This document shows positions 1-64,000 of a stretch of 64,000 nucleotides of DNA, one piece after another. Made by a program: the position numbers and the translations under genes. Each line of letters begins with the position of its first letter. The stretch's first letter is position 1. This stretch comes from Diphasiastrum complanatum (Eukaryota > Streptophyta > Lycopodiopsida > Lycopodiales > Lycopodiaceae): NCBI GenBank assembly GCA_029204225.1, contig CM055096.1, positions 77,490,580 to 77,554,579 of the forward strand, written 5' to 3'. Under the pieces are notes generated by a model. It ran no database searches. It saw nothing but the letters and a program-made list of their open reading frames with translations, and had not been told where the DNA came from.

Positions 1-1412
1 GAAAGCTGCTGATACATCTGCGTGCTAGGAAAAGAGTGTGCGCTGGCAACCTCAACATGCAAGGGATGAGGCGTAATGACTGGCATAGCACGAATGCGTG
101 TAGTAATATGACTGCTGAGAAACGAGTGAGTGCTAATCGTGTCAACAAGGGCAATAAACTTACGACCAGTGATACGTACGCGAAGACGGATATGGCGTGG
201 AGCCGGCTTACCGGCCCAAGTAGCATAAGCAAGCTGAGCATGGCATACAACTAGATCAGGAACAAGCTCAGTGGGTGTGGCAAACTGATCAACTGGTGGG
301 TCATCATCAAGAATATGAAGGCATATGGCAGAATCAGGACTATCATCAGGTGTGTCAGCATCATGGAAATAGACGGTAGTAGTAGTGGCAGGCTGTCGGC
401 AGTCACGGGCGATATGATCAGGACTCTTACAGCTGAAACATACGCGCTTCTCACGGATCTCAGACATCTCAGGCTGTGAGTAGCGACGAACAAAAACAGG
501 ATGAGGAGAAAAAGGAGGACGTGGTGCAGAAGGAAGAGTGGACGAAGGTGAACTGACAGATGTGGGACTAGCAGAGGATGGAGAGGAAAAAATAGGATGT
601 GTGAAAGGACGCGAAGGACGAGAAACAGAGGAAGAGATGGGAGAGTACTTGTGCGGCAGTGCGGTAGCAAGGGAGATGGCGTGAGAAAGAGTGAGTGGAA
701 AAAAAGAAGAAACATCATACCTGAGTGCGCCTCGTAGACCAGCAACGTAGCGAAAGATGAGCTCCAATGTAGAAATATCTGGGAATAGATAGGAAAGCTC
801 TGTAAACCGTGTCGTATAAGCAGCCAAGTCACGAGTGTGAGATAAACTGCGAAAGACGTCGCGCTGTCGAATAAGCCACTGAGGATCAATCATCGCTAGG
901 CGGAGTGTTGTCATAAACTCTGTCCAACTAGCAAGGCCAGGGTGTGAAGCCGTCTGGCGAAACATGCGCCACCAAGTAGCAGCACGGCCTTCCAAATGTA
1001 AAGCAGCCAAATGTATCCGCTGAATGTCAGTCTTAGGAAACATAAGGAAGTAGGTCTCAAGCTTAGAATACCAATTCTCGAGTTCATTCCCATCGGATGA
1101 CCCAAAATACACAGTAAGCTGAACCTTATCCTTAAAGTCTTGTGGCAAAGGGCCAGAAGATGAAGGATTCTTGGGTGGTGGAAATGTACGTTGTGGGGGA
1201 ACAGGTGGAGATAGTGGAGAAACATTGGACTGTAATGATAGTGTAGCAATCTGGGTAGAAAGAGCAGTGAACGTCTCTTGTAACTCCTGGCGTAAATCAG
1301 TGCGTACATCACTCATGGCTTCCCTAAGATGATCTTGGAATTCATGCCGTACTTCGACAAGGTAAGTGGAAGACGGTATGCGAGGCTCAGAAGATGTAGG
1401 GGAAGTATCCAT
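1..1412 (-). CDS. Ty3/Gypsy-type retrotransposon Gag-protease polyprotein, 3' part off the window
   Basis: A single frame stays open from the ATG at 1412 down to base 1 (470 codons). I checked every codon and found no stop, so it continues past the left edge. The N-terminus is hydrophilic. The middle (about codons 100-290) has the retrotransposon-gag signature, with an aromatic-rich stretch ending in ATWWRMF, followed by a Ser/Pro-rich linker. A CCHC zinc knuckle CFSCKSPDHIARDC (C-X2-C-X4-H-X4-C) lies near 405-447. A retropepsin-like segment ALVDTISTHSF follows near 125-170; the usual D-S/T-G triad reads DTI, so the active-site glycine is missing. Gag packages element RNA in a cytoplasmic particle and the protease would process the polyprotein. 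The leader, primer-binding site and LTR lie directly upstream at 1413-2656. The uninterrupted frame suggests a fairly young insertion. Ty3/Gypsy is inferred from the Gag-knuckle-protease order; the RT is outside the window. Confidence 0.82.
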   Translation of the reverse strand, partial: MDTSPTSSEPRIPSSTYLVEVRHEFQDHLREAMSDVRTDLRQELQETFTALSTQIATLSLQSNVSPLSPPVPPQRTFPPPKNPSSSGPLPQDFKDKVQLTVYFGSSDGNELENWYSKLETYFLMFPKTDIQRIHLAALHLEGRAATWWRMFRQTASHPGLASWTEFMTTLRLAMIDPQWLIRQRDVFRSLSHTRDLAAYTTRFTELSYLFPDISTLELIFRYVAGLRGALRYDVSSFFPLTLSHAISLATALPHKYSPISSSVSRPSRPFTHPIFSSPSSASPTSVSSPSSTLPSAPRPPFSPHPVFVRRYSQPEMSEIREKRVCFSCKSPDHIARDCRQPATTTTVYFHDADTPDDSPDSAICLHILDDDPPVDQFATPTELVPDLVVCHAQLAYATWAGKPAPRHIRLRVRITGRKFIALVDTISTHSFLSSHITTRIRAMPVITPHPLHVEVASAHSFPSTQMYQQL

Positions 1413-2162
1413 GGTCAAGGAATGCAGGAAGTGAAGAGAGTGTAAGAAAAGCTTAATATCGGAGGGAGTGGACTTTTGTCGTCACCCCAAATACACTTTA
1501 GGTACACAAACGACACTAAGAGCAAGAAAGGAAATGACAAATGTCAAGAAAAGGTGTGGAAAGCAAGGAAAAACCAGCAAAGATACCTCTTGATAGAGCT
1601 CCAAGCGTGTGCGAAGAGCTGGCTGGAAAATGTGACCACAAGGAGAATGAAAGTGGGCGCTGGACAGCCTCCAATCAATGCTGAAAATATGGCTGGAAAT
1701 TTGTGGAAAACGTGATGAAATAGGGCAATGGACAACCTCCAATCAAAACTGAAATATGGCTGAAACTCTACTGGAACAATGGCTGAAAAATGTGATGAAG
1801 TAGGGGGCGCTGGACAGCCTCCAATCAATGCTGAAAAGATGGCTGAGAATCCTTTCCTTGAATCAAATGGAGGATTCAAAAAAAAAGAAGAGGGAAAAGG
1901 ATTTGGAACTTGGGCGCCGGAAATAATCTGCCCAATTTTTTTTTTTCTTTTCCGGCCGCCAAATCTAGCGGAAATACTTCCGCTAACTATCTGCTAAAGC
2001 TCCGCCCAGGAAAATGCTCTGATGGGAGTTGGTCCTCCTCCAAACTGTGCTGAATGTTGCTGAAGCAAAGAGACGAAAGCCCTCAGCAAAGAGAGAAAAA
2101 TCAGCAAGGAAAATGGGCACCCAATCAGAAAATCAAATCTGAAATTCAGCAACCAGGAAAGT
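1413..2162 (-). other. Leader of the Ty3/Gypsy element with internal repeats
   Basis: This lies between the primer-binding site and the gag ATG. It has no supported ORF. It contains three imperfect copies of a roughly 25-base motif beginning GGCGCTGGACAGCCTCC, starting near 1656, 1723 (degenerate) and 1805, each followed by short CTGAAAATATGGCTG-like stretches. A GC-rich stem (CGCCGGAAATAATC and the nearby CCGGCCGCCA) lies at 1914-1965. Long structured leaders are common in large plant Gypsy elements; a packaging role here is only a possibility. Confidence 0.6.
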
Positions 2163-2174
2163 GCTCTGATACCA
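2163..2174 (-). promoter_or_regulatory. Primer-binding site of the Ty3/Gypsy element
   Basis: On the minus strand this reads TGGTATCAGAGC, the classic complement of the 3' end of plant initiator methionine tRNA. It lies just inside the LTR and primes minus-strand DNA synthesis in LTR elements. Confidence 0.85.
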
Positions 2175-2179
2175 AGTTA

Positions 2180-2656
2180 TGATCAAAATCTCAGGTGTTG
2201 AATCAATGAAGTATAAAAGATAGCAATACACTAAAGCCCTACAAGCAATAGACAAGACAATAGGTTCTCCCACGAAGAGCCCAAGCAATACCAATGAATA
2301 ATCTGAAAAATGAGTGTACAAATGCCCCTTTAAATACCCTACCAATGAACCCTAAAATAGGAATTCAAAAGTAAACGGAGGCAAAATGTGGAGGAAAAAT
2401 AGTGCACCCTCCTACGGCGCCCCCCACTCCACATATAACCATATAATAAGGGCCCAAGGCCAGTCAATGTCATAAAAAAGGACCCAGTCTGGGTCATAAG
2501 CATATAAAAAGGCTCTGGGGCCTGTACATGACTAATATAAAATGCGTAACCAGAAATATACATAAACAACAGTAAATGTAAAGAGGCCTGTGGAATATAT
2601 GCAGAGTAGCCTAGTAGGCTTGTATCCTGTAGTCCGTAACTAAGGGTGGAGGGCCA
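2180..2656 (-). repeat. 5' LTR of the Ty3/Gypsy element
   Basis: The region between the primer-binding site and about 2656 has LTR features on the minus strand. It would begin TGGCCCTCC near 2656 and end TTGATCA near 2180. A TATA-like TATTTAAAGG lies near 2328-2337. Both ends are estimates, because the matching 3' LTR is outside the window and no target-site duplication can be tested. Confidence 0.55.
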
Positions 2657-3452
2657 TTTTTTCTCCCTGGATCAATGAGAGAGCTCTGTTTTGAATATCA
2701 GACTTGTCAGGCAATGTAGTGTCAAATGGCCCGAAGTGTTTCAAAGGTTTCACCTTTTCGCGAATTTTCTTCCTTTAGGTTATTAGTCATTAGTGCAAGT
2801 TACATATGATAATTTTGTAAGTTGCATTCTTAATGGTAAACAAAATCCTTTGACCAACACAAATAAGCATCACAATCCACATTATTAATGCATTCAATCG
2901 TTTCCAAGGCAGAAAGCATACAAGGAGAAGAAATGTCCACATTTCCATTAATTTTATATGACATGTTTGATAAATTTCTGAAAACAATGAACTCCATATT
3001 TGATTAGGTTCTCATGTAGGTGCTCAATATTCTTTAATAAACGCGAGTTGAAAATTGAGATGGTGTTAGAAAAGCCTTTCAGCATCTCGTTGCCCATTTG
3101 AGCAGAAGCATCATGGCAGCTTATTTTAACATATGCCCATGCCCAGACTTGTGCATTCGACATCTCTCCCCCATGTTTGTTGCACAATTAGGGGTCAAAT
3201 ATTGCTGGATAAGGTCTTCAATTTTATCTATTCAATTATAGGCATACAATAGTCGTATGGTAACTCTAATAAGCTAAGTGCATGCAGCCTTACACATCTT
3301 TTTAGTTTTAGGTGAACATACACGTCTTTAGTACTATCATTTATCAACGCTCTCAAAATGGATTATGAAACAATGCTCTACTTCTGAGTTGAGAACCCAG
3401 TTGTTTTCTCCTATTGGTATTTAATGTGATATATTCTTTGTTTTATGAACAG
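2657..3452. other. Non-coding DNA, probably MYB3R intron
   Basis: This is AT-rich with no supported ORF. It ends in a pyrimidine-rich tract and an AG acceptor at 3451-3452, where MYB3R coding sequence begins in mid-codon. The first half of MYB repeat R1 is not here, so the upstream exon must lie left of the window and the Gypsy element would sit within an intron. Confidence 0.6.
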
Positions 3453-4129
3453 CGGAGTACTTTAGTGATAGGACCGATGTACAATGTCTACACAGATGGC
3501 AAAAAGTTCTTAATCCCGATCTTATCAAGGGACCTTGGACAAAAGAGGTAGGACCTAATGCATATCCTTTCTGAAGTATTGGATTTGACATATGATGCAA
3601 ATTTCTTGCTAGTGATAATGTCGAAAAGGTCATTGGAGGTTGGCTGGAATTATTGCAATCAAATTTGGATTAAGTTATCTTTCTGGATGGTACCTTGAAT
3701 CTCATAGTACCTTGTGTTTTCAGGAAGATGACAAGATAGTGGAACTTGTGAACAAGTATGGAGCTAAGAAATGGTCTGTTATTGCACAGAACCTCCCTGG
3801 CCGTATAGGCAAACAATGCCGGGAAAGGTAGGAAAAGGGTTGGTTTTCTTGTACTATCCATTTATTGTTTTCTTAGAGTGCACAACTCATGGTATATTAG
3901 AACAAGTCTATCATCGAGTTAAAGGCGTTCAGGTTTATCAATTGAACAACTGAGCATTGGAACCTTTCATCATCTCCTCAGAAATGATGTTGTATTTCAG
4001 ATGGCATAATCATCTAAATCCAAATATCAAGCGAGAGGCATGGTCAGAACAAGAAGATCTTGCACTAATTTATGCCCATAAAGTGTATGGAAACAAGTGG
4101 GCAGAAATCGCGAAGTTTTTGCCTGGACG
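3453..4129 (+). other. MYB3R exons encoding the end of R1, R2 and most of R3
   Basis: These are three short exons (95, 104 and 129 bases). The first begins two bases into a codon, so the previous exon must end one base into it. The exon borders fall inside the MYB repeats: after KGPWTKE in R2, after the CRER helix at the R2/R3 border, and after FLPGR in R3. The DNA-contacting third helices are intact: GKQCRERWHNHL in R2 and NSIKNHWNSTM in R3, the latter completed by the next exon. The regularly spaced tryptophans of R2 and R3 are all present. Confidence 0.92.
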
Positions 4130-7100
4130 GTACCGTCTATTTTGTTTATGTCTTTTGTATCGTGTATTCCCCTTCATCTAGTAGAATGAGAAGCCATGTG
4201 GTGTAGCATATTAACTCATTAAGTTACGGAAGTGCTGTAAGTTTTAAGTTGAGATGTTTTTCTGCTGGCTAAGTCCTTCCATTTCATCTTATTTTGGTTT
4301 CAGTACGGACAACTCTATTAAGAATCATTGGAATAGCACTATGAAAAAAAAGGTTGACCCCACTTCGGCAGTGGATCCTATATCAAAAGCTCTTGCAGCA
4401 TACCAATCACAACATGAGACAAATTCTAGTTGTCCATTGGAGGCACGACCACCATTTTGTCCACTACCTTTGGAAGGCCATGTCCCTCAGCTGAACAGTG
4501 CAAGCACAGCTTCTGCGTCAGTGACCTTTGTGGAAGCCCTTACTATCCACACCCCTACTATCGATGCTTTGGTTAGGGTGACGGAATCTTCTGCTCATGC
4601 CAGTAATGAGCAGTTTGATACCTTTAAGGTGGGAAGTTCTGAAATGACATCACCCCCTATGTTTGAGAACGTTGGTAGGGCAAATTTCCGTCTGGACTCA
4701 CTAGTTTTGCAGAAAGCACTTTCGAAGCCACCTCATCCAACAAGCGGAATGACCTCACTACCAGGTTTACCATCACTACTCTCAGGAATGAGCCAGATCT
4801 CTATGTCTAAGGTGCTTTCTGACTGTACGTCTGGATTGAGTCCTGAGCGAGCATCTTACGACTATTGCACTTCTGTAAATACTGCAGATATTAACCTGCC
4901 CTTAATCTCTTCCCAAGCTATGGTGGATGCTGAATGCAGCATGGGCCTTTGTGAAGAATCACCGTCATCACTGATGTCTTTATTGTCTGATAGTCCTGTT
5001 GGTCCTACTTCATTGGCTCTTACAGCCTCAGTAGGCATGAAGCATAACAGCTTGTTATCTTCGACTTCAGTTGATATTGAATGTGGAAGTGTGGGTTCAC
5101 AAATGGAAGAGTCTCCAGGGAACATCCTTATTCATTGTTTAGAACCAGTCATTAACTTATTAAATAACACAAAAATTGGACATGATCAAATAGCAGAGAC
5201 TGAGGTGAGTCAGTACAAAGATGAACTAGTAAGGGCTGATGAGGTAAGCACGTCAACAGCAGTTTCCTTTTGTTCATCAGAGTCAGTTTCTCTTGAACAT
5301 CAGACTTTTACTAGTCCGGAATTATTATTTTACCAGCCACCTCGCTTAACCAGTTCCGATCTTCCATTTTTGAGTTACGATCTTATATGTCCCAGCAATG
5401 ACTCAAATGAGGATTACAGCCCTCTGGGTGTCAGGCAGATGATCATGCCTTCTCTGAATTGTACCACTCCTTTTGGTTATGCTATAAACTCTCCCTGGAT
5501 AAAAAAGACTCCTCAGCAGAAGCTTAAATATGCTGCGAGAAGCTTTGGTGTCACTCCTTCCATTATGCGAAAACGGCCTAGGCCACTGCTAAGCCCTTTG
5601 TCTGGAGCTTTGCAAAATGATCAAAAGCAAGAGCCAAATGATGCAGCTACGAGTAGTGAAGGTGCTGAGGGTAATGGCTCTGATGGTACTGTTTCATGTG
5701 AAGCTAAAGGATCCATTGAAAACTCTGCTGGGAAACAGACCGTTTCTTTTCGAGAAGATTCCTCAGTGGTTGGAGGATGCAGTAAAGCTTGTGATGGTGT
5801 AGCTCTGTGGGTATCTCCTCCTTATAATCTGACAAGCAAGAGTGTAGCAGTCATCAATGTGGATGACAATGGGAGTGATGACTTCAGAAGACTGCGAAAC
5901 AGATACCAAATATGTGCAGAAGAAATCAATGCTGAAGAACTTGGAACCAAGAGCCCAGGTGTATCCATTGACAACCTGGCAGACAAGGCACCTTCAAACA
6001 AGAGATTTGAAAGCAATATAAGAAAGTCTTCCAAAAGAGGGAGAGCTGCACGACTAGTTCAACAGAGGCCTGTGAATGGTAAACTGAATCTGGACCAGGA
6101 CTATAAGATCAAGGTACTCTATCTCACTACGAGTTGTATATTTTATTGTAGAACTTAAGAGTTGATATTATTGTACCCTACTTATGTTAAATTAATGCCA
6201 TACCTGCATCGGATGCAACATTGTTCTGGACAGCAGAATGCTGTCTGGAAAGCTATATTTTATGTTATTTCTTGTACTAGAAATAGGAAAAAACTATCTC
6301 AAAGCTGCTTTCTAACATTGAAACCAGATTTTTTTAAGTTCTCAAAGAATTTGCAAACAATGAGAACAAAAAACAACGAAAAATAAATGCCGCTTTCATC
6401 CTATACTTTGGCGGCTTTCTCAAACAGTGAAACTAGGGTTGTACAGTCCCAAATTTTTTTTGGATATAAAATGAATTATCTGGCGTTATTATTGGCTTTC
6501 CGACAATTTGAATGACAACTTATAATATAATTTTTCTGGATACGCGGATTTCTAAGGACTTTGCACCAACAACAAATGTTAGACTAGTCACTCACTAGCT
6601 TGCTAAATTGATCGAAATGCTAACCAAATGCATATGGATTCAAAAGAAACTTGAAACTTGGTCAGATACTTGCACAATTTGTAAACGATCCGTACAACAA
6701 GTTGATAAATGCATTTAATCCATTCACAAATTGCATATACATCAAGCTTACAGCACAATCCCTACACACATGTAGAAGAGAGCCAATAATAAATGATAAT
6801 ATTTCACTAGACTTCTCTAAATCTCAAACGAACTTTGGCTCAACCTTTCTCCACATCCTACCTGCTATTTATAGCTGAAAGATATGACCCTCTCTTTGTA
6901 GAGCCATATACCCTAACTACTGGGCCAAAACTAGCTATATTGGTGAATTATGTTTATGTAATTTGATCTTACATGTGAAAAAACCGTGAGAAGTTAATTA
7001 TGAAATTTGGCCTCTAAAATGCCTAAAATAACCAAAATAGATCATTACTAGTTGACAATATTTTACATCTACTTTGATGACTTTGGCTGTAATTTGACGT

Positions 7101-10100
7101 ATTTTGAGTAATGCCAAAGTCCAACTTCGTGAATCATTAGCGGACCATGAATGCGCTGTGTTCCAGGAGTGTTCCAGAACGGTTCCGAGATCCTAGAGTG
7201 TTCCGGATTGGAATGGTACAAATGTTTTTTTTTTTTGTAGATTATAGTGTGTTTTTATATCCTTCCACAAGGTATTCATGATTCTACTATTCCCTATTGA
7301 GTTTCAAACACGGTGGCTTTTTTAGTTTTGTTTTTTTGCTATAATTTTAAAATTTGCTTCGAACAATCCATTTGAAACAAACTTTTCGAAATGTAGTTTC
7401 ATTGAATGGAACGCGTTTCAGTGAAACATTGTGCTCTTTAACTACACATGTTGCCTTCTCTTAATGATCAAGTATGATTTGTCCATCACAATTCATCAGA
7501 TTCTTATCCTATACTTGACAATAAGAGAACATGAATATTATTATTCTTATAAGACATATGAGTTGCTTTAAAAAATTCTTTGTGCGAGAAAAATTTCGGA
7601 CATACCAACTCACTTTGCAGTGCATATAAAGAATGTAATTTTCAAAATTTTCTTACTCTAGACATGGCACAAAGTGTCATTCCATCTAGACCTTATGACT
7701 CTTGAGTAACTAAAGATTTATCGAAACTTCAATATGTGAAGTTTTAACTATCCAACTCACTTGAGTTTATGGGATAATTATCTTTCCAATTGGGAAAAAA
7801 ATTAAATCCAAAAGTTCCTATGTATCCTATGCACATAACCTTCTGAATGAGACTCAAAAGGACTCATAATGATTGTGACTTATAAGCAATACATATAAAC
7901 TATCATATCAGTGAATGATATTAAACTATAGATTCAATCAGCTAACTTAGAAGTAACGCTCTTGATTTGGTTAGTTGTACCTGATTTAGAAATATTGAAT
8001 GTTTAGGTGTGGGCCCTATTTCAAAACAGAAAATTCAATCAGATTTCAAATCCTTCCTGGGTTAATAAGTAATTCTTATCAAGATATAATATTAACCTAT
8101 GAGTAGTAGTCTTCGAACAATTCTCACCAATATGCCTATGTTTTACTGACTAGTTTATGCATGCATATAAACTCAGTCCAAGGAACTCAAAGCGAATTTA
8201 CAGAATTAAGAACTTGCATAGAGAAATCATTATCCTAGAATGATTCATTGCATAGGATATCTCTACAAATCGCATGCAATTTGTAAATATGACATATTTA
8301 ATTGAGAATCCTATAGCTTAGTTAAATCTGAGAGAGTCTATTACTCAGATAGTGCTCTCTGGTAAAATAACCACCCAAAATCTGGATCGGAGATTTTTTC
8401 AAAAGAATATATTGTTAAGAGGATCCTAGTTATTACTAGATTAAGTTGATCGCAACCATCAAGGAACAAATTTCAATAGATTATTTCTTGTTATAGAACT
8501 TTTTAGTTATGATACAAATCGATTTGATTCGTAATCAATAACGTTCTGTTGTCTAAATTTCCTTCCCTTACATCTTCTAACTAGATTTGTTCAAACAATC
8601 CTTAGAAGAATTTAACAATATCAAAAACATCTTGTCGATCCCAATGTTAAAGAGGTGCTTCATCTATACACATTACAGATTTCTCTTGGAATCAATGCTA
8701 CATACAAATGTTTCGCTTAGATAAATTTTATATTACCCTACTTCTCCCCTTTTTGATAGGAAGCTATACGAGTTTCTAATTGGTGACATATCACTCTAGA
8801 TATGGCCTAGGAGAAGTCTTAAAGAAGATCTTTGAGAATCTGAAAAGTCCATAATATGTGTTGCGTCAACGTAATCCAATATGGTTAATGACTTATCCAA
8901 AGATATTCTTTGTTTGTCATTATTACCTCTTAGAAAATCGACTTGTATAGATCTGAAAAGGATCACTAATAGGGGAAAAAAACAATGCTGAAATACAATT
9001 TAATCAACCTTTTAGTTGAGTCTCTCTTTTCAATTTTCGGTTCTTAAAGGAATTTAAGATGTAAATGGTTCTTTTGATATGCTAGACCTCAAAATCAATT
9101 TCTGAATAAGGTCTGCCCATCGGGCCTTACGATCTTTTAGACCTTTTCGATCTTTTAGTGTTGTGTGGGTTATCATTACTTATCGGTTTCTTGTTTTCTT
9201 CTGTTGGTGTTTGACGACATCATCGTAATAGATTCTCAAAAGCCGTACTAGGTTGTCGTAAGAAGGAGGAAGACTAGCAAGAAGAGAAATAGTAGCATCG
9301 TCTTCCAAAATTGACGAACCTGTTGCAGCTGATTGATTCAAATTATTTGAACTCATTCAGATGATCACTGATTGAGGTACCTTCACTCATTTTGAGGGTA
9401 AGGACCTTCTTTCTCATAAAGAGACGAGTCAAAATATCCCATGCTTCTTTCGAAGTAAAATATCTCATGCTTTTTTCGAAGTAGAATAATTTGATACATG
9501 AGCTATATGAGTATCTTTCAGATTTAAAAATACAATGACAATTGCTTTTCCATCCGTTGCTTTCCATACAAGTAGCAATTCTGGATGGAGCAAAGGCCGA
9601 GTCACTTTTGGAAATCGTGACAGTTCTGTCACCATTGATTCAACAGGCAAAGTCAAACTTGCACGCATCCATGATGAAGGGTCCTTGACCACCAACTCAG
9701 TGTTTGAACCATACTAGTCCAGCCACGAAAAGGTCATTATGTTAAATCAATTGATATCATAAACTGGAGTCACGGTTTAGCTACCATTGATTGTGTGAAT
9801 GTCGATTACTGTGCCCAGCATTAGGATGATTGTACCTCTCCACTCTCGATCGATCACGACCAATTTCCTAATGTTGATACACCTATCATCAATATCATTT
9901 TATTGATATCCTTCCACACAATGATAAATTACTAAATGTTGAATGAATCAGAAGATTTATTCGTCGATGACGAGAATGTCTTATGAATTCAGATCTTTCC
10001 AGAAGATTTGGACATTTATGATATTCAGATCCTCAATTACATGGAGGCACTTCCACTTAGGGCCTATCTGCAACATGCTTCCAAGGTGGACCCGGTTGCC

Positions 10101-12792
10101 AAGGTTACAGGTGAAAAGCCTAATACAAAATTCTACCGAACTATCCATGGGATCTCTGCGAGGAGAAGACTATCTTTCAAATTGATGACGAGATCCTCCA
10201 TGACGTACCACCCGTTCCTCATCCACACACCTCTCCACAGCCAAAGCCTCAACCATGTGGCCATGCTATGAAAGAAAAGATGAACAAAGGGTCTTTTTTG
10301 GATTTAGAACTCCTCTAATGTTTCTTAAAGTCAACACAGATTCGATGTTTTCCATTTTTCTTGGAAACGATGACAATTGGGGAGACCCACTCAATATGCT
10401 TGATTTCATAGATAAATCCTGCATCTAAGAGGTGTTGTAATTCTTCTTTGATCTTGGCCTTATAGATTGGATTGCATATGTATGGACAACTAGCAGTTGG
10501 CCTCACTCCCGGTTTAAGCGGGATACGATGCACAGCTACCTGGGGTGAGACGTCTTTCATGTCTTTATAGGTCCACGCAAAGACATGTCTATATTTTCGC
10601 AAGAGCTTTTCAAGCCATCTGCGTTGTTCGTGATTGAGATGAGCTCCAACGTGGACAATATATCCGTTGGTTTCATTTGGCTCACTCAGAGAAAGGGTGA
10701 TAGTTCGCGCAAGGCCTTCATAGGGTGAATTACCATTTGGCTCACGTTGAGCATGGGATAATTGGATTGTAACATCCTCAATCGTATAGTCCTTAAAGTA
10801 TGTAGGGACATCATGGGCTGGAGATTTGAGGGGGGCCTTGCCTTTCACCTGCCGGGAGGTGATTGGGGACGTTGCTGGTTTCAACATTGATTATGTTTTT
10901 CAGATGCAAATTTTGCTTCATAATGATGGTGTGAGAAAAGCTCAACTTCCAAAACATTGATTATGTTTTTTAAATGCATATTCTACTTCATAATGGTCAT
11001 GTGAAAAAATAGCAACTATGCATTACACAATGGAATGAGCTAGGCATATGACATTCTGCCTAGCTCAGCCCCTCCCGCCTCACCTATGAATCTTTATCGG
11101 GCATAATGTCATCTACCTGGCTCATTCCATAATACCTTTACCATAGGCTTATTAATGTCAAATTGCGGGGTAATTCGATTAGTATTTCAACCAACAAACA
11201 CTCTGAATTCTTGGACATAAGTCACTAATTCATAGTTGACGATACGACAATTGATAAAATGAATATTTAATCTGGGCCAAAAAAAATTGTGCATTTCTGG
11301 ACATAACTGTTTCGGAATTCCGTATGGAGTTCGGCCACTTACTGCTTTTGAAGGACTTTTCGGAAGTTCTCTCCACTTGGAGGAAGCTTTTCCTTCTTGA
11401 ACGAAATGACCGATAAAATTCATTTTTAAATCCATGACTTATATGAATTAGCAAAGTGGGCTAATCCAAGTATTGCATTTTATTAACGTGTTGCTTATTG
11501 CTTTGATGGTGTTCCATATTCAAAATTGGTCGAATTGGCCTATTTGAACTTTTCGAATTGGTCCTAGGGTTTTCGAATTGGCAAATCGGGTTTAGGGTTT
11601 CTGAAGTAAAATTATTTTGTAGATTTGGCTAGAATTCAAAAAAGTAAAAAGCATAGTTGCATAAGGCATTGATCATAATAGATATCATCATTGAATTATA
11701 AGCATTAAAAATTCCAAATTCCATATTTTAATGACTAACCAACCGTTTAAACTTTACCCAATACGTGTTACCAGATACTTGTATTATTATGTATACTTTT
11801 AGTGTTTGAACCATAGTTGCAGCGAATCTCGATTCGCTGGGTCTGCGATTCGCGGGTCGCGATTCTGCGAATCGCGATTCGCGACCCAGAATCGCAAAAA
11901 AAAAAAAATTTTTTTTTTTTTTTTGGAAAAATAGCTTATTGCTGAAATTTTTTTAGGGGATCAATGGTCAAACCAGCGTTTTGCCTCTCATAAGTGCAGT
12001 AGATGAGGTACAAACAAATCTTATTTTCAGTAGCTATCCGGTTGTCATTTGCTCTGGTTTTCAGTAAATGTTAATGCTACAGTTTGGACTATCAACTGTA
12101 TGGATGATGATCACTTTTGCAATTGGTTCACTGGAGATGTGAGTGCAATGTACATACAGTTGGGGGCATAAATATTGGGTCCTTCTCGGCGCGCATTTGG
12201 ACCCCATTTTTATCTACGGGGGGGCGGTGGCATTTTTATCTACAATGTCTATATAGCAAGAAGCTCTAGGGGGTTCGGGGGACAGTAGCCCCCCGGGAAA
12301 CGGGGGGTTCGGGGGGCGGTAGCCCCCTGGTGGGGGGTTTGGAGGGCAACGCCCCCCGACGGCGGGGTCCGGGGGCTGCCGGTAGACCCCGGCCCCGACG
12401 GTAAGGCCTCTTCATGATTTGGCCTTCCAACTCCCCGAGTGAAAACACACTTTTTGGTGTTTCGCACCCGAAACAGTCGGCAAACTACACAATCATAATC
12501 CCCTCGATCAGAGCTTTTATCTGATACCCATATTGCCTAAAAGAATTTCAAAAAAAAAAAAAAAAAAAATCGATTCTATACGATTCTGGGAAAATCCCGA
12601 ATCGCAAATCGGAATCACGATTCGGGAATCGCGCTCCAACTATGGTTTGAACTTAATACAATAAACTTGAGAGTGATGTCAAATCATAGATGGATCATGA
12701 AACAAATAACAATGAAATTATAAAGGTATGAACTCAAAACATTTAACCTTCAACAATCTAGATTGCAATTTAAATTTTACATAATTCGTAAT

Positions 12793-12878
<86 letters not shown>

Positions 12879-15800
12879 CACACGCACACACGCGCACACA
12901 CAAATTCACACATAAACACACAACAAGGTTACACCCCGATTCGAACAGGTCGATACGAACCGGCTGGTTCGAACCGATTCTTTGAGGTTCGAACCGGTAG
13001 GCCAGGAGGTGCGAACCTGTCTTTTCCATTTAAAAAAAAATGATTTTATCTAAAATGTACAAGTGATATATTCACTGTACAGATACCTAATAGATAAACA
13101 ATTTCCTCTAAATTTACAGATATCAGGAATCAGGATAATCAGATCTGTTGCGACCTATGACCTGTCGTATCAAAACATAATGACCCAAGTTTAAGTCTTA
13201 AGAGAACTGTAGTTAAGACTGACCAATAAGTTGTAAGTTGTAACCATATCCTGGGTACAAGGATCTGCTTGCTAAGGACTCAGGAGACTGGACTCTGGAG
13301 TTGGAACTTGCCACTTCAAACTTGGAATTTAGGGTTTAGAAAGTAGGAGTATAACTGAAATTTAAGGCTTGAGCTCAGAGCTAATAAATTATAATAGTGA
13401 CCACTGACTAGTGACTACTAACTAGTTACTAACTTACTAGTGACCACTTAGTCACTTGACATTGACTAGTCTGATTATTGATATGTATTATGTATTATGG
13501 ATATTAAATGGTAGCTAGGTAGAGTCTAGACCGTAGGAGTCAGGACTGTAGATTGTAATTTTGTTTCAAAGTAAATTGGGTTTAGGAACGGTTCAAACGG
13601 TTCGAACCAGGTTTGAACGATTTGATGATTCGAACCGTGAGAGGCGGTCCAAACCGCAGTTCGATGCAACCTTGACACACACACACACACACACACCATT
13701 GCGCTCGCACAACAAAGAAGAACAAGAAAATATAGAAAAATGGGACTTCTCTGTAATCGACTCCTGTGAGAGATTTTTTTAAAAGGGAAATCCGATTTGG
13801 AGCTTTCAATTGACCAAATCGGAATTGCGATTCGTGATTCAATGAAACTATAACCAGTAGATTTAACATGTCAAGTGGTTTATAATGATTGTCCGCCCTT
13901 GACGAGAGAGGTCGATTGAAATTTGATTTGGAGATTTCAATCGACCAAATCGGAATCGCGATTCAATGAAACTATAACCACTAGACTTAATGTGTCAAGT
14001 GGTTTATAATGATTGTCCGCCCTTGACGAGAGAGGCCGGTCAAAATATTGAGAGATGAAATCATAGAACCCACGGTTCTCAGAACTGTGGGTCTTGGGAA
14101 CCGTGGGGTGAATGGTACCACGGTTCATGAACCGTGTTACGGTTCCTATATCTAGTTAATTAATTAATTAATTAATTACCAAATTTCACACTCACAAACA
14201 CAGATTCATTTCACACTGCATAGACACAGATTTCACTGCACAGACACAGATTCATTTCACATTGCAGAGACATTTCAGTATTTGGACAGACTTAAATAGT
14301 TTGACATATTTCACATATTCATTTCACAGACACATTTCACAGATTTATATTCACACCTATCACAGACACAGAGCAGAGTTCACAGATTTCACTGACACGG
14401 ACACTTTGTATGGCCTTTTTGTTTGCATATTCTTAGGCTGTTTTTGGGGGTAGGAACAAAAAAAAAAATTTAATTTACTAATTAATCAATTAATTATATC
14501 GTTCACCACGGTTCATCCTAAATTTTAACCGTGGTGAACCGTACACGGTTCATTAATTCTATGGATGAAATAAAGTCTTCTCCATTTACAAGAGTCTCCA
14601 ATTTAGTGACAGTTTGCTTGGGTTAATGCAAAAAATGGCAAAGCAATTTTCATAAAAATTTACGTCTTTTTATGAATTTACTTGGTAGCTTGCATAAGTC
14701 ATTATTGGAAACTGCGTAATTCGGGAAAGAGCAACTAAAAAGATGCAAATACCAACCCTATTACTAATTCCAAGTGAAAAGTACATTCATAATACGAAGC
14801 CCATTCAAGTACATTCCAAAATACGAAGCCCGCTGCACTTGCAAAAGCCAATTTGCATCATCGAAATTTGCTTTAAGGTAGTAGACAAGGACATAGGCCT
14901 ATGTCTTTGTGTAGACTAATAAAAGTTAAAGAGATTGACCATCACGAATAGATATTTGTTGTCCAAGATGGATGATTTGATGGATGGTTTGATGGTGTGA
15001 AGCTCTTCACCAATTGATCTCATATCTATCAAGTCAGGGTAAAGGGAGGGATGGTCTTGAAACAACTTTTGATTTGTATTCTAATCTTTTGTTGCGTTCA
15101 TAATTTTTTTCATAGATTCATTAATGTCTATGCATTACTCTCAACAAATGTTCATTTAGAAAAGCACATGTTAGAATGCCCGTTTTCTGTTGTAATGAGA
15201 CTAATGGAGTTGCTAGGAGCCTTGTTGATCTCTTGGTATCCTACCATGGCTTGATCCTTGACAACTATCATTTGCTCAAGAATTGAAATGAATTTGGTTG
15301 ATTCTATATACTTGCACATAGGTTAGTAATTTTTAGATCTTTTTGCTTGATAAGCATCCTTTGAGGCCACAACACTTGTTCATAATCTGTTGTGTTGTGT
15401 CTTATAATGTTTAGCCCTTTTGAATTGGTGTGAAATGCTAGTTGCTGGATTATTATCTAAGACTAGCACCCACAGTATGGTTAGCTCAACAATCCAGTGA
15501 ACTTAAAAAATGAACCAAGGTTTAGAACTTGGAAATATTGAGTGTCTACAACATAGGAGATATAAAATTAATTGGCCACACATGAAGTTATATGTGAAAA
15601 ATAATCCAATAGAATAGTGTCAACTAGCTAGATTACAACACTGAAGTAATTCATCAGTTGTTATTGGGTTGTTATGTTAATAGGCAAATTCTAAGTTGAT
15701 TTTAGGGTGGTTCAAGCAGAGGTACTCAATAGGGTGGTTCAATTCTTGTAGTTAAATGGTGGAGCTTTGATGCACTTTAGCTAGTCAAAGTCATATTCTG

Positions 15801-18800
15801 AGTCTAATCTAAGGTTTTTGGGATCTTTATTTGAGTATGCCTTGGTGGAATGCTTGTATAACGAGCAGCTCTATCTTATCTATTTGAGCTTAATTCTCCT
15901 CCTTGAAGTTCTACTGAAACTAATGTCCTGTGAAGTTGAGATGTATTGAAAATTGCTTCTATTTTTTGTTGGGCGTTTGAAAAGTATCTTGACTTTCACA
16001 TGACTTTTAATTGTTCAAGCACTCGTGTAAGAATGAAATTAATTTTAGGAAGTGGTGTGTCAACATTTGAAAGTTATGTCTCCTTTGTAACTTTGGTACA
16101 TCCTTGGTGCATGATTATAAGGTGGCACTTCCTAAACTATTGAGCCGTTCAAGTAGGGACTTTTATTTATTCACAAAATTACAAAATCTAGAAATCAATT
16201 AGTCCTCATTTGTATTCTTTACGAAATTGGTATGGGTGCTAGATCAGATGCTTGGGTATGCTAATGTTGAATTGCATCTTTCTTTGTAATCTCCATCTTT
16301 GTTGATTTCCATTTGGGGAGGATGGAGTAAATATGCATCGACTGGATAGTTGGTTTAGTTTGTTGAGATCCAGAGATTTTGGGGTGGTAGATCCAAAGTT
16401 TATTGAACTTTATGATTTGGGTAATGCGTATAGTAATGTCAATTCTTTATATGGAAACTTTTGGCAAAAGGTTCATGGGAAATCGAAAATTAGTTTTGTC
16501 TTATTTTACCAAGACTATCCAGGACAAAATGAATTGCTAGTCATTCAGTTACTGGAAGTTATGTTACATTCTTCAAGGAAATAATTTGATCGAGAATAGA
16601 AACTCCACTTGGTATGATCACAACGATTGTATCTTAAAAGAGATTTATTATTTGGAAAAATTTATTACCAAAGATTGATTTTTGATAAGCTTGTGTTTGA
16701 TATGATAAGCATGTGTCATGTGTGAGCGTGTAAATATTGGAGGGTATGTTCATGTGTTATGTTTGGATGTACTGATAAGGATGAGGGATGATTTGAGGGA
16801 TGGATCTAGGGACACTAACTGCATTTTGTTTGTAGCTTGAACTAACTTGAGGGATTCTTGCATAGGCTAGCGGTGGCGTAGGCTGGCTATTGTTGTTTTG
16901 GAAGATTAGTAACTTCTATGTCTCAATTGTAGATGATTGTATGAATTTCACATTGAAAGGGATCCAAACATCAATTGTGTTTACAAGTACAAAACCTTAG
17001 ATCAACTACCCTAAGTGCCCCTACTGTTGACGACTGAGACCTGTATAAGTATACCAAGCACTGCAAAGATGATTTTGAGCTATGGTGCTGGGTTTGAGCT
17101 GATTTAGCTATGTTAAGTCATCCTACGGAGTGAACATTTGCATTATGGGATGCATGTGTTTACCACCTGGAGTCAGGCTTAGAGATGAAGGATGTCCAAG
17201 GCTTGGAGGGTAGCTCTTGAATAAAGGTGTGGATGGGTGGAGGGCTGGCTACTAATCAGATTACGTTTTGGATCTTGCTTATGGGAATGTTGGATGCCAA
17301 ACAACAACAAAGGAGCTTGGTAGCTATTTGGTTTTCTGTTGGTAAGATACAAGATAAAAACCCAACATGCCTTAGTTGCTCACCTGCTCTCATAGGTTTC
17401 CTTAGCATCAGTTGAGGGTGTGGTAAGTCGTACCTTCAGGTGGTACAGGTTTCCTTTGCGCTTGGCTTGCGTAATGAGGGCGCTGGTGCTAGCATCAACC
17501 ATGTTGCATGTTTCATCCGTGAATGTCACACACATGCCTGCATCTCCTATCTTCGCAATAGATAGCAGATCTTTCTGTAGTGTAGGCACGTACAAGACAT
17601 CATCTAATCTTCTGTCTCTGCCGTTGGTGTTCAGCCATAGGACTCCTGTTCCGCTCATTTGATGTCTTGGTCCATCTCCTAGAATGATGTATCTGGAGGA
17701 ATCTGTTTTTCGAAAGTCCAACTATCATTTGCTTCGTTGTCACAAAATGTGACGTAGCTCCTGAATCAAGAACTACTTCTTGCACGTCGGCTCTCTCCTC
17801 AGCCATCTTCGATGAGTTTGGCTCCTCTACATACGACGAGCTGTTGGAGGGCTCCTTCCAGCTTAGTGCCTTCTTGTTTCTTGGATTTTGATGGCAATCC
17901 ATCGCTGCATGACCTTTCTTATGACAGAGTACGCATTGAATGTTTGTATTTAACCAACATGTATCAACGGTATGTCTGCCGTGTCTGCATCTAACGCAGG
18001 ATTTCTTGCAATTTTGTTTATTGGAAATACTCTTATCGTTTAAAAGGGTTGTTTCGTTTCTTTTCTTCCCATATTGTTTCCAATCTTAAATAAAAATTTA
18101 AAAGATCTAAAAGAGTTAAAATAATATGTTTGATTATATTTGTATTACGTTCTGGTTGTCTTGTTGCAAATTCCACATTGTGATGTAAGCTAGATAAGTT
18201 TTGGATGGTCATAAATCATAATATTAATGTGGCTTTAACACTTAATGTATGTTCAAATAGCATAGTTCCATAAAATCTGTATGGGCTTAACAGCAGGATT
18301 CATATGATATCTGTCCAGGGCTGTACTGTTGTTTGTATTTGTGGAAAATATTATTCTTTAAAACATGTGTATGAAATGCTACAAGCCATCTAACTATTTG
18401 GCATGCTGATACACTTATATGGATTTGTTATTACTTACCCTTTTCATTTTGTTCTCTATCAACTGAGAGGTCAATTCCCCAAAGTAATTATCTTCATGGG
18501 CTCATTATTACGAGTAATGAAATGGGTGATTGTTCAAAATAGTTGGGTCACCTGATGACATAGTCATGCGTGCCTTTTTACTTAGTTACATGTGTCTGTA
18601 GCATCTCATAAACTGGATTGGCATGAAATTCAAGATTTTGAGTATAAGACTAACGCTGCCCTGAAACCTTAGGCATATATCGTCGGTGTTAGTCTTTCTG
18701 ACTGATTCTGTAAATACGCTTAATGTTTTTGGTTGGAATTTTTAAATATCTATGGTACAGCTTGTGTTATTTCAGCTGATTTGGGTAAAATCTTGTTTTG

Positions 18801-20490
18801 ATGCTCGCTTTATGTAAATCTAGCGTTTTTCTGATTCAGGGCTCAAATGGGCAGGTTTTGGCGAAGGAATCTGAAAAGCAGGTAGATGATGAGGAAATGC
18901 ACTTTCTATCATCAGATACTTGTGTTTTATCTGAAGCAGCTACCATGGAACCTGTTTCTGTTCCCTCAGAGAACTGTTTTGGGAAGGGAAATAACATTTT
19001 ACTAGCACATAGTATTCTTGGTCAGCAGACTCTGGTGAATTCTGAAAAGAGGAGGTTCGCTTGTTGAACTCAGTCTCTTTTCATATTCCAGTTGTTGCTG
19101 TCTTTGGCACATCAGAATATGATGCGGCCAGTAATAAGTTGAAATATTGTCAGGTTCTATAAAAAACAACTACATTTTGTGAATCTTCCAATTTTTCTTT
19201 TTTAAAATGCTTTTTTAAGTCCGTTGTCATGTTGAATCTCTGATAGAAAACTTTGTGCATGTTTAAATGATTTGTTTCTATGTCTAATCACTTGCCTTGA
19301 TGGAGTAGTGTTCAACGCATTGACCTTCTGAACATATGAACTACGGCTGTGCATTGTGGTACAGCAGTGTAAGATGTTTTGGTGCATTATCACCCTTATC
19401 CAAGTCTCCATTGCGGCTTGATCCAGTGGTTGCTTCTGGAAAGGATGGGCAATCATCCTTACTTCAGGTTGTTATTATGAGACGGTGTTTCTAATACTTA
19501 CCTACTGTACACAAGTAACTTTTAAATAAGCTCTTGATTTTTGGCATGAATGAGTTATAACATATTTTTAGTAACTTTATGCATAAATTTGGTTACTAGA
19601 GCACAGCAATGTTATCGTATTTCAAGGTGTTGCTGTGGTGCCAAGTGTAATTTCAATTTTGGAAGCAGGGAAGCAGCTCCTCCCTGGAAGATGCTGCAGA
19701 TGATGCGTTGGGAATTATGATGCAATTATGTGAAACTTCGGAAACTGCTTATTCAGAAGCAGAAGAAGTGCTTTCAAAGTTGCCGTCTAGTGACTGCTTT
19801 CCACACATCCTCACTCCTCTTTCTGTTTATAAAACGGTTGGACAGAGTAACATTTCTGACGATCATAAAGAGAACAGGGCTAATGAGGATTGTGGTCGGT
19901 CTACAACTCCATTTTTAGGCTGGCTATCGGTAATCCTTTTTCACCCATTGTATATATCCACAGATCTGAGTAAATTTTTAAATTCAAAACAAATTTCTGC
20001 TTTTAGTTCAGTTTGATATAGCAGTAAAATGTAGGGCCCACATTTTCTTTTAGAGCTGCCACATGATGAATTTTATGATAGATTAAAATGCATAGTTTTG
20101 GCATTGCTTTTCATAAAGCTCCAATTCAAAATGTTGTCAACAATCCTCAGGAAGGGCAATGTGCCTGTTAATATGAGACGAGGACATTCTGTGACCAAAT
20201 CTCCATTCATTGTATAATATGCTTAATTCCTTCGGGTCTCATCTTGTTTTAGTAACTTTGAGGTGAGACTAACAATCTGGCTGTTTGTCTCGATCTCCCG
20301 TCTTTCTGTTTCTATGTGGCAGCCGTTCCAACTCGAAATAGCTTCTCCAAGTATGGATTTATCTGGGATGCTGTTTCAGGGATCTCGGCATAGCTTTGGG
20401 AATGGTGGAGATGATTTGTACCAGATGAGTTCTGGGGGACTTATGGATTCCCTGAGCCCATCAATGTATCTTTTGAAGGAGTATCGCTAG
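3453..20490 (+). CDS. MYB3R: MYB3R-type (R1R2R3) MYB transcription factor, 5'-partial, eight exons visible
   Basis: The exons are 3453-3547, 3724-3827, 4001-4129, 4304-6113, 18840-19054, 19365-19467, 19669-19929 and 20323-20490. All introns are GT-AG and every junction keeps phase, giving about 960 codons and a TAG stop at 20488-20490. The start and first half of R1 are missing to the left. The end of R1 reads VQCLHRWQKVLNPDL. R2 (KGPWTKEEDDKIVELV) and R3 (REAWSEQEDLALIYAH) follow, ending with NSIKNHWNSTMKKKVD. This CLHRWQKV/WHNHLNPNIKR combination is diagnostic of plant MYB3R, nuclear factors that bind MSA elements (AACGG core) and control G2/M genes. The long C-terminal part carries the conserved block around SPWIKKTPQQKLKYA and MRKRPRPLLSPL and a Ser/Pro-rich tail typical of substrates for cyclin-dependent kinases. 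At about 1000 residues the full protein would be at the long end of the family. No broken codon or frameshift was seen, so the gene looks functional despite its transposon-filled intron. Confidence 0.93.
4304..6113 (+). other. MYB3R large exon: end of R3 plus regulatory region
   Basis: This 1810-base exon opens one base into the codon that completes FLPGR-TDNSIKNHW. It runs open for 603 codons to AAG at 6111-6113, followed by the donor GTACTC. After the MYB domain it is rich in Ser, Thr and Pro with scattered SP/TP sites. The conserved C-terminal MYB3R block lies at roughly 5470-5610. A second conserved-looking patch (ALWVSPPYN, then VINVDDNGSDDFRR) lies at about 5800-5900, and a basic cluster (RKSSKRGRAAR) near 6020-6050 could aid nuclear import. 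Confidence 0.9.
7560..9130 (-). repeat. LTR-like repeat, inverted copy of 22900-24880
   Basis: Several blocks match the reverse complement of 22900-24880. TTTTCTTACTCTAGACATGG near 7650 pairs with a block near 24730. The segment around CATAGGATATCTCTACA near 8255 pairs with one near 24140. The segment with TCCTTCCCTTACATCTTC near 8560 pairs with one near 23815. CTTCTCCCCTTTTTGATAGG near 8742 pairs with one near 23640. Identity is patchy. In the other copy a TTTCCTATTAAAAGG TATA-like site and the neighbouring Gypsy integrase suggest an LTR or leader. No ORF is supported. Confidence 0.55.
9230..9720 (-). pseudogene. Ty1/copia Gag fragment
   Basis: Read on the minus strand across several frames, this shows the copia Gag order. 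A start region near 9700 has ELVVKDPSSWMRASL. It is followed by FLNLKDTHIAHVSN, TSKEAWDILTRLFM and KMSEGTSISDHLNEF. The closing motif LLASLPPSYDNLVR lies near 9235-9275. A direct duplication of the TSKEAW/AWDIL segment (about 9435-9485) and at least two frameshifts break it. The UBN2-type Gag would form the element's particle; this copy cannot be functional. It is antisense in the MYB3R intron. Confidence 0.7.
9721..10314. other. Unresolved repeat DNA
   Basis: This separates the copia Gag relic from the Gypsy RT relic. The minus strand near 9755-9770 has TTTATGATATCAATTG, loosely like a primer-binding site, which would put a decayed LTR to its right. Short open frames at 9943-10271 show no recognisable domain. 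Confidence 0.3.
10315..10887 (-). pseudogene. Ty3/Gypsy reverse transcriptase, N-terminal part
   Basis: A 190-residue open frame on the minus strand. Its first half is a protease-RT linker (PYEGLARTITLSLSEPNE), followed by the RT entry region: HVFAWTYKDMKDVSP, VAVHRIPLKPGVRPT, LLDAGFIYEIKHIEWVSPIV and SKKNGKHRICVDFKK. These match the fingers region just before the catalytic palm of Gypsy RTs, whose consensus continues LN-ATKKDPFPLP. Here a stop follows KKH. KSKKDPLF is still readable, then similarity is lost, so the YXDD palm, RNase H and integrase are absent. Long and open, but truncated. Confidence 0.82.
10888..11811. other. Unresolved repeat-like DNA
   Basis: Two near-copies of CCAAAACATTGATTATGTTT-like sequence occur at about 10880-10970. 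A GC-richer patch at 11040-11130 contains GGCATATGACATTCTGCCTAG and a second CTGGCTCATTCCATAATAC-like segment. A minus-strand frame at 11187-11454 is open but I do not recognise it. Confidence 0.3.
11804..12652. mobile_element. hAT-like TIR element 1 with its 8-bp target duplication
   Basis: The element spans 11812-12644 (833 bp). It is flanked on both sides by an exact 8-bp direct repeat GTTTGAAC (11804-11811 and 12645-12652). The termini are inverted: CATAGTTGCAGCG on the left and the complement of CATAGTTGGAGCG on the right. Beyond the TIRs both ends carry iterated, palindrome-rich CGAATCG/GATTCGCG motifs (11824-11892 and 12569-12633). An 8-bp TSD with TIRs beginning CA points to the hAT superfamily. 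There is no transposase, so it is non-autonomous. A very GC-rich block lies inside at about 12215-12410. Confidence 0.8.
12215..12410. repeat. GC-rich array of G-run/C-run hairpin units inside TIR element 1
   Basis: This patch is strikingly GC-rich against AT-rich surroundings. It holds at least three imperfect units beginning GGGGGGTTCGGGGG and closing with GTAGCCCCC or AACGCCCCCC. Each unit can fold back on itself by G-run to C-run pairing. Open minus-strand frames here only reflect the composition. Confidence 0.7.
12796..12923. repeat. (CT)n microsatellite followed by CA-rich tract
   Basis: About 40 uninterrupted CT units run from 12796 to 12874. A mixed ACACAC/ACGCAC tract follows, directly beside TIR element 2. 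Confidence 0.95.
12924..13674. mobile_element. TIR element 2 (hAT-like), rich in GGTTCGAACC palindromes
   Basis: The left end is CAAGGTTACACCCCGATTCG and the right end is the complement of CAAGGTTGCATCGAACTG, so the first ten bases match but for one. Flanks are ACACACAA on the left and ACACACAC on the right, consistent with an 8-bp TSD but untrustworthy inside CA-rich DNA. Subterminal regions hold GAACCGGCTGGTTCGAACC-type motifs near 12955-13010 and ACGGTTCGAACC-type motifs near 13597-13640. There is no coding capacity. The size (751 bp) and design match the neighbouring elements. Confidence 0.65.
13675..13695. repeat. Short (AC)n tract
   Basis: About ten AC units directly follow the right end of TIR element 2. 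Confidence 0.9.
13797..14042. repeat. Two-copy tandem repeat, about 125 bp unit
   Basis: Unit 1 (about 13797-13915) and unit 2 (about 13927-14042) share GATTTGGAG, CCAAATCGGAATYGCG, CAATGAAACTATAACCA and GTGGTTTATAATGATTGTCC, then GCCCTTGACGAGAGAGG. At the join, GGTCGATTGAAA and TTTCAATCGACC form a perfect 12-bp inverted repeat (about 13910-13940). Units are over 85% alike by eye. No ORF is supported. Confidence 0.8.
14054..14571. mobile_element. hAT-like TIR element 3 with its 8-bp target duplication
   Basis: The element spans 14062-14563 (502 bp) between exact 8-bp direct repeats GATGAAAT (14054-14061 and 14564-14571). The left end is CATAGAACCCACGGTTC and the right end is the complement of CATAGAATTAATGAACCGTG. 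Both subterminal regions contain repeated ACCACGGTTC/GAACCGTGG motifs. The centre holds a (TTAA)n stretch at 14156-14177 and loose CACAGACACAGATTTCAC repeats (14190-14400). No transposase. Confidence 0.78.
14572..17379. other. Intronic DNA with no recognised feature
   Basis: Scattered short frames (for example 15946-16143 and 16333-16584) show no domain I recognise. Base composition is ordinary AT-rich. It may be an old, decayed element. Confidence 0.4.
17380..18060 (-). pseudogene. Ty1/copia zinc knuckle, protease and pre-integrase relic
   Basis: The minus strand shows, in order, a CCHC knuckle CVLCHKKGHAAMDC (about 17905-17945, preceded by the Cys-rich CRHGRHTVDTCW), a linker, the aspartic protease core VVLDSGATSHFV (about 17740-17790), the block DVLYVPTLQKDLLSIAKI and the start of a pre-integrase segment ending KRKGNLYHLKV. 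A frameshift near 17715 separates protease from downstream, and stops follow at 17380. The D-S-G-A active site is intact. Integrase and RT are not visible. It is antisense in the MYB3R intron. Confidence 0.82.
18840..20490 (+). other. MYB3R four 3' exons and their small introns
   Basis: Exon 18840-19054 ends two bases into a Ser codon that is completed at 19365. Exon 19365-19467 encodes the segment FGALSPLSKSPLRLDP, which corresponds in position to the SPWKSP-like block of other MYB3R proteins. Exon 19669-19929 carries an acidic/Ser stretch and DHKENRANEDCGR-STTPFLGWLS. The last exon (20323-20490) encodes a Ser/Gly/Met-rich tail ending KEYR. Phases are 0, 2/1, 0 and 0, all consistent. Confidence 0.88.
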
Positions 20491-21112
20491 TTTGAAATGG
20501 TTGGTTCTACGTACTGCGCTTACTGGGTTTGAGGATAGCTGTACGAATTGAATCAATCATGCATGTATACATAAAAGAACCTAGAGATATCACGGTATCT
20601 CTTGGACAATGTTTAACCTCTGTTTGTAAGAGGTATATCTGAGGAATGTAAGTGTTTCATTATGGAGCAAAGAAAAGAGGGATTTTGTTGTGAACTGAAG
20701 CTTTAAGTCATTGTGTTGTTTGACATAATTAGTTTATTGATCCAATCATTTAGCTTAGTGTAAGTGGCCTATGCTCAATTGAATACAGAATATTTCAAAT
20801 AATGCGGGAGTCCTTTTAGATTACTCCAGATTGTCCATGGCTTGTTCTTAGGATGGATGCAAACATGCTAATTGATGTTTTAATCAATTGTTTTATGCAG
20901 CCTACTTGAGCCTACTTGTTTGACAGTCTCCGTCGGAATCTCCTGGAATGTTGATGTTTTTGAAGTAGTCCGTATTAATACACAAAATGAGCATCTGTAA
21001 CATTCCTGAGCATCTGTATTTTGTTGGTTGTTCCCTTTACCATGATGGAAAAATAGTCCTGAAAGCTTGGTTGGTTATGGCCTTCGATCGCCCGAGTGGG
21101 GAATACCTTTCT
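20491..21112 (+). other. Likely MYB3R 3' UTR and downstream DNA
   Basis: No ORF. AT-rich sequence follows the stop, with T-rich and AATAAT-like sites near 20800. No cleavage site can be fixed from sequence. Confidence 0.4.
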
Positions 21113-22140
21113 ATTTTTAGTTTTTTGCAAACTTTATGATACTAGTATATATTTACAAATGTACAGATGCAAAAAAGATGGCATCCCAAGGCTAGATCAG
21201 TCCAAGTACCCCGTAGGGCAAACCATGCAGACTGAAATAAAAGGTCCATAGCATAGCACACTGCGCAGGGAGGGAGTCCAAAATCACTAAGTGATTACTC
21301 AAAAAGTACGTAGCCAAGCTAAAGCAGGCGGCAGCCGAAAGGGAGTGTGCAGATCCCTAAAAAAAACTTGCTGATTCAGCACCGTCCAAATGTTCCAGAG
21401 AACCATTAACTTGCAGACATGTCAAAAGGTCAAAGAAAAGTGCTCCTGATGTGGGAGTCGCCTAGCAAAATGGTGTCAATCCCAAGAGGTAAGGTGAATC
21501 CCCAGTGGTTGATGACCCAGACAAACTCTGCCCACAGATCCCCTACATCACACTGTACAGTTTCCTCCTCCAATATGCACACCGGGCAAAGGCGGTCATT
21601 GAGAAATAGCCATTTGGCTTACAACTTTAGCAACTTAGTGAGGATGTGGTAAGCAAGATACCTAATCTTCCCAATTGGGAGGGAGTGGGCAGTGCGGAGC
21701 CTTTTTTGCCCCGCAAGCAGAGGAATGAGAAAGTCCCTTTTCTCAGGTGGCAACCGAGATCAAATAAAAACAGCTTATTGGTCGGACTTCCGCTTCCCAA
21801 TTATCGAAGGCATTTTGAGCTCTCAAAGAAAAAGCAGCATTGTGAATGAAAAAAGGTCAGGGAAAACGAAGGGATGATGGTGAATGTGGGTAGCACAGTA
21901 GCTCAGGAGCGAGAAGTCTAGAAACGACTCCGAACCATCCAAGCCAACGGGGGGAGCAGGCGTTATATGCAGAGACCAATATCAGAGGAGGCAAGGTGTA
22001 CGAGAGAGTGCTCATTTTGAGACAAAAAAAGTATAAGAAGCAAGGATCTGGCAAGGAGGAATGAGAACAAGTTGACGCAAGGTAGAGAGGCCTAGTGCAA
22101 GGACAAGGAGAGACGTGGGTGGGCCGAAAAGGAGGTCCTG
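21113..22140 (-). mobile_element. 5'-truncated plant LINE, 3' end (family A)
   Basis: The minus strand reads into a poly(A)-like end (the T-rich stretch at 21113-21127 on the plus strand). It contains the LINE C-terminal zf-RVT remnant around RLCPVC-ILEEETVQ (about 21560-21590), followed by DTILLGDS near 21460. The same order appears at 30911-31864, including DTVLLGDS, PPCAVCY/PPCVVCY and the closing ACAAGTGCAAAAG-like 3' UTR. It has many stops. The 5' end is estimated where similarity fades. Confidence 0.7.
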
Positions 22141-22399
22141 ATTCTTGAAGGGCCTTGCAAGTGTATCAGCTTACGATTTATGATAGGCAATTAGGCAATG
22201 TTAACAACGATTTCGTGCATTGTTTATTGTTTTTTCATTTTGCCAAACAATAATTAGCATTATAAGCACGAAATTTCATCAAAAGACAACATGTGAAAAT
22301 TGCTAAACTTGGCAAATGCCCAATACAAATTTGCTAATTAAGGCAAAATGTCAAAGTTCCCGTCATTGGAAAAGTTCATGCCGTTTTCAAAAATTCGAC

Positions 22400-22490
22400 C
22401 GACGTCGCTCCACATGGGGAGACCCAACCAATTCGACGGGAGACCCGATCAATTTGATCGACGCCGCTCCACATGGGGAGATCTGATCAA
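22400..22490. repeat. Short direct repeat
   Basis: GACGTCGCTCCACATGGGGA (22400-22419) recurs with one change at about 22460-22479. Each copy is followed by GA(C/T)C-rich sequence with CAATTCG/CAATTTGATCG variants. Function unknown. Confidence 0.65.
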
Positions 22491-22899
22491 TTCTGCTTAA
22501 TTGCTTTACGCATTCAGTAAAGCTGTTTTTGGAAATATGTCAAGCCATGAAAAACCGAAATGGTCAAATGCAAAATCTATTTAACAGAATTGTATTTAGT
22601 TACTTGCTGCATGGGCAATCATAAACTAGACATCTATGTCCAAAAGTTTCTTGATTTTTTTGACCAAGGTGCCATGGCCATTCAACCCGTTAGTAGAGTA
22701 ATTCCAATTGAAAAATCTTAATTAATTTTGTTCTTAATTGAAAAAAATTCTCAATCATTATTTTCCATTTCTGAATCTATCATTGAAGGAATCCTAAGCC
22801 GAGACCTACAATCCTTACAGTGACCGGAAAGATTAAGAAAAGGTTGAAGAAAAACGTGAGCTAGAATTTGTACTATAAAGTTGGAATTTGGAGGAATTC

Positions 22900-24984
22900 T
22901 TGAGAACTTTGATATTACTGATCAATTGGACTTGAACATTATATGAGTCATTTGTCGAATCTAGAGATTTTAAAAATCTCTACGAGACAAATATATTCCA
23001 ATGGAATCAATTGACTTTTGGACGATTTGATCAGGAAGTGGACGATCTTCGTGGAGGAAGAACCTGTGGTGTGGGACACATGCGATTTGAAAACGGAGAT
23101 ATAAAATTAACTAGATCGGGTTGACCATAGTACGGCCGTAACTCTGAATGATGCTAAAAGCTATTGGTCACAAAAGGGTGTTTTGTCGGAAATTTAAGGT
23201 ATAGGTCATGGCCCCCTACTATGGATATCTTAAATTTATGAAACCGGAAACCGTGAAAGCTATTTCTTTAATCTGAGAATATATTAGTAAATTTCTTAAC
23301 AATAATTAACCCGATTTCACGTGATTTCTTGAATGGTAGTTATGATTACCTAACAACCTTGGATGATGTCATAGGAATGATGAATAAAGCTGTTTTTTAA
23401 TATATGATAATTCTTTCTTGAAAAATCATTAAATCTTTTTTTGATTATACGGGTCAATTCTCTATGGGATAACATAAAATCTTTGACGAGTCATTTAGGA
23501 AAATGTGTTGGTGGGACATTAACGGGATTAACTTACGTTAATGGAAGACATATTTTTGACTTTCAAGATTTTTCAAAGTTCTTCACCTAGGCATATCTAG
23601 ATTGATATGCACCTCTTGGAAACTCGTTTAGTTTCCTATTAAAAGGGGGAGAAGAGAAAAAATAGAACATTATTTTCGAGAAACATCTATTTCATTGATT
23701 CTAGGAGAAATTCATATGTGTAGATAAAGAACCTGTTTTTATAATCAGGATCGATAGGATATTCTTGATATTACAGGAATTTTCTAAGGATTGTTGTGGA
23801 TATCTAGTAAGATGTAAGGGAAGGAAAATTAGAAAACATCATTGTAATAAGAAAAGTTACTGCTTATGAATCCGATCGATTTGTAGCAGAACTAGGGAGT
23901 TCTATTACAAGAAAAGATGTGTTGCAAGTGGTAATCAACTTGATCTTAGTGTGAACTAGGATCCGTGAGTTGATGCAAGGAATGAAATTCACTCTAAACA
24001 ATATATTCTTTTGAAATAATCTCTGATTGAGATTTTGGTTATGAAATAACACTCATTGAGAAATATTCTCTTAGAATTAACTGGGTTACAAGATTCTCAG
24101 TTTAAATGTGTTGCTTACAGATTGTGTAAGATCTGTAGAGAGATGTTATGTAGTGAATCTTTGTGGGATCATAAAATCTTTTGTACAAACTTTTAATCCC
24201 GTGGATCTACAAAGTGTTCCTTGGACTGAGTTTATATGCATGCATAAATTAGTCGGTAAAACATAGGCATAATGAAGAGAATTCTTGGAAGACAATTACT
24301 CGTACGATAATAAAGATTACTTATTGACCTAGAATGGGTTGAGAATCAGATTAAACATGGTGTTTAAATTTGGATCCACACTTAAACATTCAAATACTTC
24401 TAAATCAAGAATAACTAACTGGATCAGGAGCATTACTTCTAAGTTATTGGCTTAAATTACAAGATATATCACTTAGTGATACTGTAGTTTATTTGTAATG
24501 CTTTTAAGTCAAAACCATTATGAGTTACTTTGGATTCATTTAGAGCATTTTGTGCATTGCATGGAAACTCATGGTGGAGTTGAATAGTTAAGGTAAGCCA
24601 AAAGTTAAAATTTCTCGTAAAAAAGTTTCGAGGAATCTTAAGTTATTTTAAATTAAAACTTAAGAGTTATAGAATCTAGAAGCATTCTAAATTGGACTCT
24701 AACTTTGAAATGACACTTTATGCCATGTCTAGAGTAAGAAAAATTTGAGGATTACAACTTTTTTATGGCATCGTAAAGTGAGTGATTAAAGTCTAGAACT
24801 TTCTTGATGGAAAGGACTTTTTTTTAGGGCAAATCATATGTCTTCTAGGAATAGTAATATTTACGTCTTCTTATTGTCAAGTATGGAATATAGATCCGAT
24901 GAGTTATGATTGACAAATCATAATTTTGATCCTAGTCAAAACTTGATCATTAGGAGCAAACTTTGTGGATGGGTTGCTGTGGAC
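22900..24984 (+). repeat. LTR/leader-like region of a Ty3/Gypsy relic
   Basis: Over much of its length this is the inverted relative of 7560-9130. It contains CCTATTAAAAGGGGG, a likely LTR TATA box, near 23636. It is followed directly by integrase coding remnants, implying an internal deletion that removed gag, protease and RT. No intact frame. Confidence 0.5.
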
Positions 24985-25405
24985 GAATAAACAAAATGAC
25001 CCAATTTGGGTAGTGGTCGATCGTCTTACCAAATTGGTTACAATTATTCTGGTAAAGACACCGCGAAGGCTTCTGATTTAGCTCAGATATTTGTTGAGTA
25101 TCTGTTTAGGCTTTACGGATTACCAAGTGACGCTATGAGTGATCGCGATCCAAAGTTCACCGGTCACTTATGGTCAGACATGTTCGCTAAACTAGAGACA
25201 ACACTGAGCTTGAGTTCTTCTGATCATCCTGAAATGGATGGCCAGACGGAAAGGACAAATCAGACGATGGAACAAATGCTTCGAATATTTCCCCACAACA
25301 ATTTAATTGGGAGAAGTATTTGCGCTTGATTGAGTTTTGCCTAAAATGGTAGTAAGCATTCTGCTATCCGTTATAGCCCGTTCATGCTTATGTATGGTTT
25401 GAACC
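24985..25405 (+). pseudogene. Ty3/Gypsy integrase core fragment
   Basis: The plus strand shows the DDE integrase order. WVVVDRLTKLV lies near 25008-25040, then in a second frame AQIFVEYLFRLYGLPSD, MSDRDPKFTGHLW, SSSDHPEMDGQTERTNQTME and MLRIF. A third frame gives NWEKYLRLIEFCLKW and the start of the YG-P block near 25400. The second and third catalytic regions (SDRD and the TERTN helix) are readable, but two frameshifts and two stops make it dead. It is cut off by LTR sequence at 25405. Confidence 0.85.
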
Positions 25406-26582
25406 TAGAGATTTCAACAAGTTTAGACATATTTTGGTAAATTGTCAATTGAGGCCTAAAACTCATTTTAGACTTTGAGATAAACTCTTTGAAGTTATAT
25501 TAGTTTAAAATACATTCAATAAACACTATTTGAAAGTGTGGGAAAGTTGGTAGTCGAGTTCGAGAGAGATTCAAATGAAGTTTAGTAACCTCACAAACTA
25601 GATATTCAATCAATTAGGGTTTTGACAAAATCACAAAAAATTGAATATCTCAAATTATACACGCAATTTCTGACAACTTGATATATCATCTTGTAGCCTC
25701 CAATGAGACCTTCCTAATGCACCAAAAATCAGCTAACTCCAATAAACCAAGTAAAATCAGAATTGATCAAGTATATAAACCTATATTGAGTTTTGACCTA
25801 CAAAAGATCAATTCTACATATGCAAAAATGGAAATTTTTGAGTAGAAATCAATCTAGCATGCTCTAGCATCGGTAACTCCTCCAAATCTTTGATAAATAT
25901 GGTTGTCCCTTTCAAAACCTGAAACAAAATAGCTTTGATACCATGTGAAGGATTTCAGATCATTCAAGATCCAAATCCATGTCCCTGATCTTTGGTTAAA
26001 AAAGGAGCAAACCAACAATCCTGCCAATGTAGAAAAATCAGCATCTACATACAAAATGAGATGCAAACTCTAAGAGCTGATCAAACATGAACCAAAACAT
26101 AAAATATAGTTTTGGCCGTACAATTACTGTACCCTACTGTATTTCACATGTGTGGAACTGAAAATAGCAATGAATGATAATTCTACACATAGAATTGCAA
26201 GATAACATCATGAGAGTGCACCAAAGAGTAGTAGAATCCAAAGAGAACCATGTATAATGATGAAATGAGAGAGAGAAGAGAAAAGATACCTTTCTCCACG
26301 AGTTACAACAATATATAGCAAGTCCAAACCCTACTTTGCCACTTGGCTTTCCCTCTAATATAAAAAACCCTACTATTTTTGAACTAGATTCAATGTACCC
26401 AAAGTTCAAATTTGAATCTCTCTCAAACTCGACTACCAACTTTCTCACACTTTCAAAAAGTGTTTATTGAATGGATTTTAAACTAATATAACTTCAAAAT
26501 GTTTATCTCTAAGTCTAAAATGAGTTTTGGCCTCAATTGACAAATTACTAAAATATGACTAAACTTGTTGAAATCTCTCACA
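25405..26582 (-). mobile_element. Fold-back copia LTR structure
   Basis: The antisense LTR is 25944-26582 (639 bp; on the minus strand TGTGAGAGATTTC to CCTTCACA). Next to it, the primer-binding site reads TGGTATCAAAGCT on the minus strand (25931-25943), and the leader runs down to 25575. At that point the sequence switches to a sense copy of the first 165 bp or so of the same LTR (25405-25574), forming an inverted repeat with 26400-26578. The LTR family is the same as at 51436-52068. No coding region remains. Confidence 0.72.
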
Positions 26583-26587
26583 AACTT

Positions 26588-27620
26588 GACTATTTACAAC
26601 ATCATGCCTGTAGGATGATAACCTGATCAGAGCGCTGACTCCAATAGACCTTATCACGATTCCTACATTTTCATTTTCCTTTCAAATAGGAGGAAATTTT
26701 GAAAATATTTTCATGACTGAAAGTCAGATGATTAGTACATTGAAAGCTTACATTGACCTTTTTAATTAACTACATTTGTCCTGCAGTAGGTAGCCATCGT
26801 TTTTGCCAAAGAGTTGTGTATAGAATTAGGTGGACTGTCAATGTCGCAATGTGGGTCAGATTTCCGAGTTGACAGTACAAAGGGTCGGAATTTATACACA
26901 AAGGTTCAGATTTATACAGGGTCAGATTTATTAGACCCGATCCGATCCGATCCGATCCGATCCAGGGTCGAAGATGTCCGGATATTTTCCGTCTCGATCC
27001 GATCCGATCCGGGGTTAGGAAATCTCAGTTTGATGGAAAGACGTAGTGAGCAGCGGAAGCGATGAGTGGATGGAGATAGATTAGAAGTGCAGCAGTTATC
27101 AGCAAAGCAAGTTCAAGATGGATCGAATATCTTCATCTGAGTTTGTTGATGGCTATTCAAAAACTTGAAAACTGAACGCGACTATTTACAACATAATGCC
27201 TGCAAGATGATAACCTGATCAGAGCGTTGACTCCAATAGATCTTCCTTTACGATTGGAAGTCAGATGATCAGTACATTGAAAGCTTACATTGACCTACTT
27301 AATTAACTACATTTGTCCTGCAGTAGATAGCCGTCATTTTTGCCAAAGAGTTGTGTACAGAAGTAGGCGGACTATCAACGTCGCGACGTGGGTCGGATTT
27401 CCGAGTTGATAGTATAAAGGTCAAAATTTATACATTGGGTCGGATTTATACAAAGGGTCAGATTTATTAGACTCGATCCGATCTGATCCGATCCAGGGTC
27501 AAAGGGGTTCGGATATTTTCCGCTTCGATTTGATCCGATCTGATACGGGGTCAAAAAATCTCTCTGTGATGGGATTAACATTGGGTCGAAAAATAGGCTT
27601 GGGTCGAAAAAATTCGATAT
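26588..27620. repeat. Direct duplication with GATCC-rich core
   Basis: Copy 1 (26588 to about 27030) and copy 2 (27180 to about 27600) start with GACTATTTACAACAT and run together through CCTGATCAGAGCG, CATTGAAAGCTTACATTGACC and TTTTTGCCAAAGAGTTGTGT. Both end in a (GATCC)n/GGGTCGGATTT-rich zone (26935-27015 and 27470-27590). Identity is roughly 85% with indels. A segment at 27063-27178 lies only between them. No coding function recognised. Confidence 0.75.
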
Positions 27621-27699
27621 GATTTTTTCGATCTTCTGTACAAAACTTTGAGCCTTCTTCCTTCCTTCTTTTTGTTGTTTTCAAGAATAGATATAAACA

Positions 27700-30640
27700 A
27701 GAATTTTCCAGGATGCTCATTACCTAATGGAATTGGGCTTGAGCATAGAATTCCAACAGGTTTGTCGACCATCTGATTCCCACGTGTTGCTTTGTTGCAG
27801 TTTTCTTAGATATTGAATCGTTGGTGTAGGACTTTATAGACTGGGCAACTTGCTTTGAGTAGGAGAGAGCATGGGGACCATCTCCAGGGTCGAGATACAT
27901 TTTAAAGTCACCCAGTGTAATCAAACAATCATCAAAAATAGGGGGGAGGTTAGACTAGAAATTAGTTCTCTCAAAAGTAGAAAACAAAGACAGTGAAACC
28001 CAACTTGTGCAATTGGAGGAGCATCCACTTAGCAACAGGATCATATAAATTGGAGAGCACTTGCCATTCACGAGATGTAAGAGTTAAAATCAAGCCACGG
28101 GTGCCTTGGGCAAGAGAGACTCTGTAATGATATGAGGCTTCAAACTCTTTTATGATGTAGTGTTGGTTATACCCTCTGAGCTTTGTTTGTTGCAGAGCAA
28201 TTACCACATTACGTGGCAGATAGGTTGACAAAACCCGTGCGTCGCATTGGGTCATTGAGGCCACAAATGTTCCAAGAGTATATATTCATTCCATTATTGT
28301 AGGGGGAAGAGGAGCTGGAGAGATTGACATGGTTGCCACTAATAGTACAGTCGTTGTTAAAGAGCCATGAAGAGGCTCTGAGTGAAGGTGCCTCTTGATG
28401 GTGGTGAGTTTTTTTTTTTTTTCCATTCATTTGCAGTGCATTTTTTGATGACATTGTTGGAAGGTTCTCAAAACAGAGGAGGATGGAGATGAAGCTTTGG
28501 AGGAGCAACGAGAATTAGGTGCTAGTGTTTGTAGTTCAACAATAGAGGTTTGATCTAATTGCCAGCAAGTTTCAGAACTATTTGACGATAACCATGGCGA
28601 CTACAACTGAGCCATAGCCGAGATATCATCTTGTATGTGCTGCATGTAATCAGCCCATGAGCTTACTAAATGCTATGCTAAATATAGCCATGGAGGTAAT
28701 GTAGACTAGATTTAGTCAGTAGGATTGTAAATAAAGTGGCTCAAACAACCTCGCTATATTTGTGAGTAGAGGAATTGTAGTAATGGTTGTAAGGCCTAAT
28801 TTAGCTAAATAAGACCCCAAACTTATAGTAGAGGCTCAAATGACCACTATAAATAGTTGAGGTCGTGCTAAATTTGGAGGCTATTATTCATTTTTGAAAT
28901 TTGGTTTCTAAGCGATCTTGGAACTTCTATTTGAAAACGTTTTTGATGGAAATGGTGGTTCATGTGCCTAAAATCACATGAGAGCTATGATCATGAGAGC
29001 TACAATCATGCTCTAGATTCAGGCCCTATCTTGTGAATGATCTTTAATAATGAATAATGATACCTTACTTTTCCTATTTTGGTGAAGTTTTGCTACATTT
29101 TGCTAGTTCCTTGATATTTGATTAGTTTTATTGATTTCTTGTTTTTTCATTGTGATTTGACGTTCATGAATGGATTAGGTGTTGTAATGCTAAGATTTTT
29201 GGCACATGACATGTCTTCTAGGGGGTAGTCACCCAAAGCTACAGTAGGGATAAAGAAGGATTTTTCAATGAGTTGAGCAAATCCGAGGGAGGAAACAAGG
29301 GGGACATTGTGTTGGCACTCACTTCCATGGCGATTGAGCAAATTGACGAGGACATTTGTCCATGGCACTCACTTCCATAGCACTATGTAGGGGCCTTTGC
29401 AGCATAGAAATAGTAGGTGTTTCAACAATCACAAGGATGTCTTCTTGACAACCCAAGGAGTCAGCTTGTAGAGTAGCAAAGAGTGTAGTAGGCAGGGATT
29501 GAGCAAGTAGCAAGAGGGCGTTGGCAACAAGGGCTGGTGCCCAAAGAAGTTGCAGCAGCGATGGGCAAGGGCAAAATCAGCTGAGAAGCAGAACGTAGGA
29601 GGAAAAACAATTGTAGAGCGTGGGGTAGGACACCTCATTGGGAGTGGATAGTTAACCGCATGCCCCAATTGCTTGCATATGTAGCAAGAATCCGGGAGTC
29701 TCTTGAAGATAATGGGTTACAAGTAAAGGCGACCCAAGCAATGGCATTGCAGTTGCTCTACTAGAGGGTCAACAAGTTTCCATAAGATACATGCCAATAT
29801 ATGCGGGGAAGGGTTATGGATCCTCATGGGCTGGACGAGAAGCACTTTGCCCAAGCTGTCCAAGATATCTTCAAGGGCTGGCCTTAGCTTAGGAGAAAAA
29901 AAAAAGAGCTCCACCCAGACCGCCACCTCCATGAGAGGTGTTCCCAATAGAGAAGCTGTCCGTGTATCCAGTGACGTAGGCAGGGTTACCACGGAAAAAG
30001 TATGATTCGTTTGCAGGAGTGTGTTGACCACTTGAGCACTGCCTAGAGTGAATAGGAAAAAGCCCTTGCCCATGGCATGAGAACCCAAAACCTGGCATTG
30101 AATCAAACCCACTGGAGATCACCAAACTTTTTGACACCATCCTCATAGGGTGACTTGCCCATCAAGTAAGCAACAAAGAGGTATAAGGCAAACAAATAAA
30201 TAACATTTTTGAAAAGAGTAGATCAAGTTGAAAAGAACGGATCTTCAAATTAGTTGCCACATTAGAGGGAGCATATTTGAGTTACATGCTGCACCAGAGG
30301 AGTGGTGACCTGATCGAGGAGGAGACTGTAGGCTTGTTGTATGCAAAAGTGAGGAGGCTACGACCCACCTGCTGCTGACGCTGTTTACGCTTTCGAAGAT
30401 CAGGGTGCTGTCATATAGAGGAAAAAATGGCACCGGCTTGCGAGAGCGAGCTGTTATGTAGGGGTGTAATGACGCTCCACCTGTGGCAGCTTTTTTCCGT
30501 TGCATTTTCTGGGATTGGTGATGACAGGGTGTAAGGGGATGACGCTTCTAACAACGTTAATGCAATGAAACCTTGTCTCGCCATGTTCAGATGTTGTAGG
30601 GAAAGTCGAGGGGTTGGAGACAGAGGATGGAATGGCATGA
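27700..30640 (-). mobile_element. Plant LINE: ORF1 and endonuclease part of ORF2
   Basis: Read on the minus strand, 5' to 3'. ORF1 relics at about 30150-29600 have WVELFFFSPKLRPALEDILD and LGKVLLVQP, typical of plant LINE ORF1 (DUF4283-like), then a zinc-knuckle region with YICKQLGHAVN. ORF2 begins near 28289 with the AP-endonuclease start NIYSWNICGLNDPMRR and continues VVIALQQTKLRG and LGDFKMYLDP (GDF-type catalytic block, near 27900). The RT domain is missing; the copy ends where the duplicated GATCC-rich repeat begins. Multiple stops and frameshifts. The element copies itself by target-primed reverse transcription; this copy is dead. Confidence 0.75.
28560..29215. repeat. Possible solo LTR inside the LINE
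   Basis: This segment separates LINE ORF1 from ORF2 and has no LINE similarity. Its right end TTTGGCACATGACA near 29210 is the same as the sequence just before the primer-binding site at 52870. The left border and a target duplication could not be fixed, so the call is tentative. Confidence 0.35.
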
Positions 30641-30910
30641 AAACATTCCTCCATAGGTATCACAACCTTGAGTACAAGTGGGCTGGTGGCAGTGTAGAAC
30701 TTGCAGACAAAGGAGGAAATGCAAATTTGTGGGAGGATAAAAAGAGACCTATGCAGTAAGAGGACAACAGGTAACTGCATGCAGAAAAGAAGATGATACA
30801 AGGCAACTGACGAAGCACTGTTCGGCATAAAAAGAGGCATGAGACATGGCTGCCCCCTCTTCTTTTCCTCTTTTTCATAGTTAGAAAGCTCACAATTCAT
30901 TACCTCTACT

Positions 30911-31864
30911 TTTTTTTTTGGAAACTTAAAGATACTATTAGATTTCCACAAAATGTACAAGTGCAAAAGTTGGTAGCCCGAGGCCGAGACAAAAAAAGTC
31001 CAAAGGGACAGCCTGTACATCCTACAAGATGAGGACTATAGCACACCACGCAGGGAGGCAGTTCGAAAAACTAAGTAGAATGCATAAAAAAGTAGCCATA
31101 CGAAGACAAACTGCAGCCGAAACAGGAGAAGCATAGCCCTCAAAAACCTGTTCATGCTATCCATAGCTTCCACAGAATTGACAATCTGCAAATATGCCAC
31201 ATGGTTAAAGCAGAGCGATTAGAAATAGCAGAATCGCCCAGCAGAACGGTGTCAATGTCCGGAGAAAAGGTGAAACTCCAATGAGGAAGCAGGCAGGCGA
31301 GCTGAGCCCATAAATCCCGTCGACAATAAAAGAACAGGTGCTCTGCCGTTTCTTCTTCCAGCTGGCAAATAGGACAAAGGCGACCAGGAAGAAAAGGCCA
31401 TTTAGACAGAAGCGAGAGGGATTTAGTAAGAATGTGTTAGGCAAGGTATCTAAGTTTTCCAATGGGGAGAGAGCGAGAGAGAGAGAGAGAAAGTCTTTTC
31501 CTCCATTGAGAGGGGTCAAGCGAGACATACCAGAGGGAGTTAAAAAAGCCCGGGAAAAGAGAAGGGTTGAGGCGACGGTGCAAGGCGGTATAAGCAAAAA
31601 GACGGTGCAAGGCGGTATAAGAAAAAAGAGATAGGTCCAAGGGGGGGTCCAAGCCTTGAAAGTCAAGAAGCGGAAAGGGGGAGAGATGCAAGGGAGTTTC
31701 CAGGGAGGTGGCAAGAAAGAGGAGGGAACACTCACTGGACGAGAGAGTGTCAGAAGACAAAATTTGGCAGGGAGGGACGTGAACAATCTGCCCAAGAGTG
31801 GTAAGGCCCTTAGAGGCCAAAGAGAAGAAGAGACGAGGGTGGGAGAAAAAAAGAGAGTAAGCGA
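30911..31864 (-). mobile_element. 5'-truncated plant LINE, 3' end (family A, second copy)
   Basis: The poly(A) end is the T-run at 30911-30921 (plus strand). The minus strand has the zf-RVT block RLCPICQLEEETAEHLFF (about 31330-31385), then CRRDLWAQLACLLPHW and DTVLLGDS, followed by a degenerate tail with PPCVVCY. It is a sister of 21113-22140. A tandem 21-base repeat with GACGGTGCAAGGCGGTATAA lies at 31576-31621. It ends abruptly at the TRIM element. Confidence 0.72.
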
Positions 31865-31906
31865 TGTTGGAATATCAATCCACACTCTAGAGAGAACTAT
31901 CAAATA

Positions 31907-31984
31907 GGGTGGATAGCTCAGTGGTAGAGCATCTCATCCGGTATGAGGGAGGTCCTGGGTTCGAATATTAGCCTGTCCATCCAT
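31907..31984 (+). other. tRNA-like pol III promoter in TRIM LTR 1
   Basis: The A box TAGCTCAGTGG (31914-31924) matches TRGYNNARNNG fully. The B box GGTTCGAATAT (31958-31968) matches 9 of 11. The segment folds as a near-cloverleaf. The acceptor GGGTGGA pairs with TCCATCC (7/7 with one G-T), the D stem is GCTC/GAGC, the anticodon stem is TCTCA/TGAGG and the T stem is poor. Four or five extra bases sit between T stem and acceptor, and position 33 is C rather than U. It is therefore a tRNA-derived promoter rather than a working tRNA. Confidence 0.68.
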
Positions 31985-32171
31985 ATTATGATTTATGGAT
32001 TTTTAACGCGATATCAGAACCAAGTTAGACCTAATAGTTCATGGTGTCAAAGCCATGGTTAGGTGGCCCAAGTTGTGGGGCAGGTGACAGCTAGGACCCC
32101 AACCAAGTGTGGCTTGAGGGGGGGGGTGTTGGAATATCAATCCACACTCTAAAGAGAACTATCAAACAGAG

Positions 32172-32255
32172 TGGATAGCTCAGTGGTAGTTAGAGCATCT
32201 CATCCGGTATGAGGGAGGTCCTGGGTTCGAATCATAGTCTGTCCATCCATATTAT
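32172..32255 (+). other. tRNA-like pol III promoter in TRIM LTR 2
   Basis: Same arrangement as in LTR 1, with an A box at GATAGCTCAGTGG, a 4-base insertion (TAGT) enlarging the D loop, and a better B box GGTTCGAATCA (10 of 11). The T stem is also slightly better than in LTR 1. Confidence 0.62.
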
Positions 32256-32266
32256 GATTTATGGAT

Positions 32267-32838
32267 ACATCATTTCATTCTATTTCCTTGATGCTAGGTC
32301 CAAAGGTACTGACATTATAGCTTGCTAGAAAGCTAGAAGAGTCTACTTTCCAGTGCAATTAGTTTCAATTCATTCTGATGATCCTAGTAGGAGTTATTAG
32401 CTCTTAAAGACGGGTAGGGAGAGACCCAAAACTCGAGTGGACACTTTTTGATTTGAATATATTGCATGCATGATTAATCATTCACAGTTTTTTGTACTCA
32501 ATCAAAGATAGAATTGGATAAGACAAGTTTCTGTTGTCATAGTCACATCATTTCACACAAATGATTGTGTTTGAGTTGCATGTGTGTTTTTGAGTGCTTT
32601 TCATTCATTTGAAATTCATGAAAAAATTTGACATCAGAATTGTCAGTGCTTCATCAGTAATAGAGGGTAGATCCAAATTCAAGTTGATTGGTTCTTTGTA
32701 GTGAGCAAGATCTCACATAGCTGTTGCAAGATTTACATAGGATTTGGTAGTACCCAATTGTTTTGGTTCCTATAGTGAAAGAGAAGCAACACATTCAATT
32801 CCATTTTGTTGTCCAATTTACAAGGAGTCTTCACATTC
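32267..32838 (+). other. Leader of a copia element lacking its 5' LTR
   Basis: The sequence from ACATCATTTCATTC onward matches, in inverted orientation, the leader at 36640-36905. There it connects through about 190 more bases to a primer-binding site and LTR. Here the LTR, primer site and first part of the leader are gone, and the leader abuts the TRIM directly. Confidence 0.65.
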
Positions 32839-34230
32839 ATGGCATCTATAGGAGATTTTCTCTTTGAAGCTAGTGAGAGACTAGATACCTCCAACTATTC
32901 AGTTTGGAAGGATATGATAGAATCTTTGTTGGTTCTTTATGGTGTAATGGACATAGTATTAGGAATTGAAGTTGAACCTGAAGCTTGTGATGAGGCTCAA
33001 AGGTTCAAGAAGAGAGCAAGGATTGCTCTTCATATTGAACATCTATGATGAGATGTTGAGAGAAATAAGTTCATGTACCTCAGCCAAGCAGACTTGGGAA
33101 ACCCTTAAGAACTTTTTTGAAGCAAAGTTCACATCAAGACTTCTTACTCTTAGAAATCAAATCTTTTCTAGTTTTCAAAGAGTTAATGAAAGTGCTTCAA
33201 GTTTTGTAATGAGAGTTAAAGATCTTCACAGAGAGATACCATGCATAGGAGATACTCTAGAGAATAGTCAACTTGTTCAAGTAGTCCTTAATGGACTTAG
33301 AGAAGAGTATGCAAATGTTGTGCAAACTTACGCTATCATGAAGGAGTTACCATCTATGGAGGCTTTGCATGATGTTCTTATTGCTAAAGAATGCAGGCAA
33401 AAGAACAAGATGCTGAAGATCAACACACTTTCAAGGAAGGATGGTGATTGTGGCAAAGCTCACTTTGCCAAGGACAAGTCAAGAGGGAGGAGCAAGAACA
33501 AATACTCTCAAGCCTTCACCAAGGACAAATCAAAGGACAAAGCAAAGGACAAAGACCAAGGAGGAGTAGAAGATGATTCAACTCATTCTTCTATCTTCAA
33601 GAAGAAGACTCAAGAAAATCAAGCCAATTTTACCATAGAAGACTCACATGCAAGTGAAGGAGAAGCATCTCTCATGATGCCTAGTTTCTCCTCTTTACCC
33701 TTCAATGATGTAACTTGGTATATTGATAGTGGAGCCACAACTCATATGAGTTGCTCAAGAGTTCTTTTATTTCTATTGAATCTGATCAAGGACTTCAAGA
33801 ATCAATATACATTGTTGTTGGTGATGCATGTTCAATTGAAGGAGTTGGAATTTGTTCCTTGAATCTTGCATCTTCTATGAGTTTATCACTTTCCAATGTA
33901 CTTTATGTTCCTAATCTCGATGTTCATCTTTCTTTATCAGTAAGCAAGGAAGGTGTCTCTTGCTTTGCATTTACTATTAACAATTGGCTATGTCTTGTCT
34001 CTTCAAGTTTCATGATGCATGTGTATTTTCCATTATGCAAAGCTTTTTGGAGTTATGGAGCTATTGGAAGGATTGCACTATATGGAGTCTTGTTCAACTA
34101 TAAGCCTAAGGTTGTGTACCTTAGTGTTCTTGAAGGTTATTGCTTTGCATGTGTTTTCTTGGAAGCAAGGATGGAGATCCAAGCTTATGGATCATGGTTG
34201 GATCCTTATCCACCAAGGAAGGCTACATAG
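32839..34230 (+). pseudogene. Ty1/copia Gag-protease, two frameshifts, no RT
   Basis: The start is the ATG at 32839, whose product opens with a typical copia Gag (FEASERLDTSNYSVWKDMIE). A one-base shift near 33045 moves the frame. It continues DEMLREISSCTSAKQTWE, RLLTLRNQIF, QLVQVVLNGLREEYANVVQ, then a Lys-rich linker without a clear CCHC knuckle, and the protease core WYIDSGATTHMSC (about 33717-33755). A second shift near 33755 leads to GVGICSLNLASSMSLSLSNV and LYVPNLDVHL. After about 34000 similarity ends; integrase, RT and RNase H are absent up to the 3' LTR at 35274. It is related to the Gag at 42248-43384. Confidence 0.82.
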
Positions 34231-35273
34231 CCTTTATACTCTTTATCTCGAAGGTGTTTGAGCATGGAGATTTTATTGATTTTGAAGATCTATTTTCAAC
34301 CTTGGAAGGGGCCAAGAGCAGTGCATCTCAATATGCATCACAGTTAGTTTCTTTTGCAGAAAGCCAACTTGTGGTGGGTCGAGGTTTGAGGAGGAGTATC
34401 CTCAACGTGAATGTTCAAGATCATCTTCATTGTACAAGGCCAAGTCCTTGTTGTTCTTATTTCATGGAAAAGAAAGGATAAGTGAAGGCGGTATATATTC
34501 TATTGTACTCACCTATGTTTCTCTTTTTTTGGTTGATGTTGTATCTTGCTTAATTGAGACCTGCTTATCTCAAAGATTAAGTAAGACTATAGTTTTGAAT
34601 GAAGTCTTTAGTTTGGAATTAATTCTTGTCATTGGTGACTTGATTATGTTTCCAAAATATCTAGAAAGCAAGATATCGTATCATCATTTGTGTGCTCTTA
34701 AATTGAGTAAGAGCAAGAATGAGTTTAGTACTCATAGTTTGGAAAAAGGAGTTTTTTCATGTTTTGAGGCATATTGTAAACTTCTTTTGAGAGTAAGTGA
34801 AACATCCAATGAGGACACTTACATCCTTAAGAAAGTATTTAGCCTCAATGAGATTTTGGTTTCAAGATTAGATCCATTTTGGATAGAGTTCATAGTGTTT
34901 GGACTAATTAAGCTAGTGTGCTTAATCTTGAATATTGCTCATGGTATAATCTTGATCTATATGATCTTTGTGATCATGATGAGGCATGGAGGCCTCGAGT
35001 TTTTCAGATTCTTATGCAGCCATCTTCATGCATGTGGACTTCTCAAATCTGAGATCAGTATCAAGCATGGAGGAGGCATATCGACATAGTGGCAGATTGG
35101 TGGAATATTTTTTAAAGGCATTTGGAAAAGATTTCTATCAAAGAGATCTTATCGTGGATTTGGTAAGCGTGCTGCTATGATGGATTCTTTGGATCTTCAC
35201 TTCAAATGCAAAGCAAAGAATTCACACACAAAGGATATTCATCAACATCATATAGATATATTTTAAGGAGGAG
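34231..35273 (+). other. Non-coding interior of the deleted copia element
   Basis: Overlapping open frames (34140-34481, 34430-35089) show no integrase, RT or RNase H motif. A segment at 34980-35018 reappears inverted at 36605-36637. A polypurine tract AAGGAGGAG lies at 35265-35273, directly before the LTR. Confidence 0.5.
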
Positions 35274-36133
35274 TGTGAAGAATTGTAAAACATATCTATC
35301 TTACGTATGTTGATTTTGGGGGTTCTACCCATGTAAATTGATTGTACATATTCAAGGTGTGTGAATTGAGCACATATCCTTGTAGAATAGGGCGAGTTTG
35401 GATTAGGTAGATCAAATTCCATTGACATGCAAAATGTTTAGTTGATCTAGTATGACATGCAACAATGTTCACAATGTCTAGAGTGACATACATGTAGATT
35501 CACACATAGAATTGGTCAAATATGGACTTGGAGGAACTCGAGCTATATCAAATCCATTGTGTCCTAAGTTTCTATTGAGACATGCATAACATGCAAATAT
35601 AGTAATGGACACATGCAAGTAGAATTGTAGGTTCATAGTTGAGAAATTGACTTCTGGAGAAAGTAGGTAGAAGTTAGGTTCAATTTCTGCATGCAAGCTG
35701 TTAGGTGTCAATATGGTGGTAGTTTACACTTGATTAGGTGTAGGAAATGCATTGAATGCTAGTAGTACCATGAGCTAAGGCCCTCCTATATATGTACATA
35801 TGGTTCTCATTCATTTCTAATGATGAAGCAAGCTTTGGTAAGGTCATAATGTCAAAATTGGATCTCATGCTATTTTGCTTGTAATTGTATTCTCTTTCTA
35901 ATTCGAGATTGGTGTCTTCTTCATACATTATTATGCTTATGTATTTTTCCTATTTGTGAGGAATTAGTGTTGCTTTGATCTGTAGCATTTTAAATTGTGC
36001 TCTAGCCTCAAATCTGTTGGTAGATTGTAGTATTACTCTGCAGGTGATTTGTGTGCCACCATAAAGCATGGTAAAGATCATTCACACTTTTGTTGTGGTT
36101 CCCCACATGTGTGAAGTTGCTGGATTTTTCACA
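35274..36133 (+). repeat. Copia LTR (860 bp) followed by a primer-binding site
   Basis: It begins TGTGAAGAATTG after the polypurine tract and ends TTTTTCACA at 36133, with TGATATCAGAGCC right behind. It therefore serves as 3' LTR of the element to the left and as 5' LTR of another unit to the right. The inverted partner is at 37106-37632. Confidence 0.8.
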
Positions 36134-37632
36134 TGATATCAGAGCCATACCATGCTTTGAATGCTACTAACATCAGGTGTGTGAAATTTTTTTCGACAAT
36201 TCAAGCTAGAAAGTTGTTTAGCCCTTTTTTGTTATCTATTCTTGAAATTTTTTTGGATCAATGAGAACCATATGTACATATATAGGAGAGCCTTAGCTCA
36301 TGGTACTACTAGCATTCAATGCATTTCCTACACCTAATCAAGTGTAAACTACCACCATATTGACACGTAATAGCTTGCATGCAGAAATTGCACCTAACTT
36401 CTACCTACTTTTTTCAAATGTCAATTTCTCAACTATGAACCTACAATTCTACTTGCATGTGTCCATTACTATATTTGCATGCTATGCATGTCTCAATAGA
36501 AACTTAGGACACAATGGATTTGATATGGCTCGAGTTCCTCCAAGTCCATGTTTGACCAATTCTATGTGTAAATCTACATGCATGTCAATCTAGACATTGT
36601 AACACATAAGAATCTGACAAATTCGAGGCCTCCATGCCTCATCTTATCCAATTCTATCTTTGATTGAGTACCAAAAGCTGTGAATGATGAATCATGCATG
36701 CAATATATTCAAATAAAAAAGTGTCCACTCGGGTTTTGGGTCTCTCCCTACCCCTCTTTAAGAGCTAATAACTCCTACTAGGATCATCAGAATGAATTGA
36801 AACCAAGTGCACTGGAAAGTAGACTCTTCTAGCTTTCCAACAAGCTATAATGTTAGTACCTTTGGACCTAGCATTAAGGAAATAGAATGAAATGATGTAT
36901 TTTGGTTTTCACATGTGTGAAAAGTCAGAATTCCATACATCCTCTGTTCTGGACTAAAAATATCAGTTGTAACCTCATTGATCCAAAAACTGTTCAAGAA
37001 TAGATAGCAAAAAAGTGCTAAACAGCTTTCTAGCTTGAATTGTCAGAAAATTCTTCATACACCTGATATTAGTAGCATTCAAAGCATGGTATGGCTCTGA
37101 TATCATGTGAAAAATCCAGCAACTTCACACATGTGGGGAACCACAACAAAAGTGTGAATGATCTTTACCATGCTTTATGGTGGCACACAGATCACCTGCA
37201 GAGTAATACTACATTCTACCAACAGATCTAAGGCTAGAGCACAATCTAGAATGCTACAAATCAAAGCAACACTAATTCCTCACAAATAGGGAAAATACAT
37301 AAGCATAATAATGTATGAAGAAGACACCAATCTCGAGTTAGAGAGAGAATACAATTACAAGCAAAATAGCATGAGATCCAATTTTGACATTATGACCTTA
37401 CCAAAGCTTGATTCATGATTAGAAATGAATGAGAACCATATGTACATATATAGGAGAGCCTTAGCTAGTGGTATTACTAGCATTCAATGCATTTCCTCAA
37501 GTTACCACCATATTGACACCTAACAACTTGCATGCAGAAATTGCATCTAACTCTACCTACTTTCTCCAAATGCCAATTTCTCAACTATGAACCTACAATT
37601 CTACTTGCATGTGTCCATTACTATATTTGCAT
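36134..37632 (-). mobile_element. Inverted, internally deleted copia derivative fused head-on to a leader
   Basis: 36134-36262 is a plus-strand leader stub. From 36263 the strand flips. 36263-36604 is antisense LTR, 36605-36637 is 33 bases of antisense 3' interior, 36638-37092 is antisense leader, 37093-37105 is the primer-binding site (minus-strand TGATATCAGAGCC), and 37106-37632 is antisense LTR cut off where LINE sequence starts. Gag and pol are entirely missing. The junction at 36262 falls in AATGAG, present in both parents. Confidence 0.7.
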
Positions 37633-38508
37633 GCAAGGTTCTTAAGCAGGAAGGGCCATTTGAAATGAAAAGAACAACCAAAAGAAATGAGGTTTTTCAA
37701 AATTGGTGAGGGTTGGAGCAAAGAAGGAACACAGTCAATGAGGCGATATAAGAAAGCAGAAACGCTTGCCAATGATGAACAGGATGCAGAAGAGAAGAAA
37801 GGCGACGAAGCACCAAAGAGCAATTTTTAAGGGTGGGGTCTAGAATACCCAGACCACCATCCACAATAGGAGCATAAAAAACACACCAAGAAAGAAGTGG
37901 ACGCTTCCCAGCCTAGTGGAAACAATGAAGAGATTTGGAGAGGGCGTTGTGAAGAGAATGAGTAGCCACAAAGAGAGATGAAAAGTAAACTGTATAGGTC
38001 AAAAGAATATACCTAGCCACCAAGACTCTTGAGGGAAAAGACATAAAATGTGGATCCCAAGAGGCCAGCTTGGCAGCGAGGGAGTCCAGAAACTAGCGGG
38101 AACGTTGGGCGGAAGTCAAGTGAATACCAAAAGGAATACCAAGAAGACGAGTAATCGTGCCATGAGGAACCACTCGGATACCTAGAGTGGAAATCCAGAG
38201 GGGAGTGGAAAAGGAAAGAACATGAAGCTCAGACTTGCATTTATTGAGAAGGGAGGAGGATCAATAGTAGAATTCTTCAAAAAGAGAGAGGAGGTAACAA
38301 ACATGTGCCTCAGCAAGAAGAGAAAGAAGACTGACATCATCAGCAAAAAGTTGATGAGGAAGAGGACCCGCGAGTGAAAAGACAGGAGAAATAAGACGAG
38401 CAGAAGCAAACCGGTGGAAAGCACAAGAAAGAGGCTCAGTAGCAATGGAAAAAGCATAGGCGAAAGAGGACAACCTTGTCGAATGGCACAAGAAGGGAAG
38501 AAAGGGAA
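37633..38508 (-). pseudogene. Plant LINE reverse transcriptase fragment
   Basis: The minus strand shows LINE RT palm motifs: AIRQGCPLSPMLF (about 38450-38490) and HQLFADDVSLLSLL (about 38320-38365), where FADD is the catalytic aspartate pair. Further LINE RT and connection sequence runs down to about 37640, with FGIHLTSAQRSR-like blocks in shifted frames near 38090. Both ends are cut by LTR elements: antisense copia LTR at 37632 and an LTR fragment at 38509. Frameshifts abolish function. Confidence 0.78.
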
Positions 38509-40116
38509 AATTGGACCCAACTTAAAAATGATCATGTGTATTGGTTTTGAATTAACCACGTACACTTTATTTGCATATTTGGCCTCATCTAGACTTAGAT
38601 TGCCAAACTAACTAAAAATGTAAAAAACTAGTAGACAATTTTCACCCTCTTCAACTAGTTTTAGCCTAGATTTAGAACATAAACGAAGATGTGGTCTATG
38701 CTTATGAATAAGTCTTTTCCCAATGATTACTCCTCCTCCTCCTCCATAAACCTATTCTAATGCACTAAGCACTCACTCTCCTCTCAAGAAATGAAGGAAT
38801 AGTGAAATTACAATGATTTAGAACATTGCAAAACTAGCTCTCTTGAAACTAGACAACTTACATGTAGATCTTGATGAATTTTGATCAACAAATGATCAAA
38901 TACAATAGATTGAAACTAAGCTATGAAAATTGATGACTCACACACAATTTGGAGATCTTATTACAATCAATCCTATTGACTCAACAAGAAATTATATGCA
39001 AAATAATTGACAATCTTGGTGCTCATCCATATAGGGAGACTTTTCTTTCAAGAGGAGCAAAGCTCATTCACAAAGGAAAATTTTCATCCAATAAAGGAGA
39101 TTAAATCATCCACATGGGGAGCATAGTCCACTCACTAGGGAGAGTCATGGAGCATAGCTCACTCACTAGTGGAGATTTTCAATTTGGAAGCTAGAAACAA
39201 TAATAAAGCTTCAATGTAGACAAAGTTTTCAACATATAAAAAGCTTGTTTGGATGAATCACATTAAATAACATAAATATCTATCCCTGGAGTATAAATTA
39301 CTTGAAATGACATGTAAATGGCACAAGATCATATAGATCCAACCACTACAAGTCATAAGAGATTATTTGATCAACGACAAATGTAGGCAGATGCAAAGAA
39401 TCATGCTAGATTGATGCAAAAACCTATTTTTGGAAAACTTGCTATTTTTGGCCACTAAACTGCTCTGATAACATGCCAAAATTTAAGATTCAAACTAATC
39501 CTAAACATAAATCTAGGCACAATAGAAGATGCACAAAAAATAATCTAACATTTGTAGACAATTCTACACAGAAAATTACTAGTTTGATCAAGATCTACTC
39601 ATCATAACTTGATAGATGCAAGAGATATTCCAAGGATATATAGATCTGAACCATTTCTCTATAAAAAGGCCATACGACAAAAAATGAACATTTATTTCCA
39701 CTCTCCAATAGAGATTGATCAAGCTTGCAACAAGTATTCTATTGACAAGTAGAAGAGAACCTAAAAGCTGACTCCAAAGCTTTCAAAATTAAAATACTTT
39801 TAAGAACTCTTTTTCTAGCATAGAACCTATTATTTATAACAGAGAGTGATGACTCTCTCTCCTCAAAATAGATGAGTTTAGCCAAGCTTATTAACAACTA
39901 GTCATAAAATAGTGATATTGGCCAAAATTGTCAAATCAAAGCTAAAAATGAACTTTTAATGACCAAGTGAAATTGGACCCAACTTAAACATGAACATGTG
40001 TATTGGTTTTACACGTGTGAACTAACCATGTACACTTTATTTTCATATTTGGCCTCATTTAGACTTAAATTACCAAACTACCTAGAAATTTAAAAAACTA
40101 GCAAACAATTTTCACA
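38509..40116 (-). mobile_element. Small non-autonomous LTR element, 3' LTR truncated
   Basis: The 5' LTR on the minus strand is 40116-39474 (643 bp, TGTGAAAATTG to TTTTGGCA). The primer-binding site TGTTATCAGAGC follows (39473-39462). Then comes a non-coding interior of roughly 820 bp, with a GGAGGAGGAGGAGGAG purine run near 38730. A second LTR start at about 38645-38509 repeats the first 130 bases or so of the 5' LTR. The 3' LTR is cut at the LINE junction. No Gag or Pol. Confidence 0.72.
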
Positions 40117-41189
40117 AAAAAACACTTATACTTTTAATTTGTCCATTACAAATTACAAAGACAATCTCTATAGTTGCCACATTTTCCCTAGAGACATCTC
40201 CTAGGTTGAATCTGGTACGTAACAAGTACTAACAAAATCCCTCAAAAATTCTATACTCAATTTCTTTCCAAAGAATGTGACATGTGATATTTTGCCAAAT
40301 AAGGCCTCACTTAAAAACCTGTTCAAAAGCATTCTTAGCACAATCAACATCATCACCAAAAGAAGACAAGTGATCATACTCACAAAATATCCTATTTTTT
40401 TGATCGCCTATTGCATTTTGTTGAGCTATCTTTGAGTTTGAGAATTTGCTTTCATATGTACTACAAATGTTGAGAAACTCTTTGGAATGATGATGAGCAC
40501 CAATTTTGAGATTTAGAACATATAACTTTGTGTTGTTTTGACTCTCCATGGTCTCTTTGATGACCTTCTCCTCCAATACTAGAACTTTGTTTTGTGGATT
40601 GTCATTCTTTTTGCAACAAATTCTTAGTACCTATCTTTTTTGGCAACAAATGCTTATTATACATCCTTTTTAGTAGCTTTTTTTTTTTTTGTTTGTCACA
40701 TCCACATAATAAAGGTAAATGCTCTCTACTAGTTTTCCGTTTGTCATAAAAACATGATAAAGATACGTGCTCTCTAGTAGCTTCATGACACATTGGAGAA
40801 TATAGCATAAATCTCTCCATTTTCTTTATGCAGCACACCTTGCTTGACATGTTGAGCTAATCAAACCAAGAGTCTAAATAGAACTTCCTTTATGACTATC
40901 CATACCTTAACTGTTTGTCGATACATAGTGACCATTGTCTTTGCTTGTATTGCCCCTTGTGCTTGAAGTAGACCCTTCTAAGACACATTTATCCTTGCTT
41001 GTTGGAAACATGATATCTTTGATCCTACCATAGAAACAATTCCTACTCCTACTTGGATTCAAAGATACAAGAAACAAGACTAGGCATGTTACGTCTGGGG
41101 CTAAACATGCCACCATAAGAATAAAACCATGTCACCACCATCCTTTGTAGTGCCATCACCAATGTCCATGGTGATATTTCCTTGAGTAC
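40117..41189. other. Unrecognised DNA beside the copia insertion
   Basis: Minus-strand frames at 40307-40576, 40602-40850, 40907-41116 and 41049-41309 are short. No domain was recognised. It may be an old element interrupted by the copia insertion at 41190. Confidence 0.35.
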
Positions 41190-41891
41190 TGTAAAGAATT
41201 GCCAAAAATTGGCAAATCTAGCTTGATCAAAAACCATGAAGAATGGTGTAAGTTTTGTACATAATTGGGTTCCACACATATATGGCCAAAATGCCACGTG
41301 GCAACCCACTCCTAATGTAGGTTAGGTCAAGTCCATAGGGTTGGTCATGTCATTTTGGTAGTGATTCCTAATTTATAGTACCTACACCTAAGTTTAAGGC
41401 GAAAATTTGACAAACTAGCTACCTACTAAGCATAACTCTAGGATCTAGGCTAGGGTTTCATTTTAGGTCAAGGAGAGTGAGTTTACTTCCTTATTACATG
41501 CTGGAAATCCACCTAACTTCATGAAGGAAGTCGAATTTGCTATGTAGTCCCTCTCTCCATAGTGAGAAGATAGAAAATTTTTGGAGCTCATTGGCAATAT
41601 CAAGCTAGTTCACTATGTACATTGAGTTTTTGTGATCCAAATGAAACCAAATCAATTTCTACTTATTTCTTAGGTTGAAGGCCGTACTACAACCTGTAGT
41701 AGACACATGTGGGCTCGGATTTCAATGTTGATCAACGCTTTTGATTGTTAATGCTTGTTGTTTGTCAAATTGCCAATCTAGATCAACTTTTTTTGTGTCT
41801 AGTTTTTTGATAGATTGTTAAGAAAGCATCCAATCACTCTTGTGGATCTTTTCTAGATCCATTTATGGTCCTAAAGTACAGTACTTTCACA
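41190..41891 (+). repeat. 5' LTR of the gag-only copia element
   Basis: 702 bp, TGTAAAGAATTG to ACTTTCACA. The second start base triplet is TAA where the 3' LTR has TGA, consistent with a G-to-A change. Directly followed by the primer-binding site. Confidence 0.88.
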
Positions 41892-41904
41892 TGGTATCAG
41901 AGCC
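41892..41904 (+). promoter_or_regulatory. Primer-binding site of the gag-only copia element
   Basis: TGGTATCAGAGCC, an exact complement of plant initiator methionine tRNA 3' end sequence as used by most plant LTR elements. Confidence 0.9.
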
Positions 41905-42247
41905 AAGTACAAGAGCATAAGCCATTGATCTAATGCAAATCCATTTTTAGCAAGTTTTAGTGCTATAAACTAGAATTGAGAGGGCAAGCTAGAATCTTGA
42001 TTTTGGTGAAGAGATTTGATCCCAAACTTGGTAGGGGTCCAAATCCATACTATGCACATGTGTGGGCACCTCTGAACCTGCATTTAATGAATGGTATTCA
42101 TTTGATCCAAAGAAATTCGATTTGTGAGCTTTTGATGTAATTTTTGGTGGAAATCTTAGGATACGCTACCAAGATTGAGGGCCATTGATTAGATTTGACT
42201 TAGGGTCATGAGATCTAATTAATCTAGGCTGAAATCAGTTCCTCTAA

Positions 42248-43384
42248 ATGTTGAGAGAAGTATCAGCATGTACTAGTGCTAAAGAGGCTTGGGAGTCTTT
42301 AAAATCAATCTATGAATCTAGTAACACTTCAAGAGTACTCATGCTTAGGAATCAGATTTTGCAAAGCATGAGGAGAAGTGAGGAGAGTGCACATGATTAT
42401 GTACTTAGAATCAAGTCTCTAAATAGGGAGTTGGCTTCCATTGGAGAGAAGATTCATGATGGAGAGCTTGTACAAATTGTCCTTAATGGTCTAGGAGATG
42501 ACTTTGCAAATTTGGTCCAAAGTTTTGCCATCCAAGATACTTTGCCAACTATAGAAAGACTTCACAGTGTATTAGTGACTGAAGAGTGTAGGATGCTCCA
42601 TGCAAAATCTAGGATGAGTACCTTGTCTTTGCAGAATGGTGATGAGAAAGCCAATTTCTCATTCAAGGGCAAAAAGAAGACCAATGGAAAGAAGAAGCAT
42701 CCAAAGGAGGCCAAAGAAGAGGATGATGCATCAAGCTCAAAGGATAAGTCAAAGCAGAAATGTTTCTTTTGTGGAAAGAAGGGGCATTATGCATCTGAAT
42801 GCTACAAGAGGCTAAGAGCCCAAGTGGAGGAGGACAAACAAGGAAACCTTGCAAAGGAGGAGGAGGAGGATGAAGTAGATGTATTCTTGATGGCATCTAC
42901 ATCCTCACCAACAAGAAATAACAATTCAAGAGACAATTGGTGGATCGACAGTGGGGCTAGCTCCCACATGTCTTGTGAAAAGGACTTTTTCTCAACCTTA
43001 CACTCTTTCAATGCTGCTAAAAAGGTTGTCTTTACTGCAAATGATGAAGAGTGTAGGATAGATGGTGTTGGCACCTTCTCTTTGTGGCTAGAATCCTCAA
43101 AATGCATGGATCTAAAAAATGTCTTTTATGTACCATCAATCACCAAGAATATGCTTAGTGTTGGTCTACTCTTAGAAAGTGGTTTGGATGTCCACTTTAA
43201 GCATGGTGTTTGCTTCATCTTGAAGAATGATGTTTGCATTGCAAAGGGATTTAAACATGGAAGATTGTTTAAGTTGGAAGCTAGTGTTGAGGAGATCACT
43301 CAAGAGGAGCAAAGTGTGTTCTTGCTTGCATTGAGGAGGAGCATCAAAAGGAGGAAGATCTTGAGGATCAGCCTCAAAGCATGA
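42248..43384 (+). CDS. Ty1/copia Gag-protease, N-terminally truncated but open
   Basis: 378 codons, uninterrupted. It begins MLREVSACTSAKEAWESL, the middle of a normal UBN2-type Gag; compared with the relative starting at 32839, about 70 N-terminal residues are gone and the leader joins directly to an internal Met. It continues with RVLMLRNQILQSMRR and LVQIVLNGLGDDFANLVQ, a Lys-rich linker, the CCHC knuckle CFFCGKKGHYASEC (about 42755-42800), an acidic stretch, the protease core WWIDSGASSHMSC (about 42940-42980), then NVFYVPSITKNMLSVGLLL and a pre-integrase start ending FKHGRLFKLEAS. It stops at 43384 before any integrase. Gag would make particles; the protease active site is intact. Confidence 0.88.
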   Translation: MLREVSACTSAKEAWESLKSIYESSNTSRVLMLRNQILQSMRRSEESAHDYVLRIKSLNRELASIGEKIHDGELVQIVLNGLGDDFANLVQSFAIQDTLPTIERLHSVLVTEECRMLHAKSRMSTLSLQNGDEKANFSFKGKKKTNGKKKHPKEAKEEDDASSSKDKSKQKCFFCGKKGHYASECYKRLRAQVEEDKQGNLAKEEEEDEVDVFLMASTSSPTRNNNSRDNWWIDSGASSHMSCEKDFFSTLHSFNAAKKVVFTANDEECRIDGVGTFSLWLESSKCMDLKNVFYVPSITKNMLSVGLLLESGLDVHFKHGVCFILKNDVCIAKGFKHGRLFKLEASVEEITQEEQSVFLLALRRSIKRRKILRISLKA

Positions 43385-44324
43385 GAGTTCCAAGGCCGAG
43401 TCATCAAATTGCATGCAAATTGTCCATTCAAGTGTGCATCTTGCAAGGGTGGTGAGCATTGGAGAGTATACTATCTTCGAATACTTTTTGGAAAGTAGTA
43501 GTAGACATGAGGTGACTTATTTCTTACCTTTAAGATTCATGGTGTTTATTACTTTGTATGACAAGACAATGAAATGGGATGCTTTGAAATCTACATTTGT
43601 TGTTGATAAAGCAATTTCATTGGATAACTATTTTTGTAATAGTTTGAATAGAGTCATAAAAGATGAAATATCATTTGCTTTGGAAATCTTTGTGTCCACA
43701 TGCTTTGTGCATGATCATTCCAATGTAAGGACCAAAGATTATCCTATTTCAATGATAGGAATAATGGTAGTGTTTTGCTCTTCAAGTAGAGATCATAGAA
43801 TCTACTTGTAAAAGAATTCGTCTATGGTGAAAATGTGATCTTTCAAGAGTGGAAGATTTGTAAACTTGAAGAAACACCTTTGGATCAACACCTTATTCAA
43901 TTCATTGATGTTTTGGAGTCAAGTCAAGTGGAGGAACAAGCTCAAGACCCAAGGACTCCAAGAAGAATCTTGAGTATCAAGATGGAGCCATCTAGGCTCA
44001 ATCATATGGATCAAGCAAGGCAAGTTGTCTTTGGCAACATTATGTATGCACTTAATAGTTTAATTGATGGTGCACAAAGTGCCTTGGAATCCATGGCTTG
44101 GCATGATGTATAGTTTTTGAAGTGTGCTACATGTATATAGACACATTTGTGGAACATCTTGTAAGGGATCCTTTAAGAGGTGGTGAAAGACCCTTCATGG
44201 ACATCATTCTCTATTGAAGTCTCAAAAGTTCCTTGTTTGTAGCTGTATTTTTTAGACACTTCTAAAAGCATTCATTCATCTAGAAAGAGAGTTGTAGATA
44301 GATCAAGCTAAATTTGAGGAGGAG
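43385..44324 (+). other. Copia interior without integrase or RT
   Basis: Frames at 43413-43811 and 43835-44113 are open. The second contains an RNase H/RT-end-like phrase only in a very loose sense (NSLIDGAQSALESMAWHDV), and neither holds IN or RT motifs. In an autonomous element roughly 2.5-3 kb of pol would lie here. Confidence 0.5.
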
Positions 44325-45023
44325 TGTGAAGAATTGCCAAAAATTGGCAAATCTAGCTTGATCAAAAACCATGAAGAATGGTGTAAATTTTGTACATAAT
44401 TGGGTTCCACACATGTATGGCCAAAATTCCACGTGGCAACCCCCTCCTAATGTAGGTTAGGTCAAGTCCATAGGGTTGGTCATGTCATTTTGGTAGTGAT
44501 TCCTACTTTATAGGACCTACACCCAAGTTTAAGGTAAAAATTTGACCAACTAGCTACCTACCAAGCATAACTCTAGGATCTAGGCTAGGGTTTCATTTTA
44601 GGTCAAGGAGAGTGAGTTAACTTCCTTATTACAGGCTGGAAATCCACCTAACTTCAAGAAGGAAGTCGAATTTGCTATGTAGTCCCTCTCTCCATAGTGA
44701 GAAGATAGAAATTTTTTGGAGCTCATTGGCAATCTCAAGCTAGTTCACTATGTACATTGAGTTTTTTTTATTCAAATGAAACCAAATCAATTTCTACTTG
44801 TTTCTCAGGTTGAAGGCTGTACTACAGCCTGTAGTACACACGTGTGGGCTCGGATTTCAATGTTGATCAATGCTTTTGATTGTTAATGCTTGTTGTTTGT
44901 CAAATTGCCAATCTAGATCAACTTTTTTGTGTCTAGTTTTTTGATAGATTGTTAAGCAAGCATCCAATCACTCTTGGATCTTTTGTAGATCCATTTATGG
45001 TCCTAAAGTACAGTACTTTCACA
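44325..45023 (+). repeat. 3' LTR of the gag-only copia element
   Basis: 699 bp, TGTGAAGAATTG to ACTTTCACA. It is collinear with 41190-41891 throughout, with mostly single-base differences and a few small indels. Confidence 0.88.
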
Positions 45024-48000
45024 ATTACAACAAGCATTGGGTTCATAGTTTTGTTCTTCTATATATTGACTTTCAAATAGGGCTTTCTTCCTAGCCAGAA
45101 TGGTTTGTAGGATAGTATTTAAATAAAGGATTGTGTCTTTAAATGTTAAAGACCTTATCTTTGATACTAAGGACAATGTTTTTAAATTTTAAGAGCATTA
45201 CCTATTACTATTAAGGATGTTATCTTTTAATTTTAGAGACCCTACCTCTAGATACTAAGGGCATTGCTTTTAAAAATCTAAAGACATTGTTTCGGAACCT
45301 TAAAGGCATTGCCATTAAATATGAAAGATATTGCCTTTAAATATCAAATTTTGTTCGCTGACCTTTGATTGTTGATGTATAACCACTTAAAGTCGAGATG
45401 ATAATTGGATTGAAATAATTTTCTATTGGTCTTCTCCTAGTTTTCATGTATGAGGTGGTCTCATAAGGCTAATTTTAGTGGTTCTACATCCAATTGGTAT
45501 GAGGGCCAATTATCTCAAGGGTGTGCACAAAACAATCAAGGGGTCCCTCTAGGATATTCCATCTTGATTCAGTATATTTCAAGTATGCCCTATTACTTGT
45601 ATATTTCCATATCTCATTGTCTTTGCCCACTATAAGTACTCATTATAAATCACAACAATAGAGCTCATTAAAAATCATTGTAAACATGTATCTTGATTTT
45701 CCCAATCGCTTGTGGCAGAGTTTTCAAATCATTAGACCATGTAGTAGCAAGAAATAACAACAGTTGATGGTGCCCAAAAGTGCTTATGTGGAGGGCACAC
45801 GTTTTAGGGTGTGAGTGGAGTTGGGGTTTAATTTCCTATGATGATAGGGATCTTCCACCCTTCCTAGGTATTATAGTCTCACCCTATCTTCCAAGGAATT
45901 GACATATCCATTAGATTGCAATTTTAATGAGTGCGGAACGTAATCAACCAACAATCATCATACTTTCTTCAACTCGTGTTTAACATGACCACACGTGACT
46001 CAACTACCAATCTCAAACAAAACGTCATGGAAATTTTTTTTTTGACATTGTCTAACCTTGCACCATATGAGATACAAACTTGAGTTGTTGACATGAACTA
46101 CAAAAAAACATAAATGCATAGTGTATGTGAAAAATGTACCTCATGTGTTGCCTAGAGGAAGAGCCATCAAGTTGTCATTGGTTATGATTTAAACAAATTC
46201 CATGAATTTACTGATTATATTAATAGCACACAATAGTTGCTTGGTAGATATGTGCTCTTTTCATGAGAAAGTTTTTGGCTGTGGTTACTTTGAGGTGAAA
46301 CTCAAATTTTCTTAAAAGATGTCTAAGGTGGTCTATCTGCATTCTTTTATTGAAGAATGAGAGTCGTTTGTGATGTGGCTGGTTACTCACTTTTGTTTTT
46401 TAGAGAGAATTTGATCCATTTGGTCCCACCCTTGATGCTCCCACTCGATGCTTGGAGTGGGATCTAAAGGGGGTTGTCAAACTTTTTCACTTGGATCAAA
46501 TCACCAAAATTCATATTAGGAAAATCTATATAGTCTAGTAAGGCGGAAGTGCTGTAGGCACCTACAAATGCTCTAGGTATGATCTGTGTTTGCAAGAGAG
46601 ATTCACTAGGTCAAACTTTCTTGCCATAGTGTCCCTTTTTGTCTCTTAGTGTAGGTAATTCTATTAGGGCTATCTCCGCTCCTTAGATACATATTGAAGT
46701 CATGTGCAATGATGAAGTGATGGGCCATCATGATTAGCATTCATTATTCAAATAATAGAAATGTAAAAACTAAGACTTAATTTACATGAGCTTCTTTTGT
46801 GTAAGACTACCACAAGTGATTTTATTTAGTTAATGTAGTCCTAGAAGACGATTCCGATTAATTCCACGCAAAACTAGATTTGTATGTGATACAACTAGTT
46901 CACAAATGATGTTTTGTCACATATTGCCAGCACATTTGACTTAAATGATATTGGTTTTGTTTTTGTTTATTTTCTCATGTTTAAAGTGGCATCATCAATC
47001 CAAACATGCTCTATAAAAAAGCCAAGAAATATAGTCTTAACTATTTCAATGAGGTTCTTCAATTGACAAACACTGTTAAGCATTCGATAAATTTGTTTGA
47101 CATCTATTGTGATAATAATTTACAAGTTATCCTTGTATCTTATCTCTTGTAAAATCGAAAAGTTTAATAAAATGCCCTTGTTGAAGAATTAAGAGGGGCG
47201 TTTTCACAAAAGTTCATTCTATAGTAGATAGACATGTGAACTCCACGTGAACTGTCAACATGGTCTTCATTTTAAAAATCTACTTTATGCTTCAATACAA
47301 GCTACACATCAAGTAGAGAGGTAAACTATGCCCATTCTCTATCTAACTATATCATTTTAATGTATTATTGAATATCTCCCAATTTGGTAATTAATAATAG
47401 AAAATGACCCAAACTATGGCGATTACTCTGAAATACCAATTTGATAAAATACTATTCAAAACTCTTTCAAAATTAGATGATGACAATGTGGGCGGCATGA
47501 TAGTGAGGAATAAATTAGATGACAATGTGGGCGGCATGATAGTGAGGAATAAACTTAGGAATTATTATGCAACTTTCAATTATTCTATCTCCACAAATAT
47601 TCAATAAAAGACATGCATGTGTTAATACATAAGGTCTCATTGTATTGAATAGTACGCCCGATTTCGTACTTAAAAATTCTACATTAGAATGTAACATAAA
47701 GGGTTTAGTCCAAAAGTGTAAAAAATTGTTTCATGAAATTTCCATTTCTCCAATAGTTGCATCTTATGCTATATGTGAAGGCAAAATGATGGGCATGTGT
47801 TTCCACAAGCCTAATATGAAATGGAAGAAATTGATATATTTACAAGCTCAAAAATAAATCCAAGAAAGAATTAGGACGAATAATCAAAGTATATTTTATC
47901 TATATATTTATACACTTTGCAATGCTCTTAAGCCACAAGTCTTTATTGCTTTATAGAAACAAAGTGAGAGGAATATATCAATAAGGTTCTTAAATAAACT

Positions 48001-49391
48001 ATCATATGTTATTGGGTTAATTGGATTTGTCAAATGAAAGAAATGTCATAAAAAACACATTATGTCCAATATGCTTCATTGTTAGACTAGTTGCTTTTAC
48101 TCTCTTTCAATCGGTATTGATGTTCTAAGTGATTTATATATGAACCAACTTTGGATTTTTGTTGGTTTGGTAGATTAGTACTTTTGCTGGTTAATCATGA
48201 GTACTTTTATTGGCATATTGTGTAGATTGTCTTGTTGCTTTGAAGAACTCTCAAGCATTTTTAGAAAGATATGGTCAATATGATGACATGTATGCCAATG
48301 CAAAATAAGTAAATGAGTCAATAAGTAAATGACTAGAATTATTCTATTGTTTTGGTTGTCATAATTCATCAAAAGAGATTTTTGGTTTCACATTTGACTC
48401 ATAAATGTCTAGGGTTTGTGGTTTTTTTGTGCCTTCTATTGTGGCTTGCAAAATACCATCATTTTTATGGGCTTGGACATGTGTCGATCTATTTTTACCT
48501 TGAATTTTGTAGGCTTATGACTTGGACAAAGGCTTTCCCATTGTTTTACCCTCGTGAACTTGCAATAATATGACATGTAAGTTCTTGAATCTTCGTTTTC
48601 TATTGCACTACTCTACAACTTGACTTCTCGTGGCTCTTTCTAGATGTTCCTACTTCCATTGATAACTGTATATGCTAATGCCCTACTTTTGTTGACGATA
48701 TGCTATCACCATTTTTAATATGATTGCAAGTGGCAACAAAACCATCATAAGAGTATCATTATCATCACTAATGTGCTACATCACAACCTTGAGAAGCTCA
48801 ATGGCAAAAAAATGTCCGCAATGAGTGATTAAGTGTTTACTACAAGCCATCACAAGTTTACATTATGAACACCCTCATGAGACTATTATGAGCCTCTATG
48901 AGTCTAGGTATGGGTGACTGTGAGTTAGCATGAAGTATACACAAGTATTCCCTGAATCCTCACTCTTCACTCTGAGAATGAGTCTCTAGTCATAGTGAGT
49001 CATAGTGACTTCCTTCACAAAAACATTTCTAGAACCTTCCAAATTTGTCCTATTGTAGTTATAAATAGTTGAACACTTTACTATTTTCATAGTTGATGTA
49101 CGTGCCTCATTTTGGTGAAGATATTGGAGGAGGAGATTGGTCTCTACATTGTGTAGAACTTGTGTGAATTATGATCATGAGCTATCTCTTATGCATCTTT
49201 ATGACTGTTATGCTCTCTAATATTTGACATTATTACAGGTCCAAAATGGGTCCTTCTTCATATTTTATCCACTTGAAGAGCATGAAGACCTTTTAGATGT
49301 TTTTGCATCTTGACTAGACTTCATAGTCAAAGATTGTGTAAACAATCTTGGCATATTTAGGTTTGTTCTTTTATGCATGAAACTTTCACAT

Positions 49392-49393
<2 letters not shown>
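45024..49393. other. 4.4 kb with no recognised gene
   Basis: AT-rich DNA with only short, domain-free frames. The one clear structure is the small tandem repeat at 47473-47553. It could be an old decayed element, but I see nothing diagnostic. Confidence 0.45.
47473..47553. repeat. Tandem duplication of about 40 bp
   Basis: Two units share GACAATGTGGGCGGCATGAT followed by AGTGAGGAATAAA. They differ by one extra GAT in the first unit, hence 42 versus 39 bases. The near-identity implies a recent duplication. Confidence 0.9.

Positions 49394-49464
<71 letters not shown>
49394..49464. repeat. (CA)n microsatellite
   Basis: About 35 uninterrupted CA units. The Val-Cys frame on the minus strand here is an artefact of the repeat. 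Confidence 0.97.
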
Positions 49465-49465
<1 letters not shown>

Positions 49466-49547
49466 GCATAGAGTCAGGATAATATGACTTGGCTAATCAT
49501 TCTTGTGTTGGAGTTAATCTTCACTCCTACTCACCTAAATTCATTTC

Positions 49548-49916
49548 TTGAGTACTATATTCTCTCTGTGCAGCAACAGCAGTCTTACTCGCATAAGTCG
49601 AACAGTCTGTGCATACATTGACTTTGAAGCAGAGCAGGATCAACTCAACTTCATCGACATCGACTCAAGGGCAAATAAGTTGACTCGACTCATTCAATAC
49701 CTTCGACGACTATTGACTATCACTAGTCAAAATGGAGCTCTGCACGACACAGACTACGTCACCGCTCACTACGCAGTAACTGCATCACTTCACGATTGTT
49801 ATCCGCACAGTTCTAAATATACAATAGACGAGTCAATAATCAGTGATAACATGAATCAGAGTTCTTCCATGAACTCCTTTGTATCAGACTATCTAATTAG
49901 AATCAAAAATCTTTAG
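49548..49916 (+). other. Open frame of 122 codons, possibly Gag-derived
   Basis: No clear family. The end of the frame (SFVSDYLIRIKNL, then a stop, then RE) loosely resembles the copia Gag phrase seen at 33200 (SFVMRVKDLHRE). The rest is unlike Gag. It may be a decayed Gag or chance. Confidence 0.25.
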
Positions 49917-50277
49917 AGAGAATGAAAGTAATTCAAGAAGTAGAGATAATATTCAATATGTAATCAGCATAGTAAAATCACAACACATAGTGCTCTACTA
50001 TTGTGAACCATTCTCAGGCATAGGATCATGATCTGATCATTGTATTTACAATAGCTTGACACAGATTCTCTATTTTCTTTATGTGTGTTTGCACTGATGG
50101 ATTTTTTCGAATAATTCCTTTCTCCAGTACTGATACTTGTTCCACGGCTCACTCATTCAAAATATCTCACTCAAAGGAAGCATGGTCGTCATAGATGCCT
50201 AACTATTTCGATCTCTTCATGGTTGTCCTTGACACCTACAAAGATATTCCTTTGGTTGATCTAAGTAATAGTCTGAA

Positions 50278-50835
50278 TCAACAGTTGGTAAAGATCTTGT
50301 CATAATTTAATGTTGAGTTTTTCTCTTGACTGGCTATCATATTCAGCAAGGGTGGTATCAGAGGTGATATTCTTGAAGATGGATCCTCCTTGGTCCTATC
50401 ATCAAGAGTAATGTTGACATAGCATGTGCATCCAAAGGTTCTTAGATAGTTGACACTCGACCTCCTCTTAAATAGCATCTCAAAAGGTGTCCTTCCGTCC
50501 AAAATAGCACTCGGCCACCTATTTCACAAGAAATTCGCACACAACAAAGCTTGATCCCAAAATGGTTTGTCAAGATTAGCACTTAACCTCATGGCTTTAG
50601 CACTTTCACATAAAGTCCTATTCTTTCTTTTAGCCACTCTGTGTAGAGCCTTCTTGGCCCTCTTATCATACCTCACTTGATCTTGTTGTGTTGCTGGTCT
50701 CTCCTCCAAACCTACAACAATATCCAAAACATCATTCATCTCAAGAAGTGATTCCATCCTCACTTTCCACAATGAATAGTTACTTGAGGTAAGCCTGTCA
50801 TTGGCTTCCAACATGACTCCAATTGAGGTTGTCAT
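50278..50835 (-). pseudogene. Copia Gag N-terminus fused in frame to integrase C-terminal part
   Basis: ORF 50835-50524 (103 codons) starts like copia Gag: VMLEANDRLTSSNYSLWKVR and LDIVVGLEERPATQQDQ. After KRAKKALH it changes without a stop to VAKRKNRTLCESAKAM and ANLDKPFWDQALLCANFL, the region of copia integrase just after the catalytic Glu. A stop or shift follows, and then DGRTPFEMLFKRRSSVNYLR and FGCTCYVNI (50502-50400) complete the integrase end. Roughly two kilobases of gag-protease-integrase core have therefore been removed precisely enough to keep the frame. The leader and LTR lie upstream at 50836-52068. Confidence 0.8.
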
Positions 50836-51421
50836 GTAGCAATGACCTGATCTTCTCTTTCAACCTGTTTCAATGCACAACTCACTCCTTTGAACAACAA
50901 CAAATGCTTTCAAAAGAAATCACCAAGATTTGAAACTATCTCACAAATTCTCTTGTAGCACTTATACCAAGCAAATCAACACATAAAATCATGGAATCTT
51001 GATCAACCTATGATCTATCCTCAATCTAATGACTTTTGTCACTTCCTAAGATTGAAACACACTCAAATGAAGTCCATCAACCTCAGTATCTAGAGATCCA
51101 ATCAAAATTAGGGTTTTGTCAAAATCACAAAAGATTGACTTCCAAATCTACATGCAAATGCTGAAATTTTGATTATGCAATCTAATAGCCACCACTTAGC
51201 AGATCCACTGATCCAAAAATCGGCCAAATCAAGTATGTGAAATCAAAAATTGGAACTGATCAATTTTGTGAACCTATTTATGGTTTTGATCTACAAAAGA
51301 TCCAATCTACAAAAGCAAAGAACTCAATTTTGGTGTAGAATCCTCTCTAGCATGCTCTAGCCTTGATAAAGTTCACCAAATCATTGATAGATCTGAATTT
51401 CTCCTTCATAACCTGAAACAC
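50836..51421 (-). other. Leader of the Gag-integrase copia relic
   Basis: Non-coding sequence between the primer-binding site and the gag ATG at 50835. Collinear over its distal half with the leader remnant at 25575-25930. Confidence 0.6.
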
Positions 51422-51435
51422 AAGCTTTGATACCA
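51422..51435 (-). promoter_or_regulatory. Primer-binding site of the copia relic
   Basis: The minus strand reads TGGTATCAAAGCTT, one change from the canonical TGGTATCAGAGC, immediately inside the LTR. Confidence 0.78.
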
Positions 51436-52068
51436 TGTGAAAAATTTCAGATGATTATGATCCAATCCACTTGAAAGATCTTGTGTTACAAAGAGACAGA
51501 CTCTACCAATCTCACCAATGTAGAAAAATCAGCATCTACACACAAAATGAGATGCGTAATAGAACTTGATCAAACATGAATCAAATGATAAAGTATTATT
51601 GCTGCCGTAAAAACCACTGTATTTCACACGTGTGGATCCAAAAATAACAAATATAGATCATTCTACACATAGAATTGCATGCAATCACAAGTATAGTGCA
51701 CCAATAGATAGTAGAACCCAAGAGAACCATGTATAAGCATGAAATGAGATAGAGAAGAGAGAAGATATGTCTCTCCATGAGCTACATCCTTTTATAATAA
51801 GTCCAAACCCTATTTTCCCACTTGGCTTTTCCACCAAAATACTAACCCTACTATTTTTGGGTCTAGATTTAAACTATTCAATATTCAAATTTGAATCTAC
51901 TCAAACTCGCCTTCTAACTTTTCCACACTTTCAAAAAGTGTTTATTCAAATAAAATTTAGACTAATGAACTTTGAAAAGTCAAATTCTAAGTCTAAAAAC
52001 AAAGTTGGCCTCAATATCTCAAATATGGAAATATAGCAAATATGATCAAACTAGTTGAATCTTTCACA
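51436..52068 (-). repeat. 5' LTR of the Gag-integrase copia relic
   Basis: 633 bp. On the minus strand it starts TGTGAAAGATTCAAC and ends AAATTTTTCACA. Same family as 25944-26582. No 3' LTR is found to the left of 50278 in this window. Confidence 0.75.
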
Positions 52069-52074
52069 TTATTA

Positions 52075-52180
52075 TCATATTGATAGTATGTTGGCTAATA
52101 TTTTGACAAACACTCTATAGAAGGTGTTAGGGCCTTTTTTGACTAAGCCTCTGAGGGTGGTTATGCCCTATGTGAGTACA
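52075..52180 (+). pseudogene. Possible copia RNase H end
   Basis: The plus strand reads YHIDSMLANILTNTL followed by a stop, close to the copia RNase H ending (M-ADIFTKAL). A fragment of about 25 residues; no other domain alongside. Confidence 0.35.
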
Positions 52181-52199
52181 GAGGACTTACCACATTCAA

Positions 52200-52869
52200 T
52201 AATGGGGGCCTTCTCTATTACACCGTGCTCCCGATGAGAGTTTTCCAGGCTCTCAGAAGTATGACTGTAAGGAGGGGGTGCTAGCACTTTGGTTTAATGA
52301 TCTGCTAGCTTTCTAGGTCCATGTTTCCGTTCCCAAATCTCTGATTGCTAGTGTCATGTACTTATACATACAAGATACTATCCAATGTAAGTTTTGTAGG
52401 CCCGAAATGAGCTATTAGCCTTAAGAACAAGGCGGTTCCCTCTTTAGGCCCTTCAAGTATTTAATAAGGATAACAAGCCAATAAGGGAGGCTAAACTATA
52501 CTTAACAAGGGCTAACTATCTCTCAAGATAGTTAAGTTTAGTTAAGTGAGAGCATTGTCTATAACTAGGCAAGAGACAACAATTTTTGTATCTTTTGGCT
52601 CATTTGCAAGTGAGAGCTTCTAGCTTCCTCCTTGTGAATGTGAGTCATAGGGATCTCCATTGTTAGGTCTCATGTGCCCTACCCACATGAATCCATGCTC
52701 AATGTTCATTTATTGTACTCTTTATTTCATTGCTAATGTGACTCCGTTGAAATCTCATTGTTTCTAGCTTTCTATGGATTTGCTATCATGATGGTCTTGT
52801 ACTTTTTTTGCTCTTAGATTTACTTCATTGTTATTGCTATTGGTTTGGGATTTGGCACATGACATTTCT
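52200..52869 (+). repeat. Probable LTR ending before the primer-binding site at 52870
   Basis: The sequence just before the primer site ends TTTGGCACATGACA plus TTTCT, the same terminus as the candidate solo LTR near 29210. The left border is not found; TAGTTAAGTTTAGTTAAGT-like repeats lie near 52520-52545. Confidence 0.4.
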
Positions 52870-52881
52870 TGGTATCAGAGC
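52870..52881 (+). promoter_or_regulatory. Primer-binding site, orphan LTR element
   Basis: TGGTATCAGAGC, exact canonical form. The leader continues right but no gag follows before the next primer site at 53514. Confidence 0.7.
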
Positions 52882-53513
52882 ACAGATCCTAAATTCATGA
52901 TGATTCTATGTGAATTTCATTGGATTTGATAAATTTATTGCATTTGTAGCTTTCTTTTTGCTAATTTTTAAGTTTGAAAATTTCATGTCTTCTCAGACTC
53001 ATTTTCAACATTCAATTTCATATTCTTATTTCTCTTTTGATTCAATACATTTGTAGATATTTGTTTTAGCTTTAATTTGCACCAATTTGCAAGCCATTTG
53101 GATAAGAGGTGCAAAAGTTATTGCACTTTTCCCAAAGGCTGTCAAAATAGGTGATTAGAAATTTCACTTCACTTTGTTTGAAATTCTCAGATTTGATCTG
53201 AGTTTTTATTTCAAGTTTCTTTACATAAGATTTTAGAGCATTGTTTTAGCTTTGATCTGATTCATATGCCAGGTCATTTGGATTAGATTCCAAGGAGTTA
53301 TGACAATTCTTGATTCCTAGCTCTAGTTTTGATAGTTTGCTTCCTTTAAAATTTTTAGACCTGTTCTGTTGTAGATTTGACGTATCAAATTACATTCAAT
53401 CATTGATCTGATCCAATAGTCCGTATCGGTTCATTTTAATTAAAGAAGAGCATGAAAAGTATAAAACGTTTGGAGTTTTGCTTAGCCAAAAGACCTGGTG
53501 TGAACACGTGTGC

Positions 53514-53525
53514 TGGTATCAGAGC
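53514..53525 (+). promoter_or_regulatory. Second primer-binding-site-like sequence
   Basis: TGGTATCAGAGC again, exact, 644 bases after the previous one and preceded by GTGAACACGTGTGC. Either a separate, truncated LTR ends here or it is a chance/rearranged copy. Confidence 0.5.
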
Positions 53526-53816
53526 AAATCCATGCTATACTGACCCAAGTGACCCTTACAGCGTAAGGTATGTCATGCACTGTTGTCCATACTCTTGAGC
53601 ATATCCATGATTTCTAGTTGTATCTCACCAAAAATCTAAAGTAACACTAACAAAGGTAAGGTGAAGTGTTGCCATGAATGTTATATCAGAATGATATAAC
53701 ATCCACGATATCAAGACATTGTATAGGAAAGATGTGATTAATACAGAGTAAAAGACTGCCAATGATTATACTAGGTAATAGGGCAGATCCGTGCCATTCT
53801 ACGCCCTTAGTATAAA

Positions 53817-55602
<1,786 letters not shown>

Positions 55603-55637
55603 CCAACAACCAACCCACAATTAGTGAATCCCTTCGG

Positions 55638-55674
55638 GGGCAGTTAGCTCCCCGTAAGGGATAGCTAACTGCCC
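55638..55674. other. Perfect 12-bp hairpin with an inner GTAA-capped stem
   Basis: GGGCAGTTAGCT at 55638-55649 and AGCTAACTGCCC at 55663-55674 are exact reverse complements. Between them CCC-GTAA-GGG forms a second small stem. It is positioned just beyond the 3' end of the Penelope-like reading frame (minus strand), where it could be the element's 3' RNA structure. Confidence 0.75.
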
Positions 55675-55689
55675 ACCAGAAGAACATCA

Positions 55690-58400
55690 ATGTCATGTGG
55701 TAACGTGTACGACAAACCGGGGAACGATTCCAAAGTAAGCAAGTTATCGATGATACGACAGAGCTTATTTCTCATAAATCCATTTTTTTGAAAAGCATCA
55801 ACAGAAATTCCAACCTCGTTAAGAAACATCTCTTGCATGTTACAGCCGTACATTGCGGCAATGACTTGTGAAACAATAACCTTATATAAACTATACATTG
55901 GTCTATTCGAAGCAAGATGTATATATTGTAAGTAAGGAAAGGGTAGTTCTCTTCTGTTGTTGTATTTAGAAAGACAAGTAAGGCCGGATTTATTATCGAA
56001 GTGATAGAAATATTTAAAAAGCTGATTTTATTTCCTTCAGTCGCTTTTCTTTCTATTTCTAGAAAGTCCAGGGGATAGATCCAAAACCGGTTTTCAGGGT
56101 TCCTTAGCTGTGTTTTGTCCATAAAAAGTTTGATATTAGGGTTATTGATGAAACAAATGTCGAAAGTCATTCATGAAAGAGGTCAGGCCCAGTTTAGCAA
56201 GTCTCTTAATAAATTGTGCTTTTAAAAAAGGAAAGACACCAATTGTACCACGTCGGTGAGCAGGAAAAACCCATAGGGATACCTCGTACTTGTCTCCAGG
56301 TTTTGTTTCCTAGTGTAACAATACAATTATCAATCAAGAAGTCGATCCATTGATAGAGTAGGTTTATATCTAGAGTGTGCCAGTCTTGTGATTGTTTTGC
56401 ATTCCATGATTAATTGAAAACTTCGCATGAGTGATTCCATTTAAAATATATAAGTTCATGTATGGAATATTTAAAGGGTACTTTATTGTCTTTTTCATAA
56501 CAATTTTTAAACCCTCTGGGCCATCTAGGGGTATATTCTCATAACATTTTGAGATATATGCGACCCACATATTGGTAATCAGAGATGGTAGGTTTAGATA
56601 GAAATCCATTGATGACTCACATTGCCAATGTAAAATCATATCAGCTCTAAGGATACACTTGTATGTATTTGCCTTAAGGCCTGCACCTTCCATGAGGAAA
56701 GGTGACAGCATATTAAGCTCCTGTGAGAAATTTGGCAAGTATGGTAAAGCAACAATCGTGAGCATTGGTAATCCATCTGAAAGAGTCTTTGTGGGCTTTA
56801 AAAGTGTAGAGAAGATAAGGTAGAGAATTATTGCCCAGGAAAATTTCAGGTAGAGCGTTCGTAGAAATGTTCTTTATATATGACAAGGAATCCTCCACAT
56901 GTTTAGATTGATCGCTATAAAAAGGAGTAAAATCCAGATTGTTAAGTCGTTTTATGGCCAAATTTCGTACAAAGAATTTTCACATGAAACATGGATTATA
57001 CTATGCTTTATCAATTCCATCAACATATAGAGAGTTTGTAAGCCAAAGTAGCTCGTCCTTTGCAATCTTATTTTTGGAAAGAGATTCAGTATTTCCATGA
57101 AGCCATTTACCCTTTCTAATATGACTTAAAGCGATTCTTATACAAAACAAAGCATGTTCCTTTTTTGTATTACTGTCTAAAGAATCATAAGAAGGTAGGA
57201 AGTCCATAAGTTTAAACCATCCATCATAAAGCTCTAAAGCGACTTCGTTCACATTAGCTTGTCTTAAAGTTATATGATTGAGGCCTTTTTCTGACGATTT
57301 TCGTAAGAGAGAACTCTTAATAATCTTACAGTCTGTGCAAACAACATGGCCAAATTTTTCAGACAAAGTTCTTGAAACGGTTAAAAGAGTAACATTGACA
57401 AGGATGAATGTTATCTATATCAAACTGGCAAAACACATTATAAGGAAAATACCATTCACATTTAACACTTGGTAGATAAGTCCAGCCGAACGTAATATCA
57501 TAAAAGAGTTCGTCAACAATACCAAAAATCCTGCGTAAAACGTGAGCATAATAATGCTTCACATGGATAAACTCAAATACTCTATTTCGGTAACATAAAC
57601 GTAAAAGAAGTCTCCCTGAGTGGCTACTAGTGGAAAACTGGAGACGTCCAGTTGCTGAAATGCAGATTTGTCTTCTAACACTGTCTTCTTCATCCTACAC
57701 ACCGATTAGGATCTGTAAAAATTTGTTTCCACTGCTCTGTCTTTCCTTTGCTTTGTAATCTGAGACACGCTTTTTCTTCCTTGTTCCTGAACTGGAAATG
57801 ACTGAGTTCAGATTATTCAAATTAGAAGAGCCCGTCCTTTTGTTTGAGTTCTAGAAGTACTTGTCTTGGAGGGTAGAAAAATTGGGATGTTTTAAGAGGC
57901 GTTCTATCTCTCGGATATTCTCAGCATCTCCTAAAGGTGCAAGTAATTTGGCAGAGGAGTCCTTAGCAAGTTAAATAGAGGCATCAATCATGTATTGGCA
58001 GATAAAGAGAAAGGTAATATAAGACTTTACCACATCCCTAGCAGGTTTATTTAGCCACATGAAGAAGTCATTTATCTGATTCTGGAGGGAAGCACAAGGA
58101 AAAAACTTGGCAAGGTTATTCATAATGAACCAGATAGCATGATCAAACCAAATGATGGAAAAATTGATTTTACATTTTTCACCACATCTACATTTGAAAA
58201 ATGGTCTTTTCTAGTTCTCAAAGTGTCCTCTGGTCCTGGCCCAAACTTGCTCAGAGGAGCAATGAGAGGGTTCAAATTTGTTCATGCGGATAATGGTATC
58301 AAAAGAGACAACGGTCTGAGTGAAGGATTTTTGTGTAGAGCGGCCAATTTGCAGTCTTGTATTTCTTTTTCTGTCAAATGAGTCATCAGAATCCAAAGAT
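55690..58400 (-). pseudogene. Penelope-like reverse transcriptase, multiply broken
   Basis: About 850 residues can be followed on the minus strand through several frames. Near 58170-58200 is the Cys-rich KCRCGEKC. Then come EFIHVKHYYAHVLRRIFG and LFYDITFGWTYLPSVKCEW (57590-57440), CTDCKI, and LYVDGIDKA (57000), the DK-type motif before RT1 in Penelope-like RTs. PYLLYTFKAHKDSFRWITNA and ISKCYENIPLDGP are RT1-RT3. GNKTWRQVRGIPMGFSCSP (about 56300) is the RT4-like block, and ENRFWIYPLDFLEIE and VIVSQVIAAMYG form the thumb side. In-frame stops follow DKA, and frameshifts occur around 56170-56370. The catalytic YIDD region reads instead as a deleted stretch before CFINNPN. No GIY-YIG endonuclease was recognised. 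Long repeats flank it. Confidence 0.75.
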
Positions 58401-58506
58401 CAATAGGTATCGGTGCAAGGAAACTAACAGAAGGGCGACTTCAGAGCTTGTAAGAAGTAAGAGTAGATTTAAACTCAATGCTTCTAGTAGGAACAAAAGG
58501 GACTTG

Positions 58507-60157
58507 GCTATGATTCTCACGCATATCCATGCTGTCTAAGATCATAATACTGGAATCCTTACTATTACTTTTGGTGACAAATTCTTATTTCAAGGTATTT
58601 TAGTTTGATTTGAGTGTGGTCTTATGTCGTTACTTATTTTCGAACAAGGAAAATAGGAAACCGGAAAGAAAAAGTGAATTTGTGTAGAGTAATGGTATAT
58701 GATAGCCATAATGGAACTGAAAACTACCATACTTACCGAAGTTGTGAAGAGTTTATTTAAACTCGGAAAGCGTGCCTAAATGGTTGTAGATGTAGCTTCT
58801 TGAGAGGCAGCCATAGTAGTTCTTAAGCGAATGAGTTCTAACTCTTTTAGATCATAAGCAAGCCAAGAAACCGTGGAGTGAGCATATTGCTACAAAGAGT
58901 TATGTAGAAAGCACTTACAAGACATCTCCTGACTATGTTATTTAACTTGCATTGCGGAGATCTAGTTGGTTGCATACCTTGCAGTAGCGAGTTGTCGGTT
59001 CAAGAACGAACCAAGTAATATTCTGACGAAGCCGGAGCAGTATAATGAAGCTACAACATGAGATATCATTAGTTTAATACTATGAGATCCAGTTATCTAT
59101 GAACACTTGTAAAGAGAGCACATATGTAAGAGCTAAGCTTAAATGTGTCCATCCTTCCATCGCTAGTTGAAGGAGGCTTTTAAAGTGAAGAAGTCTATGA
59201 ACAGATAGCATAAGTTTATGGTCCATCGCTGGACAGTTAGCCATAAATGAATTTACAATATTAATATTTGAAAACGGAATGCCTCTCCTATCCATCTCTG
59301 GAATAGCAGGGTCTTTATGTGTAAATTGGTGAGAAAGTGTGAGTCCATCATGCCTATGCTATCCATCACTGGATAGAACATAACAATATTGCACTCATAT
59401 TTTGGACAGTATGCGGCGATCTGTCCATCGCTGGACAGCGCCCATTCTATTCATAAAAAGTGCATGTAGTATGTGTAGGAGTGAGGCAACCCCCCATCGT
59501 TGCCTTCTAAGCCATAAAGAGCAAGTTATAGCATGGAAAAATCGAAATTATGTCATTGCCATCACCTACAGTTTTAGAAGATTATCACATAACCAAAACT
59601 GTCCATCGCTGCCTATTGAGGCAGGATGTATGGTTTCAAGAATCAAAAAGTGTCATTGCTGCGTTTTTAACCTATCACAGCCCTTACATGGTTTAGAGTG
59701 ATGAATGGCATATCAAAGCAGAACATTATTAAAGCATCCTTCTTCGAAAAGTAGAGTAAATACGAGAGGAGTGTAAGAGAGAAGCAAATACATACCGTAA
59801 GCTATCAAATTGTTGATCCTTAGGTAGGTAGGGTGCACTTTCAGAGAGTGACATAGGACAAAGTTCTTCACCAGTGTTGTAAAGCAAAAGGGTTGAAAAG
59901 AGCATGCACTTATAGTGCCCAATAAGGTAGTAACTTGGAAGGAGTGAGTGAGAGCGAGAAATTCCATTTCTCTCCAAATTATTTTAAACAGACCAAACCA
60001 TTTCAAATTTTTGTGAGAAATCCTCTAAGTTAAGAATGGAACTTCATCATATGCACGGGTACAATAAAAAAACCTTGCAAGTTTGAAGTAGCGGTACATG
60101 AATATCTGTCCACTTTTTTGTTAATGCAGTAGGGTGAAACTGAACAAAAGAGCATCC

Positions 60158-60158
<1 letters not shown>
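58507..60158 (-). repeat. Penelope-like element, proximal long direct repeat (pseudo-LTR)
   Basis: The second copy of 53817-55469, lying immediately upstream of the RT reading frame (minus strand), as expected for a pseudo-LTR. Small hairpins here include CTGTCCA-TCGC-TGGACAG (59421-59438) and CTATCCA-TCAC-TGGATAG (59359-59376). Confidence 0.75.

Positions 60159-60196
<38 letters not shown>
60159..60196. repeat. (GA)n microsatellite, about 19 units
   Basis: The homologue of 55470-55600, shorter. Beyond it the sequence switches at once to copia integrase, so the element or its insertion point ends here. Confidence 0.95.
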
Positions 60197-60200
<4 letters not shown>

Positions 60201-60800
60201 TCACAAAGGACTCCTTCAGGGTAACAAAAATCCTGGAGTTGATACATTTGGAGGCTCAAGATACTATATCACCTTCATTGATGATTTCAGTAAGTTTGCA
60301 GTTGTCTATTTCATCCACAACAAGTCAGAGACACTTGACAAATTTATAGAATGTGTAAATTGGGCAGAGACGTGGACTGAAAATAAATTCAGGCAGATAC
60401 GAACCAACAGAGGTGTAGAATATATTTCCAACCGATTTGTTGATTTCCGTAGCAGTTGCGACATCCTTCACAGGAAGACTGCAGCGTATACACCACAACA
60501 CAATGGCGTTGCTGAGAGGAAAAATAGAACTCTCATGGAAGCAACGTGATGCATGATGGCCTACTTAAAGGCATCAAGATCGTTATGGGCTGAAGCAGTA
60601 CCTACATCCACCTACCTATAGAACAAGATAGACAAATCTGGAATTCCTCACACTACTCCACATGAGGTGTGGTGGGGCAACAAACAAAACTCTCTCATGT
60701 ACGTATCTTCGGATGTGTAGCATATGCACACATTCTAAACAAGAAGAGAAAGAAGCTAGATGAAAAGGTGGAGCAAGGATTCCTTCTTGAGTGAATGGAT
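60197..60800 (+). pseudogene. Ty1/copia integrase core fragment
   Basis: The plus strand shows FGGSRYYITFIDDFSKFAVV (catalytic D region), FRQIRTNRGVEYISNRFVDF (second D expected as RTDRG-E; here Asn replaces Asp in RTNRG), YTPQHNGVAERKNRTLMEA (the catalytic Glu region) and SLWAEAVPTSTYL. Stops interrupt after MEAT and TYL. Upstream Gag-protease and downstream RT are absent. The loss of the second catalytic Asp alone would inactivate it. Confidence 0.88.
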
Positions 60801-61322
60801 ACACAAAACGAAACCCAAGAGGATTCTCATTCGTGTTCGCACTCTCTTCGAACCTCTATTTCTCTGGTGTTCAATTGATATGTTTCTTAGCACGAGGCAA
60901 TCAGTTCGATGTACCCAAATAGAGTTCGATTCTGACTGGCGGCTACTGCTGCTTGATCAAATCTACAATCTTCCAGAGTGTAGACAGACACTACTGACCT
61001 ACATTCTTAAATTTGTTTAAGCATTCAACAAGAATGAGCCAGTGTGCTGAATTAAACCTCAGCATGGGGAGCCTTCTCTATCTTTCAGATAGTGTCCTCC
61101 CAAGACTTGGAAGGTTTTATTCTCCAAAAAATAAAAAACTTTACCTTTGGCCCCAGCTCAATCACAGCCAAATGTTATTTTTATTCAAAAAATTAATATT
61201 TGATTCACAAAAACGTGCCCAAAGTTTTTGCCCAAGTTTGTTTGATTGACACATGTTTCTTTATCCTATAAGTAATTTGCAGTTGTTCAAGGTTTCACAT
61301 GTTTTTTTATCCTGCAGGGTTG

Positions 61323-61912
61323 CACGTCCAGTTCCTCTCTTGCGTTTCAGCGATGACTTGTTTAGAACTGCCCTTTGAACCAGATTGGGACTTCCACATC
61401 CAATGTTAATTGGTCTCTCTAAGTGTTCATGTGGGCATGTGTTGGGTTCCTTGGGTACTCATTTTATGCAGTGCCCTTCAGGTGGAGAACATATTGTCTC
61501 ACATTATTCCATTCCTGATGCCCTTGCTGCTATTGCTCATGATAGTGCTTTTCATGTTGTTCGAGAACAGACACACATTTTACTAGGGCCTTTCTCACAA
61601 TCCTCACGACGTCGAGTTGACATTGTTCTCTCACGTGAGGGAGTTCGTACTCTAGGAGATGTCATTGCTGATCCCTCTCGTCAAGATTTCCTTAGTCGTT
61701 CTTCCACCACGCAAATGCATCTCACGCAACTCAAGAAAAGGAGCGAGATTTTAATGATCGCGCACCCGGTGAAGATTTCATCCCCTTTGCCTTGAAAACA
61801 TATGGTTGTTTTCACAAGAAATTTAATAATATTCTTCAATGGGCTCAGTTTGTAGGAGCGGCTTCTTCAAAGCTTCCTGCATACCTATTATTGGATTTAT
61901 TTAGTTAGTGAT
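61323..61912 (+). pseudogene. LINE-like element, C-terminal Cys/His domain after RT
   Basis: FSDDLFRTAL, a stop, then LGLPHPMLIGLSKCSCGH, GTHFMQCPSGGEHIVSHYS, the segment VVREQTHILLGPFSQSSRRR, VDIVLSREGVRTLGDVIADP and, after a frameshift near 61750, DFIPFALKTYGCFHKK. I recognise this as the domain following the RT in a widespread plant/protist non-LTR group (C-x-C-G-H-x-GTH-x-C zinc-binding pattern, then an endonuclease-like D-I-V core), but I cannot name its clade. The RT itself is not in the window, so this is a 3' fragment. The earlier region 60801-61322 shows no clear domain. Confidence 0.65.
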
Positions 61913-63541
61913 TTACATCAGGCAGTTGGTTTTGAGTGATTAGCTTACTATTTTAAATTTTATTAAACTATTGATTAGCTTAATTCATTTTTGTCGTTCT
62001 CCGATATTATTTTAAATACTTTAATCTTCTTGTATGATCATGGGTTTTCCTATCATTTGCAGGGATATTACTTTCACATATATATGAGTCATACTAATTC
62101 TCTTAAAACATTTGCGTGGATGTGTGTGGTGCCCGCACATGCACACGCACATGCACATGCTCTAACGTTTGGAACCGCCAAAAAAATTGTTTGCCTGCTA
62201 GTGCTCTCATGACTGCACCTACACATCCAGCCTTTTTGAAACCGGCAAAGTTATTCCGGTGCATGTGTGCTGCTGACATCTAAAAAAAATGAAAAAAAAC
62301 TCTAAAACACTCGTCTGGCATTTGTCCATGCCACACGGCACACTGACGGCACGGTGGGGCCTACGGATTAATCACACGTCAAATTGAATAATCCGTAATC
62401 TGGAAAATATTTCCACATTTAAGAACACGACAGAGATTGAGGAGAAGCTTACTGTTTGGCAATGCAGGTTTCAAAACTTGAATAAACCCGGCGAGAGCTT
62501 AGTTTAGTTGCTTTCCCGATGCCAAACAGTTCCAAAAAAGTCAGAACCAATCAATTTTATGTACCAAATACGAGCTATTTCACATACATAAAATATATTA
62601 AGCATCAGAATGTACAAAAATGACAGCATTGCCAAAGACAAATACCACATATGTGAACTACGTCCTGCACAACCCGTGTATTATTGCTACTTTTAGAACA
62701 GCAAATCTTTTCCCTCTTCACTCAACAAGAATTCCCCATTGATCTTGTGACCAATAGTTTAATATTCACAAGGCAGGCTTTTCAATACTTTTTAACTGAA
62801 CTACCTTCACCATCCAAAGTCCAAAAACTACCAATAATTGGAATCTTGTAGTTTAGAGAATTGGACATTATTGTCTAAACTGCCCTTGTATTAGCTGTTA
62901 CCAATTTCAGATACCCAACATAAAGCTCTTTTGGGTTCACGTTTTTTTGTCGCCACTGCAATCAACCCATGTAATGTTATGTAAGAGCGTGTCCCTCCAC
63001 TGTCATGCAGTGGGCTAATGGGTTCAAAATCCTCTTGATCCAGCCAAGATCCAGCAGCTAATGCCCCACCTACTTTTGTAATGTGGTGGATATGTCTGCA
63101 TACTCACTCCACATGCATGGACGAGTCACGAAGCAGTATGTGATCTTTTCCTTGCTGCGCAATTCTAGCTCCCCATACTACTCGTCACCAAATTGGATAT
63201 GATTGGCAATTTCCTTCCACACGTTTCTATAGTTGCACCAAATTGGACGTCAGAGAGGGCTTTTGCCCAATAGAATCAAACCCAGTGCAGAAAAAGTTTT
63301 CGTGTGCGCATCCATACTCAAGCCTGTTGGGCGTTGAATCAACCCTTAAATTATACTCCTTTGTTGCAATACGCATAATAGATTGCTCGGTTGCTTGTTG
63401 ATCAGATATTGATTGTGCATTCTGTGAGATATAACTATCATTTTAGCAACCAATTCGTGTAGGAGTCCTCTTCAAAGGGAGGGCACACGGTTGAGGGTGT
63501 GAAGTTGAATCATCAAGGTAATTTCCAGTAAGCAATTGCTC
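61913..63541. other. Spacer, including probable 3' UTR of the next gene
   Basis: No supported ORF. A CACATGCACACGCACATG-type repeat lies at 62137-62160. The last few hundred bases before 63541 would be the 3' UTR of the minus-strand glutaredoxin-like gene. Confidence 0.4.
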
Positions 63542-63779
63542 TTAAGAGCAGATAGGGCACATTATCCACCCTTTCTTTTCGCATTCACTGCAAGATATTA
63601 CATCGCCTTCTTCAGTTTTAATAAGGCACATCCCGTTGCATCCCAGACACTGAAGAGTACGGGTTCCACCACAACACACACAAAGTGCTTTTATGTACTC
63701 TGATGAAAAAATTTGTAGCAACCTCTCAAGTGCTTTTGCCGTATGTAAAAGGCAAACTTCTTCTACACCTCCAATGTGC
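63542..63779 (-). CDS. Glutaredoxin-domain cysteine-rich protein, last exon
   Basis: The minus-strand exon starts after the acceptor TTTCTACAG (first base 63779) in the last base of a codon and ends at TAA (63544-63542): 78 residues. It begins HIGGVEEVCLLH, the end of the glutaredoxin fold (family consensus GRYIGGAEEV-LHE), then LERLLQIFSSEYIK. A zinc-finger-like tail follows: CVCCGGTRTLQCLGCNGMC, a gap, SCSECEKKGWIMCPICS, i.e. four CxxC pairs. Plant proteins of the Arabidopsis At5g39865/At3g28850 type end this way (CxxCG-RFVPC-C-GSC then RCPxCNENGLxRCPIC). The CxxC redox motif of glutaredoxin would be in earlier exons off the window. It appears intact. An exon end at 63957 is possible. Confidence 0.8.
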
Positions 63780-63956
63780 CTGTAGAAACAACAAGATCCA
63801 GAAACAATGCGAATTTAAGGCGATTCTTCAATCCAAAAAAACACTTTGTCTGCAAAATCTTAATTGTCAAGTCATGCAAAATGCGGCCATCTGCTCTATT
63901 CGCAGACAAATTTACTAGGTGCCACAGAAAATCAATCATATCCTGACCAGGCTAAC

Positions 63957-64000
63957 TTTTGTTGAATGAAAGGTATCAAAAGCTTCAAGTACGTAACGCG
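63957..64000 (-). CDS. Possible preceding exon of the glutaredoxin-like gene
   Basis: The minus strand reads RYVLEAFDTFHSTK followed by GTTAGC, a possible donor. The phrase resembles the VRAILEGFRV-type helix that precedes ERDVSM in plant glutaredoxin-like proteins. It is only 14 codons long, and another exon (the VFVKG segment) would still have to lie between it and 63779, where none is clear. Tentative. Confidence 0.3.

Follow-up and report, generated by a model that had tools for sequence, protein, structure and literature searches.

What kind of element is formed by the two short direct repeats at positions 31865-32266 of this window (the whole 64,000-nucleotide stretch of Diphasiastrum complanatum DNA analysed here), and what is the role of the tRNA-like segment in each repeat? 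The earlier note, made from the window alone, had read the locus as a miniature LTR retrotransposon (TRIM) with a pol III promoter in each LTR. Based on comparisons within the window's own genome (1.74 Gb), we consider it probable that this is a non-autonomous TRIM, belonging with the LTR retrotransposons, that its LTRs contain a type-2 pol III promoter derived from a tRNA (making it a Helenus-type TRIMp3), and that copia elements aid its copying. The window holds a decayed, 3'-truncated copy from a TRIM family of about 404 bp, with the following features:

31865..32266, + strand: TRIM copy without the last 8 bp of its 3' LTR and the target duplication, from sequence comparison with other copies
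31865..32008, + strand: 5' LTR, 144 bp, TGTTGG..TAACG, with TAACA as the usual end in other copies
31907..31979, + strand: tRNA-like unit of the 5' LTR, scoring 25.9 bits with the Rfam tRNA model (cut-off, 29), against as much as 53.0 in other copies
31914..31924, + strand: A box TAGCTCAGTGG of the 5' LTR, exact in the sequence
31958..31968, + strand: B box GGTTCGAATAT of the 5' LTR, 44 bp downstream of the A box start
32009..32126, + strand: interior, 118 bp, between both LTRs
32009..32022, + strand: decayed primer-binding site (PBS), 11 of 14 bases of TGGTATCAGAGCCA, from comparison with other copies
32116..32126, + strand: polypurine tract (PPT) GAGGGGGGGGG in the sequence, adjoining the 3' LTR
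32127..32266, + strand: 3' LTR, 140 bp, with a 4-base D-loop insertion and the final 8 bp (TTCTAACA) gone, from comparison of copies
32169..32245, + strand: tRNA-like unit of the 3' LTR (ARAGORN tRNA-Pro(cgg); Rfam 26.4 bits)
32176..32186, + strand: A box of the 3' LTR, exact in the sequence
32224..32234, + strand: B box GGTTCGAATCA of the 3' LTR, from the sequence
32265..32523, + strand: unrelated repeat outside the TRIM, starting at its point of truncation; an inverted copy lies at 36642-36900

The layout described in the earlier note was recovered in full: direct repeats of 140-144 bp, which align in two ungapped blocks at 95 and 96% identity, enclose an interior of 118 bp, and a decayed PBS and a purine tract lie at the repeat borders. 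The primer tRNA for TGGTATCAGAGCCA is presumably initiator tRNA-Met (iMet). The A and B boxes were also found where they had been placed, with the A box exact in both LTRs; the consensus for the B box is GGTTCGANTCC. The 3' end of the window copy is lost and the copy has no target duplication (flanks AGCGA and TCATT). Within it ARAGORN called a tRNA in the 3' LTR only, and Rfam at its curated threshold reported no tRNA anywhere in the window, the two scores listed above, both under the cut-off, having been obtained at a lax threshold.

When the genome was searched with the 402-bp element (best 40 of 1188 candidates scored), at least 42 matches were found, and the 41 besides the window copy were 93-95% identical to it over all or nearly all of its length. 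Allowing up to two mismatches, a 25-mer from the LTR end occurs at 1778 genomic places and one from the anticodon arm at 1542, while the reversed control of each occurs at none; the 1778 LTR-end places against zero exclude a chance origin of the repeat. We examined 40 copies with their flanks (the window copy, L001, and L009-L047), which were chosen by the search as those nearest to the window. Comparison of the window copy with the 39 other full copies gives the true LTR as 144 bp, TGTTGG...CTAACA. The first LTR starts with TGTTGGAATATC in 38 of the 40 copies and the last LTR ends with TTCTAACA in 33, the PBS is complete at 14/14 bases in 36, and all 40 have a G-rich tract that extends up to the 3' LTR. 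In the majority of copies the LTR has 144 bp, the interior 116-118 bp and the whole element about 404 bp. Two short LTRs and a total below 1000 bp place the element in the TRIM size class, and it is without coding capacity, as judged by length alone.

Target duplications and solo LTRs, both expected of a TRIM by the earlier note, were found among the full and partial copies. Leaving aside the window copy and seven copies with repeated flanks, 32 flank-independent copies were available, of which 23 have exact 5-bp target duplications, five match at 4/5 positions and four have none. Displaced control pairs matched at 5 bp in 1 case of 1600. Since these 40 copies were the search's closest, a second sample was picked by LTR end; its seven two-LTR copies gave an exact duplication in four cases, a 4/5 match in one and none in two. 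The median identity between the two LTRs of a copy is 97.9% for the best-match sample, and the second sample (n = 7) ranges from 93.1 to 97.9%. Solo LTRs bearing target duplications were found at five loci (L085, L062, L131, L132, and L150). One of these, L062, and the full copy L024 are paralogous loci with identical flanks on both sides, a pair that we read, from its sequence, as the footprint of LTR-LTR recombination. Copies with three LTRs also occur: L034 is an array of LTR-interior-LTR-interior-LTR within a single target duplication (GTCTG), and L021 has three LTRs with flanks that do not match. One further copy, L017 (C12:22352563-22353958), is inserted within the apparent primer site of another element, with the target duplication GAGCC.

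The tRNA-like unit accounts for 73 nt of each LTR. In 14 loci the Rfam tRNA model gave 29 LTR matches, 26 of which reach the 29-bit cut-off (best, 53.0), the window's two remaining below it; for comparison, host tRNAs score 42.2-75.2 bits among the best 63 places listed. No Rfam match to 5S rRNA was listed at E up to 1 in the LTRs of the same 14 loci. The ARAGORN calls are mostly Thr or Pro and waver between Pro, Thr, Ile, and Ser. Over 101 LTRs, pairing is kept in 97.0% of cells in the acceptor stem, 97.8% in the D stem and 97.0% in the T stem. In the better-kept copies the acceptor strand GGGCGGA pairs 7/7 with TCTGTCC without any insertion, showing that the 4-base insertion formerly placed before the 3' acceptor strand was an artefact of register. 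The stems proposed at the outset stand for the acceptor (7/7) and the D arm; the anticodon arm does not follow, being irregular, with 11 nt vs. 9 in the model in the two tRNA alignments shown. The C reported at position 33 holds only under an assumed anticodon stem of 5 bp, and neither the regular anticodon arm nor the U33 of a functional tRNA gene was found. As far as its sequence allows us to judge, the unit is tRNA-like in its acceptor, D and T arms but unlike a decoding tRNA. The acceptor, D and T parts are those that matter for TFIIIC and for end processing. None of the 20 host tRNAs compared (of 63 scored) could be named as its parent, the best reaching about 71%; the nearest were Gly-tcc (52/74) and Thr-tgt and Arg-cct (52/73 each), varying with the TRIM copy. 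The 101 LTRs made no case for covariation, with three isolated double changes, two of which keep the pair.

The LTR majority has the A box TAGCTCAGTGG and the B box GGTTCGAATCC, which fit the TRGCY..YGG and GGTTC boxes of Helenus/TRIMp3. Based on this anatomy and on the example of Cassandra, we infer with good grounds that pol III is used. A CAA triplet lies 4-6 nt upstream of the tRNA-like unit, and such triplets within 10 nt upstream, which are frequent start positions in plants, are reported for 36% (ANA) and 45% (dicot) of tRNA genes in the part of that study available to us (PMC11700998); the triplet here may thus lend weak support to a pol III start. Exact LTR heads starting at LTR positions 41-43 with foreign sequence upstream occur at eight places in four contexts and those starting at the CAA (position 37) at one place, the stringency of the two patterns being different. 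The 5' truncations among the examined loci start at many positions, one alone at 42.

Some LTR ends of the family run into other elements, copia among them. We hand-picked, from 100 of the 1778 LTR-end places, 38 LTR ends without an exact neighbor about 260 bp away, and in eight of these the TRIM LTR is followed by a foreign PBS. A script had flagged ten; L129 and L159 were rejected on reading as damaged TRIM interiors. Two of the eight (L158 and L164) are near-copies, 98% identical over 801 bp, and another (L134) is an LTR fragment of 63 bp. Genome-wide, a TRIM LTR end followed by the PBS and then by a base absent from the TRIM leader occurs at 96 exact places. Dropping leaders that could be TRIM variants, one base off, left 67 of the 96, with 18 four-base leader types in 44 position clusters, a cautious count in that the foreign leader of L170 is among those dropped. 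Leader types are not equivalent to families: the leaders AGCTACC (L173) and AACTACC (L174) continue alike, so that at least two types belong to one copia family. The leader AACTAC is common to 13 of the 96 places, 12 of them on contig C5, and the composites may largely be later copies of a few events. Twelve of the 96 places were read, along with three more units of an array on C10; 11 of the 12 are foreign and one (C2:20485958, L154) is a TRIM variant.

Three composites, L168, L170, and L173, were read to both outer ends, and L146, L169, L172, L174, and L171 were read in part. In L168 (C2:31006700-31013100) the order is GATAC, TRIM LTR, copia interior, copia LTR, TRIM interior, TRIM LTR, GATAC; both TRIM LTRs are 100% identical to the family majority LTR and to each other over 144 bp, and the copia part encodes gag_2, Pol_BBD, gag_pre-integrase, integrase (rve), and RVT_2. 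L170 (C1:2051000-2058500) is ordered GGATT, copia LTR, TRIM interior, TRIM LTR, copia interior, copia LTR, GGATT. Its ORFs gave only a sub-threshold match to Pol_BBD, and we call it copia because it matches copia fragments of the window at about 33500-36140, one of which encodes gag_2. L173 (C4:39254400-39260900) has the same order within AAGCA duplications, with ORFs of 737 and 590 aa containing integrase and RT domains, and the last 12 bases of its left copia LTR are those of the TRIM. L168 and L173 share one copia family and L170 represents a second; in L172, read on one side, a TRIM LTR is joined to a third, with gag_2 and integrase (rve). The junctions thus lie at or beside the shared iMet PBS (12-14 bp) in at least three copia families. 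A composite enclosed as a whole by a single target duplication must have been inserted as one cDNA, and L168, L170, and L173 are direct evidence of co-reverse-transcription of TRIM and copia. On this basis the TRIM may depend on copia for its mobilization.

Not all joined loci are of this form. In L147 (C1:40946000-40952000; 420-567 and 5239-5400) the final 63 bp of the copia 5' LTR are identical to the end of the TRIM LTR; the left end of the copia 5' LTR is missing and the 3' LTR continues differently, without a TRIM piece. L171 (C10:31626900-31631400) comprises four tandem places spaced 971, 997, and 971 bp apart, in which TRIM LTR positions 42-144 and the PBS lie inside a copia-like unit, the TRIM piece and the tRNA-like unit having the same first base. 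The sequences on either side of this piece were assigned by eye, rather than by domain search, to a leader and a pol end of copia. Neither L147 nor L171 fits a simple scheme of joining at the PBS. The L171 segment starts at LTR 42/43, possibly because the RNA has its true 5' end there, which RNase P cleavage may have generated. In L146 (C1:6355000-6361000; 339-477) a PBS and then an unrelated interior come after a 91% TRIM LTR, with no second LTR found within 5.5 kb. Pfam gave no match in the ORFs searched from L146 (two ORFs), L169, and L174.

How else might these data be explained? A tandemly duplicated tRNA-derived SINE was the alternative named in the earlier note, and a single LTR does resemble a tRNA-type SINE in size and head; none of the 40 loci run through ARAGORN lacked a tRNA call. 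Against this stand the retention of the LTR-interior-LTR arrangement with PBS and PPT at its borders, the target duplications fixed at 5 bp, the TG..CA ends of the LTR, the solo LTRs with target duplications, the composites joined at the PBS and the lack of a poly(A) or poly(T) tail between LTR end and duplication in the copies examined. The pattern that would speak for a SINE, namely a tailed tRNA-like unit standing by itself, did not occur in these copies. The exact tRNA-like head with a non-TRIM context upstream occurs at only eight places in the genome, and an abundant SINE sharing that exact head is therefore absent. We therefore rejected the tRNA-derived SINE class, based on the ends, the fixed duplications and the absent tails of the copies examined, as extremely improbable, and the preference of the earlier note for a TRIM is upheld. 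A more serious contender, though still unlikely in our estimation, is that the tRNA-like segment is a passive relic and that pol II, starting from U3, makes an ordinary retrotransposon transcript. TRIMs of the pol II type are the rule, and the unit has a degenerate anticodon arm. Measured over 101 LTRs, conservation of the A and B boxes does not exceed that of other positions (mean deviation 0.0203 vs. 0.0159 for random positions; P(lower) = 0.81). The promoter thus gives no sign of selection, although this is a weak test when the copies are mostly young dead copies. Most LTRs also have no T4 terminator, the longest T stretch being TTT, as in the TTTCT just before the LTR end: TTTT is absent from 35 of the 40 copies, as it is from 56-60% of dinucleotide shuffles, so that selection against T4 was not found in this comparison, and TTTT lies within 20 bp of 11 of 20 host tRNA genes. 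On the other side are the well-scoring cloverleaf in most of the sampled LTRs, the exact A box, the 44-bp spacing, the CAA just before the unit, and a U3 that measures merely 42 bp upstream of it.

The composites, too, can be accounted for in another way, namely by DNA recombination, outside the particle, between elements that had been inserted separately. There is precedent for this, as recombinants are commoner than template switches in the Triticeae complexes (20 vs. 2 in the portion of that report available to us; PMC1950507) and Wukong arrays are ascribed to unequal crossing over in the accessible part of their description (PMC4528315). However, L168, L170, and L173 have matching 5-bp duplications, which two independent insertions would not, and a junction homology of 12-14 bp at the PBS, found with at least three copia families, is short for chromosomal recombination. 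We accordingly regard DNA recombination as improbable, and strand transfer at or beside the shared PBS as the simplest path to the composites.

For a TRIM with a pol III promoter that is copied by copia, the following course can be proposed. Pol III would start in the 5' LTR at or just upstream of the tRNA-like unit, at about LTR position 37-43, read through the element beyond the point where R begins in the 3' LTR, and stop later. The RNA would enter copia particles, where copia reverse transcriptase, primed by tRNA-iMet, would copy it, and copia integrase would insert the cDNA. Because the TRIM and several copia families share a primer site, template transfer at the PBS is possible: a growing cDNA strand that changed from a TRIM to a copia template, or the reverse, at the PBS or just beside it would yield composites, and the same transfer between two TRIM molecules would yield tandem arrays. 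Beyond this, we tentatively suggest, as an idea with clearly less than even prospects, that TRIM RNA is a regular passenger in the particles of several copia families and that plus-strand transfer at the shared iMet site is a recombination hotspot allowing serial hopping. A strand carrying the copied template and the 3' end of the primer would bring a new PBS to the next template, and repetition would produce TRIM arrays as well as chimeras with a copia coding region between tRNA-promoter LTRs, such as L168. If serial transfer at the PBS is true, the tandem arrays of TRIMs would follow from one defined reverse-transcription step, and arrays and composites alike would keep one target duplication and have their junctions at the PBS.

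Elements of this kind are already known. The earlier note was right to propose a capture parallel to that of Cassandra, but this family is not the first such case: TRIMs with tRNA-like LTRs were named Helenus by Kojima in 2024, with examples from fungi, animals and one plant in the part of that account available to us (PMC10886601). The same part proposes TRIMp3 for TRIMs with pol III promoters, infers their pol III transcription as we do, and has them mobilized by autonomous LTR elements, which in fungi are copia (PMC10886601). Its sole plant family, Helenus-1_SMo of Selaginella moellendorffii, has an LTR of 120 bp and an interior of 85 bp (PMC10886601), as compared, by description, with 144 bp and 116-118 bp in most copies here. 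The present family is another plant family of the same kind. Its 1778 LTR-end matches may be set beside the 5575 LTRs given for a zebrafish Helenus family in the available part of that paper, in which no mention of copia recombinants like those found here was seen (PMC10886601). Among titles and abstract openings in the open-access literature, we found no later reports after Kojima. The present work therefore adds a large and abundant plant family of tRNA-promoter TRIMs to the Selaginella one.

Cassandra, in what we have of its description, is likewise a small non-autonomous LTR element with the pol III promoter of a small-RNA gene in its LTRs and tandem LTR-interior arrays, but it has 5S rRNA and conserved terminators where the present family has a tRNA-like unit and mostly no T4 (PMC7215508). 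The newer part of our findings is the TRIM-copia composites, which lie outside the window; a narrow literature search found no prior description of such composites joined at the PBS, and the recombinants deserve a study of their own. The composites resemble the complexes of Sabot and Schulman (2007), each a single insertion with a 5-bp duplication in which two elements were fused during reverse transcription; unlike ours, those in the part of the report available to us pair similar Angela, Squiq or Opie elements, with a proposed switch at R (PMC1950507). The present composites instead unite a TRIM with unrelated copia families at or beside the iMet primer site. Arrays of LTR-interior-LTR-interior-LTR with one target duplication were described for TRIMs in many plants by Gao et al. 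(2016), whose main text does not contain the word tRNA (PMC4717578). Multi-LTR forms with target duplications appear in the available portion of a report on pear TRIMs (PMC4668562), and recombination within the Onsen family of Arabidopsis in that of another (PMC5668417). Larger relatives were identified by sequence similarity for 11 of 289 TRIM subfamilies in the available text of Gao et al. (PMC4717578). Reading the elements fused at the primer site offers a way of naming a TRIM's likely helpers without such similarity.

Two further observations concern neighboring sequences. The combination of TTTCTAACA and the PBS with non-TRIM leaders occurs at 326 exact places, GCATG and GCGTG being common among the matches listed, and based on these sequences the LTR terminus of the TRIM may be common to other element families. 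Within the window, a copia LTR region with a TGATATCAGAGCC primer site is surrounded, at positions 35471-37634, by duplications of 94-96% identity that are nested in one another and include both inverted and direct ones.
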